Positions 1 to 64,000 of a DNA stretch of 64,000 nt are shown in pieces; the first letter of the stretch is position 1, and every line of letters begins with the position of its first letter. The stretch is taken from positions 19,122 to 83,121 of the forward strand of contig JAWZYV010014408.1 of assembly GCA_038373885.1 (NCBI GenBank), read 5' to 3'. This DNA is from Cheiracanthium punctorium. Taxonomy: Eukaryota > Arthropoda > Arachnida > Araneae > Cheiracanthiidae. A program made the translations under genes and the position numbers. The notes under the pieces were generated by a model that saw only the letters and a list, made by a program, of their open reading frames with translations, searched no databases and was not told where the DNA came from.

Positions 1-480
1 TTGAAATTTCCACTCTTTTGGCCTTCTGAAATTTTTTGTCTGCCTGCTTGCATGGAAGTATGAATAAAAATATTAATTTTTTCAATACTGAGGAAACATG
101 CCATGCAAAAATGTTAACGTTTCAAATACAGTTTCTCTATGGAGGTGACGAAACCTTCAAAACAAAATGTTGGTATTTTTTAGAGCATGTATGTTTATTA
201 AAGTATAATACTCTTTTAAATTAATAATTTTAATTCTATTAATTATTTTCCAATTACAATTAATTTAAAGTTTCTTTAAATGATTAATAATTTTAGTAAG
301 GAATAAATGATTGATCTGATACGACATCAAAAGGATTTCTGGATAGCAAAGGGACCCAAAGATTTTATCCCCGGGGCCCCGACTTGGCTCTCTGCGCCTC
401 TGCTAGCATCTTATTGTTGTGCAACAGTTGCTACAATTAAAACTGGGCCGTTATTTTGATGTAAACAACTACCATCAGAA
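1..480. other. AT-rich stretch without a recognisable gene
   Basis: No reading frame here looks like a protein I know. The sequence is AT-rich and ends near a short GC-rich patch around 370-400. It may be the far part of the hAT-type repeat that ends at 1370, but I could not match it to the second copy. Confidence 0.4.
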
Positions 481-507
481 CAAATAACCACGCACGCTGA
501 CTTGTAT

Positions 508-678
508 CCGAAGCGGAAAGGGCTTCTCACTCGCGTTTACCGTGCCGGGAAAAAAAAGTGGAATTTCCGACAGGGTTTCCGATATCGGAACGTTCCCGAG
601 AGCATTGTGGTAGACCAAATTGACGCCCTTTCGGAATGTGACGTCATGAGTGAGAAAAGGGTTGTTTTTCCGCTTCGG
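508..678. repeat. Inverted repeat, MITE-like
   Basis: CCGAAGCGGAAA at 508-519 is repeated in inverse as TTTCCGCTTCGG at 667-678. The similarity goes on inward, with CTTCTCAC on the left and GTGAGAAAAG on the right. The layout fits a small foldback or MITE of about 170-230 bp. No target duplication was identified, so the outer ends are unsure. Confidence 0.5.
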
Positions 679-712
679 AAAGATTTCCGAGAAGATCGTG
701 CTAGGGCCCCTG

Positions 713-1370
713 TTTAGGTATAGTCCCTCTTTCCCCATGAAGCCCCCCTCCTTCCTCCTCTATAATTTTTATGGTTTTGTAGCAGGTACGCTGGTTTGAT
801 ATTCCATAAATAATAATTTACAAACATAAGTGCTTCATAGAGTGCTTTTACAGAAGAGGGAGGCTATTTGCAAGTGTGGGGTGGAGGTGGGGGTCGAATA
901 CGAGTATATGTATCACACGCCCAATTCACACATTTTTCTAAAACCATTTTTTGATTTTGATCGTTTTCTTTCATTGTGGGTTCGAGGCAACTACCCCATT
1001 CACCCTTACGTTAATCATGCTCGCTGTGACTCCCCTTTCCTTTGCCCTCTATGGATGAATGCACATATTTACAAAACGGCTGCATATTTTTCTGCCAAGG
1101 AACAACGACTGAGCACATAGTCAGAATATTGTGTGCATACTTTAGTGTTGTTATAAAATAAAGTAAATTAGTCAGAGACTAATGGTTTTCTAAAGAGGAA
1201 TTCTCTTTCAGCAACACAATATGATATGTATGCACATGATCAAGGCCTCTCTGAATTTTGGGCCTTGTCCAAGCTCGGCTTGGGCCCTCGGTTTTTTTCT
1301 TCCTTCTTTCTTGGCGAGATGGTTAATCTAGGCCCATGACCACTGTGACCCCCCTCTGGAACCGCCACTG
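713..1370 (-). mobile_element. hAT-type repeat, end copy (same family as 44204-54600)
   Basis: Read on the minus strand, this segment begins at 1370 with CAGTGGCGGTTCCAGAGG, the same terminus as the element starting at 44204. It then runs in parallel with 44204-44719 and 46925 to about 47000. The match includes the GGGCCCAAGCCGAGCTTGG block and the TGGCAGAAAAATATGCAG block. Here the position of the Harbinger-like insertion (831-848) is empty, so this copy documents that insertion. The other end was not found and probably diverges or is lost upstream of 713. No coding capacity is seen. Confidence 0.7.
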
Positions 1371-2429
1371 GCACCATATGCAGCCAAGAGTAGCAAAATA
1401 ATGAACCGAAATTCGCCTCAAACAACGAGTCTTCTTAAAGATTTCATGGTTTTCAAATGTTCGTTTCTAAATTTTCGTATTTATGTGTAAACTAACAAAA
1501 AATTTTGAAAATCGTAGGGAGGCTGGGAGACAGCTAAGTAGTGCTCAGCCCGCGCAGCCCTCCCCCCCACCCACCTCTGATTACGCCTTTGATGGGGGAT
1601 AAAGTTTTTTATGTAAAGAGAGAAGATAAGAGCAAGCAATTATAAAATATAATCCAGAAGTTGTGCTGCTCGAAGATTTTTATGAAATCATTTTTTATTT
1701 AGCTCTGAACTGTAGCTAAATCAGAAACGTTAAGCGTACGATATTAGTTAAGTTTTGATAAAGCGTATAAAGAAATGAATACTGTCTATATCCGAAACTG
1801 TATTAAACATCAATTTTTCATCTATCTCACAAGGTTCTTCATGATTTAAAATCTTCAAACTTAAATTTGAGTATCAATTTTCTGCCTTGAATTGTTTTTA
1901 AGTCACATTTAAACGGTTTATTTTTAGCATCGAAACTTAATACTGCTGGGAAATGGGAATGTCACAATCGTTTGCAGTTTTGCACAATGGGAAAATCTCC
2001 CTTATGGTCAGACGTCTACAGAAGAGTCTGTATCTCACAATAGAACAAAAGTGAAAGCTTTTGCTGTACTGATTTAAAAAAGAAAGATTACATTACATGA
2101 GAACGACCCTCCTAAAAAAAACGCAGTCCTCTCCCTACTAGAAAGCAATTCCATCATCAATTGTGTCACGGTGTAAAATCTGAAGGGTTCTTGTGGGGGA
2201 AAACACCCGTTTCTTTTTGCCTAGCTATCTGATGGTCATTTGTTTGTGCTTGCGCTCTTGATAAAGAAGGTTGACATCCGTGCCTTACGGCATTACAGGC
2301 GCCCAACGTAATTCCTGAATCCCTGTGAAAGAAAAAGCGGAGTGGGAGACAGAAGAAGCTAGCGATACATTCTCTATTTTTAGGATTCTTAAGTTTAACC
2401 GATTTGGAGGAAGAAATATGATTTGACAC
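1371..2429. other. No gene recognised
   Basis: AT-rich DNA with a C-rich patch at 1550-1590 that resembles the edge of another repeat. No plausible protein, RNA gene or terminal repeat was found. The tail of the BEL reading frame (2285-2524) runs through here only by chance, because the family similarity has already stopped at about 2525. Confidence 0.4.
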
Positions 2430-2524
2430 AAAAAAGTTGGAGTGAAGTTTTTGAAGGGGCTCAGCCCCCTGAATAAAAATATTGGGGGGGCTGAAGCCCC
2501 TTCAAGCCCCATGAAGTCGGCGCC
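2430..2524. repeat. GC-rich palindromic segment at the BEL break
   Basis: GGGGCTCAGCCCC and GGGGGGCTGAAGCCCC form inverted repeats directly beside the point where BEL reverse transcriptase similarity ends. This is the edge of whatever replaced the 3' part of the BEL element. The family is not known to me. Confidence 0.4.
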
Positions 2525-5215
2525 TATGTTCATATACACGTCTGAAAGCAAAACTTCAGCAGCTAATGGATAATCCTTGCCATCGTCTATTGCAATTTGT
2601 TTCAACGACCTAGTGGCTAGATACGGAGCGCTACTAGTACCATAGGTTACGGTGGTTAATTTATATTTCTTCACTGGATCTTCAAAATTATGCTTCCAAA
2701 CGATACGTAGCAAATCGCGCTGAGATTCATCTATAGCAACCATCCTAAACATTTTCCTTATGTCTGCAGTTAACGCGTACTTGTGAATTCTGAATCGAAG
2801 TAGAATTGAAAATAAGTCTTCTTGTATTATACCACCATTCATCTGCAATGAATTTAGAGATTCTCCAGTGGGAGTAACAGACGAAGCATTAAAGACCACG
2901 CGAAGTGGAGTTGTACTATTAGTAGGGCGATAAACACCGTGGTGTGGTAGATAATACGTCACCACTGGCTCTTCTTCTTCAATTATCTCTACCATGTGAC
3001 CCATTGTTTGGTATTCTCGAATAAAATTACGATATAAAATCAGCATTTCCGGATTTTTGACTAACCTTTTCCATAAGGCCTCGAGTCTATTCAAAGCTGT
3101 CTGTTTGGAGTCCCCTAAACAACTGGGATCCTTAGCTAAAGGCATCTGTACTATAAAGCGACCAGATTCATCCCTTTTGAAGGTATTTAAGAAATGCTGT
3201 TCACAAATTCGTTCTTCAGATTTAACGACCGGATTTTCCACGTCCGTTAAATTTTCTATTTCCCAAAATAATCTAATATTTTTGTCTAATTCATCAAGGG
3301 TTGAAATAAGACCACAATGAAAGTCAGGACATGTGTTTTCATGACGCATAATACCACTAGCAGTGAAGCCGAACACAGTATCTTGTAATATCAAATTACC
3401 TCCAGCTAATTTCAATTTTTCAGGTTTTAATAAATCAAAAATTAACTGATTTCCAAGCAACATATGTATTTTACTTGGCAAATGAAAGGATTTATCTGAT
3501 AGATTAATGCCGTCAGGAATTTTTATCCCCTTCATATCAAGTTTACACGTTGGTGTAAAATCTGTAATACTTTCGACAACCAAACAATCAATTATTCTTC
3601 TAAACTGACCTTCCTTATTTGAAATTGCAATTGAAACCTCATGCTTTATTTTATGAGATGCACCTCCAATACCCGAAACTAAGGTGTTTATTTTTCGAAG
3701 CCTTAATCCTAAAGCTAAAGCAGTATCCAATGTGATAATATTCACCATAGAACCGCAGTCAAGAATTGCCTTTATCGGGAACTTATTTCCAACGTTATTT
3801 TCACCAAAAACAAGAACAGTACTTAAAACCACGCTTTGTTTATTTTTTCCCGATACGAAACTCGAACCAATAAATCCTTCCTCTTTCCCAGCTGGTAATG
3901 CAGACCGACTGACACCTTCGTACGGAGGCGAAAAGGGTGGAGAATTCACATTTAACTCTGAATTTACTGCTTCCGTTTTCAAGTGGTTAGTAGTTTCTTG
4001 TGGCGAATGCTTATGATTATCGACACTCTTATTCAAACTTCTACACAATAAGGAATTATGCCGTTTAGAGCAGAAACAATTTCGAACACTAGGGCAATTC
4101 GATAATTTATGCAATGGAGATAAACAATTTATACAAAGATTATGACTTTTTACTACATCAAATCTTTCATTAACTTTCATTGAATTGAAGCGTTTACATT
4201 TAAATAAACTGTGTGCTTGTTTGCATAAAGCACAATTATTAGGCTGAGATTTCGAAAGAAGCACCTTCGGTTTAGAATGGAGGGGAATGTTCTTTTGCTT
4301 GTTTTGGTTATGAAAAGAAGCATTTAAACTTTCTAAAATTTGACATCTTTTTGACAAAAAGGAGAGAAAGTCTTCCCAATCGGGAAATTCAGTACTGTCC
4401 AAGGTCATTTCGTATTGCCTACGAGTCTCATGATCTAGTTTGTTTAACACAATATTAACCAACATTTGCTGAGAAAGTTTGTCGGGTTTCAAATCAAACA
4501 ATTCTAAAGAACGAATATGCTTCTGAATGTTATCTAGTAGGGTTCTTAGATCCCTTGCCGATTCATTATTTAATTTATTCAAGGACAAAATAGAATTGAT
4601 GTGAGATGATGCAATAACACGTTTATTCTCAAATCTTTGTTGCAAAGCGCCTAATAAAGAATCGAATGTATCATTCGGCGTTTGCAAATGTTCAGCTTCT
4701 CCTTTTAACGAAGCTTGCAAATAGTGCAGTTTTTGTTGATTTGTTAAACTTTCATTAGATGTGATAAGGGAGTCAAATTTTGATTTAAAGAGTCCCCATT
4801 CTTGATACGATCCGAAAAATTCTGGTAAATTTATTTGGGGTAATTTCACCTTTACATTTGTGCATACATTATTCGAAATAGAATGTTCTATATTTGAATC
4901 AGAAATGTCAACAACTTTACGAATAGAAGAGAGGAAAGATCTAATTCTTACCTCCTGTTTTTGCAATGCGTCATCGAGGATATCCAAATCATGTTCTTTA
5001 TCGGCAATATTTATTTCTTCCGGTAACTAATAATACTGGAGTCTTAATGATTCACAATCGGTTTGTGTTTTTCTTAAAGAGTTCAATTTCAAATCGAGTT
5101 CAATGTCTTTTTCCGATGACGGAACAAAATCATCTAAATACTTGGTAAGGTTCGTTACCTTTGTTTTCAGGCTGCCTAATTGCCTGTTCAACGTTACGAG
5201 AGTTTGTTTATCCAT
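2525..5215 (-). pseudogene. BEL/Pao retrotransposon gag-protease-RT, truncated
   Basis: Minus-strand polyprotein of the BEL/Pao group, starting at an ATG at 5215. A single in-frame TAG (5027-5029) interrupts the N-terminal coiled region; the same frame then stays open to the break. Order of domains: a Gag-like DUF1759 region (about 4870-4350), Cys/His-rich zinc knuckles (about 4230-4030), a DUF1758-type aspartic protease with the motif ILDCGS (about 3770), then the first half of reverse transcriptase (about 3000-2530) including LTADIRKMF, the motif A aspartate block. The reading ends just where the YVDD box should follow, replaced by unrelated GC-rich sequence. RNase H, integrase and the 3' LTR are absent. 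It cannot make a working polymerase. Identification is firm; exact family is not. Confidence 0.85.
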
Positions 5216-5246
5216 AGGTCCTCCGGCGATGATTAAGGACCAGAAA

Positions 5247-5487
5247 TGTTGCGATACGAAAAAAGTGGACTGTAAGGCGAATGGTCAACAATTAATTTCT
5301 TTATTCTGTGACTATTTAAAATTAAATGAGTCAAGAGAGTACAACGATGCCGTGCTTACGGCTTACAAAACGAGACGACTACTTGCGACTGGCGAAAATC
5401 ACAGCTACCACCCAGAACCCATCGATAGGGTTGCCAGGATCGAGTTGGCGACAAGATACAATTATGAATGAAGGAATACAAGCAATA
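5247..5487 (-). repeat. Probable partial 5' LTR of the BEL element
   Basis: Upstream of the BEL gag start, the minus strand reads to a terminus ending GCAACA at 5247. It is followed by a short leader (TTTCTGGTCC...GCCGGAGGACC) that leads straight into the ATG, as is usual for BEL elements. A polyadenylation-type AATAAAG lies inside. With the 3' LTR lost, the boundaries rest on pattern alone. The other side abuts the Helitron-like repeat at about 5488. Confidence 0.4.
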
Positions 5488-6080
5488 ACAGTCCCATTGG
5501 TGCGAAATACCTAAGCTGTTTCTTTAAATTGAGCTACAAAGAGAAGTGAAAATACATAGTATTAATATTATAAGTAATAGGTAGTATTAATATATTTGTA
5601 AGGAAAATATGAATAATTCCCAATGTATCGCGTTAATAAATATTCCATGAAATTAAAAGTGTTCTATTCATGCTTTACCAACGATTGCCTTACAGCTAAT
5701 TAAACGATAAGTAATTCTTCTTTGCGTTAGTATATCCAGCAATAGTTTCAACGGAAAAGACTGCCTAACTTTTTTTTTTTTTGAGATTCGTTTTTGTCAC
5801 ATGTAGTTATGATCATATGATGGATCATATGTTAGTAAAATATTTGCTTCCTGAAGTATGAAAAGCTGGTGCGCAGCTATTTTGAAATAAAACGATTCTC
5901 CACATCATGTATAATGTCTGATCTATTAATGCTACAAATTAAACCTAAAAAACAGTATGTAGAAATAAGTTGAATGAGATAATGAAAGTGAGTTTTCGCT
6001 GCAAACCGGCTAGCTTTTCATCTTTCGATCGCGAATGACACTGACATATTTTTAGGTCATTATATTGCAATGATCCCAGG
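5488..6080 (+). mobile_element. Helitron-like repeat, copy 1, left part
   Basis: Matches 17972 onward of copy 2 for about 590 bp by eye (for example CTAAGCTGTTTCTTTAAATTGAGC, read here in two overlapping words). At ATCCCAGG (6073-6080) the match breaks and resumes at 15618 with the same eight bases. The intervening 9.5 kb is a hAT-type insertion. Non-coding. Confidence 0.7.
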
Positions 6081-6161
6081 CAGGGTTTGAGCTGAGTTCA
6101 AAAGTTCTTTAGCATAAAAGCTAAGATCAGAGAAAAAGCTTTAGCAAAATGCTAAAATACC

Positions 6162-6407
6162 TGTAAATACAAGTTCACATAGCATTTTCGATGCCTTAAT
6201 AGTGTTTCGTTTACATTTGTATATTAAATATTAAATGTAGGCGTGACACCTTTAATGAATTAAGATATCATGCCGACATTTTCATGCTAAAAAACCAATA
6301 GGTCTGTAAATACAAGCTCACATAGCATTTCCGATGACTTACTAGTGTTTCATTTACATTTGTAAATCAAATATCAAAATGTAGGAATGACATCTTTAAA
6401 GAAGTAA
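6162..6407 (+). repeat. Two diverged copies of a ~103-bp repeat
   Basis: 6162-6264 and 6305-6407 are near-copies with a 143-bp period, inside the left arm of the hAT-type element. They share TGTAAATACAAG, TCACATAGCATTT and ATGTAGG. Their function is not known; subterminal repeats are common transposase-binding regions in hAT elements. Confidence 0.65.
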
Positions 6408-6529
6408 TACACAGCAGTAAAAAAAAAAAAAACATTTTTTAAAAATGAAAATGAAAATTAATAATTGTACTTATCATTAAGAGAAAACAAGTTTAAGACA
6501 GTACAATCCCAACATACTGAATTAATACT

Positions 6530-6803
6530 TGTGCCGGTCGGCTAGCTTTGGGGCAGAGAGCAGGGGCGAAAAAAGACGTAGATCATTCCATGAAAACAGA
6601 CCACTTGAGACAACAAAACATTTTACTAACGAGAAAAACGGTTACAACACACAAGTTACATTTAAAATGAATAAAACACTATCTCAGAACATACGGTAGA
6701 TGCTACGCGCGAATACGCGAGCGAAGAGAGAGATGAACGAACGTTCTCTCGCCGGCAGGGGGAGCGTCGCAGGAAAGAAAGATGATATAGGAGGCGCGCT
6801 ACA
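6530..6803 (-). repeat. Gypsy A 3' LTR
   Basis: Begins TGTGCCGG and ends GCGCTACA on the plus strand. It matches 15060-15339 along its length apart from a 6-bp deletion near 6570. The duplicated target TACT lies immediately left. Confidence 0.95.
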
Positions 6804-6816
6804 AACTCCCCCTCTG
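6804..6816 (-). promoter_or_regulatory. Polypurine tract of gypsy A
   Basis: On the minus strand the bases directly before the 3' LTR read CAGAGGGGGAGTT, almost all purine. This is the usual RNase H-resistant primer for plus-strand DNA synthesis. Confidence 0.8.
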
Positions 6817-6979
6817 GTCCCGCCGACGTCCCGGCAAGGAGACCAGGATAAAAAAAATAGACAAAATGTGCTTACAAGTGACACTAATAATATTTTTTCT
6901 ATAACAGACAGTCATTAAGAAAGTTCGTTAAGGCTGACGAAAAACAGTCACAAACAGTCACTGATTCGTAGGTTTGTGG

Positions 6980-8185
6980 TTATTGTTTGACCTTGGGCGG
7001 TCGTCCTCTTCTTCGCATGGGGTTTGTGTTCCCAGAGGTGTGATGACCTCCGATGGTCTGCTTGTTCGTTTGAGGTGAAAATTCTGTCTGTGGTGCTACC
7101 TTGGGAGGCCGACCTCTTTTGCGAAGTGGATTGATCGGGGAGGTGTCCACTCCACGATAAGGGGATAATGCCGACGTGTGGTACGTAGCTATGGGCACTG
7201 TTGGCTTGTCTAGATTGGCTATGACATAAGCGGTGGGAGACTTCTGTGTAAGTACCAAATATGGTCCATCCCGTTTGGGTATGAACTTTGCAGTCTTGGC
7301 ATGGCTTGCTTTACTAAGCGGGTGCTTTGTAACCCATACTTTGTCACCAGGTACAAAGTAATATTGCCGCCTATTTTTGTCATAGTAGGATTTACGTTGA
7401 TCCTGTTTTATTTCCACTCTCTGTCTAATGTCCTGTGTAATTTTGGCAAATTTCTTGAGATACTGGGTAATCTCTGGTACGTTGTCGTTCTGTACCACAG
7501 CCGTGAAATCTTGCACTACATCATCGACTGTTCTCAGTTCACGGCCGAACGTGAGAAAAGCAGGGGTATGGCCAGTAGTGTCGCATACCGCCGTATTCAT
7601 TGCAAATCTGATGACTGGTATTTTCGATTCCCAGTTATCATGTTCGTCTCCAACCAATATGGCAAGTCTTGGTTTTAAATCTCTGTTTTTGCGTTCAACA
7701 GGGTTGGCTTGGGGAAAATATACCGGTGTAAGATTTTGATCAATCTTCAAGGTAAAACATATCTGCTGTAACACTGCACTAACAAACTGTGGGCCATTAT
7801 CACTGAAAATTCGTCGTGGAATTCCATGCCGCATAAAAACTTCTTCTATGAGAGTTGTAGCACATTCTCGAGCTGTAGCTTGTTCAAGAGGAAAAAGCTC
7901 TATCCACTTGGTTGCACAATCTTCTATTACAAAAATCCACTGTTTGCCGCTAGCTGTCTTGGGCAAAGGGCCAAACAAATCAATTGAAAGTATCTCAAAA
8001 CGTTGTGAGTAGACGGGTGTTCTAAGTAGACCTGATGGCTTCTGGTTACTTGCCTTGTAGCGACTGCATTCAGCACACTTTTTCACGTAATCCGATATAA
8101 ACTTCTTAATTCCATACCAATAGTATCTTTTGGCGATACGTTGATACGTACCCTCTTCGCCATAATGACCGGCACATGGGGTCAT
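6980..8185 (-). pseudogene. Gypsy A integrase region
   Basis: Integrase joins cDNA ends to host DNA. The frame holds the cysteine half of the zinc-binding domain (KKCAECSRYK, about 8065) and a catalytic core with all three acidic residues: SIDLFGP (about 7980), FSDNGPQF (about 7800) and PVERKNRDLK (about 7690). The YVANLDKP-type C-terminal fold and an unusual tail with two AT-hook-like motifs, KRGRPPK (about 7105-7125) and RRGRPPK (about 6993-7013), follow. The histidine half lies in another frame (8106-8471), so a frameshift near 8180 separates it. It shares its messenger and polyprotein with the upstream RT. The core looks intact, but the chain is broken upstream. Confidence 0.88.
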
Positions 8186-8471
8186 CGTGATGTTTCTTAA
8201 GGATTGCTTCCCGTTCTGATGACGGTATGACTAACTGCGCTTCTTCTGAGTCTGCATCCGGGATATAGCGATACAGAACTCCCTGGTTCATAAGAAAACC
8301 TCTCTCAGTCCAATTTGCATATGCTTCTGTTTTTTGGACATCTTCAAACGCTTCAATTATCTTCCTTAGTGATTCATCTGCATGTTGAGCTTCTCGCATA
8401 TCTTTAACATTTCTTGCTGGCATATCAGCGATGACGATACTATCAATTTCACAGTCTCTTGTTCTGGACAC
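8106..8471 (-). pseudogene. Gypsy A linker and integrase N-terminus, out of frame
   Basis: This 121-codon frame carries the stretch that normally joins RNase H to integrase, ending with the histidine pair of the HHCC zinc finger (KKHHDDP, about 8170). The RT/RNase H frame stops being similar near 8460 and this frame takes over; near 8180 the integrase frame takes over in turn. Two compensating frameshifts of one base each would explain it. The region was once a single pol reading frame. Confidence 0.75.
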
Positions 8472-10036
8472 ACTGGTCGAGAAAGCATGTCAGCTATTAC
8501 GTTAGATTTTCCTGGGATATAACAGACTTCTACGTTAAAAGATTGCACTTCCAGTGCCCATCTGGCGAGGCGACCGGTTGGTGATTTGAGGGTAAGAAGC
8601 CATTTCAATGGTTGGTGGTCGGATGCCACAGTAACAAGTGTACCCTCGATGTATCCGCGAAACTTCTTTAACGCCCACGCAACGGCCAATGCTTCCCGTT
8701 CCGTTGTAGAGTAGTTTTTCTCTGCTTGGGTAAGCAGTCTGCTGGCATACTCACTTGGATGCTCTTCAGATCCTTCGCCTTGAAGTAATACGGCTCCGAG
8801 CGCGTAATTACTTGCATCGGTACGTATTATATATGGTTTGGTACCATCCGCTTGCTTCAGAATCGGTGGGGAAATGAGGCATTGTTTTAGAGTTTCGAAA
8901 GCTTTCTGCTGCGAAAAACTCCATTGCCATGATGTGTTCTTTTTTGTTAAATTGCTTAAAGGCCTTGAGATTTCTGCAAAATCTTTTATATAACGTCTGT
9001 ACCATGAGCATGTTTGTAGGAAAGATTTAACTTCTTTTACGTTTTTGGGTGGTGGTATATTCTGGATGGCTGATGTCTTCTCAGGATCTACCTCGATTCC
9101 GTTCTTCTTAATCCAAAATCCTAGGTATTTTACTCTAGACACAGCAAAATGACATTTTTCTCTATTTGCACGAAGTTTAAATAAGAGTAATCTTTGGAAA
9201 ACACTTTTTAGATCTGATATATGTTTTTCAAAAGTTTCTGATAAGACGATTATGTCGTCTAAATACGTAAGAGTTAGGATGTCGCCGAGGCCATTCCTGA
9301 AACGATCCATAAGGCGTTGAAATGTAGCTGGTGCCGTTTTGAGACCCATTGGCATTCTCAGAAATTTAAAGGTTCCAAAAGGACACACGAAGGCTGTTTT
9401 GTCCTGGTCATCCGGATGGATTTGAACTTGGTGGTAACCTGATTGTAAATCTATTGTTGACATAAATGACGTTTGTTTGGCTTCATGGAGAAGCTCATCC
9501 ATTCTGGGTAATGGGTAAGAGTCAGCCACTGTAATTTCGTTTAACTTTCTATAGTCTATGCAAAGACGCACTTTACCATTTGGTTTCGGTACGAGAACCA
9601 CTGGTGAAGCATAAGGAGATTCACACTCCTCGATGATTCCATCTTTCAAAAGCCTATCAAGTTCTTGCTTAAGGAGTTCTTTCTTGACTGGATTCATTCT
9701 ATATGGTGGTACCGCTACTGGTGAGTGGTTGCCGGTATCTATTTTGTGCTGGATGAAAGGGGTTGGTTCTCCCCCTGGACTAAAGATACCTGTAAACTTT
9801 TCTAACAGTTTACATAATTGTAACCTTTCCTCAGTAGATAAGTGACTGCCTTCAGTTTCCTTTAAAACACAAGTGTTCAGTTTAGGAGGTTCGATATCTT
9901 TATCAGATGACCTAGTGCTACAGTTTTGTAAAGGTGAGTCAAAAGTGTCTTTACCTGGCTTACAAGGTGGTACAAATACATCTTTTTCAAATTTGAATCT
10001 TTTCCTAGGATTACAGTTGAAATACCATTTTTTGTT
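8460..10036 (-). pseudogene. Gypsy A reverse transcriptase and RNase H
   Basis: Copies element RNA into DNA and removes the RNA strand. Visible RT motifs: the PYRMNPVKKELL entry region (about 9700), VRLCIDYRKLN (about 9550), FMSTIDLQSGYHQ with the first catalytic aspartate (about 9440), FLRMPMGLKTAP (about 9350) and YLDD (about 9260). RNase H follows with IRTDASNYALG, TEREALAVAW and SDHQPLKWLL, its acidic residues retained. The upstream end is cut by the tRNA-like array: the same 17 bases flank the array, and the protease frame at 12849 continues in register into this frame once one copy is discounted. Before that insertion protease and RT were one frame. Confidence 0.9.
10020..10036. repeat. 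17-bp direct repeat, left copy, flanking the tRNA-like array
   Basis: AAATACCATTTTTTGTT occurs here and at 12849-12865, on either side of the array, and once in the deduced original pol frame. It is therefore a target duplication of 14 to 17 bp; the outer bases are ambiguous because the array end is also T-rich. Confidence 0.85.
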
Positions 10037-10094
10037 AGGCAAGTTGGAGTGTATAGGCTGATTAATTTTATTTTTCACCAACTATGCGAAAAAT

Positions 10095-10163
10095 TCCAGA
10101 GCTGGGATTCGAACCCAGGACTGCCGCAACGTGCGGGTGCTCTACCACTGAGCTACTCTGGGA
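10095..10163 (-). tRNA. tRNA-like gene 1 of array (defective anticodon arm)
   Basis: Acceptor strands TCCCAGAG and CTCTGGA pair over seven bases if one C bulges. The D arm is GCTC/GAGC and the T arm CTGGG/CCCAG with loop TTCGAAT. The A box (TAGCTCAGTGG) and B box (GGTTCGAATCC) match consensus. Only 20 nt lie between the D and T arms, two to three fewer than usual, and the hairpin CCGC-ACGTT-GCGG leaves no normal seven-base anticodon loop. It looks Ala-like in its 5' half. It probably is a Pol III transcript but not a decoding tRNA. TTTTT follows two bases after the 3' end. Confidence 0.65.
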
Positions 10164-10383
10164 CAATTCCCAGATGAAATTTCTCGCATTAGAACCGTTG
10201 GCATTTATCATCTTCCTCTGCAAATCACAGATAGAACAGATGAAATAATTAATTCGCGACAACTCCGTTACGCCGCGGAAATTATATATTTTTAGAAAGT
10301 GATTCCATCAACCTTTCAAGTTATTAGGCAAGTTGGAGTGTATAGGCTGATTAATTTTATTTTTCACCAACTATGCGAAAAAT

Positions 10384-10452
10384 TCCAGAGCTGGGATTCG
10401 AACCCAGGACTGCCGCAACGTGCGGGTGCTCTACCACTGAGCTACTCTGGGA
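10384..10452 (-). tRNA. tRNA-like gene 2 of array
   Basis: Identical by eye to the copy at 10095-10163: intact A and B boxes, shortened anticodon arm, T-run terminator. Confidence 0.65.
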
Positions 10453-10672
10453 CAATTCCCAGATGAAATTTCTCGCATTAGAACCGTTGGCATTTATCAT
10501 CTTCCTCTGCAAATCACAGATAGAACAGATGAAATAATTAATTCGCGACAACTCCGTTACGCCGCGGAAATTATATATTTTTAGAAAGTGATTCCATCAA
10601 CCTTTCAAGTTATTAGGCAAGTTGGAGTGTATAGGCTGATTAATTTTATTTTTCACCAACTATGCGAAAAAT

Positions 10673-10741
10673 TCCAGAGCTGGGATTCGAACCCAGGACT
10701 GCCGCAACGTGCGGGTGCTCTACCACTGAGCTACTCTGGGA
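10673..10741 (-). tRNA. tRNA-like gene 3 of array
   Basis: Identical by eye to the copy at 10095-10163, one 289-bp period further on. Confidence 0.65.
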
Positions 10742-10961
10742 CAATTCCCAGATGAAATTTCTCGCATTAGAACCGTTGGCATTTATCATCTTCCTCTGCA
10801 AATCACAGATAGAACAGATGAAATAATTAATTCGCGACAACTCCGTTACGCCGCGGAAATTATATATTTTTAGAAAGTGATTCCATCAACCTTTCAAGTT
10901 ATTAGGCAAGTTGGAGTGTATAGGCTGATTAATTTTATTTTTCACCAACTATGCGAAAAAT

Positions 10962-11030
10962 TCCAGAGCTGGGATTCGAACCCAGGACTGCCGCAACGTG
11001 CGGGTGCTCTACCACTGAGCTACTCTGGGA
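10962..11030 (-). tRNA. tRNA-like gene 4 of array
   Basis: Identical by eye to the copy at 10095-10163. Confidence 0.65.
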
Positions 11031-11250
11031 CAATTCCCAGATGAAATTTCTCGCATTAGAACCGTTGGCATTTATCATCTTCCTCTGCAAATCACAGATA
11101 GAACAGATGAAATAATTAATTCGCGACAACTCCGTTACGCCGCGGAAATTATATATTTTTAGAAAGTGATTCCATCAACCTTTCAAGTTATTAGGCAAGT
11201 TGGAGTGTATAGGCTGATTAATTTTATTTTTCACCAACTATGCGAAAAAT

Positions 11251-11319
11251 TCCAGAGCTGGGATTCGAACCCAGGACTGCCGCAACGTGCGGGTGCTCTA
11301 CCACTGAGCTACTCTGGGA
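11251..11319 (-). tRNA. tRNA-like gene 5 of array
   Basis: Identical by eye to the copy at 10095-10163. Confidence 0.65.
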
Positions 11320-11539
11320 CAATTCCCAGATGAAATTTCTCGCATTAGAACCGTTGGCATTTATCATCTTCCTCTGCAAATCACAGATAGAACAGATGAA
11401 ATAATTAATTCGCGACAACTCCGTTACGCCGCGGAAATTATATATTTTTAGAAAGTGATTCCATCAACCTTTCAAGTTATTAGGCAAGTTGGAGTGTATA
11501 GGCTGATTAATTTTATTTTTCACCAACTATGCGAAAAAT

Positions 11540-11608
11540 TCCAGAGCTGGGATTCGAACCCAGGACTGCCGCAACGTGCGGGTGCTCTACCACTGAGCTA
11601 CTCTGGGA
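11540..11608 (-). tRNA. tRNA-like gene 6 of array, next to the inversion point
   Basis: Identical by eye to the copy at 10095-10163. It is the last minus-strand copy; its upstream flank runs into the palindrome centre at 11701-11728, so it is divergent from copy 7. Confidence 0.65.
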
Positions 11609-11700
11609 CAATTCCCAGATGAAATTTCTCGCATTAGAACCGTTGGCATTTATCATCTTCCTCTGCAAATCACAGATAGAACAGATGAAATAATTAATTC

Positions 11701-11728
11701 GCGACAACTCCGACAACGGAGTTGTCGC
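11701..11728. repeat. Palindrome centre of the array
   Basis: GCGACAACTCCG, then ACAA, then CGGAGTTGTCGC. Two arrays are joined head to head here with a 4-base spacer. GACAAC occurs at 11702-11707 and again as the junction GACAAC at 11712-11717, a microhomology that could have seeded the inversion. Confidence 0.85.
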
Positions 11729-11820
11729 GAATTAATTATTTCATCTGTTCTATCTGTGATTTGCAGAGGAAGATGATAAATGCCAACGGTTCTAATGCGA
11801 GAAATTTCATCTGGGAATTG

Positions 11821-11889
11821 TCCCAGAGTAGCTCAGTGGTAGAGCACCCGCACGTTGCGGCAGTCCTGGGTTCGAATCCCAGCTCTGGA
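11821..11889 (+). tRNA. tRNA-like gene 7 of array (first plus-strand copy)
   Basis: Same 69-base sequence as the minus-strand copies, now in plus orientation. A box, B box and T-run terminator are all present; the anticodon arm is short. Confidence 0.65.
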
Positions 11890-12109
11890 ATTTTTCGCAT
11901 AGTTGGTGAAAAATAAAATTAATCAGCCTATACACTCCAACTTGCCTAATAACTTGAAAGGTTGATGGAATCACTTTCTAAAAATATATAATTTCCGCGG
12001 CGTAACGGAGTTGTCGCGAATTAATTATTTCATCTGTTCTATCTGTGATTTGCAGAGGAAGATGATAAATGCCAACGGTTCTAATGCGAGAAATTTCATC
12101 TGGGAATTG

Positions 12110-12178
12110 TCCCAGAGTAGCTCAGTGGTAGAGCACCCGCACGTTGCGGCAGTCCTGGGTTCGAATCCCAGCTCTGGA
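12110..12178 (+). tRNA. tRNA-like gene 8 of array
   Basis: Identical by eye to the copy at 11821-11889. Confidence 0.65.
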
Positions 12179-12398
12179 ATTTTTCGCATAGTTGGTGAAA
12201 AATAAAATTAATCAGCCTATACACTCCAACTTGCCTAATAACTTGAAAGGTTGATGGAATCACTTTCTAAAAATATATAATTTCCGCGGCGTAACGGAGT
12301 TGTCGCGAATTAATTATTTCATCTGTTCTATCTGTGATTTGCAGAGGAAGATGATAAATGCCAACGGTTCTAATGCGAGAAATTTCATCTGGGAATTG

Positions 12399-12467
12399 TC
12401 CCAGAGTAGCTCAGTGGTAGAGCACCCGCACGTTGCGGCAGCCCTGGGTTCGAATCCCAGCTCTGGA
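12399..12467 (+). tRNA. tRNA-like gene 9 of array, single variant
   Basis: Differs from the other nine copies by C for T at 12442, in the variable region just before the T arm. This is the only difference I saw between units. Confidence 0.65.
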
Positions 12468-12687
12468 ATTTTTCGCATAGTTGGTGAAAAATAAAATTAA
12501 TCAGCCTATACACTCCAACTTGCCTAATAACTTGAAAGGTTGATGGAATCACTTTCTAAAAATATATAATTTCCGCGGCGTAACGGAGTTGTCGCGAATT
12601 AATTATTTCATCTGTTCTATCTGTGATTTGCAGAGGAAGATGATAAATGCCAACGGTTCTAATGCGAGAAATTTCATCTGGGAATTG

Positions 12688-12756
12688 TCCCAGAGTAGCT
12701 CAGTGGTAGAGCACCCGCACGTTGCGGCAGTCCTGGGTTCGAATCCCAGCTCTGGA
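12688..12756 (+). tRNA. tRNA-like gene 10 of array
   Basis: Identical by eye to the copy at 11821-11889. The unit ends 92 bp downstream, where the gypsy pol target repeat begins. Confidence 0.65.
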
Positions 12757-12848
12757 ATTTTTCGCATAGTTGGTGAAAAATAAAATTAATCAGCCTATAC
12801 ACTCCAACTTGCCTAATAACTTGAAAGGTTGATGGAATCACTTTCTAA

Positions 12849-12865
12849 AAATACCATTTTTTGTT
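12849..12865. repeat. 17-bp direct repeat, right copy, flanking the array
   Basis: AAATACCATTTTTTGTT, identical to 10020-10036. See the left copy for the interpretation as a target duplication. Confidence 0.85.
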
Positions 12866-14284
12866 TTGGGTATCTAAGCTAATACCAGCTTTGGATAAAA
12901 AATCAGTACCAAGGAGGGTACGATTATCTTTAGCTGTCGGTAACGCGTATATTGTAGTAGGAATTCTTTTCCCCATTAGTTCAATGTCTACATCGGTGTT
13001 ATAAACTTCAGAGAACTTCGACATTCCGTCCGCGAGTGTTACATTTAAATTTACTTTATGAAAATTTATCCCTTGTTCTCGGAGGAGATTATACAGGGTT
13101 TCACCAGCAACAGTGTGGCTAGCCCCAGTGTCAGCACATGCTAGACCCCACATACCATTTACTTTAATCTTCATTAACATTGCCTGGGGTTCTTGTATCG
13201 CACACGTTTGAAATTTCAAGCAGCTAACCTGGGCGGAATCAACTTTAGCGTTTGGCGTACACGTAGGACATTTTGCCTTTACGAAACCCGGTTTCCCACA
13301 GCCATAGCAGCTAATAGGTATTTCATAATTTTTACTAACAGTTCTATTTGTTGAGTATTTATGATTAACACCATTCTTACAATTTTTAAATTCATTACTG
13401 AACTTGTACTTAGAATTTTCCTTATGTTGTTCTTGTTTTGTGTTTCTACCTTTTAGGTTTCTAATTTCTTCGTAAGAATCTAGTTTATCAACTAAAGAAA
13501 CTGGATCGTTCCACTCGCTCCAGTGGTCTAAAAAATGTTCTTTGTAATCAGGGGGACATTTCTTTTTTATTTGACCTGAAATTATTAGATCTTTCAACTG
13601 ATCAAACGTAGTGACATTCAGCTCATTGAGCCAACCTTCAAAAAAATTTCTTAAGTCATAGAAGTAATCTCTCCACGTAGAGTCTGGACTTTTCCTGTGT
13701 TGGACGAAGGATTGTCTAAATTTTTCGGCACTCATCTTGAATCGGCGTAATAAAATCTTTTTTATTTCCGCATACTCCTGTGGGTTATTCTGAGAATCCG
13801 ATTCTATTGCAATTAACTTTGAAATTTCAATAGGTAAAAGCCCGATCAGGTATACTACCCATTTTGATTCCGGTATTTTCAAAAAAGTCAATTGTTTCTC
13901 AAAAAGGTTTAAAAATGTACTAATGTCATCTACCTTTGAGTCAAATTGAGGATTTAACCCCTTAATTTTAAATTTAGATACATCTGAATTACTAGGTGTA
14001 AGAACGGTTTCTGTTTCTGTAGCATGGGTTATATTTTGTAACTTAAGTTTCTCTAATTCAAACATACGGTCATCATTTTCCTTTTGAATTAATCGCGCTT
14101 CATTTTCTTTCCTTTCAGTTATCAAATTATCGAGCAATTCTTTAGTGAATTCTTCATCATACCCTGCACTTTTAAGAATTGCATTCTTTAAATCTATTAT
14201 TTTGTAATCCTCTTGAATTGCGATGTTAAGCTCACTGGCTAAATTAACTAGATCTTGCTTCTTTCCTTTAGCAAGGTACGCCAT
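12849..14284 (-). pseudogene. Gypsy A Gag and protease, cut by the array
   Basis: An open frame of nearly 480 codons starting at the ATG at 14284. The N-terminal part is charged and helical (KGKKQDLVNLASELNI), followed by a capsid-like region with the gag signature EIKKILLRRFKMSAEKFRQ (about 13760). Then comes a nucleocapsid zinc knuckle CYGCGKPGFVKAKC (about 13270-13310), in which the expected histidine is phenylalanine, and an aspartic protease with CADTGAS (about 13120). The frame runs into the array after DTQNKKWYF. Gag packages the RNA; protease cleaves the polyprotein. The related but more damaged gag at 61641 has the same domain order. The frame was not otherwise broken before the array arrived. 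Confidence 0.88.
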
Positions 14285-15039
14285 AATTCAACTTTTATAA
14301 TATCTAAATATTCTCTAAAAGTATTTATACCAATTTATTCATTTAACCAAAAATAAAATTTTTGAAAACACTTCGGCACATGAATAACAATTCCACTTAA
14401 AGTATATTTCAATTACTAGATAAATCTACTCAAATAAGAACCCTTGTTTCTCTTTAAAGCAATCAGCTTTAAGCTATGAAATGAAGTTTATCTTCTTTTA
14501 AACAACAACAGAATGAAATAAAATGAGATCACTGATTCACTTTATACAATGTCTACAGCTCAAGACAAAACAAAACTTTATTAGCGGCAACGGCGCCAAA
14601 AGTCAGCACATCTGTCTGCTGAGAACAGAAAGCAGAAAAATAAACACTTGACAGATGGGAATTATTATACTCTTATAGTTTTCAGGGTGTAAACGAAATT
14701 CTTGAGAACAACTTTTTTTCAGGATGAAAAAACATTTTTCCTTTCTTTTCAAAACTTAGAATTCAGATATGAAAATTATTCAGATTTTCAAGCTTCAGGC
14801 ACCAAAGGAACTGGCATACGTATATTAAATTTGATCTGGATGATCAAAACAAAGCTAAACAAGTATTTTCTTCGATCCGGATGATCAGAATGAACTGAAT
14901 TCAGGGTGAATTCTAAACCAAAATTTTTCTTATATTTGCCAGGATGACAAAATTAAGAAAGTTCCTTGAGTGCTTGATCAAAAAGAAGAAAAAATCACTT
15001 ATCTGCAGATATATCCTTTGTCATTGTTCGGGCTTTCGG
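14285..15039 (-). other. Gypsy A untranslated leader
   Basis: About 750 bp between the primer site and the gag ATG, without a plausible frame. Its GATCCGGATGATCA-type and CAGGATGA-type motifs recur loosely. It may hold packaging signals, but nothing specific can be shown. Confidence 0.5.
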
Positions 15040-15057
15040 GCCCCACGTTGGGCGCCA
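15040..15057 (-). promoter_or_regulatory. Gypsy A primer-binding site (tRNA-Lys)
   Basis: The minus strand reads TGGCGCCCAACGTGGGGC two bases after the 5' LTR. That is the exact complement of the 3' end of animal tRNA-Lys(1,2), the primer used by many retroviruses and gypsy elements. Confidence 0.93.
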
Positions 15058-15059
15058 TT

Positions 15060-15339
15060 TGTGCCGGTCGGCTAGCTTTGGGGCAGACAGCAGGGGCGTA
15101 AGGGAAAAAAGACGTAGATCATTCCATGAAAACAGACCACTTGAGACAACAACACATTTTACTAACGAGAAAAACGGTTACAACACACAAGTTACATTTA
15201 AAATGAATAAAACACTATCTCAGAACATACGGTAGATGCTACGCGCGAATACGCGAGCGAAGAGAGAGATGAACGAACGTTCTCTCGCCGGCAGGGTGAG
15301 CGTCGCAGGAAAGAAAGATGATATAGGAGGCGCGCTACA
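15060..15339 (-). repeat. Gypsy A 5' LTR
   Basis: 280 bp, begins TGTGCCGG and ends GCGCTACA on the plus strand. It matches 6530-6803 and is followed by the duplicated target TACT at 15340-15343. Confidence 0.95.
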
Positions 15340-15625
15340 TACTGAATATTGTTGAAATTTATAGTAAATTAAATGTCTTAGTTGCGATTTATATTCTTTT
15401 ACAAGAAATATTATTTACTGTATAAAACTGCATTATATCAAGCTTATGGAACCATACTTTATCGGTTTTCATATAGAAAAATTTCAAGAATAAAGAAAAT
15501 AACAAATAAAATATGTTTTTATTATTATTCAAAACAAAGGCTTTAGCAAAATAGCGAAAATGTCTTGTTTCATTTTCGCATTTTTGTATAGTCAATGCGA
15601 CCGTAGCGGAAACCCTGATCCCAGG

Positions 15626-15775
15626 TTAGTACCAATGACGCAAATTGTACGTCAAGAGTAAAATAATTTTGCTGTTTTCGAGAATCCACATCACTGGAAT
15701 TAATTCGAATTACACATGTAAGAAAAATTTTCATTTCCTACCGTGCGAAGAATTGGCAAGCAGCTGCTAAAAATA
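15626..15775 (+). mobile_element. Helitron-like repeat, copy 1, right part
   Basis: Continues the match to copy 2 (18533-18673) after the hAT insertion, down to the 3' end ACCGTGCGAAGAATTGGCAA. The terminal CTAG seen in copy 2 is here CTGC, so the end has mutated. Confidence 0.65.
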
Positions 15776-15903
15776 AAAATAATTATTTTTTCGGTGTCAT
15801 GTCATATTAAATATACGGATTAAATTTGAATTTTTATCACTTCAAATGCACATATGAGTTAATATGGTAACTAATATATGTACTAGTATAGTAATATGTA
15901 TAA

Positions 15904-17272
15904 CTAGCAGCGTGGCCCGGCGTTGCCCGTGCAATGGAAGAGAAATGCCCATTTACCTTAAATATAGATTGTAAAGGGAAGGAATGTGAATCCTCCCGCT
16001 GCAATGATAAAAAAAAATGAACACGGGACTTCCCGCTGCAACGAAAAAAAAAACGAACACGGCACCTGATAGAATACAGAGGTTGCTAGGAATTGGACGT
16101 TGCTAAGCTGGAATGTGAATCCTTCAGCTGCAATGATAAAAAAAAGGGACATCGGATTTCCCGCTGCAAAAAAAGAAAAAAAAAACAAAGCACCTGATAG
16201 CGTAGAAACTATCGGGAATTGGACGTGGCTAGGCTTCTCCTCTTCTACCTGTGTGTATTCTAACAGTCATTTATGGTTAATACCTACGCAACTACTAAAA
16301 ACAAATACAGCCCAGTCGTCGATATGGGATTGTAAAGGGAAAGAATGTGAATCCTCCGGCTGCAAGGATAATAAAAAGGACATGGGACTTCCCGCTGAAC
16401 CGAGAAAAACAATAAATATGGCATCTGTTAGCTTACAGAGGTTACCCGAAATTGGACGTGGGTAGGCTTCTTCCCTTCTACCTATCTGAGTTCTGATATG
16501 TAGTCTTTTATCAAAATTACCAACGCACCATCGGAAAACAAATAAAGAGTTTCCAGTCATCAATATAAACCAATCTGCCTGAATTTCGCGAAGAGGGGCC
16601 GACCCATCTCTCTTTCCCCCTCCACCTCTCTTTACTCTCCTCCCCCATTCCGTCTCTCTATCGCTCTGCCTGTGAGAAGGCCGACCTTGAAAATGAAAAA
16701 CCGAGTGGGGGAATTTGCCGAGCCGGAACTTGCATTCTGGAGAGAATTTTAATATGTGATCTTTTCAGAAAAAAAATCATATAAAAAAATCTAATAAACA
16801 TTTCCGCACGGTTCAAAATTTAAAAGAGGGAGAAATAAATGTTCAATCAGCGGTAAAAAGCTGGAAATTTTTTGCCCGTTAGGTTTTTCGATGCGACAGT
16901 TTATAAATAGCATATTTTTAAAAGCAGTACATTTTCTTCGAAACAGGATTTCCTTTAAAAAATTCCCCAAAATCGGCAAATGTAAGTACGATTTTGTAAC
17001 AAATTGTATTTGAAAAGGGAAACTCTGTAGTTTCCGATGATATAAAAAATATAGTTCGGATAGAAATTTAGCTCGCGATAACGTAAAATGCGAGAAAAAT
17101 GGCCAAAAACCTTACAAAACATAAAATAACTCAAAACTATTAATCCGATTAATTTCATTTTTACGGCATTAGCTTTCTCTTGTCCTATTTAGTCAGCGTG
17201 TCAAATTTGTTCCGGATCCGTCGAAATGTCTGGACGCGTATAGCGAACAAACAAACAAACTCTTCTCTTTTT

Positions 17273-17318
<46 letters not shown>
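15904..17318 (-). mobile_element. Non-autonomous Helitron
   Basis: The minus strand ends CACGGGCAACGCCGGGCC...CTGCTAG at 15904, followed by T: a short GC hairpin and CTAG, the classic Helitron 3' terminus. The 5' end is probably TC at 17318-17317, next to a TA run and the leader AGAGTTTGTTTGTTTGTTC that many Helitrons share. Inside are three diverged tandem copies of a block with TGTAAAGGGAA.GAATGTGAATCC and CTTCCCGCTG (about 15970-16450). No Rep/helicase frame is present. The 5' boundary is obscured by simple repeats. Confidence 0.65.
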
Positions 17319-17319
<1 letters not shown>

Positions 17320-17337
17320 GAAGAAGAAGAAGAGAAG
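17276..17337. repeat. (TA)n followed by (GAA)n microsatellite
   Basis: An uninterrupted TA run to 17316, then GAAGAAGAAGAAGAAGAG. Simple sequence at the end of the Helitron. Confidence 0.95.
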
Positions 17338-17427
17338 ACTAATTGTTATTATCAATATCAATATTAATTTTCAATAAAATAGTATTAATGTTACTAAAAA
17401 TATGGTAAGAAAATCGCAGTCCTTAAA

Positions 17428-17570
17428 ATGCGAGACGTTTCGCGCGAGACGAGACAGCAATTTCTCTGCGAGACACGAGACGAGACGCGACAGAATTTTA
17501 CCACTGCGAGATGAGATGAGACAGACCTGTTTCTCGTATCGTGCGTCTCGCGTCCATCCCTAACCAACCG
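17428..17570. repeat. GAGACGAGAC-rich repeat
   Basis: Many repeats of GAGAC, CGAGACG and GATGAGA, ending CGTCTCGCGTCCATCCCTAA. It resembles the arm of a hAT MITE whose ends carry GGGATG, but a second end was not found. Confidence 0.4.
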
Positions 17571-17971
17571 GGGTATCTTTTACGGTAGTTAAAGAGTGAC
17601 GTCATAAATTTTAAAAAATGTGTGAAATTAGTAAACTCTGCAAGCAACTCTAAACTCTAACGTCCTGTCACAGTTATAGCGATTTTAAAAAGCTCCTAGA
17701 GATTAAAGTTTGATGTTTTCAGGAAACAGAACTATGGAGGATTTATAAAATATCGCTATATTGGATACATGGATAGTTAAATTGGCACAACTTGAATATT
17801 TTCCCCCACGGTGGTATGAAATGTTTTGCGGTGCTAAAAATAACCAAATCTTTCAAAACTATGCATAAATTAAATATGTATGGAGAGCTTCCTTAATAGC
17901 AACCATTGTGTGAAATGAATTATGTTTATGGTAATGCGTAAATTGCAAAGAATCGCCATAGAATAGAAAGG

Positions 17972-18673
17972 TCCCATTTGTGCCAAATAATGTAAGCTGT
18001 TTCTTTAAATTGAGCATTAAAGAGGGAGAAGCGAAGATACATAGTATTAATATGCGTAATAGGTAGTAGATTTGTAAGGATAATATGAATAAATCACGAT
18101 ATACCACGTTAATAAATATTTCATGAAATTAAAAGTGTTCTGTTTATCCTTTTTCAAGGGTTGTTTTACAATCAACTGAACGATAAGTAATTCTAATTTG
18201 ATTGATATATCCCGCAGTACTTTCAACAGAGGAGATCATTTGAACGGTTTTAAAAATTAAATTCTGTTTTGTCACATGCAGATGTGATTTTAGTAAAATA
18301 TTTGCTTCCCGTATGAAGAGCGGGTGCGCAGCTATTAAATAAACGGTTGTCCATTTCATGTAGTGGCTGAGGTATTTAATGCTACAACTTGAACCTAGAA
18401 AACAGTATGATGTAGAAATAACACATTTTGAAAGTCAGGAGCTCTCTGCAAACCGCTAAACTTTTCACTTTTCTAATCGCGAATGATACTAGCGTAGTTT
18501 TTTGAGTCATTACATTGCAATGATGCCAGGTTAGTACTCATGACGCAAACTTTACATCAAGAGTCAAATAATTTTGATTTTATTTTACATTTCACATCAC
18601 TGGAATTAATTGGAATTACACATGTTAGGAAAATTTTCGTTTACTACCGTGCGAAGAACGGGCACGCAGCTAG
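17972..18673 (+). mobile_element. Helitron-like repeat, copy 2 (uninterrupted)
   Basis: Sister of the split copy at 5488-6080/15626-15775. The 3' end reads ACCGTGCGAAGAACGGGCACG-CAGCTAG followed by T, with a CCGT/ACGG hairpin just before CTAG. It shows the empty site for the hAT insertion (GATGCCAGGTTAGTAC near 18520). A second Helitron-like end, AGCGGGTGCGCAGCTA, sits inside at about 18318, so it may be two elements end to end. Non-coding. Confidence 0.6.
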
Positions 18674-20385
18674 TGATAAATAAAGGCAGGCAAAGTTTGA
18701 CAGGTTGGTTTCCGGTTTCAAGTTAACACCCACTGTAAAAATCCCTCCCATTTTCTGCATTATCTTTGGCACAGCGATCAGTTAGGCTCGCTTTCCTGAA
18801 GTAACTCCAGGGTTTAAATTTTGGTGAATATAACCTTAAGTGTATAATTCTATGAAAGGAGTCAGTCCAGTCCTGGTCCCGACATAAATCTCACATCTCC
18901 AATCAAAGAAAAATCTCATAAATGTTTTTAGAAAAACCTATTAGACTTAAAAACGACAAGTAGAAAACGTATTTTCAAACATATTTTCGAATAAAAGCCT
19001 GATTCCCAATTTCTGTTTCCCTCTGTTATCTCAATCCCTCTCTTTAGTAGTAAATAATCGTTACCGATTTGTAAACGGGAGAAAATAGTTTTAGGAGAGA
19101 ATAAAGTTTGCTGGAAATCCAATATTTCCAATTTTTATAACTTTTCTTATACTGTTCCCCCTTAAAGCAGAAAAAAAAGCTAACATAAACATAAATATCA
19201 TTAATACTTACATGCGAAAATGTTTCGTGGGCTATAAATTAGCTCAGAAGAAATTAAGCATAGAACAAACTTACTTTACAAAATGGACCGTCTATTTTGG
19301 AAACTATGGAATTTTTTTTTTTTAAGACCTTTCAGAATACTTCATAAAACTTGTAGGTTTGCTTTTTAAAATGCATAGTACAGCTTTCTGAATTTCAGAG
19401 TCCAGAGTAATCTATTTTATAAATTATTTATTTTTATTATTTTTTTTAGAACTGCAAGAGTTTAAGCAAATTCGCTTCTTATTTGTTCCATGAGGTACAC
19501 TTAAAAAAAAAAAAATACTAAGGGGAGGTAGAAGGAGAAAAAAATCATTCCGTAAGTCTTTATGAGGAATGTTTGAGTTTTTCATGATTTTTACCAGGGG
19601 TTACCTTTGAAAGCCTAATGGATGGGAGTATCCAAGCTTTGCGCCGAGAAAAAAATTCTTTGAATATCGGCATGGCCTCTTTCTCCGTGATCCAAATTAC
19701 AGGTTAGAAAGGATGGTAAATTAAGGCGAGTAGCACAGAAAAACCACAAATTCGCATATAATTATGTGGCCTTGGGGAGAAGTGGCTGGAAGCTGAGTAG
19801 GGAGTTCATTATGTTTAGTGCGACTCACTTTAACCAGGATGTCCGTACTGAATTTCTATTTTTTTTCCTTTTCCCTTTGTCCGTTATTCCAGGCATATTT
19901 AACTGCACAAAAAGGTACTCTACCCGTTTCTCCGCTAATGCCTGCTATTAAAAAGCGATAAGGAAAATCGAGGGAAGAGAGAAAGAGGAAGCAACAGTTA
20001 GGATAGGTCGTGTAAAATGAAATTCTAGGAATGCAGCAATGCAGCAAACCAAAATGCCTTTTTGAGAAGAGAAAAATATGAACGATATGTCTGAGAAAAA
20101 TGACTACCCACACACTGCGACCTCATTCCCCTCGGATGCTGTCTAATCTTAGAGAAAAAAAAATAACCAAAAATTTGTAATAGCACGTCACGTACTTCAA
20201 AACGAAAAAAAGTGAATAGTCACTGTCACTCTTAAAAAGTGAAATACAAGGCTTCCAAGTCAAAATGAATAAGTGTTCAATCATCTATAGAAAAAGAAGT
20301 TGGGAATTCCTAACTTAATAAAGTGAGTGTTGATTCTTCCTAGAGTAATTTTGTTAAAAATAGTCACTTTCTGCATTCTCAATCT
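18674..20385. other. No gene or clear repeat recognised
   Basis: AT-rich DNA with several A runs. Short frames here carry no recognisable domain. Confidence 0.5.
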
Positions 20386-20393
20386 ACTCACAC

Positions 20394-20563
20394 CAGGGGC
20401 GTAGCCAAGGGGGGGGGGTTAGGGGAGTCATAACCCCCACATGAGAAATTTTTGCCATACAAAATGTATAGTCTTCACTGCATTATCACACACACGTATA
20501 CATATATATGAGTTGTAGTAGTCGTAACCCCCCCCCCATGAAAAATCTCTGGCTACGCCCCTG
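20394..20563. mobile_element. hAT-type MITE, 170 bp
   Basis: Ends CAGGGGCGTAGCCA and TGGCTACGCCCCTG form terminal inverted repeats followed by long G and C runs. The 8-bp duplication ACTCACAC flanks it (20386-20393 and 20564-20571). No coding capacity. The element can fold into a hairpin over most of its length. Confidence 0.9.
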
Positions 20564-20571
20564 ACTCACAC

Positions 20572-22931
20572 CTATTGAGGGTGAATACTTTGGCTGACAT
20601 TCCAATCCGCAGTTGACTATTCACTCTTTTAGTTTTGAGCATATGATCATGGGGGACACACCTACCTCAAACATCTAAAATTCTCAGCCTTAACGTTTTT
20701 CGGTATGTTCAGAGAAATCAGAACGACACATTCAAAAATAGATATTCCAATTAGCTTTTGGATTCTTGCTTTTTCTAGATGGATAATTCACTCGTGATGG
20801 ATATAATTTCAAAGTTTTGGTGTGTTTGCCGAAGGTAAATTTAAAGGAAAGGTTCGAATTAAAAGTTTTGCTATCACTGATAATCTAAAACCAAATTACC
20901 CTCTGCTTTTAGCAAATATAACACAATAAGTTTAAGGAAGGATTAAAGGGAGGGTTCGGAGAGGGCGACCGCCCCTCCCGAGAAAAGAAATTAATGTAAA
21001 AGATCTTATTTTACTCACATAAAAGGGATGTGTATCCGAGTCTTCCAACTAACCGCCCCCACCCACAAAATTGCATTAATCCATTAAGTCAACGTTTTTA
21101 GTATATGCTTTAAGATTTTTTTAATGAGTGTTCATTTACTACTGGATAATTTTTAGTGAATGTCTTACCCTACCTGATAAGATCTAAAGCTGTAAACTTT
21201 AACTACGAGATTTCTTTAAATTTCCTTTTGCTGGGTCAGCTTTGGGACTTGGGCAACGGGACAAATTGCCTTGATTACTGGTTGGTAGGTGGATTTCAGT
21301 TTCACAAGAACACTTTTACTTGAAGACTGAGTGTTGTGCAATCACTGTCTTAAAAAAATAAATAAAAAATAAGGGAGAGTATATAAGGGAGGAGTTGAGA
21401 GATGTGACATGACTTTTGATGAGTCTTCTTTCCAGGTAGTAGCTGAACAAAACAGGAGGATATAGGAAATGGCAAGAGTGATTAATTTCCCAAATTGAGT
21501 TTTTCTGGGACACGATTTGGCAACTCGACTTGAGATCAATTCAGTAACGCCCGGATTGGTCAGGTCGGCTGGTTGGCGATTGCCGAGGCCCCGGCCTAAG
21601 GGGGGGGGGGGTCCCAGCAAGGCCTCCCAAAAATGGATGCACTACTTTATAATTAAAGTAATTTGATAAAAATCAGATTCATATACCAAAGAAGTGTGAT
21701 TATTTATTTCCTTGTAATCTTAGGCCTTTACACAGTGGCGTAGCGAAGGATCCCACAGGCTTCGCGTCGCGAGGGGCCCCTGAAGAATCAGAAGAACCAA
21801 TAACAGCTTTAAGATAGTTAAATATGGTTTTTAGCCACGTAAGCCTAATTTTCAAGTATTACTTTTCCTAATATTCTATTTCCTCTAAATTCCTTCTCTC
21901 GTAAGGGGCCCCTTTTCAATCTCTAGCCGAGGGCCCCCAAAGGAACCAGTCCAGGCCTGCCCAGGCGAGTTGCAGCCGTTTTGAAGGCAAAAGGAAGCGC
22001 AACGCGTTATTGAGTAGGTGGTCATAATGTAATGACTCGTCGGTGTATTTATAGAATTTAACGAAATTCACACAGTGGAAGACCTGCACATTTAACTTAT
22101 GTCATCTGAGTGAGAATCAAATGCTCTGCCTATTGTAATAAAACAGAAAGGCTGTTTAAAAAAGTCAATTTAAATTATTTTTGAGTATTTCGAAACTTAA
22201 TACGCAGCTAAAAAATTAAAGTCCATGGTTTGTTTAACAAACTTGATCCATTACAATCATCAAACAACTTGATTTTAGAATAAGGTGACCAGATTTCTTA
22301 ACAAAGAGTTGGGTACAAATCAGCATGGTGTACCAATTCTGAAACAAAAATTAGGATATTTTATAAAATCAGAGCTCTTCAAAAAACAGCTTGAGTTTAT
22401 TTAATTAAAGGATTGTTGACATTCATAAAATAAAAGAAACATGATCGATGTTCTTTTCTGTTTTCTTTTTTTTTTCGTGGGGGGGGGGGCGGGCGGGAGA
22501 AGAAATAATTATTTTAATATGAATTTTGCCTCCAATTGTTACATTTTGGATTCAATCTGGAAAAATTCCTGAAACTGGGAGCTGTCTTCGAAAATTGAGG
22601 ACATACTAGATGACCAAACGTTCCCAATCTTACGAATTATTTGAAGTCAAAACTTCTTTAGGCACGTTCAGCACTTTTGGGATGGGGAAAAAGCACTGAA
22701 TTCGCGTGACTGTTTCGCTCAGATACATATGGGGGAGAGTGGACTGTCATGTCATAGTTCACAAAACAGCTTGAGTTTATTTAACTAAAGGATTGTTGAC
22801 ATTCATAGGATTGTTGACCAAGGATTGTTGACCAAGGGGGTGCCCCACCTAGGGCTCAGCTCAACCTAGCACTATCATTTGCCCCCCGACTGACACCTAT
22901 TTTTTTAAAGTAGATTAACTAGCTAGTGCCA
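20572..22931. other. No gene; fragments of repeats
   Basis: Contains G-run edges of likely hAT-type repeats (21590-21620, with CAGTGGCGTAGCGAAGG starting near 21734). It also has a 45-bp direct repeat at 22383-22427 and 22763-22807 (AAAACAGCTTGAGTTTATTT...). Nothing coding is supported. Confidence 0.5.
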
Positions 22932-23005
22932 CCACACATATAGTAATTTGCATTAAATGATTAAAGTAAGCCACACATATAGTAATTTGCATTAAATGAT
23001 TAAAG
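22932..23005 (+). repeat. 39-bp tandem duplication
   Basis: CCACACATATAGTAATTTGC... at 22932 is repeated at 22971 with no visible difference over the shared part. Confidence 0.9.
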
Positions 23006-23034
23006 CTGAAAGGTCCAACTCTCTTAGCGCCTAC

Positions 23035-23567
23035 TAGAGATGAGTTCGGGCTCATTTTTTGAAGCCCGAGCCCGAAGACTTTTAATCCGAGCCCGCCCTA
23101 GCCTGAGCAATATTATTTAAGTCAGAGCCCGAGCTCGCCCGAGCCCGAAATTTCAGATAAGATCAATAAAATTCAATAAAATTCAAAGAAGTAATGCTTT
23201 GATAGAATACAATAAATTTTGCCGTTTGTGCAAATCAAAGACAAATATAGTTGCAAATTTTTAATGCACTTTCTAATTCTTTATATTTATGAAATAATCT
23301 CCGCTCTCATGACTAACTAAGCAATATAAGCCGCCGTTCTGAGATACTCAAAGAGCTTCACGCACCTTCTAGGCGGCCAATATTTTTTTTAAGTACTTTT
23401 ATTTTCCTCATGAATCACTTTTTAAAATCTGTTTCAAGGTGTATGTTCAATAAAAGAGAAATTTTTCACGAGCCCGAACGCAATTGTGAATTACAGAGCC
23501 CGAGCCCGGTTCGGGCCCAGGCTCGGGCTCGGGCCTTCGGGCTCGGGCTGAGCTCGTCTCATCTCTA
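23035..23567. mobile_element. MITE with GAGCCCGAGC-rich termini
   Basis: TAGAGATGAG at 23035 and CTCATCTCTA at 23567 are inverted ends, followed inward by long runs of GGGCTCGGGCT / AGCCCGAGCCC. The 10 bases TAGCGCCTAC occur on both sides (23025-23034 and 23568-23577), consistent with an 8-bp hAT duplication plus chance bases. It lies just upstream of the hAT fragment at 23578. Confidence 0.8.
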
Positions 23568-23577
23568 TAGCGCCTAC

Positions 23578-24257
23578 CGTATCATAGCTCCTATCTCTGA
23601 ACTGCCAATGCGAGGAACTAATGATATTCAAGAACACGAAGAACAAGGTTTGTTCAAAAATCTACATGAATTTACAATGAATAAAGACGAAAAATTAAGG
23701 AACTGTTCCACAATAATTCCACGAAATGATACATATCTTTCACAAGATATACAAAACGATGTCATTCAGATCTTAACCGACTGTGTTCGTGAAAGTGTCG
23801 TTGACAATGTAAAAAGTGCAGATGTACCTTGGTTTACATTTTTGGCAGATGGTACGAAATGGAATGAAAGAAAATGTAATGAAAGTTTTGGTATTGGTAT
23901 TCGTTACGTGAAAGATGATAAAGTTTACGAAACGGCATTATGCGTGAAAACTACTGCAGAATTAGATGCACAATCTTTAGCGGATTTAACTTTAAATGTA
24001 CTACAGGAAAATGAATTAAATACTGATTATATACTTAGTCAATGTTATGATGCAGCTTCCGTGATGAGTAGAAAACGAGGTGGATTTCAAGCGATAATAC
24101 AACAACAGCTGAACCGATCTATACCTTTTGTTGTTCATTTCTGCAATCAATCGTCGTCTTCATTTAGTTATAGTGAAAGTAATACATGATGTTCCGGTCA
24201 TTAAACAATTTTTTGATCAGTGTTCCATACTATGCGTGTTTCTTAAACGTGGTTGTA
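23578..24257 (+). pseudogene. ZMYM1-like hAT transposase fragment
   Basis: Similar to the DUF4371 part of hAT transposases related to ZMYM1. Visible blocks include LPMRGTNDIQEHEEQGLF, the LADGTKWNERKCNES segment in place of the usual DET/DGT core, and LSQCYDAASVMSRKRGGFQA, the Gly/Asp-rich region before the conserved C(D/A)HxLNL box. A frameshift at about 24155 moves the continuing similarity to the next frame (HDVPVIKQFFDQC). The N-terminus is cut by the MITE and the C-terminus by the foldback element at 24260. No zinc finger or catalytic C-terminal half remains. A few codons after 41119 could be the continuation, but that is too short to prove. Confidence 0.75.
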
Positions 24258-24259
24258 TA

Positions 24260-24500
24260 CCCTAGTAGCAATCACTGCTTGTTTTCTGCTCGGTCGTTCA
24301 TCAACTCATCGTTAACTCATCGACTCGTCGAATTCAGTTATCGGCAAGTGAACTTTTGTTTATCTGCAATAGAAGAATTTTTATTCATGGATAGAAGTGA
24401 TCTAGACGAGCAGTTTCGCCGATGGGAAACCGATAAACAATATCTTATCCGAAACTGCAGCTCTATAGTCAACGGGCCTTGCAAGTGTCCCCAGTGGTGT
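24260..24500 (+). repeat. Block M, outer copy
   Basis: Starts CCCTAGTAGCAATCACTGC and ends CCCCAGTGGTGT. It matches 25567-25808 in inverse. It starts with the same 13 bases as arm A, so it may be an older, smaller relative of the foldback element or part of its end. Confidence 0.8.
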
Positions 24501-25566
24501 CCCTAGTAGCAATAACCCATCGGTCGATGAGAGGCGGGTGAGTTAAATCCGAGGAGAAGGAGCAATGGCCGATCACGGCTTTTCATCCAAAAAAGGGGAA
24601 ATTTCATCGGCAACTGGTACAAAATGTCCGCTCGGGGGGCCATAAAGCCGATATTCGTTTCCCGATGACTCCGATGAAATAACGAAAAGAAACCGATAAA
24701 CTGTTTAAAATATATTTGCTAATAAAAAATAAACGACTGGCAGCAAAATTTTCAAAAAATGTCCGTTCTGTTTATTATGTTTTCGTCTTTTGTATGCTAA
24801 ATTTTCGTTTTTCTGAAAAAAAAAAAAAAAAAAAAATTATTCCTACCCCAGGCCCGAACTTGAGCGTACTGATTAAGAGATGAGCGCGCTACCCCTAGAC
24901 CATCGAATCTTGTCACGTATAAGGCAAAGTGTGAAGTACCGGTTATTTTAGTCTCAAATTGGGACTTTGAGTGAAATTTTGACAAAGTGTTGTTCAGCTG
25001 TTACTAATAATAGTCAAAATATTCGATTGGTAAGAAATTAATTTCCCTTTTTCCCAATGTATTAAGTAGTAACAACATTCATAATTAATAATTAAGAAAC
25101 AATATTGCCAGTTGTATAGGAATTTTAGTGTGATTTTAACTTTCATATTTCTTGGATAACTTTTAAAAATTAACTGATTTCTCTTCTTGCTGTTTACATT
25201 AAAGAGGTTTCAAAAGAGTTGCTCATTGTAATGAAGTTTCCGTTTTTCTTATAATGCACCTGACGCTCAAATAGATTTTCTTTTCTTTTATTTAAACACA
25301 TTTTAAAAAAATTATTTAAATATTACAAACCATTTTTATATAATAAACACTTACATTTTTTTGTAAATATTTCTTTTCAAATTTAATTTTTTTGGGAGGG
25401 AGCAAGGGGGGGGGGAGGATACCACCCCCTGCCCCCTCCCAACCCTAATACAAGAAATTTGAAGTAAATTATGCGATTAATTCAAGAATTTTTCAAAATT
25501 TCCCTTAGATTATGCAAAGGCACATCTAAATTACGCAAATATTTATAGGAATTTGGGTAAAGTGTA
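24501..25566 (+). repeat. Foldback arm A, left
   Basis: From CCCTAGTAGCAATAACC to GGGTAAAGTGTA. Repeated in inverse at 25809-26850 and, after the gypsy insertion, 41101-41117. Includes a tRNA-like segment, a long A run (24820-24838) and a G/C-rich block near 25395-25440. The two arms differ by scattered substitutions and short gaps. Confidence 0.85.
24843..24907 (-). tRNA. tRNA-Glu-like segment in left foldback arm (degenerate)
   Basis: The minus strand reads GATTCGATGGTCTAGGGGTA..., an A box like that of tRNA-Glu, then GTTCGGGCC in place of a full B box, then a long T run as terminator. The cloverleaf is poor. It is probably the head of an old SINE captured in the arm. Confidence 0.45.
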
Positions 25567-25808
25567 AACCACTGGGGACACCTGCGAGGCCCGATGACTA
25601 TAGAACTGCAGTTTCGGATAAGATATTGTTTTTCGGTTACCCATCGGCGAAACTGCTCGTCTAGATCACTTCTATCCATGAATAAAAATTCATCTATTGC
25701 AGATAAACAAAAGTGCACTTGCCGATGACTGAATTCGACGAGTCGATGAGTTAACGATGAGTCGATGAACGACCGAGCAGAAAACAAGCAGTCATTGCTA
25801 CTAGGGCG
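25567..25808 (-). repeat. Block M, inner copy (foldback spacer)
   Basis: Inverse copy of 24260-24500, placed between the two arms. It ends ATTGCTACTAGGG at 25806 before the right arm starts with TACACTTTACCC. Confidence 0.8.
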
Positions 25809-26850
25809 TACACTTTACCCAAATTCCTATAAATATTTGCGTAATTTAGATGTGCCTTTGCATAATCTAAGGGAAATTTTGAACAATTCTTGAATTAATC
25901 GCATAATTTACTTCAAATTTCTTGTATTGGGGTTGGGAGGGGGCAGGGGCTGGTATCCCCCCCTTGCCCCCTCCCACAAAATTTAAATTTGAAAAGAAAT
26001 ATTTACAAAAAATGCAAGTACTTATTATATAAAAAACGTTTGTAATAATTAAATAATTTTTTTAAAAATGTGTTTAAAAAAAGAAAAGAAAATTTATTTG
26101 AGCGTCAGCTGCATTATAAGAAAAACGGAAACTTCATTACAATGAGCAACTCTTTTGAAGCCTCTTTAATGTAAACAGCAAGAAGAGAAATCAGTTAATT
26201 TTTAAAAGTTATCCAAGAAATATGAAATTTAAAATCACACTAAAATTCCTATACAATTGGCAATATTGTTTTTTAATTATTAATTATGAATGTTGTTGCT
26301 ACTTACATACATTGGTAAAAAGTGAAATTAATTTCTTACCAATCGAATAATTTGACTATTATTAATAATAGCTGAACAACACTTTGTCAAAATTTCACCC
26401 TAAGCCCCAATCTGAGACTAAAATAACCGCTACTTCACACTTAGCCTTATACATGCCAAGATTCGATGGTCTAGGGGTAGCGCGCTTACATCGTAACCTG
26501 TACGCTCAGCGTTCGGGCCCGGGGGAGGAAATTTTTTTTTTTTTTTAAATCAGAAAAACGGAAATTTAGCATACAAAATGCGAAAACATAATAAACAGAA
26601 CGGACATTTTTTGAAAATTTTTCTGCCAGTCGTTTATTTTTTATTAACAAATCTATTTTAAACAGTTTATCGGTTTCTTTTCGTTTTTTCATCGGATTCG
26701 TCGGGAAACGATGATCGGCTTTATGGCCCCCCGAGCGGACATTTTGTACCAGTTGCCGATGAAATTTCCCCTTTTTTTTGGATGAAAAGCCGTGATCGGT
26801 CATTGCTCCTTCTCCTCGGATTTAACTCACCCGCCTCTCATCGACCGATG
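25809..26850 (-). repeat. Foldback arm A, right
   Basis: Inverse copy of 24501-25566, interrupted at 26850 by gypsy B (target GGTT at 26851-26854 and 41101-41104) and finished at 41117. Confidence 0.85.
26460..26530 (+). tRNA. tRNA-Glu-like segment in right foldback arm (degenerate)
   Basis: GATTCGATGGTCTAGGGGTA, then GCGTTCGGGCCC and a T run from 26532. Counterpart of 24843-24907 with some differences. It could be a Pol III start point, but the B box is weak. Confidence 0.45.
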
Positions 26851-27032
26851 GGTTTGTGGCGGTCGCCGCGCCGGCGATCGGTGCGTTCCCGACCACCAAT
26901 CTGATCCTTCAGCGGCCACTACATCGAACAAGCTTCCGCGCATCTCTCCGCGCATCCCGTGAGGAGCGCTAGCGGCTACTCCCACGATAGCAGAGCCAGG
27001 GAATCTGGCAACGCTGATGTGCGGTCCGGCGG

Positions 27033-27066
27033 TATAAAAGGGAAGTGTGTTCACGCGGCAGTACTA
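27033..27066 (+). promoter_or_regulatory. Gypsy B LTR core promoter
   Basis: TATAAAAG at 27033 is followed 26 bases later by CAGTACTA (27059-27066), whose CAGT matches the arthropod initiator. The LINE is inserted directly after it. The same arrangement is at 33271-33304 in the 3' LTR. Confidence 0.7.
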
Positions 27067-27083
27067 CATTCGTGATTCGTGTT

Positions 27084-28613
27084 ATGAGCGAGACACAGCA
27101 GTGTGAAGACGCGTGTGAGGGAGCTCCGTCGGCCAGCCGACAAAAGTCCTTTTCAGGACTGGTAATCGGTACAGGTGAACCGGCGGGTTATCCTGAGGAT
27201 TTACTCCCGAATAAGCGATATTTGTATGATGCCTTCACTAGTTTACCTCCACGTCATATCCTTAGCGGTAATTGGAGAGCGTTCGCTAATTTCGTCCACA
27301 TCATGGGTGAAGAAACAGAGCAGGTTGCCGAAGTGATTGCCCGCCACAAATCCCTCCAGTTCGAGAGAGAAAAAGCGGATCAACATCCTGAAACGTCAAC
27401 GACGATCCCAGCCACAAAACGTGCTTCTCCCAGCGATGAAGAAAACAACGATGCCAATGACGGTTTCTCCTTGCCGAAAAAATGTGCCAAGTTCAAACCA
27501 GCGCCGGAGGCAGATAAGTACACTTTCGATATTGGCTTTAGCACCCCCAACCAATTTGAGCTCTTAAGTACCCTAGAAACTAACGAAATAGTAATGGAAC
27601 AGGAGACTCCAATCTCACCTCCGCCGATCAAAGTAAACCCCAATGTTAGACCCAAGCCACTAATCATCCCCAACCCTCCAGATATGCATGCCATTACTCA
27701 GCTTATCAACGAAAATTCAGACGCTAACTTCCATGCTGCTACCCAGAAATCCTCCCTTAAATTTTTCCCGTTAGACTTTAAAAGCAAGCATACAATCACT
27801 GACCTATTTCAGAAAAACTCTATCCATTTCTTTAGCAATTCGGATATCACCCCTCCCCTTAAAGTTGTCATTAAAGGACTCCCCCTCTCTACCCCAACAG
27901 AACTTATCGCCGAAGCACTTAATTGCATTAAATATCCTGTCCTTCGTGTAAATCAACTTAAAAGCAAACGCGAAAAAACCCCTCTCCCCATTTTTCAAAT
28001 CCAGCTCCAAAACAACCCCCAAGGACAGGAAATCTACAAACTTGATAAGCTTCTCTCGTTTCAAATTAAAATAGAAAAATTCAGACCCCCCAGGAAAGCC
28101 GTTCAGTGTTTCCGCTGCAACGGCTTTTTCCACTATGCAAAACATTGTTCCATGCCCCCTCGTTGTGTGGTGTGTGGCGACCCCCACGAGCATTTTAATT
28201 GCCCCATTAAACAAAATAACAAAAACAATGAAGTAAAGCAACCCCCTTACTTGCTGCAACTGTTCCTTAAACCACCCTGCTAGCTACAAAGGATGTAAAA
28301 AATTCCCCGATAACCCCCAAAAACAACTTCCTCAAAAAAACTCTCAACCCCCCCCCCTTCTTCCAAAAAATATTCCAGTTATGCACACGCTGTTTCAAGC
28401 AATTGCACCCCCTCCCCCCAACAAACTATCCTGCAGGACTTAGCTGATCTCACCAAAGAGATTGAAAAAGAGATCGGAGTCTCGTTAATTGAGTTAGTTA
28501 ATAAATTAAAAGTAATTCTTAATCAACTCAAGCAACTTAACTCCCCTCACGAAAAACTTCTATTTTTTCTAAATTTTGTCAACAACGGGGACAGCACTGT
28601 TAGCAGTGACTGA
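27084..28613 (+). pseudogene. LINE A ORF1 (Gag-like RNA-binding protein)
   Basis: Starts at ATG 27084. The N-terminus is proline- and charge-rich, followed by a PRE-C2HC-like region (VVIKGLPLSTPTELIAEAL, about 27865) and three zinc knuckles: CFRCNGFFHYAKHC (about 28110), CVVCGDPHEHFNC (about 28165) and CCNCSLNHPASYKGC (about 28252). The third knuckle is in another frame, so a one-base frameshift occurs near 28250; a second shift near 28430 leads to the C-terminal helix (LADLTKEIEKEIG) and the stop at 28611. Jockey-type ORF1 proteins bind element RNA and form particles. The domain order equals that of LINE B ORF1, but the sequences are far apart. Confidence 0.75.
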
Positions 28614-28753
28614 ACCATTGTTGACACTTAACTTGCAAAGTAAACTAACTTCTTCCCCCTTTTAAATTTTTCCTAAAATTTTCTTTTCACAATAACTTAA
28701 TTTTAATTACTACTCACTAAATTTTTCAGTAAATTTTTATAACTGTTATTGAA

Positions 28754-29102
28754 TTGACAGATCACGATCCGTCGGACCCCGCTATTCCAAGCGCCCCACG
28801 GCGGTTCTCTGCCTAGATCCCCGGGTGGACTCCGTCTAGCAACCCGACTAATGAAGCCCACCGCTTGTCGGTGGGGGGAAGCCGGGTAGACACCGAGTCC
28901 CACCCCCCCCCTTCCCCAAACTTTCTCCCAATCCTGCCACACTATGACATCATGGGCACAGGCCCACCAATGCGATTTCAACGCATCCTTTTAACCACAC
29001 AACTCACGAGGTCCATAGCCTTAATGCTACCTCAGTAAACTGGAGGTTATGCGTCTTTACGCGAGGTACTCCTTTAATCGTATTCGCTCAGGTCAGGTCA
29101 GT
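28754..29102 (+). repeat. LINE 3' tail shared with LINE B
   Basis: Nearly identical to 38262-38516 plus 40777-40875. It shows the uninterrupted P-element target CCACACAACTCACGAGG (28991-29007). Sharing only the tail is what trans-mobilisation by LINE B machinery would require. Confidence 0.85.
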
Positions 29103-29321
29103 CAGTACTATTATTATTATTATTATCGCGTTGCTGTTGTTGTTACCAGAACTCCATGGATGTAAATTGACCGTATCGTGCAGAGCTTGCATGCTCCACT
29201 TAAAGTCTGAATAAAATGTTGTTAAGTTTTTACTAGATGGTATTTGTATTCAACGGATGTTACACTCGACATATTCTTAATTTTTATCTATTGTAAGGAG
29301 CTGATAGCACGCTCCTCCACA

Positions 29322-29482
29322 TTGGTAACTTCTGGACATTTTGTATACGCAATCCTGCAATCCGAGTTCATCCAAGAATTATGGAGTCTCAAGACATTTC
29401 TTGTCATCAATTCGTAACATCCAGCATTAGTGTTGTGTATTCCAGTATCAATTTAATTAAGTGAAGATTATTTTTTTGGGGG
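29322..29482 (+). other. Gypsy B 5' internal leader
   Basis: Directly after the 5' LTR, TTGGTAACTTCTGGACATTT lies where a primer-binding site belongs (TGGTAACTTCTGG). I could not match it to a tRNA 3' end from memory. No frame. Confidence 0.4.
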
Positions 29483-30110
29483 AAATTTAGATACCGGGTG
29501 TCCTCGCCAAGCGCCGATGTGTCGCCAAGCTTGGAGTTTGGTCGAAAGTTTGTTTACTTTAGCCTTAGAGTCAGATGTCTGTTGTAACCTGTGTAGATTG
29601 AGTTCAGGTGTTGGATGATGCTGTAGTTTGATGAAAAAACGCTCGGTGGGTTCATTAAACGATACCAGGATGTTTGGTAAAGGAATTTTGTGATTGGTTA
29701 AGGCAATTTAACTGTAATCGGTAAACCGAGGTTTTAAAATGAGGAAATTTGAAATCGATGAGTCAGTTCTTGATTTGTGTTATTGGTGTGTGGTTAGTAT
29801 ATGTTGGTTATGTGGTTAGTTAGTAAAAGAAAGCGTTTTGGTGTTATGTTATTAGCTGTTGTGTGTTTTGGATATTTTTGAGGAGTTTCTTTAGATAAAG
29901 GTAAGTGTTTTTTTAAAGAATTTTCGCAATTGCTTAAGGTTTTGAATGTGAATTGTAAATGTGTATAAGTAGGTTATTTAATCCACCGATGTTGTTTCGA
30001 GTTGAAAACGGGCCAGTATTTTCCCAGTTTACATTAGCTGTATGACTAGGTTGCTTAATCCACTGTTGTTCTTTTAGTTAAAAATGGTTTACCGGTTGCC
30101 TAGTTTACAT
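29483..30110 (+). mobile_element. Piece of DNA transposon replacing gag
   Basis: ATACCGGGTGTCCTCGCCAAG and TGTCGCCAAGCTTGGAG resemble the left end of the element at 45354 (ATAATACCGTAAGCGGGTG, TCGCCAAG, GTCGCCAACTTGG). Both continue with TGATTGGTT..AA and GTAA.CG. It appears to be a one-ended fragment. Its presence where gag should be means gypsy B moved, if at all, with help, or was hit after insertion. Similarity is by eye and partial. Confidence 0.45.
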
Positions 30111-30111
30111 A

Positions 30112-33063
30112 GCTGTCGATTTATGCTTACGGAGAAAATTCCAATGGCCTTTCATTATTGCGTCGGTGTCACACCCTATTATCGGCGCAGATTTTCTGCA
30201 TAAATTTGCACTGTTAGTCGACATTAAAAATCGTCGCCTAGTGGACACTGTGACAAACCTCACATATCCAGGTTTTTTTCGTAACAGCGTGAATTTCAGC
30301 GTCAAACTTATTTCTGGAGCTACTCCGTATCATGAGCTGCTTAGGAAATTTCCTTTGATAACACGTCCTGTTATGGGACACAGCCAACCTAAACACAATG
30401 TTACTCATCACATTGAGACGACGGGACAGCCAATTTGCTCTAAGCCGAGGCGTCTCCCTCCTGACAAGCTGAAAGCCGCGAAAGATGAGTTTTCTTATTT
30501 GCTCGAGCAGGGCCTTCGTCGCCCCTCGAAAAGTCCATGGGCCAGCCCGCTCCACTTAGTTAAAAAGCGCAATGGCGACTGGCGCCCGTGTGGTGATTAC
30601 CGGCGTTTAAACGCTGTCACCGTGCCAGATCGGTACCCTGTCCCTCACATCCAGGACTGTATGCAGGTGTTGGACGGTAAAACTATATTTTCTACTCTTG
30701 TTCTCGAGCGGGCATACCATCAAATCCCAATCAACCCTACCGATATTCCGAAGACTGCCGTAACAACAACCTTTGGTCTCTTCGAATCCCCCGTAATGAC
30801 CTTTGGCCTCTGCAACGCGGCGCAGACCTTTCAACGCTTCATCCATCAGGTTTTATTCGGGTTAGATTTCTGCGTTCCGTATTTTGATGACGTCTTAGTC
30901 GCATCGGCTTCGGAGCAAGAGCATTTGACTAACCTTCGCGCGGTGTTTGAACGGTTCCAGGAATACGGCGTTAGCCTTAACCCATCTAAATGCGTTTTCG
31001 GTCAACCCAAGGTATCTTTCCTTAGCCACGAAATTTCAGCCGACGGCGTTCGACCTCTCATGGATAGAGTTGCCGCTGTACGAGATATCCCCGAACCGAC
31101 TACAATTCAGGAGTTGCGTCGATTCCTCGCTATGCTGAATTTTTTCCGTCGTTTTCTTCCGCACGCTGCTATCACTCAAGCTCCTCTAAATGCCTGTTTG
31201 GTAGGCAGTAAAAAGAAAGACAAGCGTCCTATTGCTTGGACTCCCGAAGTGCGCGAAGCATTTCAAAAATGCAAAAGTGACTTAATTTCTGCCACCGTCC
31301 TGCAATATCCGTCGGCGTCTAAGCCCCTTTCCCTTATGGTAGATGCGTCCAGCTCTGCTTTAGGAGCAGTTTTGCAGCAAAACGATCAGGGCACCTGGAA
31401 GCCTCTCGCTTACTTTTCCAAAAAACTTTCCTCAACTCAGACGCTTTACAGTACGTACGACCGCGAACTTTTGGCGATCTACGCCGCCATCAAATACTTT
31501 CGTCACTTCCTGGAAGGACGTAACTTTACTATTTTTACAGATCACAAACCCCTAATCTTTGCGTTTAAGCAGCGGTCCGACAAAGCATCCCCTCGTCAGC
31601 TGAGACACCTCGATTTTATCAGCCAATTTACGGCAGATATTCGCCATATTGATGGTGCTGAAAATGTCGTCGCCGATGCTCTGTCCCGCATAGAGGAAAT
31701 TTCGATGCCCTCGTCAACCGATTTCATAGCTCTGGCAAACGAACAGAAACAGGATTCGGAGCTTCAAGCCCTCCTACAAAATACAACCGGTAGTATTCTG
31801 AATCTCCAGCCCATGCAGCTCGCTCCTGATACATCACTTTATTGCGATATCCAGGGCAGTAAGATCAGACCTTATGTTCCTGCGAGATTCCGACGTGCCA
31901 TCTTCAATAACTTGCATCGTCTGTCTCACCCTGGGATAAAAGCTTCAAGGAAGTTGGTGCAACAGCGTTTTGTGTGGCCAGAAATGTTAAAAGACATTGG
32001 AGAGTGGACACGTGCATGTATTGAGTGCCAGAAATCAAAAATCCATAGGCACACTCACAGCCCACTACAAAGATTTGAGTTGCCAACTTACCGCTTTCAA
32101 CAAGTGCATATCGACTTAGTTGGACCTCTACCTCCATCTAATGGATTTTCTTATTTGCTCACTTGCATCGATCGTTTCTCACGCTGGCCCGAGGCAATTC
32201 CCATAGTAGACATTTCTGCCGACACTCTTGCCAAACAATTTTATAGCTTGTGGATTGCGCGTTTTGGAGTTCCGGAGCGAATCACCACCGACGAAGGTCG
32301 TCAGTTCGAGTCCTTGCTTTTTACGGCGTTAACCAAGCTCCTGGGCACTCACAGAGTGCGCACTAGCCCGTATCATCCGCGCTCTAACGGCATTGTCGAA
32401 AATTTTCTTCGCTCATTGAAGCAGTCAATACGATGTCATACTTCGATTCAATGGACCGACGTTCTTCCCACAGTCTTACTTGGTCTGCGCTCCACCATTA
32501 AAGAGGATATTGGTGCTTCTGCCGCCGAGTTGGTGTACGGCACCAGTCTCCGTCTGCCCGGAGAATTCATGCAAGCGGACAGTTCACCTACATGCTGTGC
32601 CGACCAGCAAACATTCGTGCAAAAGTTAGACTACATGTCAGCTGTTCGCCCCGTACCCACCAGCGCCCATTGCTCAAAAACTGTGTTTGTGAATAAAGAC
32701 TTGCAGAACTCTTCGCATGTGTTCCTGCGATATGATGCGTCAAGGACTGCTTTCGCACCCACGTATACCGGACCCTACAAAGTCCTCGAACGAAATGTAA
32801 ACACTTTTAAAATTTTGGTAAACAACAAGGAGTCTGTTATAAACATTGACCGCCTCAAACCCGCATTTATCTGGGCTCCTGAACGTACGGACAATGCTTC
32901 ACCGGCCGACCGTAAAGAATGTCCATCAGGAACAGTGTCAACGCCCACATCCTCCGTAACTCCTCCCCCGACTGTGACCAAACCAGCATCCTGCATCACG
33001 TCACCTCCGGCTGTTACTACACGTTTTGGTCGGAGAGTGCGTTTCGATTCAAAATATTTGTGA
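30112..33063 (+). pseudogene. Gypsy B Pol (protease end, RT, RNase H, integrase)
   Basis: A long open frame of over 970 codons without stops, but no start codon: it begins in the last part of protease ([21 protein letters not shown]). RT has [10 protein letters not shown] and YFDD (30880-30891), yet the motif A aspartate is valine ([14 protein letters not shown] at 30700-30702), which should abolish synthesis. RNase H shows [21 protein letters not shown] and [10 protein letters not shown]. Integrase has an HHCC finger ([18 protein letters not shown]) and the acidic triad in [20 protein letters not shown] and [11 protein letters not shown]. Pol copies and integrates element DNA. With the RT lesion, missing Gag and truncated protease it cannot act alone, though the frame is otherwise strikingly well kept. 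Confidence 0.88.
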
Positions 33064-33076
33064 AAGTTTCGTGGTC

Positions 33077-33092
33077 ACTGGAGGGGGAGTAC
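33077..33092 (+). promoter_or_regulatory. Gypsy B polypurine tract
   Basis: CTGGAGGGGGAGTAC immediately precedes the 3' LTR start TGTGGCGG at 33093. Confidence 0.8.
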
Positions 33093-33535
33093 TGTGGCGG
33101 TCGCCGCGCCGGCGATCGGTGCGTTCCCGACCACCAATCTGATCCTTCAGCGGCCACCACATCGAACAAGCTTCCGCGCATCTCTTCGCGCATCCTGTGA
33201 GGAGCGCTAGCGGCTACTCCCACGATAGCAGAGCCAGGGAATCTGGCAACGTTGATGTGCGGTCCGGCGGTATAAAAGGGAAGTGTGTTCACGCGGCAGT
33301 ACTAGTCCAGCCGGCGTGTCATCCGGAGCACACTTCGAGAGATCCTCCAGCTGACGTTATCGTCCCTGCTACACCTGTTCCCGTGGGAACAACCAACTCA
33401 CCGTCTGCAATTTCCGGATTGTTCCTGCAATTGTTACGTCTTGTGAGGGGAAGCACGGCCCTTATCAGGGCCAGAATAGTAGAAGTGCCAGCCTTGCCTG
33501 ACGTACAATTACCCCGGCGGTTATCCAGCGGCTCG

Positions 33536-33608
33536 TCCCCGCCAGCCCAGTTGGTAGCGCGCTGCGCTCTGATGCAAGCAGTTGCTGGTTCGAGTCCCGA
33601 CTCGGACA
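33536..33608 (+). ncRNA. tRNA-like segment in LINE B 5' UTR
   Basis: GCCCAGTTGGTAGCGCGC resembles an A box and GGTTCGAGTCC is a perfect B box. The ends GTCC and GGAC can pair. The anticodon arm is poor. It may be a captured SINE head or an internal Pol III-type signal of the LINE. Confidence 0.5.
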
Positions 33609-33949
33609 TTTCGTGGATGCTCACCCGAAGTCCTCCTGACTTCGTGCACTCGGCACTCTCCTGCCGTCCCCAGTTTATTTTTGTTTTTTTTTAAGGTTAG
33701 ACCGGGCGTGTTCGCACAGCCTGCTCCCCATTTACCCCTTTGTTAGCTTTGTGAGCGTGCAGAGCGCAAAGGGCACTTGGTGTAAGCAATAGGCGAAGAG
33801 CCGGCGCCTCGCCCCCCCCCTTTACTCTTTCAACACATTCTATCTTCTTTTTCCTAACCACCTCTCTCTCACGACCGGACAATTAGGGAACTTCAACTGT
33901 TAGGACTCCACACACCTAACGACATCACTCTTAAACACACATAGTAATC

Positions 33950-35720
33950 ATGCAGCCCTCAGATGGAAACATCACACCTATGGAATTAACATCCATATTT
34001 AAATCAAAATGGCAACCAGACACTTGCCAGGACTTTGACTTCTACTGCATTTACCTGGGGGTTTTTGACAGTAAGGATCGCAACACCAGGCTTGCCTACC
34101 AATGTAATAACGCCGGCTGGAGTTATGTGATCTGATCAACCAGCCCAATCTCAACACCCTTGCACGCTGTAAAGGGCTCTCATACTTTCGAGCGTTAAAC
34201 GGAGATATCATCGACAACCTCGAAGTTCGACACGGCATCTCCTTCCAATTGGTCACGCAAGTGACACACCCCACAGCCACCAAACGTAAGATGTCTGTGG
34301 CCTCTGACTCTGAAGACGAAGGTAGCCACAGACCCGACAAGCAATTACGTAATGAAGAGGATACTTTTCCACAAGTTCCCAACCACACTCCCATGGTGAG
34401 TGACGGCCCACAGGCCCCTCCCACCACTGAAGTAATGGGCGTAGGCGGCAGCCAATTGCCATCCACCTCTCAACCACCCCATGGGACCATGGCAGGAAGA
34501 TCTGAAACAAAACAGAGGAACTTCACTATTTACGCGGAGCTAAAGCAGAACTATGCTAGCGACCTAGAAGCCCTTTCAGAGCTCCTAAATCATGAAATCA
34601 CCTCCACCCTCACGGGTGACAAACATAAGATTGTGGTGGATTCTGAAGAGAAATTCCGCAAAACCCAAGACTATCTAACTGTAAATAAAATTGGATTCCA
34701 AACTATGGATCCTAAGTCTCTCAGACCAAAAAAGTTCGTCATTAAAGGGATCCCAGCATCCACTCCCACTGTAGAAGTTGACGCCTTCCTCAGAGATAAG
34801 GGTTTCGAACCCCTCAGCGTCAACTTTCTATTCTCAAAAAAGTACCAGAAGTACTGGGCTATAGCGCTGGTCGCCCTCCGCCCCACGGGCAATTTGGAGG
34901 AGGTACATAGAATTATACACTACGGCAGGCTTAATGTATCTGTAGAAAACTACAAGGATCGCAAGAGGGTCAAACAGTGTCATAACTGTTTGGCCTATGG
35001 CCACCACTCGGCCACTTGCACGCTAACCCCCAAGTGTTTAAAGTGCGCCGGGGGCCACACCTTCACCTCCTGCCCAGCCAAGGACAGGAATAAAGAAGCT
35101 CAGTGCGTAAATTGTACTGGCAACCATGTCGCCACTTATAGGGGATGCCCCAAGAACCCCAGGAACAAGAACAAGGGGAAACCGCACAAACCGCCCCCCA
35201 CTCAGGCAAAGCCTAGCATCAAGAACACGATCAAAGAAAAATTCGATCAGTTCCACCCACTCCCCCCAGCAGCCGACTCAGAGTGCACGCCCACTGAGGG
35301 AGAAGAAATCATCAACAAGGCTGCCGAGGACATCGGGGACCCCCCCAGAAAGACCACAAGGTCCAATAAGGAAACGCGCCTCAAGCAAAACAAGCGTAAT
35401 GCAGCCACCAGAACTGCCCCCCCCCCGGCCTAAACCCGGTCCCGGAGACAAAGTCGCAAAAGAAATCTAACAGGCCCAAACAAACCACAACAACTCGAAA
35501 CGAAAACTCTGCTGACGACAATCCAGAATCGGTTTCGGAAGTACTGGAGCTTTTCGCTGCCATGAAGGAGCTCTCCCAGCTGACTAACATCAGCAGCCTG
35601 CTGAATTTTTTCAAAGAAGTTGCTCACAAAATGAGCCAGCACACCAAACCCATCGATCAGGCATTCCAAATGCTCCAACTGTATAACCGTCACTTCAACA
35701 GTCATGATGGAGAAGAGTAG
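33950..35720 (+). pseudogene. LINE B ORF1 (Gag-like RNA-binding protein)
   Basis: ATG at 33950. A frameshift near 34130 (in SYV) moves the reading to a 394-codon frame, and a second in the C run at 35418-35426 moves it again to the end at 35718-35720. Domains: an acidic, proline-rich linker, a PRE-C2HC-like part (KFVIKGIPASTPTVEVD, about 34730) and three zinc knuckles (CHNCLAYGHHSATC, CLKCAGGHTFTSC, CVNCTGNHVATYRGC; about 34980-35150). A helical C-terminus (LLNFFKEVAHKM) follows. The last 17 bases overlap the ORF2 start, the usual coupled arrangement. Function: RNA chaperone and particle protein of a Jockey-type LINE. Confidence 0.85.
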
Positions 35721-38331
35721 TCTAAAAATATTCTCATGGAACACGAACAACCTCCATGGGAAATTCCCTGAATTCAGGGACTTCCTCTCTCATGGGGATT
35801 TTGATATCGCCTGCGTGCAGGAAACAATGTTTCAGCACAACAGGGGATATCAAATCCCCAACTACCAGCTGCATCGGCTAGACCGCCCACGCAGCAGTCG
35901 TATTACTGGGGGTGTGGCCCTATATATCAAATCGTCTATCCCACACTCACGCATTACAGACATCTCATTCAGCTCCCTTGAAGCTGTTGCTATCACCATC
36001 AACACCAGGCCAAGAATGGTCATTTGCTCCGGCTATGTGAAGCAGAGAAGACACTTTCCGACTGCTGATATCAAAAAACTCTTCAGCCACAGCCCTAAAT
36101 GCATCGTAATTGGTGATTTTAATGCCACTCATCTAGCCTAGAACTGTTGACACAACTCCGCCTACGGGTGCCAGTTACTAAAACTTCTAATGGAGGACCA
36201 CCTCAAGCTTGCCTTCCCGCCCACACCCACGCACTTCGCTGGGGACAGTGAGACCATCATCGATTTTATGGTTCACAACCTTGACGGCACTCCTGACGTA
36301 ACAACCATGCAGCAGTTCACTTCCGACCACCTGCCAATCTACACAGAAATTAATTCCAAGCATCGTGTTTTACCCCAAAAACCAAGACTTGTCACGGACT
36401 GGCCAAAATTCGTCGGGCACCTGATAGATGCGCCCCAGCACCTCCCAGATGATAGCCAAGACACTGATATCGACGTGTTCGCCTTGGAGCTGACTGAAGA
36501 AATCCAGAAGGCCCATATGGATGCGTCGAAGCCTGCCACCCATAACAACTGCAGGAGTCTCCCTGAAAACATCCGAGAGCTAATACGCCGGCGCAACCGC
36601 GCCCGACGCACGCACCAGGCCACAAGGAGCCCGCATGACCGTGATCACTACCACGCCCTGAGACGGCAGGTCAGACGTGAAATTAAAAAGCATCAAACCA
36701 CCCAATGGACGGAATACATAGAAACCCTAGGGCCAGAAAACAACTCGCTCTGGAGAGCAGTCAAACGTCTTAAAAACCAAAAACTGACTATCCCTCCCAT
36801 CAAGGTTGGCGGGCATGTCATTCTGGAAGAGGAAGGCAAAGCCAATGCTATTGCTCAGGCTTATGAGTTACAGTTTAGCAATGAGGAACAGTCTCCGTTA
36901 AACATCACTCCCAGTCTCAACGCATTCCTCAGCCAAATCCCAATCATCCCCATACAGCCGGCCCTCCCATCTGAGGTCCTAGAGATCATTGAGCGCCTGC
37001 CTCCCAAGAAGTGTCCAGGAAGAGATGGGATTACTAACCAAATCATCAAGCACCTTCCGCCCACCACCATTCTGAAGCTAACCACGCTTATCAATCTCAT
37101 CCTAAAACGCCTCCACTCGCATTGCTGGAAAGATGCCACCATCGTACCCATTCCGAAACCGAAACAAGACCTGACCCAACCTACTGCTTACCGCCCCATT
37201 AGTCTGCTCAGCAGCCTGGGCAAGGTAGTAGAGAGGATCATCACGAACAGGCTCACAGAACACCTTGTGCAGCATAACACTGTAAACCCGGAGCAGTTCG
37301 GCTTCCGTAAAAATCACAGCACGGTACACCAGCTTTACAGGGTGGGGGATCAGCTAGCTGAAGGACTTCAAAACAAGAACCACACCGCCATTGTCCTTCT
37401 CGACGTCTCTAAGGCGTTCGATAAGGTTTGGCACGAGGGCCTTATCTACAAGCTCCTGCAGCTCAACATTCCAGATGGGCTCATACGTCTTATCAATGAT
37501 TACCTGACAGGGAGAACTTTCACCGTACGTCTTGGCAGTGCCTATTCTAACAGATTTACCATCCGCAGTGGAGTCCCACAGGGCTCCATACTTGGACCTA
37601 CGCTGTACAATCTGTACACAAATGACATCCCCAAGCATCCTCACACCAGCCTGGCGCTGTATGCTGACGACACGGCGATCGTCGCCTCGCACACCAACCC
37701 CAGGTTCTTGAAGAATGCCCTACAATCCCACATCGACGCTATCGACATGTGGATGCGGAACTGGAAGGTGAAGCTGAACCCAACCAAATGCACGGCTATC
37801 TCTGTTAGCCGCAAAGCTCCACCTTCCAGACTTATCATCAACGGCACTACCATTGACTGGTCCAACACGGCCACATACTTAGGGGTCACCCTGGACCGGG
37901 GCCTCACCTGGAAGCCTCACATTGAAAAGATACGAAGAAAAATGACTACAGCATTCAATGCAATCAGTAGCCTCGTCTACAACATCAGAAAACAAAAACG
38001 AAATAAAATATTATTATACAAGACAATCATCCGCCCTCATGCCCTATATGCGGCGCCTGTATGGGCGTATACTGCAAAGTCCAACTTCAAGAAAATTAAA
38101 CAAACTGAAGCAAGACTACTTCGTATCATCAGATACGGGCCAGTATTCATAAAAAACAGCATTATCCGGAAGGATCTTGGAATCAACACGCTCACTAAGC
38201 AAGTCCTCCTACTTGCCACAAGATTCCACACCAAATTAAGCGCCCTGCCGAACGAAATTGCGGCTGAATTGACAGATCACGATCCGTCGGACCCCGCTAT
38301 TCCAAGCGCCCCAAGGCGGTTCTCTGCCTAG
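35704..38331 (+). pseudogene. LINE B ORF2 (endonuclease-reverse transcriptase)
   Basis: One frame of 876 codons from ATG 35704 with two internal stops close together (TAG 36139-36141 and TGA 36148-36150). The N-terminal apurinic-type endonuclease shows FSWNTNNLHGK, CVQETMF and IVIGDFNA, and the downstream SDHLPI end. RT shows PKKCPGRDGI, YRPISLLSSLGK, FGFRKNHSTVHQ, LLDVSKAFDKVWH, GVPQGSILGP and YADD (37660s). A C-terminal region with LLYKTIIRPHALYAAPVW follows. This is the Jockey-superfamily pattern: endonuclease nicks the target, RT primes on it. All key residues I could check are present, so loss of function is due to the two stops alone. Confidence 0.9.
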
Positions 38332-38516
38332 ATCCCCGGGTGGACTCCGTCTAGCAACCCGACTAATGAAGCCCACCGCTTGTCGGTGGGGGGAAGCCGG
38401 GTAGACACCGAGTCCCACTCCCCCTTCCCCAAACTTTCTCCTAATCCTGCCACACTATGACATCATGGGCACAGGCCCACCAATGCGATTTCAACGCATC
38501 CTTTTAACCACACAAC
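38332..38516 (+). other. LINE B 3' UTR, part before the P element
   Basis: Contains the inverted repeat CCACCGCTTGTCGGTGG and continues as in LINE A at 28816-28997. Resumes after the P element at 40777. Confidence 0.8.
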
Positions 38517-39340
38517 CGTAGCCTACGAGGATTGTGTTGTGTTAAGCCTGTTACGTTCGCCTTGAAAACGCGAAATAGGGCGAGAAGATATCGCCGCTAG
38601 AGGGCGCTTTTACCGGGGAAAATATCGATCAGCTGGTCCGGATTTCGCGCATCTGAGTTTTAAAAAACTTCGTGTATTATTGGATTACTTGTAAAAATGT
38701 GAAAATATTCCTTGATTTTTAACACATTAGAGTTTTAATAACTTGGATTAATCTTTGTAAAAAACTGAAAATGCAAAATGACAGTATTTAAATAGCGTTA
38801 TCGCATGCAAGACTGTAAATAATGCAATTTCCTCTTAGATTCTGTATTAAATGGTCGTACTAAATTTAATTTTTGTATCAATGTGTCATTTATTGCTTGT
38901 TTGATCATTTGCAGCAAAATGATGCTTTTCAAAAATAAAAACTTGCAAATTCTTTTAGAAAATAATACTTTTAATACATACATAAAATTACATACATTGC
39001 ATAAAATTAATGAAAAATAATAAAAGGGTGAACAGTAAAAATAAATTTATCACAGATATGGTTGTCAAGGGTGATTGTGCCTCTAAATAAAAATCCCTGA
39101 AATTTATATCATTTTTAAGGAAAAACCTTGAACTAAAAGAAAGTTAATTACATATAACAAATAGTTAATTACATGCTACCAATATTAGATTTAATGTACT
39201 GATAGTAAATAGTCAAGCAGTGAAATTCCTTAATTTTAACAATGAAAATGAAAAAATTATCTAACTTCTGATGGATTTCACTCTTTAGATGTTTAATGAT
39301 AAATTAGTGTCCTTTGAATGGGATTCTTAAATCCTGAATA

Positions 39341-40000
39341 CTAAATATATTTTATTTGTGATAAATCTGTTTCTGACATAGAATTATCAGTTACTACTCT
39401 TAAAATTTTAAAACCAGCCTTTTCCACATTTTCTATGACAGAAACTGTTAATTTATGTAGCTCATTGCCAGTCAATTGGTTTGTGAAGAAATATGCAACA
39501 GGAATCCTATAATCAGTTGATAGCCCTTTAAAAAGGAAACACAAAAGATTATTTGCCAACCTGTCACTGATTCCTATTTTTTCAATTTCAGTATCACAAC
39601 TACCTAAAAACATATCAAGCTTTCTGTCATACATTAATTTTGCTTTGATTGCCATTTCATCTATTATTAATGAGCCAATTTTTTCTTCTTCATGTGTTAA
39701 GTTTTTAAATTCATGATGAAGTCGCAACTGTATTAATGAAGTTATCCCAGTTTCTCCTGTTGAGTATCCAAGATACTTCTTTAATGTGCATTTGTGAGGA
39801 AGATTAAAAATACCCATGTTTCTAACAAAATCATATCCTTTAGGTGAACGTTTCTGCCACAAAATGTAAAATTTTAGAGCTGTGCTATTCAGAGTAACTT
39901 TTTTCTTGCCATAATTTGAAATTTGCTCCATCAGCATAATAGCAGACATCTTATTTTCTGACTTTTCCTTTATTATTTTTTTTAGTTGCCGCTCTTCCAT
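39341..40000 (-). pseudogene. P-element transposase, middle part (THAP9-like)
   Basis: Blocks such as LPHKCTLKKYLGY, IGSLIIDEMAIKAKLMYDRK and IPVAYFFTNQLTGNELH match the helical and RNase H-like part of P-element/THAP9 transposases. The IDEM aspartate (about 39655) would be the first catalytic residue. The frame ends after VVTDNSMSE, where the second core block should begin, and no further similarity is seen down to 38640. It was joined to the THAP domain frame upstream through a coiled region (about 40010-40170) now broken by frameshifts. Transposase activity is lost. Confidence 0.8.
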
Positions 40001-40094
40001 ACTTTCTTTCTTTCTTCCTGCTTTTAAGGCAGAAATTTTATTTTTTATTTTTTAATTCTGTTCTGCAATGTAGAATTAACTTTCCTTAGAGCTC

Positions 40095-40577
40095 TCAACC
40101 GGTTGTGAAGCTTTTTAGTTGTAAGTGTTGCTTTCTTTTTTTGCACTGTAACATTACAATTAGCAGAACTACTTTCAATTGGTTCTGCCGGTAAATTAAC
40201 TGAGGATTCTCAGAATTCTTTCCTAAACAGCACTTTTTCAATACTGTATTTTCACAAAATCTTGAACTGGGCGACTTCCTTTTTTTGGATGATCCTGGAA
40301 GTTTGTACGATGGATATCCTGGGAAAATACTCGGAATAGCACTTGGAACCAGCCTTTTTCTCTTCGTGCTTTTGCTAAAATCATCATTTGTGAAATGTTT
40401 TTCACACACTACCGAATGATCTGTAGATTTCCACAAACTTCCCCGTTTTTCTCCTTCCTTGGATATAGCATTTATCCAAGCTGCTCTAATCTCTAAATTT
40501 GATGGAAATTCAAAGAAACTTGTTTTTATAGATCCTCCAGCTATCGATTTACAAATCGGTACACAACAGTACTTCAT
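40095..40577 (-). pseudogene. P-element transposase THAP domain
   Basis: Starts at ATG 40577. MKYCCVPICKS, then CEKHF about 45 residues on, form the C2CH zinc site; LVPSAIPSIFPG is the AVPTIF-like end of a THAP domain. This domain binds the subterminal DNA of the element. The frame then runs on with basic sequence and ends at 40095 after leaving the true frame. The region between this and 40000 encodes a leucine-rich coil in a different frame. Confidence 0.85.
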
Positions 40578-40776
40578 TGTAGCGTTTTATTAGCGTTTAA
40601 ACGAACACAAATAAGACTCAGTTTAGCATGTAAACAAATGGAAATTCGGGATGTGTTTTCCCCGGTAAACGCGCCATCTAGCGGCTAGAAATAAACGTAT
40701 TTTTGTCTACCTTTTTAGCTTTGAAAAACGGCCAAAGTAACAGGCTGGAGATAATCCCCGTAGACTACGACACAAC

Positions 40777-41100
40777 TCACGAGGTCCATAGCCTTAATGC
40801 TACCTCAGTAAACTGGAGGTTATGCGTCTTTACGCGAGGTATTCCTTTAATCGTATTCGCTCAGGTCAGGTCAGTCAGTACTAGTATTATTATTATTATT
40901 ATTATCGCGTTGCTGTTGTTGTTACCAGAACTCCATGGATGTAAATTGACCGTATCGTGCAGAGCTTGCATGCTCGACTTAAAGTATGAATAAAATGTTC
41001 TTAAGTTTTTACTAGATGGTATTTGTATTCAACGGATGTTACACTCGACATATTCTTAATTTTTATCTATTGTAAGGAGCTGATAGCACGCTCCTCCACT
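40777..41100 (+). other. LINE B tail end and gypsy B R-U5
   Basis: LINE tail to 40875, then CAGTACTAG, a TTA microsatellite, AATAAAA (about 40990) and the LTR terminus. Almost identical to 28998-29321. Confidence 0.85.
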
Positions 41101-41119
41101 GGTTATTGCTACTAGGGTA

Positions 41120-42827
41120 GCGAAAAACTACGAACTGGGCCGCAACTAGGGGGGGGGGGCAAACGGGGCACGTGCCCCGGGCGCGGTGCTAAGGGGGCGC
41201 CAAAATGAGTTATGTTACCATGAGAGCGGGAAATTTTATTTAAAAAAAACTAGACAGAATGAAGATTTTTTTCACTGGTTTTGTCACTTTATCCAAGTGT
41301 CCTATCTAAAAAATTCTGTTTTGTGTTACTCCCTTAGAGACCACGGAGATATACTATAGGAGTGGACACTCTCCATAGCTGTAATGTTAAACTTTTGGTA
41401 CCCCAAATAAGTTTCAATTATGTGAACATTGGAAATCTAGTGACGGACGTGCAGCGATCCTAGCGGCAAAAGAATAAAGCATTTCCCGTGCTGATTGATA
41501 ACTAATTTTACTTGTTTTTAATTTTCCGACCTAGCATGTGAACGAGATTATTAACGCGAGCACTAAATTTAAAATATTTCGTTCGCTTTTGCTTACGTGG
41601 TTGCCTTAGTAACAAATGAATAAAAACAGATTTAAAAGATGTTGTATCTTAAAGATTATTAAAATATTGAGTTTATATTTGTGAACGAGTGTGTATATCG
41701 TGGCTGGCAGAAAAGTATTTTTCGTCTGCCGTGATGTATATTTACATTAGAAAATGGTGCGAGTTCTTAATGTAACATGAATTTTACATTTTAACATGAG
41801 TTCCTTAGCGGCAATTTAAAACTGTGTTAAAATTTCTCACAGCATGAAATAAATGTAAATACTGCTTGTTTGAGTGTGATCGTCGTTATAAATAAACACT
41901 TTTTAAATATTGCATTCACATATACAACATTCTTCTAAATTTACTACTATTTCTTGAAATACAGCTTTTCGGCAAAATAATAACACGACATTACATACAT
42001 AATATTACTTCGCTTCGAAATTATTGCCTATATTAATTATGAAATAGTATTCTAAGACAACTAGGTAATTAAAACACACCTGAAGCCAGAAATTATTACA
42101 TATCACGTTCATAAGTCTATGTATTTCATATTTTTTTAAAGTTCCGCTAATTCAACGATGTCCGTTTACTTCGCCTCAATGGAAATATAAACAACCTGGA
42201 TGCGCAGAAGCAGGAGATGAGCAGTTACCCAGTGTGCGTAGCGCCATCTGTTTGCAACAACAGCATTATCCAACTTTCTAAGAGAAGTGTCCCCTCCTAT
42301 ACATTTACCTTCGTGTTAGAGACAAACAGTTTTCTGAAAGGGATATTCTGAAAGAGTTTTGTCACAAAGCAAAGCAAAAATCCCCAGGAGACCCATCGGC
42401 TGGCAATGATTGATAACCGATTTACATATCAGTTGATGAAGGGAAGGTCTCAGACCGCAGGCGACCGTCTACGCCTCTGTTTCAAGGAGAGGGGTGCAAA
42501 TATTTGTAGAAAAGAGCGTAATTGTGGTTTTAGCTGTGGCACATCAGCCACATTTTTAAAGAGATGTGGACTCTGTCTTAGCATTTTTAAAAGTGTCAAA
42601 TAGTTCACTACTTATTGCATTATCAGTGGTAACTTGTTACCACCGTTTCGGGACACCCTGTATAGTACGATGCTTAATTTTTACAGTTGTTTATTATTTG
42701 TAAATTCCTGATGCACATCTTTTCTTGGATTGTTTTAAAATAGAAAAATAAAAATTTTATGTAAAGTTTCATTTTACCAAAATTCAAACATAGCTATATT
42801 TTCCCCCCTAATTTAGCTTTTTATCAG
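41120..42827. other. No gene; repeat edges
   Basis: A G-run edge with CACGTGCCCCGGGCGC near 41170 looks like the end of another DNA element. CCGTTTCGGGACACCCTGTATA at 42643-42664 resembles the end of a mariner-type element, without a visible partner. The frame of 65 codons at 42406 has no recognisable domain. Confidence 0.5.
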
Positions 42828-44203
42828 GTGATGGAGCAAAAAACAACTTGAAGAACTCGTGCAATGATACAGGTGTAACCATAGAAAAAGATCAAAATGA
42901 ACAAATTGATTATTCTGAAACAATAAAGGGTTTGGAAGAGAATGACTTAAAGGCATCTGAAGAGAGCAGAAGTACTGGTAATAATTCAACGAAATTGGAC
43001 AATTTTTCACCATTAAAAATTAATGAGTATCAAGATAGTACTTCCGGATCTCCAACACTGTATCCCAAAATTCCGAATAATGATTTTGATTGTGATTTCC
43101 AAGATCCTGGAACATGGCCGTCTAACATCACCGATCCTCAGAGGTGTTTTATCACAAAAATGAGAGCAGAAAATTCACATAATCCTGATTTAAGCAGTAG
43201 CTTGAGAGATGGCCGAAAACTTACGTTAGATTGGTTTCTTAAAAATCTCCAAAATGGTCATCAGATAAAGGGGTCAGTGCTAAGCTCAACAAAAAACGCA
43301 TTATTTTAGGTTCCGTGCAGATTATTTTGTCACCTCTACATAAATTCAAAATCATTATCAGTTTTGGCTAAAAAAAGAGGGTTTTACTCTGGAAAAAACT
43401 TAGTGAAAGGATTCCAGAACAAGAGAATTTGCAAAACCACAAACATTGTTTCTGTTCTTGAAATACTATAGAGCTCTCACTTGGTAAGGGTGGACTAGAT
43501 AAAAATCTTCAAGATCAGTTGTCAAAAGAAGAAAGACATTGGCATAAAGTACTTACCTGCATTGTAGAGATGCTATTATGTTTCTGGCTAAACAAGGAAG
43601 TCCGTTAAGAGGCTCTGAGGAACAGTGTGATTTTAGTGATCCTAGGAGTGGAAAGTTTCTAAATACCATAGAACTTATATCCCATTATAATGACGATTTA
43701 CGGGAACATCTTCAACGCCATAAAAAAGGACAATTGACTTATTTTTCATGGAAAATTCAAAATGAATTTCTTGAAATCATTGCAGAAAAAAGTAAGAGCA
43801 TTCTGAACGATATAAAAGAGGCTCAATATTCCTCCTTAATTTTTGATTCAACTCCAGATATAAGCCACAGCGATCAAATGACTGAAATTATTCGATATGT
43901 GAAAATGACAGAAAGTGGACCAGAGATTTTTGAAAGTTTTATTGATTTTTTTGTGGTCAATGATAAAACGGGTTTTGGACTCGCTGAAGAAATCTTGAAA
44001 AGAGTAAAAATCAATGGTTTGGACATGAATAATTGTAGAGGTCAGTCATATGACAATGGAGCTAACATGGCTGGTTATTATAAAGGGGTTCAAGCTAGAA
44101 TACTTCAAGAACATAAACTTGCCATTTTTGTACCATCTGCGGCCCATTCTCTAAATTTAGTTGGGGTACATGCTTGCTGGAGTACCACAGTATCACCTGA
44201 AGC
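42828..44203 (+). pseudogene. ZMYM1-like hAT transposase, part 1
   Basis: Begins behind a splice-acceptor-like TTTTTATCAG. It has an acidic N-terminus, then DPGTWPSNITDPQRCF (about 43105), the TTF-type zinc finger region, broken by a stop at 43307 and several shifts between 43310 and 43580. The frame reopens (43578-44203) with the DUF4371 region: SLIFDSTPDISHSDQM, YDNGANMAGYYKGVQARI and HSLNLVGVHAC. It ends at CCTGAAGC where a second hAT element is inserted. The same gene continues at 54601 and 60932. Such proteins carry out cut-and-paste transposition, or are domesticated; this copy is clearly dead. Confidence 0.85.
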
Positions 44204-44719
44204 CAGTGGCGGTTCCAGAGGGGGGGTCACGGGGGCCATGACCCCCCCCCCCAAAAAAAGAGGGCCCAAGCCGAGCTTGGACAGGGGCCCAAAATTCAGA
44301 GGCCTTGCATACATATCACATTCTGCTGCTGAAAGAGAATTTCTCTTTAGAAGACTATTGGTCTCTAAAGAGGACTAGTTTATTTTATAACACTAAAATA
44401 TGCACACAATATTCTACGTTCTCAGACGTTGCTCCTTGGCAGAAAAATATGCAGGCGTTTTGTAAATATGTGCATTCGTCCATATCCATCCATGTATGGA
44501 GGGGAAAGGAAGAGGGAGTCACAACGAGCCTGATTAAGGTAAGGGTGGATGGGGTAGTTGCCCCGAACCCACAATAAAAGAAAACTCTCAAAATCAAAAA
44601 ATAGTTTGTAGAAAAATGTGTGAATTGCGTGTGCGTAATAAATTACACTCGTATTCAACCCCCCCCACACACACACACACCCTTTCAAATAGCCTTCCTC
44701 GTCTTCAAAAGCACTCTAA

Positions 44720-46924
44720 GGCCTGGACTCCACAATACCAGAAAACACGACAGAATCAGAAAACAAAAACTGAAAATTGACGAACTTCCGGTTTTTCAGT
44801 TTCTGTCAAGCAGAATAAAGGGCGGAAAACGGAGTTGAAAATGTTGAACTTTTCTGTTTCAGCCCGCGTTTTTTGCCATGTGCCAGCCAATAAGAATTCG
44901 CCTAGATCCAGAGCTGCTATCCAAAAACAAGATGGCGTCACATTTCGATGCTGAAGTACTTGTATCTCAGAGATAATTCTTATTGTGTTATAAATTTGTA
45001 TTCAATAAAAAAGATAAATGAGAAAAAAGGATATTTTCTTAAAACCAACGTTTTTGTATTTAAAATAGTACTTACGCTGCATCTACAGTTCGGGGATCTT
45101 CATTCAATTTTAATGCTGTGAAATTCCATATTTTTCTCTTACTAGGAAATGTTTTAAACTCATAAAGTATGTTTACGTTTTTTAATTTCATGTGTTCTAA
45201 TCAAAGTCGTCCTATTCATAAAATGAATGCTTATTTTAGCGAGAAATTATTCGGTATCCACGTATTTTTTCGCGCTATTTCAATCATCAAACGTATCTAG
45301 CAATAAACGATTTAAAATGAAAACGATAGATGGCGCCTGCATATATGCTAAGGGGGGATAATACCGTAAGCGGGTGACCATCGCCAAGCAAGATGCGTCG
45401 CCAACTTGGGACTTAATAAACAGGACGGTAAACGTAGCGATTGTTTTGGATTTCTCTAGCAACCTGGTGGAGAAGTTGAGTTGTTGTATCTTACTGTGTA
45501 GAAAGCAAATTCTGATTGGTTGATTTTTTTAACCGTAACCGAATGTAATTTGAGGAATTATTTGATTGGTTTAAGGAATGTAACTTTTAACCGCGAACCG
45601 AAGTTTCGGTTTTTGACTTTGCGTCATTTTTATTAATTATTATATTAATAATTAATTAAATATTAATTTATTAATAATTTTATTAATTAAGTTTAATCAT
45701 TTTTATTAATTGCGTCATATTTATTTTGCTGTCGTATTTGTGTAGTTGTTTATTAATTCTTTGTAAAGTGAAATTCGACAATATATATAGCGTGTGTTGA
45801 TCTACAGTTAATATGCATATTTTAATGTTTGAGGTGGATTCATTTTGGAATAATGTTACGTTGTTTATGAATAAAATTTGAGGTATGTGGTTCTTTTATT
45901 TATTTAAATGTTTATTCCTTGCTTTACGGTACACGTGCGTACAGTTGAGTATATTTATGATCTTATGTTTCATATTTATGTAAGGTTTTTAGTATGTTGT
46001 GATATTTTTTTTTTTTGAATTGGGATGAAAATGTAAAATTTTTAAGGTTTTAAGAGGGATGGTTAATTTTAATATTTATATGGTTTTGCCCCTGATTTGC
46101 AGAATTCTTGTACAATTTTTAGGTTTAATTTGAATTAATATGCAATGGTTTTTGAGTTGTTTGTGATCAGTTTTCATTCGATTCTGATTAATAGTGTAAA
46201 TTTTGTGTGTTTTGAAGGTATAAACTTGCAAAAATCACTGGGGGGGGGGGAAGGAGGTAGCCGGTTTATTATATTGGTTTTCTGTTATTTTATCTTTGGG
46301 ACTTGTTTTTAGCATGTTGTTAAAATATTTGCAGTATATTTATCTTGAAATCACACGAAGTATTCAATTTAAATATGTTTCAACATATAAGTATTTTTTA
46401 GTTGTGTGTGTGGGGGGGGGGGAGGGGGGGAAGTAGTCTGTTTATTTGAGTGTTTGTCTATTAATTTTAAACTGCGATTTTAACGTTTTAAGGAAAATTT
46501 TGTTGTATAATTATGTGCAGAAACATATTTTGCATAATTTGAAGGTTACGGCTTATTTATTTTTTAACGTATCTATAGTCCAGAGCTAGTGCTTTGTTTA
46601 TGTGAATTTTGTTCATAATTGCATTTGAAATATGTCTAAAAATGTTTTTATGTGTTTAGATAAGTGTATTGTAGTTTTGGGTTAATTTTGTTACTTATGT
46701 GTCAACGTATGTTTATGTTTTTTAATTGGCGCGAAAAAAAAGTCGCCAAGATTGGAAGTTGGCAACAAAAAAAAGTCGCCAACTCAACCGACACCCGCTT
46801 ACGGTATTATTCCCTGCTAAGGCGTATTATGCTAGAGTGGAGTCAAGTGCCGACAGAAAATAATCCCGACAGAAATTCTTTTCTGTGAGAAAATTCCGCT
46901 TTCCGGTAATGTGGAGTCCAGGCC
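44720..46924. mobile_element. PIF/Harbinger-like non-autonomous element
   Basis: GGCCTGGACTCCAC at 44720 and GTGGAGTCCAGGCC to 46924 are exact inverted ends; the 3-bp target TAA flanks both (44717-44719 and 46925-46927). TIR start and TAA duplication fit PIF/Harbinger. The related repeat at 831-848 shows the site without the insertion. The inner part 45354-46814 is a further insertion. The remaining host sequence is about 740 bp without a gene. Confidence 0.8.
45354..46814. mobile_element. DNA transposon with 8-bp duplication, family unknown
   Basis: GGGGATAATACCGTAAGCGG and the inverse at 46814 (one mismatch in 23) are terminal repeats; TGCTAAGG flanks both (45346-45353 and 46815-46822). 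TCGCCAAG/TCGCCAAC motifs lie just inside both ends. The interior is AT-rich with poly-G runs and no transposase. An 8-bp duplication would suit a hAT or P-type helper. A related fragment is at 29483. Confidence 0.85.
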
Positions 46925-47332
46925 TAAGGAGCACCTATGTTTGTAAATAATTAATTTATGGAATCAAATCTAGCGTAACTACTACAAGACCATAAAAATT
47001 ATAGAAGAGGAAAGGGGGGAGGGAGTCACGAGGGAAGGAGACTATGGGCTATGGGCTCCAAGACGGCCTGTGTTAAAATTTAGAAGGGAAAAAAACATAA
47101 TCAAACGTTATTAAAGCTATTTTACTGTTCACATTTATACAGCATTTGCAACTCTGAAAAAAATAATTCTGATTAATTAGCGGCTTTGTACCCAATAAAA
47201 AATTTCCGGCATTATTAGCAGCTGCACTTCTTAATGAAATTTGAATGGATATGTGCTAGAAAGTTTGAAGTTGACTATTCAGCTTGAAGTTTTATGTGCG
47301 CATTTCAGTGATGACCTGCATTAAGCAGATCA

Positions 47333-48817
47333 TCTATCTATATAAATAAAATTAGACTTTTGTCTGTACATTTCTTGGAATTCAAAAATTTTACAATTTC
47401 TATCCGTTTCAAGCACCCGGGATTCCGATGCGACTCTCAAAAAAAAGTTTGTCTGTCTGTCATTCTGTCCTTCTGTCATTCTGTCATTCTGTCCGTGACG
47501 CTTTTTTTGTTTAAGCATCACGTAAAAACGACTGAAGCGAATGATATGAAATTTTGTGTCATGATAGGTGGTCACTCAACTTAAAACATAGGCGTCGAAT
47601 TTTTTAAAAATCTTGATTAGATTTTCCGATTTTGCGAAAATCGTTTCAAACTGCGTAAATTTGTGTTCAAGCATCACGCATAAACGACTGAAGCGAATGA
47701 TATGAAATTGGGTGTCATGATAGGTATTCACTCAACTTAAAACATAGGCGTCCAATTTAAAAAAAATCTTGATTGGAGTTTGAGATTTTGCGAAAATCCT
47801 TTCAAACTGCGTAAATTTGTGTTCAAGCATCACGTAAAAACGACTAAAGCGAATGATATGAAATTGGGTGTCATGATAGGCGGTCCCTCAACTTAAAACA
47901 TAGGCGTCGAATTTAAAAAAAATCTTGATTGGATTTTCCGATTTTGCGAAAATCGTTTCAAACTGCGTAAATTTGTGCTCAAGCATCACGCAAAAACGAC
48001 TGAAGCGAATGATATGAAATTGGGTGTCATGATAGGTGGTCACTCAACTTAAACTATAAGCATCTAATTAAAAAAAATCGATCAGATTTCGAGATTTTGT
48101 GAAAATCGTTTAAAACTGAGTGAATCTTTGTTCCCGCATTACGTAATAACGACTAAAGCGAATGATATGAAATTTGGTCACACGATAGATGGTTGCTCAA
48201 CATAAACTATAGGAGTCCAATTTTTTAAACATTTTTATTAGATTTTGAGATTTTGTGAAAATTCTCTCAAAATGCGTTTATATTTCTTCAAACATCACGT
48301 AATAACGACTAATACGAATGATACGAAATTTAGTGATATGATAGGTAGTTGCTAATCTTAATTTATAGGCGTTGAATTTTTAAAATATTTTGATTACATT
48401 TTGAGATTTTGCGAAAATCGTTTTAAAATGCTGAAAATTTGTTCCAGTATCACGAAATAAAGATTGCAGGGAATGAAACGAATTTGGTTGACAGGATAGG
48501 TTGTCACTCAACTTAAATTCTAGGCTTCCATTTTTTCAAAAATGTTGATTGAATTTTTAGATTTTGCGAAAATTATTTCAATATGCGTCAATATTCGTTC
48601 GCGCATCACATAATTACGACTAATGCGAATGAAATGATATTACTTAGTTACTCTCTAACCTGTAATATTTTAACAATACATAAAAATTATAACTTCGCTT
48701 TCTTTACTTTGGCAACATACTACATCCATTCGGTGTACTCATACAATGCTGACGAAAGATCTTGCTTTTTTGGAAATTTGCATTCACTAACCCGTCGAGG
48801 ACGGGTACTTCAGCTAG
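47333..48817 (+). mobile_element. Non-autonomous Helitron with 156-bp tandem repeats
   Basis: 5' end TCTATCTATATAAATAAAAT preceded by A; 3' end with hairpin CCCGTC-GAG-GACGGG (48791-48805), eight bases, then CTAG and T. This is the textbook A/T insertion of a Helitron. The inside is eight tandem copies of a unit starting near GCATCACGTAAAAACGACT, at about 47515, 47671, 47827, 47983, 48136, 48292, 48447 and 48603, which diverge towards the 3' end. No Rep/helicase frame. Confidence 0.9.
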
Positions 48818-50123
48818 TTGTGATATATTTTGAAATTCAATAAAGTAATGAGAATTTTTAGCACTACGTCTACTCGGAAGAGCTATAGTAATCATAAGAA
48901 GGCTTTTAAACAAAAAAAACCTTCGAAACCCTGTCATCACATTCCATGATTATAAGCTTTTAAATGTGAAATTTGTTCCATAGGAAAAACTGTTTTTCCC
49001 TTTGAAAATGAATAGCTGGTAGCAAGCAGTTCTGCAAAATTTAAGTATGGGATGATATACTACGCATTAGCGCAAAAAACCCAGTGTCCTGTAAAACATT
49101 TTTCTCTCCGAAAACTCATGTTTCCTTTCAGTGTCCAAAAAATTTCTAAGGGAAATCGCATGTTCAACTAAGCGCTAATTAGGTGTTTTCCATTGACGAA
49201 ACACCAATCCATTAATTAGTAGTGGCATATCTTTTTAAGATAGGTATAGTACAGGGTCAAGAACCATTATAAATTCTTAGTGTTCCGAGCATGAAAGCTA
49301 TTAGTTTACCAGGGAGTTGCCAACAACCCCAAAGGCCATTTTTCAGTTCCATTATGCGTTTCACAAATGAACAGCATGTGGATTTGTTTTCGAAAAGCAT
49401 ACACTTCTTGCATCTGCTTTCTGGTGTAGAACTCTCGTTAGGACTCCAAAGATAGCAGACATTTACTAATGTTCCATTTTAAACCAGACTAATAAGTAAA
49501 AGGTTCAATGTCGCCCATTTCGGCATTTCGGATACAAGGAACTAAACTTGAATGCGAATTTTCTAATGTGTCGGAGACAAATCACAAATGGGACAAACGA
49601 GTCTGCCTCTGCAAGACTAGGAACGAAAAGTTGTAAGAAAACGCCACAATGGACAAGGAGAAATGGGGGAAAAACAATATAGCCCCCCCCCCTGCCATTT
49701 TAAATTGCTTATTAAAAAAATATTATCTACCTTCCAAATTTTATGCTTATTATGCCTAATTAACTTGTTATAATAGAATTTTTTTTTATTATGGGGGTGT
49801 CCAACTTATGATTTTACACAGTTATAGTAATTTATCAGTATTCAATTTTTAATCTTTTATCTTTATTTATTTTTATGTGTACAACATTTTTACTTTTTCG
49901 TATTTCAAACATATTATTTTAATATTCTCCAATTGATTTGAAACAATAACAGTGGCCGAGTGCTTAAGACCACTGAAAGTGGTAGATGGTGGCTAGAGTT
50001 CTGACCTACCGCGTGGCTGTCGATCTAAAGTTCCAGAGTTTTGGGTGGTTTTCTCCAGATGTAACGTGATTATGCTATAGAACGCCTTAAAAAGTTCTCC
50101 GCCTACAGCATACTCCCCTTTAG
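48818..50123. other. No gene recognised
   Basis: AT-rich. Around 49953-50040 GTGGCCGAGTGCTTAAG has the look of a Leu/Ser-type tRNA A box without a B box, possibly a degraded SINE head. No protein-coding frame is supported. Confidence 0.45.
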
Positions 50124-50179
50124 ATATTGTGGCGGCACGAGATCACCTCCGCGCACACAACACGCGGCAATTGAAGGCC

Positions 50180-50252
50180 GGTCGAATGGGTACCTTTTGG
50201 CCGAGCCGGATTGCGCCTCATTCTACCACCCATAAGTCCCTGGGTTCAAAAC
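50180..50252 (+). ncRNA. tRNA-like segment within the TRIM-like LTR
   Basis: TGGCCGAGCCGGATTGCGCC resembles the A box of Leu/Ser tRNAs and GGGTTCAAAACC resembles a B box. The second LTR carries the same segment (50905-50970) with changes. The cloverleaf is weak. Confidence 0.4.
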
Positions 50253-50520
50253 CAGCTCACACCACACGCTCTCCCCACATTGATGACCCGGACAACGTAC
50301 ACGCATTCTCCTTCTCGCCAATAGCGAAAGATGGCGCCGGCACCGACCTCTTCCATCTCACGCTCGGCTCTTTCAAAGTCCGCAACGAGCGGCAGCGACC
50401 TCACAAAGTCCACAACGAGTGGCAGCGACCTCACAAAAGTCCACAACGAGTAGCAGTGTTCCATAACGCTTGGAACATCATTCGTCAGCCTCCGACTGAC
50501 TCTCTGGGGGGGGGTAGTGT

Positions 50521-50824
50521 TTGTTTGTTTGTTTGCCAGGAGAGGACAGCTCACGTCACTGAATGTGTCGCTTAGAGCTACATATACGTCCTTCCCGGAA
50601 TTTCCCGCCACAATTTGGAACTTCATCAGAAGGTGGGGGACTTCTGAATATTGGCACCCCTCGGAAACTGCTAGCGACCGCCGAGAGGACTTTCGAAACC
50701 ACGGATTTAACGTGCACGTACACCGCATGTACACGGTGGTCTTTAGTGCTACGCCGGTATCGAACCCACAACCTTCTGGTTACGAATCCAACGCCTTAAC
50801 CACTGATCTACCACGGCCCCGGGG
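50521..50824 (-). mobile_element. tRNA-derived SINE
   Basis: The minus strand starts GGGGCCGTGGTAGATCAGTG, with A box and GGGTTCGATACC as B box. It continues about 200 bp and ends in (CAAA)n at 50521-50537. GGGGGGGGGTAGTGT flanks both ends (50506-50520 and 50825-50839). It is inserted in the purine tract of the TRIM-like element. Confidence 0.85.
50755..50820 (-). tRNA. tRNA-Thr(CGT)-like SINE head
   Basis: AAGGCGTTGGATTCGTAACC followed by AGAAGG and GGGTTCGATACC resembles tRNA-Thr with anticodon CGT. Not a functional tRNA; it supplies the SINE Pol III promoter. Confidence 0.55.
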
Positions 50825-50992
50825 GGGGGGGGGTAGTGTGGCGGCACGAGATCACCTCCGCGCACACAACACGTGGCAATTGAAGGCCGGTCGAATGGGT
50901 ACCTTTTGGCTGGCCCGGATTGCGCCTCATTCTACCACCCATAAGTCCCTGGATTCAAACCCAGCTCTCACCATATGCTCTCCCCACAATAT

Positions 50993-53900
50993 ATACCCCA
51001 CGTGTAGCTTTGCCTTAATCAATAACCTAATCTCGTTACAATAACAATTATTGTTACAATAAATCTCTAACTTTACTCTGAAAAGATATTTGTAAAGACT
51101 TATAGTCTCATTAAAAGTCTATGTCGAAAAACCAAAATTGCCTCACGATCTTGGTACCCTGGTACACATGAACTGATTTCAGTGATTTCAGAAGAGGTTC
51201 GAAAAAAATTAAGGATCATTTTTTAGAAGCTGCACTACATAATGAAATAAATAAACGGTGAATTTTATGAACTTTTAGAAAAAAAATTCTTAAACATGGA
51301 ATTGCCCAGAAACATTTTTCATTCATTTTGCAAAACACTCATTTTACAAAATTTCAATATTTGAGATTTTTTTAATTTAATTTTTTTCCCTATAAAGTTC
51401 GTAACTCATCTAAGTTTATCCTCTATTTCAATGTGTAGTACAACTTTTAAAAAGAATTACGTATATTTCATTTATCCATAAAAAGGTTTTAGGTGTAAGA
51501 AGATTTTCTTTTAAGAAATATGACTAGATATTAAAGAACTTATTCAGTGAATTCGATTGTATGTCTAATAACTGTATATTTTATGTATATTAATAAATAT
51601 ATGTGTATATAATTTTTTTCAAATCTCCAGCACCCCTGGCTTCTTTTAGAAGAAGTTAAAAAAATGCATGTTTTTTTAAAAGAATAACCTTAGTACGGAA
51701 TACTTATTTTGCGATGTTTCGCTCTTTTAAAAAAAAATCATCCAAAATTTTTACGTTGTGATCGTGCGTTGGAATTGAAGCAAAGTGCTTAAAACAAACC
51801 TCTTGATCACCCAAGTAGACTTTCGTAAGCTGTAATAACAAAGAAATATACATTAATCTCTATCAATTGACTTTGATCAAAATCATTGTCTTTTTGAGTG
51901 GTCAAGAAACTGAAAAACGAAGAGGTTAAACATTTAATAAAATTCCAGTCGTTTAGACATAAATGATTGAAGATGGTAAATCGAAAGTCTAAGTTTTTGC
52001 TTAATCCATGTTGATAAAAATTACCCCTTTTTTTTTACAATCAACAATTAAATCATAATTTTTTTTTATGAGATACAAATTAAATGAATAAATTAAAGTA
52101 TCTTTTAAATGAGCCTCCCCACATTTTCCCTTGGAGCGTCACATCATTTTTAAATTAAAATTTATTATATTTATAATAACTCTTTTGAATGCCTGAATGA
52201 TTCGTCATTTTGATCAGTGACCAGAATGTTTTAAGGGATAGGCCAAAGCTGAGCCCGGATCCAGGCCCTTGATCTTAAGGGAAAACTAGTCTCATTCTCG
52301 ACTCAACATGAATAAGTGATGATCCGAATAATTTTAATCGTCAAATGTTATTTTCACACATTCTCAGAAAATTATCTGAAATGGAAACACGAATTTTCTA
52401 TAAAAATTAATTTTATTATGAATTGCTTTTGTTGAATACATGTTTATACAATTAAATAAAAAAGCTCCTAATTGGGACCAGAGCCGAAGCTAGGGTTGGG
52501 GAGATCTGCTCCCCCCCCCCCCCCATGGAAGCAAGCGTAAGATGGCAGAGGCTTATTATCGCATGGGCAAATCGGGACTTTGCCCAGGGCCCCATTTTCA
52601 AATGTTGTTCTGAAATATTCTTTTATATGTCAAAATTTTATGAAAAAGAAAACAAGTTTCATAGATGGGGGCCCCAAGTTCATCAATGCCCGGCCCATGG
52701 GCGCCGGGAGGGGGGTGCAAGGGGGTGCACTTGCACCCCCCCTGGAGTTTGAAAAAGTATAATTAACCTGAAAATATAAGCAATTTGTTTTACCTTTAGA
52801 ACAGTTAAAAAAAAAAAAGAGCCCGAATGTAGGTGTGATATTTTTAATTCTACGTGTAACTGTCGCATTAAATTAGCTGTTTAGACCTGTGTTTATGGCT
52901 TAATATTTTCTATACCATTGTACATAAATTTTAATCTTTTGAGAAGTCATCCATATTTTTATTTTGGGATAATGTTGGCGCACGCACATGAGCCCTCATA
53001 ATGCACTGACCAACGTTTACGGTCTCAGTAGTGTTGAATGCCTCACGGCGTGTGCTCGCAGTTAGGAAAAAATATTTTGAAATAGTCTCGATAATATTCG
53101 AGGTAGACGGGACCGGGCTTGTCTCGAACTATCGAAATCATTAAATTAATAAACAGATAAATGGAAATAAAGTTATTGTGATTTGGGTGCATATTTAAAG
53201 GAAAAATGTAGTTACATATTTTCACATTACTGATTAGAGCGGGTTAATAATTTCGGAAAATAATAGTCAATTGTTTTGTATTGACCCGTTGACTCGTTTC
53301 CGTACAACAGTATTGCGCCATTGCCAAAGCAGCATGCAAAACTGCACAGAAATGTCTCTCTATGGGGACATCTACAGAAAAAATACACCCACTTTCTTTG
53401 AGAGGGATTTCTGATAGGGCTTCCGGGTGCACTAAGTATTCGAATTTTTTTCTTGCAATAGAAAAAAATCGCCTGTTTTATGTGTTGATCATTATTTGGG
53501 AGCTAAACTGATTTTTTCACTGAGTTATATTGAAAACTAGAATAATCGAGACTCGAACTAGCCAGACTCTACTGTGATTAAATGCTATTAGTATTTTAGG
53601 ACTTAACGCTTAAAGTTTGACATTTCTTTTTAACATTATACATACAGCTAATTTTTCAGAGATTTAAACTCAAAAATTATTAGATGAAAATTCGTATTTT
53701 GAGTTTTTTGACAGGGTGATTTTTCAAATATTAAGTGAAGGCATCACTGCGTCACTTTCGAAATTCGGGCTCTGTTTTAATATGGGGATGTCCTTGCCAT
53801 GTGCACATAAGGCAAACCTTTACATGAGGTATCTGTCATGAAAGGGGGGGGGTTGCCTTTCGCAAAGGACTTTTTAACGGGTTCTAACGCGTATTCACGT

Positions 53901-54595
53901 AACATGTAGAGAACCGGCCAAAACTCAAAACTGTTAGATTGACAGTCGTGCTGCAGGCCAGAACTATTGACCTTCCCATTTCAGCCATCTACCATTCTTA
54001 GCACTAGACATGGTGGGGACCCTTAAGCCAAAAATTGCTATATACATCAATGTATGAGAAAATACATTTCGCTTTAGTTTTTCTGGAAAAATTCGTCTGT
54101 TTAAATATAAAACAATGTTATCAAAATTGCATATAATTTAATTAATTAAGTATCAGCATACTTAAATTGAGCTATTATTAATTAGGCCAAATGCCCGGCC
54201 CCTGTTGGTCATAATCGGGCCCTGGAAGAGGGGTGCAAATTGAGCTGGAACACAAGAGGTTTAAATATAATTTTACTGTTTTTGTTTTTTCTTTTTTCAA
54301 AAAACACTTTTGTAGGGAAGGACAGATAGAAATTTATAAAAGTACAATGACTATGTGGGGGCGGGGGGTATTGAATAGTTATTAAGTTGTTCAAAGTGTA
54401 CGGGGCCCAAATTTAACAAATTTCATAGATGGGGACCTTAAATTCATCAATGCACAGGGCCCCTGTTTATCATAATCGGGCCCTGCCTAGTTATCCGCCT
54501 CTTTGAGGCCTACATTTACATAAGGGTACAGGGCCTCAAGAAATCTTCAGACGTCCCTCGTCATGACCCCCCCTAAACTGACAGTCTGGAACCGC
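50993..54595. other. No gene; transposon debris
   Basis: Mostly AT-rich. Repeat edges with long C or G runs occur at 52480-52530, 52640-52745 (GGGGGTGCACTTGCACCCCC palindrome) and 54180-54500 (two copies of a CATCAATGC...GGGCCCTG phrase). GACTCGAACTAGCCAGACTC at 53550-53569 resembles a pogo/Tigger terminus. No reading frame is convincing. Confidence 0.5.
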
Positions 54596-54600
54596 CCCTG

Positions 54601-54780
54601 CCTGAAGCTCAAACATTTTTTGGAACACTGAATTGTTTATACGTGTTTTTTTTCAGCCTCTACGTCGAGGTGGGAAATTAAAAAAAAAAAAAAAAAAAAC
54701 ACGCTCCCCTTTCTGTTAAAGCTAACAGTAAGACTAGATGGTCAGCAAGAATGCAAGCTGTGGAAGTGATTTATAAGTAA
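54601..54780 (+). pseudogene. ZMYM1-like hAT transposase, part 2
   Basis: Resumes with the duplicated CCTGAAGC and codes for QTFFGTLNCLYVFFSASTSR, the conserved C-terminal segment that follows the HSLNLVG box in this family. A poly-A run at 54680 breaks the frame; it recovers to TRWSARMQAVEVIYK before gypsy C cuts it at about 54780. Confidence 0.85.
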
Positions 54781-55685
54781 TGTTACGAATTTTCGGGGCA
54801 ACCCGCTGCTGTGTGGTTTAAAATGGTTTAAAATTCGTATTCTACGCTTCAAATAGATAAATTTTGCTTTTTGTTGCATCAAAATCGGCCAATTAGAACC
54901 GGAGATATGGAGGTTTCGGTTTGCCATTGTTTTTCAATGGAGGTTCTAGAAAATTCCAGAAATATTGGTCCTAGAGCTTAGATCTCTTCACTTTTGAGGA
55001 CTTATTTTTGGCGCCAAATTTGGCGATATTTTGCCAAAAGTCGCCAAGCTTGGCGACTTTTTGGTCATTTGGCGCGATTTTCCCAATGGGGCCTCGAAGT
55101 TGTTTTTCCTGCATTAAAACGCATAATAACCTAACATTTCTCTTCTATGACGTAATCAAAATTCACGCTTTATGTAGAACCCTCGAGAAATAGACTTTTC
55201 TGGAAACTTCTTGTTCCTTCTGCGTCGGCTATTTATAGAAGCGCGCGTCGCCCCGACAGTTCAGTGTTGATCAAGCTTTGAGAGAGTGCTTTGCTTGTGA
55301 GTACGCTTGCTTTGTGAAGGAAGCTGTGTTTCGCGCTGTTTGTGAAGCTTTGAATTTAAGTGCTGTGTGTAAATTCTTCATCGCTGAGTCTTGAGAGACT
55401 GTTAGTGTTATTTCTCGTATATTTTCGCTGAATTCTTGTCAGTGAAAGTGTTCTATTTTGTGTGAGAAATACAGCATTTGTGAGAGCTTCTGATCTAATC
55501 GAACTGTTAAAAGCACATTACTGCTAGATTGTGCTTGTGAATTGTGTACAGCTGATTGTTCTACGAAGTTCTAGAAGCAATAAAGTTTGTGTTCCATCCT
55601 GACAAGAGACTTTTTACTTGAACTTTATACACCAACTGGACTTTAGAACGACGAACCCCAGGAGTAGCAGAGTAATTCCGCAACA
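54781..55685 (+). repeat. Gypsy C 5' LTR
   Basis: Contains a striking set of palindromes near 55010-55075 (GGCGCCAAATTTGGCG, TCGCCAAGCTTGGCGA). A TATTTATAG-type TATA region lies at about 55230, and AATAAAG (about 55580) is a polyadenylation signal. Matches 60038-60931. Confidence 0.9.
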
Positions 55686-55687
55686 TT

Positions 55688-55718
55688 TGGTGTCAGAAGT
55701 GGGATTCGAACCCACGCC
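55688..55718 (+). promoter_or_regulatory. Gypsy C primer-binding site (tRNA-Leu), extended
   Basis: TGGTGTCAGAAGTGGGATTC and the next 11 bases are complementary to the 3' end of tRNA-Leu, through the T arm into the variable arm, about 31 bases. Most LTR elements keep only 12-18. It lies two bases after the LTR. Confidence 0.85.
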
Positions 55719-55751
55719 CACATTCGTGGACCCGAAACCCAAAAGGCACTC

Positions 55752-56087
55752 ATGTTGGAGGATTATCAGGATTTGAAGTCTGCTCTGGTGTTCGCAATGA
55801 AACTAGAGGCAGCCCAGCGGGCCGTGAGAAAAGATCGGCATGCTGTTAGAGCGGTCACGGTCCAAGAGGGAGCTGACAAAGACACAGAGAGAGTCGAGAA
55901 CAGGTTGAAGAGAATTGAAGATCTCATAGAGCGAAAATTAAGATCCGATAGAACGAGAGATGGCCCAAAGAAAGTAAAATGTTGGAGGTGCAACAGCGAG
56001 GGGCATTTACGAAAATACTGTGACGCACAAAGGAACTCTCGTCGTAAAGATCGCAGTTATCAATGCACCAGAGAAGCCCATGAATGA
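55752..56087 (+). pseudogene. Gypsy C Gag remnant (nucleocapsid end)
   Basis: Only the C-terminal part of Gag remains: a helical region (LKSALVFAMKLEAAQRA), a charged coil (VENRLKRIEDLIERKLR) and one zinc knuckle CWRCNSEGHLRKYC. It starts 34 bp after the primer site, so capsid coding has been deleted. It ends at a stop just before the protease frame at 56121. Confidence 0.75.
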
Positions 56088-56120
56088 AGACAGAAAAGAG
56101 ACGACTTTCAGGAGCAGAGG

Positions 56121-57698
56121 TTGAGGGATATTCAAAAGCCTCGTTTGAAAGTCTTACAGATTTCATCAGTGAATGGCGGCAGTGATGGACTCTTCGTACT
56201 GGGATACGTTAATGGTTCCCCATGCCACATGGTGATTGATACTGGAGCCAACGTAACCATCATAAGGACGGATCTGGCCAAGAAATTAAATTTGAAGATT
56301 ATCTGGACTCCGCCCTCGCTGACCCTCCAGACTGTGACAGGTGACAAGATCGAAGTGGGCGGAAAAGCGCAAGTAGAAATCACGTTTGGGAATGCCAGAT
56401 ACGACCATGTGGTATATGTCGCCAATATTACAGACTCTTTTATTCTCGGATTCGACTTTTTAAAATCGCACAAATTTAACTTGAACTTTAAGAATAATGA
56501 GCTTCGTTCAGACTCAGAAGAAATAGCTGCGTTCGATATTAAAAATGAAACTATTTTACCTGTTCAGCAAATAATAGCCCAGACTGATATCACTCTACCT
56601 CCCAGAACTGATTCAATAATTTCTGGAACAGTAAAAGAAAGCAATAAATTCCGTTTTGGATTAATGGAACACCCAAACAATAGTGATTCCGTCAGAGGAG
56701 TACTTGTGGGAGCAACACTTGTGGACTTGTCGAGAACAGAAATTCCAGTTAGAGTAGTAAATGTGACGGACAAGTCGAAGGTGATAAAGAAAAATGAAGT
56801 GTTGGCGACATGCACTCCTGTTACCTGCATTAATAAGAACATCAGCCAAACGACAGCTAAATCTTCCGAGTGCCTGACGAAGGAATTAATACAAGACGTG
56901 GAGTTAACGGCAGAACAGAGGAGCGCTGCGGAGAAAGTAATAGCTGAATTTGAAGACCTCTTCTCCCGAACTTCGGGTGACTTTGGCCGTACGAGCTTAA
57001 CTCAACATAGGATTGATACAGGCAGCCATTCTCCCATCAAGCAACATCCTAGGCGGCTGCCGTTTGCTAAGCAAGAAGAGGTGAGCAGACTTTTAGAGGA
57101 GATGCAGCTTGATAACGTCATCGAGCCGTCGACTAGTCCCTGGGCCTCGCCAATTGTTTTGGTCCGAAAGAAGGATGGTTCCACCCGGTTCTGTGTTGAC
57201 TACAGACGTCTGAATGACATTACCAAGAAAGACAGCTACCCTCTTCCCAGGATAGACGACACTTTGGACACTTTATCGGGAAACGAATGGTTTTCCACTC
57301 TGGATCTGAAAAGTGGTTACTGGCAAGTGGAAATTCATCCCGACGACCGTGAAAAGACTGCGTTCACCACGGGACAAGGATTGTGGCAGTTCAAAGTTAT
57401 GCCTTTTGGACTCTGCAACGCACCTGCTACATTCGAGCGACTAATGGAGACAGTGTTGAGAGGACTTTCCTACGAAGCATGTCTCGTTTATTTGGACGAT
57501 ATCATCATCGTCGGAAGGACTTTCGAAGAGCATCTCGAGAACATTCGAAAGGTACTGCAGAAATTAAAAGAGGCAAACTTGAAACTAAGTCCATCGAAGT
57601 GCAATTTGTTTCGTCGGGAAGTACGTTTCCTCGGGCACATAATATCCGCCCACGGAGTCCGAACCGATCCCGAAAGGACGTCCGCAGTCCAGAACTAG
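56121..57698 (+). pseudogene. Gypsy C protease and reverse transcriptase
   Basis: Protease with MVIDTGANVTII (about 56230) and FILGFDFL. A long linker precedes RT: IEPSTSPWASPIVLV, FCVDYRRLN, WFSTLDLKSGYWQ (catalytic aspartate kept), VMPFGLCNAPATF and YLDD (about 57490). The frame ends at an in-frame TAG (57696-57698) after SAVQN; coding similarity continues in the same frame directly after it. All catalytic RT residues seen are standard, so the stop is the main lesion in this part. Confidence 0.9.
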
Positions 57699-58196
57699 AG
57701 TCGTCCTGAGAATATCCATGACTTAAGAAATTTTCTCGGTCTGTGTACTTACTATCGAAAATTCGTGAAGGGCTTTTCTCAAATTGCAAGACCTCTTCAC
57801 AAATTGACCGAGACTGGACAGAAATTTCTGTGGACTGAGGAATGTGAGGACGCATTCAACGAACTGAAGACGGCTTTAACATCTTCGCCGATCCTGTCGT
57901 ATCCTCACCCTGACAAGCCATTTATCCTGGACACAGACGCAAGTAAGGAGAGTGTTGGAGCAGTTTTGTCCCAGGAGATAGATGGCCAAGAACACGTCAT
58001 TGCTTACTGGAGCAAATGCCTTTCAAAGGCAGAACGTAACTATTGTGTTACGAGAAAGGAACTTCTTGCTATCATTAAAGCCGTGGAGCACTTCCATCAT
58101 TACCTGTACGGCCGAAAGTTCCTGCTCCGAACGGACCATGCCTCTTTAACCTGGCTTCTAAATTTCAAGAATCCAGAGGGCCAAATAGCCAGGTGA
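57699..58196 (+). pseudogene. Gypsy C RT thumb and RNase H
   Basis: Same frame as the upstream RT. LRNFLGLCTYYRKFVKGF, then RNase H with LDTDASKESVGAVLSQ, TRKELLAIIKAVEHF and RTDHASLTWLL. The acidic residues are present. A one-base deletion near 58192 ends the frame. Confidence 0.85.
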
Positions 58197-58590
58197 TACA
58201 GCAATTACAAGAATATGACATCGAGATACGTCATCGGAAAGGGTCATAATATGGAAATGCAGATGCTTTGTCGAGAAGGCCCTGCATAGACAGTTGTCGC
58301 TATTGCTCCAGGGCAGAGAAAAATTACCATCTGAAACATCCCGTTGTCCGCCAAGTTACATCATCGGCACCATCTCAAGATCCCTGGAGTGACGAAAATG
58401 TTCGGGCGGACCAATTAGCAGACAGCGACATCAAACCTATTGTGGAATTTATGGAAAAATCCAGCGCTAAGCCCATTGGCAAGAAATATCATCTTACAGT
58501 CCGGCAACAAAACAGTTCTGGGCTTTATGGGATTCGCTTCGCCTGAGGAATGAAGTCCTGTATCGTAAATGGGAGTCGGACGACGGCAAG
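58197..58590 (+). pseudogene. Gypsy C RNase H to integrase linker, frameshifted
   Basis: The end of RNase H (ADALSRRPC, about 58258) and a linker continue in another frame, with a stop near 58250 and a further shift by 58550. No domain of its own. Confidence 0.65.
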
Positions 58591-59193
58591 ATGCTCCGAT
58601 GGCAGTTAGTACTCCCTCGTTCGAGTATTCCGAAGGTTCTAGAAGAACTTCATAATGGCTACACTGGAGGCCATTTTGGCGTAATGAAGACCCTGCAGAA
58701 AGTTTGCGGACGCTTCTACTGGGTTAGGGCTCGAGGCGACGTCGAAAAGTGGTGTCAAGCTTGTGACGCCTGTGCCGCCCGTAAAGGCCCGAAGAAACGA
58801 AGCCGTGGAAGACTACATCGTTATAATGTAGGAGCGCCTTTTGAGAGGATTGCCCTCGACATCCTGGGACCTCTTCCGCGAACTTCGGATGGCAACAAAT
58901 ACATCCTAGTTGTCATTGACTACTTCTCTAAATGGCCCGAAACGTTTCCTATTCCCGATCAAGAAGCTACGACCGTAGCAGAGGTACTAGTGCAGGAATG
59001 GATTTCCAGATATGGAACCCCTCTGCAACTTCATTCCGACCAAGGAACGAACTTTACCTCTGCAGTCTTTAAAGGACTATGCCAACTTCTCGGAATGGAC
59101 AAAGCCCAGACTACGACTTTACACCCACAATCCGACGGCATGGTGGAGAGGTTCAATCGCACAATTTTAAACAATCTCACTTCTGGTATCTAG
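58591..59193 (+). pseudogene. Gypsy C integrase, N-terminal and core
   Basis: The HHCC finger (ELHNGYTGGHFGVMKT, CQACDACAARKG) and core with ALDILGPLPR, HSDQGTNFTS and DGMVERFNRTI: all three acidic residues are kept. A frameshift at about 59185 ends the frame within the segment after the glutamate. Confidence 0.88.
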
Positions 59194-59682
59194 GAATCAA
59201 GAGGACTGGGACAAGAAACTCCCCCTCTTCCTGCTGGCCTATAGGAGCGCCGTCCATGAGACTACCGGCTTCACACCTTCCCAGATGCTGTTCGGCAGAG
59301 ATCTTCGTCTTCCCGCCGATCTAGTGTTCGGCCGCCCTCCAGATGCGCCTTCATCGCCAGAGGAGTACGTGGAAAACCTTCGGGCACGGTTTGAAGATGT
59401 GCATCATTTTGCTCGGGAGCGGATCAACCTGAACACGGAAAAGATGAAGACTCGCTACGACACGAAGGCTACGGGACACGAGTTCAACGCAGGTGATAAA
59501 GTTTGGCTATGAAATCCTACTCGACGGAAAGGCCTGTCTCCCAAGCTGCAATCGCCGTGGGACGGTCCTTACACAGTCCTAAACCGGCTGAATGACGTCA
59601 TCGTACGGATTCGTAAGTCACCAAACTCGAAGCCAAGAGTTGTACATTACGATCGGCTAGCCATCTACCGCGGTTGTAATTA
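59194..59682 (+). pseudogene. Gypsy C integrase C-terminal part
   Basis: Continues in other frames: LFLLAYRSAVHETTGFTPSQ region, then MLFGRDLRLPADLVFGRPP (59285), with a stop at 59510 and the final GPYTVLNRLNDVIV and HYDRLAIYRG (to 59682). This is the chromatin- or DNA-contacting end of gypsy integrase. Confidence 0.75.
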
Positions 59683-60020
59683 GCTCAGACCATGGTCACT
59701 ATGGCGTAATTCCTCTTTTCTTTCCTGTCTTTCCCCTCTCTTCCTCTTTCCTCAACTCTCTTTCACTCACTACTTACGCCATGTTTAGTGTACATATTTG
59801 TAATATATTAGTTTTCATTAATGCGTATTTGTTTATTATGTTTATGATTTATGACAGTTTAATTATTTATTATGTTGATTATTTATTTATTAATGTGTAT
59901 TTGCTTATTGTGCTATTGATTACTTGTTTGAATTATGTTGTTAAGATCTTGTTAATTGTTATACAGTGTAGGTACTTGTGTGACCTCCTAACTAGGGATT
60001 GTACTGCCCGGTACGTGCAG
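59683..60020 (+). other. Gypsy C 3' untranslated region
   Basis: T-rich, with no env-like frame. The frame of 110 codons here is hydrophobic by base composition only. Confidence 0.5.
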
Positions 60021-60037
60021 TCCTTGGGAAGGGGACA
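60021..60037 (+). promoter_or_regulatory. Gypsy C polypurine tract
   Basis: TTGGGAAGGGGACA immediately before the 3' LTR. Confidence 0.7.
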
Positions 60038-60931
60038 ATTTACGAATTTTCGGGGCAACCCGCTGCTCTGTGGCTTAAAATGGTTTAAAATTCGTATTCT
60101 ACGCTTCAAATAGATAAATTTTGCTTTTTGTTGCATCAAAATCGGCCAATTAGAACCGGAGATATGGAAGTTTCGGTTTGCCATAGTTTTTCAATGGAGG
60201 TTCTAGAAATCTCGCGAAATATTGGTCCTAGAGCTTAGATCTCTTCACTTTTGAGGACTTATTTTTGGCGCCAAATTTGGCGATATTTCGCTAAAAGTCG
60301 CCAAGCTTGGCGATTTTTTGGTCATTTGGCGCGATTTTCCCAATGGGGTCTGGAAGTTGTTTTTCCTGCATTAAAACGCATAATAACCTAACATTTCTCT
60401 TCTATGACGTAATCAAAATTCACACTTTATGTAGAACCCTCGAGAAATAGACTTTTCTGGAAACTTCTTGTTCCTTCTGCGTCGGCTATTTATAGAAGCG
60501 CGCGTCGCCCCGACAGTTCAGTGTTGATCAAGCTTTGAGAGAGTGAATACGCTTCCCTTGTGAAGGAAGCTGTGTTTCGCGCTGTTTGTGAAGCTTTGAA
60601 TTTAAGTGCTGTGTGTAAATTCTTCATCGCTGAGTCTTGAGAGACTGTTAGTTTTATTTCTCGTATATTTTCGCTGAATTCTTGTCAGTGAAAGTGTTCT
60701 ATTTTGTGTGAGAAATACAGCATTTGTGAGAGCTTCTGATCTAATCGAACTGTTAAAAGCACATTACTGCTAGATTGTGCTTGTGAATTGTGTACAGCTG
60801 ATTGTTCTACGAAGTTCTAGAAGCAATAAAGTTTGTGTTCCATCCTGACAAGAGACTTTTTACTTGAACTTTATACACCAACTGGACTTTAGAACGACGA
60901 ACCCCAGGAGTAGCAGAGTAATTCCGCAACA
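60038..60931 (+). repeat. Gypsy C 3' LTR
   Basis: Matches 54781-55685 with scattered substitutions and an 11-bp net deletion (near 60543). First bases ATTTACG instead of TGTTACG. Confidence 0.9.
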
Positions 60932-61105
60932 GTATTTTGATAGCATTAACAAAGTCCAGGAAGAATTAATATCCAATCCTCTCTCTACATCTGAAATAAA
61001 GACCAAGGCTAACTCTTTGAGAAAATGTATCAATAAATTTGAATTTATCGTTTTCACATGTTTTTGGTTTAACATAGTAAAGATTATAAACGCACCCGCT
61101 GCTTG
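60932..61105 (+). pseudogene. ZMYM1-like hAT transposase, part 3 (C-terminus)
   Basis: Directly after gypsy C the frame continues with YFDSINKVQEELISNPLS and KANSLRKCINKFEFIVF, the usual C-terminal region of this transposase. It reaches a TGA at 61103, with AATAAA at 61106 as a possible polyadenylation signal. With 42828-44203 and 54601-54780 it makes one gene in three pieces. Confidence 0.85.
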
Positions 61106-61111
61106 AATAAA

Positions 61112-61351
61112 TGAGCGAGCCGTTAAAAGAACACGGGCTAGTAAATAAAATAAGTGTGCGCGTTGTTCTAAAGATTGAATTTTATTATTATATAAAAGAC
61201 CGTACTGATGCTAGCCGCCTGGTAAATGGCTAGAGTCTAAGCCTGTATATGTGTATTGTGTAATTTAAATTATCGGTTACCATTTTGAAGATGGTTATAG
61301 TGTTTGTAAATGTTCCAATAAAATTTGAAAATTAGCGTGGGAAAACTTTAC
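61112..61351 (+). repeat. Probable 5' LTR of gypsy D (left edge unknown)
   Basis: TATAAAAG at 61191, AATAAAATTT at 61318, and a tRNA primer site directly downstream mark the right-hand part of an LTR. The second LTR is not in the window, so the start is not defined. Confidence 0.6.
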
Positions 61352-61370
61352 TGGCGTAGTCGGCAGGATT
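61352..61370 (+). promoter_or_regulatory. Gypsy D primer-binding site (tRNA-Ser)
   Basis: TGGCGTAGTCGGCAGGATT is the complement of the 3' end of tRNA-Ser including CCA. Confidence 0.88.
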
Positions 61371-61640
61371 GGATTGAATTGGATGCGATACTACAGAATG
61401 CTCAGGTGAGAGCTGTATTTCTTCATCAATTTCATGCAACTGTATTTGTACGTAGCTATAGCAGTTGATCTGCATTATTTTGAAGTTTAGTAGGCCAGTT
61501 TGGCAGGTTTTGAAGGAAGTTTCCCTGTTGGTGTTAATATATAGTTGGCCGTCCCGGCATATTTACTTGAAGAATCCTCTTGATTCGTATATAAACATAT
61601 ACTTGTAACCGTAGCTGAAAACTAGCATTTGAAAATTGAA

Positions 61641-62639
61641 ATGGCGATTTTTGGTAAGGGAAAGAAACAAGATTTAATAGTTCTTGCTGAAGAACTGGGT
61701 TTAACGGTTGATTCGACATTTACTGTGGCGAAGTTACGTGATCTGATTACGAACGATAAAAACTATGATGAAGAATTTTGTAAAGAAATATTGGCTAGAA
61801 TTATTGCTGATAGAAATGAAGAAAAAGAAAGACGGAGAGAAGAAAGAGAAAGGCAGGATCAGAAAGAGAGAGAAGAAAGGGAAAGACAGGAACAGAAAGA
61901 GAGAGAAGAAAGGGAAAGACAGGATCAGAAAGAGAGAGAAGAAAGGGAAAGACAGGATCAGAAAGAGAGAGAAGAAAAAGAAAAAGTTTTTGAATTACAA
62001 AATTGAAATTGAAAAAATGGCAGAAAATGCGATGTTGGGAAGCCAAGTACGGGAAGGAAGTGGTGTTAAAACTAATTTAGAAAAATTATTGCCTAGGTTT
62101 GATCCGAAGGAAAGTGATATCTCTTTATTTCTTACGTTGTTTAAGAGATAGTTAAAGATGATTGGCGCCGATAAAGAAAATTGGGTTGCTCATTTAATTG
62201 GGGTGTTGCCAACTCCTGTTTCCAGTTTGATTGCTAGGGAAACAGAAGAGGTAGCGCAAAATTACGATGAAATTAAGAAGATGCTGTTAAAAAGATTTAA
62301 ATTGAGCGCCGAGAAATTCAGACAGTTATTTATGAAACATCAAAAGTCCACATAAGAAACATGGATGGAATTTTATTTTAAAATGAAAGCCTATTTTGAT
62401 GGGTGGATTGAGGGGTTAAAAATTAAATCACTAGAAGATTTAGAAAGCCTGATGATCACTCATCAGATTAAAAGAAAGGTACCATTTGAAGTGAAAGAAC
62501 ATTTCATGGATGAATGGACGGAGATTGTATCCCCAATAACTTTGGCCGAAAAACTAGATGAATATGACGATGTAAGAAGAGTAATGAAGCCAAAATTTGA
62601 AGTGTCAGAAGTCCGTTTGGATCGCCGAAAAACGAATCA
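61641..62639 (+). pseudogene. Gypsy D Gag
   Basis: Starts at ATG 61641 with MAIFGKGKKQDLIVLAEEL, clearly related to the N-terminus of gypsy A Gag. A highly charged repeat region (61836-61974) precedes a frameshift near 61990. The capsid part then runs in the next frame with two stops (62149-62151 and 62353-62355); shared landmarks are EIKKMLLKRFKLSAEKFRQ and EHFMDEWTE. After about 62639 similarity to gypsy A stops before any zinc knuckle or protease. Dead copy. Confidence 0.85.
61836..61974 (+). repeat. 33-bp tandem repeats in gypsy D gag
   Basis: Four near-identical 33-bp units coding REERERQDQKE-type 11-residue repeats (one has E for D). Gypsy A has a single-copy charged stretch at the same place. 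A local expansion inside a coiled segment. Confidence 0.9.
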
Positions 62640-63345
62640 GTCCATGTTTAATACAAATATATTTATTAGAACAAACACATCACATCTACAATATCATGCT
62701 TACAGAGCGAACACAACACACAGAATGAATCTCGACGCTTCGAGAGAAGCGCGTCACGTGACTTTCTTCCGGGAGCTTTAGCAGGTAGTCATAGAAACAA
62801 AAAAGAAAAACAATGCTTATGAACGCACAGTCCTTCAAAATTCACCAAGGAACGTCCTCTTGCGAAAACAGAAAACGATAATTGGGCAACTAACCCGTAC
62901 CAGTCAAAATACGGAAATTTTGAAAGTCGCCGAAATACAACGACTCGAAAGGAAAATGATTTCCAAGATAGAAGAAAAGAAAATTTGCATGAACCGGGGC
63001 CATCGCTAAGCAACGGGCCTGCTTATGAGTTGCTATCCCTAAAAATGAGTTTATCATTGAGGCCTGTTTTCCCCAGTCACAGTATTCTATTTTATTATTC
63101 TAAGTATTATAAATGTTATATTATTTTATTATTTTAAAACAATTTTTTTTTTTACTTTTGTCGTACTGAAGAACTTTAGATGTAGGTAATCGTTTTGTGA
63201 ATCTTGCGCCATTTTCTTTCATGAAAATTTATCCTAAAATTCGAACATTTTGCTCTGAATGTAAAGGTAAGTGAACGCTTATAATGTATTTAGAAATTCT
63301 AAAAATATGTATGTAAATCATGTTTAGTGAATAATTACTCATGTG
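62640..63345. other. Unassigned; break of gypsy D
   Basis: From 62640 the sequence no longer resembles Gag. 62790-63050 has an open stretch rich in K, R, N and Q (KYGNFESRRNTTTRKEN) that could be the displaced Gag C-terminus, suggesting an insertion at 62640-62790. The rest is AT-rich. Confidence 0.35.
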
Positions 63346-63353
63346 CAGTGCCG

Positions 63354-63420
63354 GATTAAGACAGCGTGGGGCCCGTAGCAAATGTTACCAAGGGGCCCCC
63401 TGCTCAGTGACGCACCTATA
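63354..63420. repeat. Edge of a hAT-like repeat
   Basis: CAGTGCCGGATTAAGACAGC followed by GGGGCCCGTAGC and AAGGGGCCCCC has the look of hAT-type ends. No partner end is seen. Confidence 0.35.
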
Positions 63421-63821
63421 TATATATATTTAGGGGGAGGAGTTCACCCTCACATTAAAGTAGTAGAGCTAAATTAAATGAGAAAATAAATAGTGCTAAT
63501 TATATTACAATTTATGTTTAGTGCTAATTAATGGTATTACTAATGCTAATTAGATGTAAACGAAACTAAAAGGTCCCACGTGTTATATTCGCGAGAGGTT
63601 TATCCCAGCCCTTCCTCCACCTTGGGTGAGCTAATCTGTAGGTTTTGTGCGATAATAAAATAAAACACAACTTTTACGAATTTTCTTGATTCAAAATGAA
63701 CAAATTTGAGTTAACACTAGACAAATCAATTTCTCCAAGTAAATTAGTGTGCGGAAAAAATGCCCGTAAAATAAAGTGGGGGGAGGGTAAATAGATAGTG
63801 AGACTGGCGATGTTTAAACAG

Positions 63822-64000
63822 GGGCGGATCCAGAAATTACTCAAGGAGGGGGCGATTTTGTACCTGAAACAGGGGGGTAGAATGCGCAAAATCATTTTAT
63901 AATTAATTAATATAATCACTTATACCAATTAATGTAATTAATTATTTTATTCATAAAATCTATATATGAGCGATGATTAAAAAGGACAGGGAGTAATACC
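63822..64000 (+). mobile_element. Edge of a hAT-type element running out of the window
   Basis: CAGGGGCGGATCCAGAAATT with G runs just inside resembles the ends at 20394 and 44204. The other end lies beyond 64000 or is lost. Confidence 0.45.

Follow-up and report, generated by a model that had tools for sequence, protein, structure and literature searches.

A short tRNA-bearing tandem element of the spider Cheiracanthium punctorium that probably integrates by the route of Penelope-like elements

The window, by which we mean the whole stretch of 64,000 nucleotides analysed from the Cheiracanthium punctorium assembly, carries at 10037-12848 an insertion of 2812 bp, the bounds of which are set by an exact 17-bp target duplication, AAATACCATTTTTTGTT, at 10020-10036 on the left and at 12849-12865 on the right. 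The insertion consists of two arms of head-to-tail units. The left arm (10037-11712, minus strand) holds 5.8 units of 289 bp with their sense leftward, that is outward, and its outer end, of type A, falls at about unit position 132 (position 0 being the 5' end of the tRNA-like part of the unit); the right arm (11715-12848, plus strand) holds 3.9 units with their sense rightward, again outward, and its outer end, of type B, falls at about position 166. The two bases at the central head-to-head junction (11713-11714) belong to neither run. In both Tandem Repeats Finder and our own comparison, the left run extends over 10035-11712 (5.81 units without a mismatch; Tandem Repeats Finder 5.8 copies, 100% matches) and the right run over 11715-12853 (3.94 units with one mismatch; 3.9 copies, 99%). 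A tRNA-like domain recurs six times on the minus strand (10094-10162, 10383-10451, 10672-10740, 10961-11029, 11250-11318 and 11539-11607; 51 bits each against Rfam RF00005) and four times on the plus strand (11822-11890, 12111-12179, 12400-12468 and 12689-12757; 50.2-51 bits). ARAGORN and RF00005 each find these ten, as the original prediction had counted them by strand, and its description of a 289-bp unit with copies identical except for one base also holds, the sole mismatch being a C for T at 12442.

The array had further been placed inside a retrotransposon, and domain searches agree: with its 17-bp duplication it lies between the gag/protease frame of a gypsy element (12845-14287, minus strand), which the insertion interrupts, and, on the far side, the RT/RNase H frame (8366-10081, minus strand), the open frame of which begins within the array. 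Both gypsy frames read KKWYF at the duplicated target, and the best match of the gypsy RT was an unnamed protein; of the named matches among the 120 listed, most came from two spiders, Trichonephila clavipes and Araneus ventricosus, so that this one element, taken by itself, would suggest an orb-weaver-like spider as the probable host. Neither the target duplication nor the unlike outer ends of the array had been part of the prediction. Elsewhere in the window we observed a second tandem array (47504-48641; 156-bp unit, 7.3 copies, 81% matches) and a THAP domain frame adjoining a P-element-like transposase frame (39341-40586).

Searching the assembly (2.53 Gb in 15,171 contigs) with the unit returned at least 207 matches, the best 40 of 1918 candidates being scored and the true number being higher. 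One region was taken from each of the 38 other contigs among the matches listed, and one of these (L024) was left out because the contig end cuts its array, which gives an analysed set of 37 arrays plus the window, 38 in all; they are the arrays closest to the window unit, and older families may differ in behaviour. The many loci, with target duplications of their own and varied copy number, bear out the earlier proposal of a mobile array. Unit length ranges from 289 to 302 bp across arrays, with 41% GC, and the common family unit has 291 bp and an anticodon loop of 7 nt. Twenty-nine arrays are two-armed with both outer ends readable, seven are one-armed (L010, L013, L027, L034, L035, L042 and L044), and two are interrupted by a repeat: L016, in which one of two arms contains the nested repeat, and L046, interrupted by a repeat of the same kind. 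An additional two-armed array at the edge of L042 is cut and was left out of the count.

Several loci show features of their own. A repeat of about 1.2 kb with TG...CA ends, 90-93% alike between copies, lies in or beside arrays at L016:1946-3155, L025:3669-4869 and L046:558-1496; wherever both of its flanks can be seen they show a duplication of 5-6 bp, and it is probably a solo LTR. Two one-armed arrays, L013 (three units, starting at position 136 and ending at 132) and L042:1481-2064 (two units, starting at 134 and ending at 135), comprise whole turns of the unit and have no clear target duplication. Phase jumps within one arm occur at L011:2504-3040 and L038:2812-4215, and a 282-bp stretch within an arm of L030 (1581-1862) has no match to the unit.

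The arrays follow a strict architecture. In all 30 arrays with both arms, each arm has its tRNA-like sense directed outward, and each of 29 arrays has one outer end of type A and one of type B, an outcome with a chance of about 2 in 10^9 if the two ends were independent and equally probable. End A lies at unit position 130-139 (about AACTTGCCTAA) and end B at 164-174 (about TCACTTTCTAA plus a few A/T), leaving an interval of about 35 nt between them, and end A is the left end of 14 of the 29 arrays and the right end of the other 15. Exact target duplications of 10-17 bp (median 13), different in sequence from array to array, flank 28 of 29, the two-armed L018 being the one in which a duplication was not found. 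When the left flank of one array was compared with the right flank of another, only 12 of 812 pairs reached 9 bp, the longest being 10. The duplications are 79% AT, compared with 68% in the flanks. None of the seven one-armed arrays has a duplication directly at both of its ends; L027 and L044 contain candidates at an offset.

The inner junctions join differing unit positions, with overlaps or with up to 48 filler bases, and that of L043 is a patchwork of about 60 bases made of short pieces of the unit. We found 21 of 58 inner ends within positions 39-79 where about 8 are expected (binomial p 2e-5, for a range chosen post hoc); this range takes in the 3' half of the tRNA-like domain, with its palindromic T-arm, and the sequence just beyond. 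The palindrome makes the exact position of a junction uncertain, and its complementarity could help two antisense cDNAs to be joined. Arms exceed one unit in 47 of 58 cases, and the unit sequence per array totals 436-3264 bp.

Sequence variation within arrays points to a small template copied many times. For 57 complete units from 21 arrays, divergence was 0.60% within an arm, 0.65% between the arms of one array and 2.43% between arrays. In the window array all six left and all four right units carry C288T and a deletion of 2 nt in the anticodon loop; judged by array majority, none of the 37 other arrays has C288T and 2 of 37 have a gap at this position of the loop, while among the 49 other complete units C288T occurs in one, a 1-nt gap in one and the full 2-nt deletion in none. 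That the two variants occupy all ten units of both arms argues that one small template was copied repeatedly, and since a variant born in a single unit comes to fill ten, a one-to-many step is needed, for which a circle is the simplest form. The suggestion of rolling-circle copying made at the outset fits these data, with an array copied from one small template and variants fixed in both arms. Where there are at least two units per arm, eight rare variants have become fixed in both arms, compared with two in a single arm; allowing one unit per arm, the figures are 13 in both and 80 in one, a class in which later mutation looks alike. Of the 301 variants recorded in a set of 13 arrays, 240 occur in one unit only, as expected for mutation after insertion, 18 in all units and 43 in between. 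In two arrays, L028 and L022, two templates are combined in a mosaic: nine variants are shared by the three outermost right units of L028 and missing from its inner right and its left units, and L022 has a similar block. Copying thus usually keeps to a single short template, with an occasional switch.

The tRNA-like domain reaches 57.5 bits against RF00005 in other arrays, and the family unit is called as tRNA-Asn(GTT), with a C at the place where we would expect U33. The anticodon arm had been described as defective, which is correct for the window units with their 2-nt deletion and does not extend to the family, none of 49 other complete units having the full deletion; the short loop is peculiar to the window array. 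Within the unit we recognised by eye what we take to be an A box, a B box and a T-run. The run of five T at positions 71-75 directly follows the tRNA-like part, and at positions 70-75 none of 228 cells varies in the array majorities, which says little given that 2-3 changes are expected at the average rate of 1.1%. A Pol III transcript normally terminates at a run of five T. Because this run lies ahead of the start sites A and B, only a Pol III transcript that continues through the stop could act as template. The tRNA-like domain might serve as an internal promoter or assist RNA processing.

The original prediction had seen features of SINEs, tRNA clusters and satellites combined, and knew of no named family to match. 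With tRNA-derived SINEs the unit shares the tRNA-like head and sequence matches to putative A and B boxes, and it differs in being tandem and mostly inverted, with outer ends fixed at two positions, with no A-rich tail among the array ends listed and with the T5 run within the unit; the copies are thus not dispersed single units with one 3' tail. Set beside a tRNA gene cluster, the array consists of units that are called as tRNA-Asn(GTT) in the family and lack two loop nucleotides in the window, and set beside a satellite, it has transposed with a target duplication. That this combination belongs to no known kind was not supported: head-to-head geometry, target duplications and, on one of two inverted ends, a tail of 30-40 bp are published features of Penelope-like elements (PLEs) in passages of PMC3846280 and PMC11167929, and short tandem non-autonomous retrozymes have already been proposed, in the relevant part of PMC7229834, to use PLEs.

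Passages of PMC7229834 and PMC7761336 describe metazoan retrozymes as tandemly repeated units, 150-450 bp long, that carry type I hammerheads, are produced in the form of circular RNAs and have been proposed to rely on the help of PLEs. With the non-LTR retrozymes of those passages our element shares non-coding tandem units of low GC in this size range (289-302 bp), duplications longer than 4 bp and a suspected dependence on PLEs. No hammerhead was detected at the Rfam gathering score in the window or at 39 loci, nor up to E 10 in 10010-10700, and the family unit has no intact hammerhead core motif; the 126 Rfam matches over the 39 loci are all tRNA, with no other ribozyme. Retrozymes are defined by the hammerhead, so the element should not be filed among them, and those passages (PMC7229834, PMC7761336) do not mention inverted arrays of two arms with two types of end. 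It looks as if the element works in a retrozyme-like way, but without a ribozyme. The excerpts of PMC6685494 on heliconiine butterflies describe short non-autonomous elements assigned to Penelope, which resemble ours in being short, in lack of autonomy and in that assignment; neither a tRNA-like domain nor an inverted tandem array is mentioned in them. A tRNA-bearing, ribozyme-less PLE array was not found in the titles and abstracts of open-licence papers, which is weak evidence of absence. Exact stretches of 23-31 bases from the unit had no match in viral contigs, nor had one such stretch in bacterial and archaeal genome contigs, sets from which near relatives of the window's genome were possibly excluded.

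The closest parallels are with Penelope/Poseidon-type PLEs. Parts of PMC3846280 describe a bdelloid PLE in which the full element is bounded by inverted pseudo-LTRs (pLTRs) with a 9-bp duplication, as well as inverted pLTRs with 9- and 10-bp duplications and an optional 31-bp tail on one inverted copy, and interpret inverted structures with palindromes as self-priming. According to passages of PMC11167929, both strands of the target are cut and extended by the purified PLE of a lizard, with reverse transcription starting alike on the two strands at two adjacent internal sites whose interval forms the tail. The arrays share with these elements the head-to-head inverted terminal parts, the target duplications, tandem copies and the tail on one end, the A-B interval of about 35 nt fitting a tail of 30-40 bp (PMC3846280, PMC11167929, in the same passages). 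They differ in having no reading frame and no hammerhead motif, and in being made of a 291-bp unit with a tRNA-like domain; the unit, at 289-302 bp, is too short for the RT and GIY-YIG frame of an autonomous PLE. Their targets seem AT-rich as in PLEs, and the ATT cut motif of the lizard element is only partly present: of 28 ends of each type, 3 A ends and 9 B ends have it, where a background of 3.9% would give about one.

PLEs are abundant in the C. punctorium assembly. A generic query with PLE RT, for which 134 of 7530 candidates were scored, gave at least ten inverted neighbour pairs within 6 kb, all ten outward, and at least three direct pairs about 3.0 kb apart, the intervening DNA being read for one of these (L085). 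A second PLE type with an N-terminal GIY-YIG domain, which we take to be Naiad-like, is also plentiful; 27 of 30 GIY-YIG loci fall in two strand groups of this family, and two of the 30 (L047 and L048, on one contig) read unlike PLEs and were set aside. The family (L056, L065, L076 with L077, L078 and L081-L084) is young and has a frame of 851-866 aa; the three copies read are 96-98% alike over most of their length. Comparison of the 866-aa protein with solved structures yielded two chance-level matches only. As donors of the unit sequence we considered both the Naiad-like PLE (866 aa, N-terminal GIY-YIG) and a resident PLE with C-terminal GIY-YIG (L085, one stretch of 2.2 kb), and rejected each, there being no similarity beyond chance; against the PLE pieces read, the best match of the unit had E 0.03 with lenient scoring, and among them no autonomous partner with the start-site region of the unit was found.

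We consider it probable that the family is a non-autonomous retroelement of about 291 bp, integrated by a PLE-type RT/endonuclease from a short template copied repeatedly, which would most likely be a circular RNA. An RNA of the tRNA-like sense strand would be made, and T-rich DNA is cut on both strands 10-17 bp apart, as the duplications attest, presumably by a PLE-type enzyme. Each cut strand would then prime copying of the RNA, one at site A and the other at site B, in keeping with the ends observed. Both cDNAs being antisense, the finished arms point outward, which is the geometry found. Copying spans from part of a unit to more than seven units, which would require a circle or the reuse of one unit, and the free ends would finally be joined in variable ways, through overlap at the T-arm palindrome, a short overlap or filler, as in the junctions described above. 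Self-priming of one cDNA was rejected because a copy folded back on itself would have two ends of the same type, and the observed ends are A and B. More tentatively, we hypothesise that a ribozyme-free circular RNA with a tRNA-like domain could serve as the single template for a PLE dimer, one subunit starting at A and the other at B and each travelling round this one circle; a complete insertion would then be an inverted outward pair of rolling-circle copies, with the tRNA-like domain, instead of a hammerhead, making or closing the circle. Without a ribozyme there is no known route to such a circle. Other observations that speak against our preferred reading are the chance-level similarity to the PLE pieces read, the mosaic arrays L028 and L022, the seven one-armed arrays, L018 with two arms and no duplication, the partial ATT motif and, when one unit per arm is allowed, the excess of rare variants confined to one arm.

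The absence of a ribozyme agrees with a somewhat unlikely alternative, in which integration is of PLE type and the template is a linear multi-unit transcript of an older array. The authors of the lizard study propose a multi-copy mRNA, and unprocessed RNA was the main substrate in vitro (PMC11167929, in part); the mosaic arms of L028 and L022 could also be multimers of unlike units. A linear transcript, however, only transmits homogeneity that already exists, and a variant of one unit would still have to reach all ten units of both arms, while the 240 of 301 variants confined to one unit are those expected after insertion. Mobilisation by a LINE, with the two arms arising by twin priming as in L1, is improbable. 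L1 twin priming gives outward arms as well, its second priming site being variable, and duplications varying over 10-17 bp at T-rich cut sites would suit it, but two fixed outer ends about 35 nt apart, each present once in all 29 arrays, and the lack of an A-rich tail in the ends listed would not.

Long inverted repeats built of direct repeats, with duplications at their ends, also recall a foldback-type DNA transposon or the insertion of a concatemer from a DNA circle; the varying length of the duplication (10-17 bp), the different sequences of the two ends, the variation of inner junction and copy number between loci and a 291-bp unit too small for a transposase make this very improbable. 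We give still less credence to a single inserted unit expanded later by unequal exchange, in effect a young satellite, which would account for identical tandem units but hardly for fixed A and B ends at a duplication in independent arrays, for inverted arms with the same rare variants, or for arrays that are short and have each their own duplication. Least of all do we suspect an artefact: near-identical units are hard to assemble, yet the same architecture recurs at 28 other loci with differing junctions and lengths, 27 of them with their own duplication.

Integration of PLE type from a repeatedly copied short template, as we prefer to read these arrays, bears on how PLEs insert. How priming on both strands and joining proceed, and why the tail is one-sided, is left open in the relevant passages of PMC3846280 and PMC11167929, one of which favours self-priming; a template of 291 nt and 29 young insertions yield a strict rule of one start site per target strand, which argues against self-priming. 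By analogy, the family also lends support to the view that short tandem elements of animals use the PLE machinery, and its lack of a hammerhead suggests that such elements need not always contain one.
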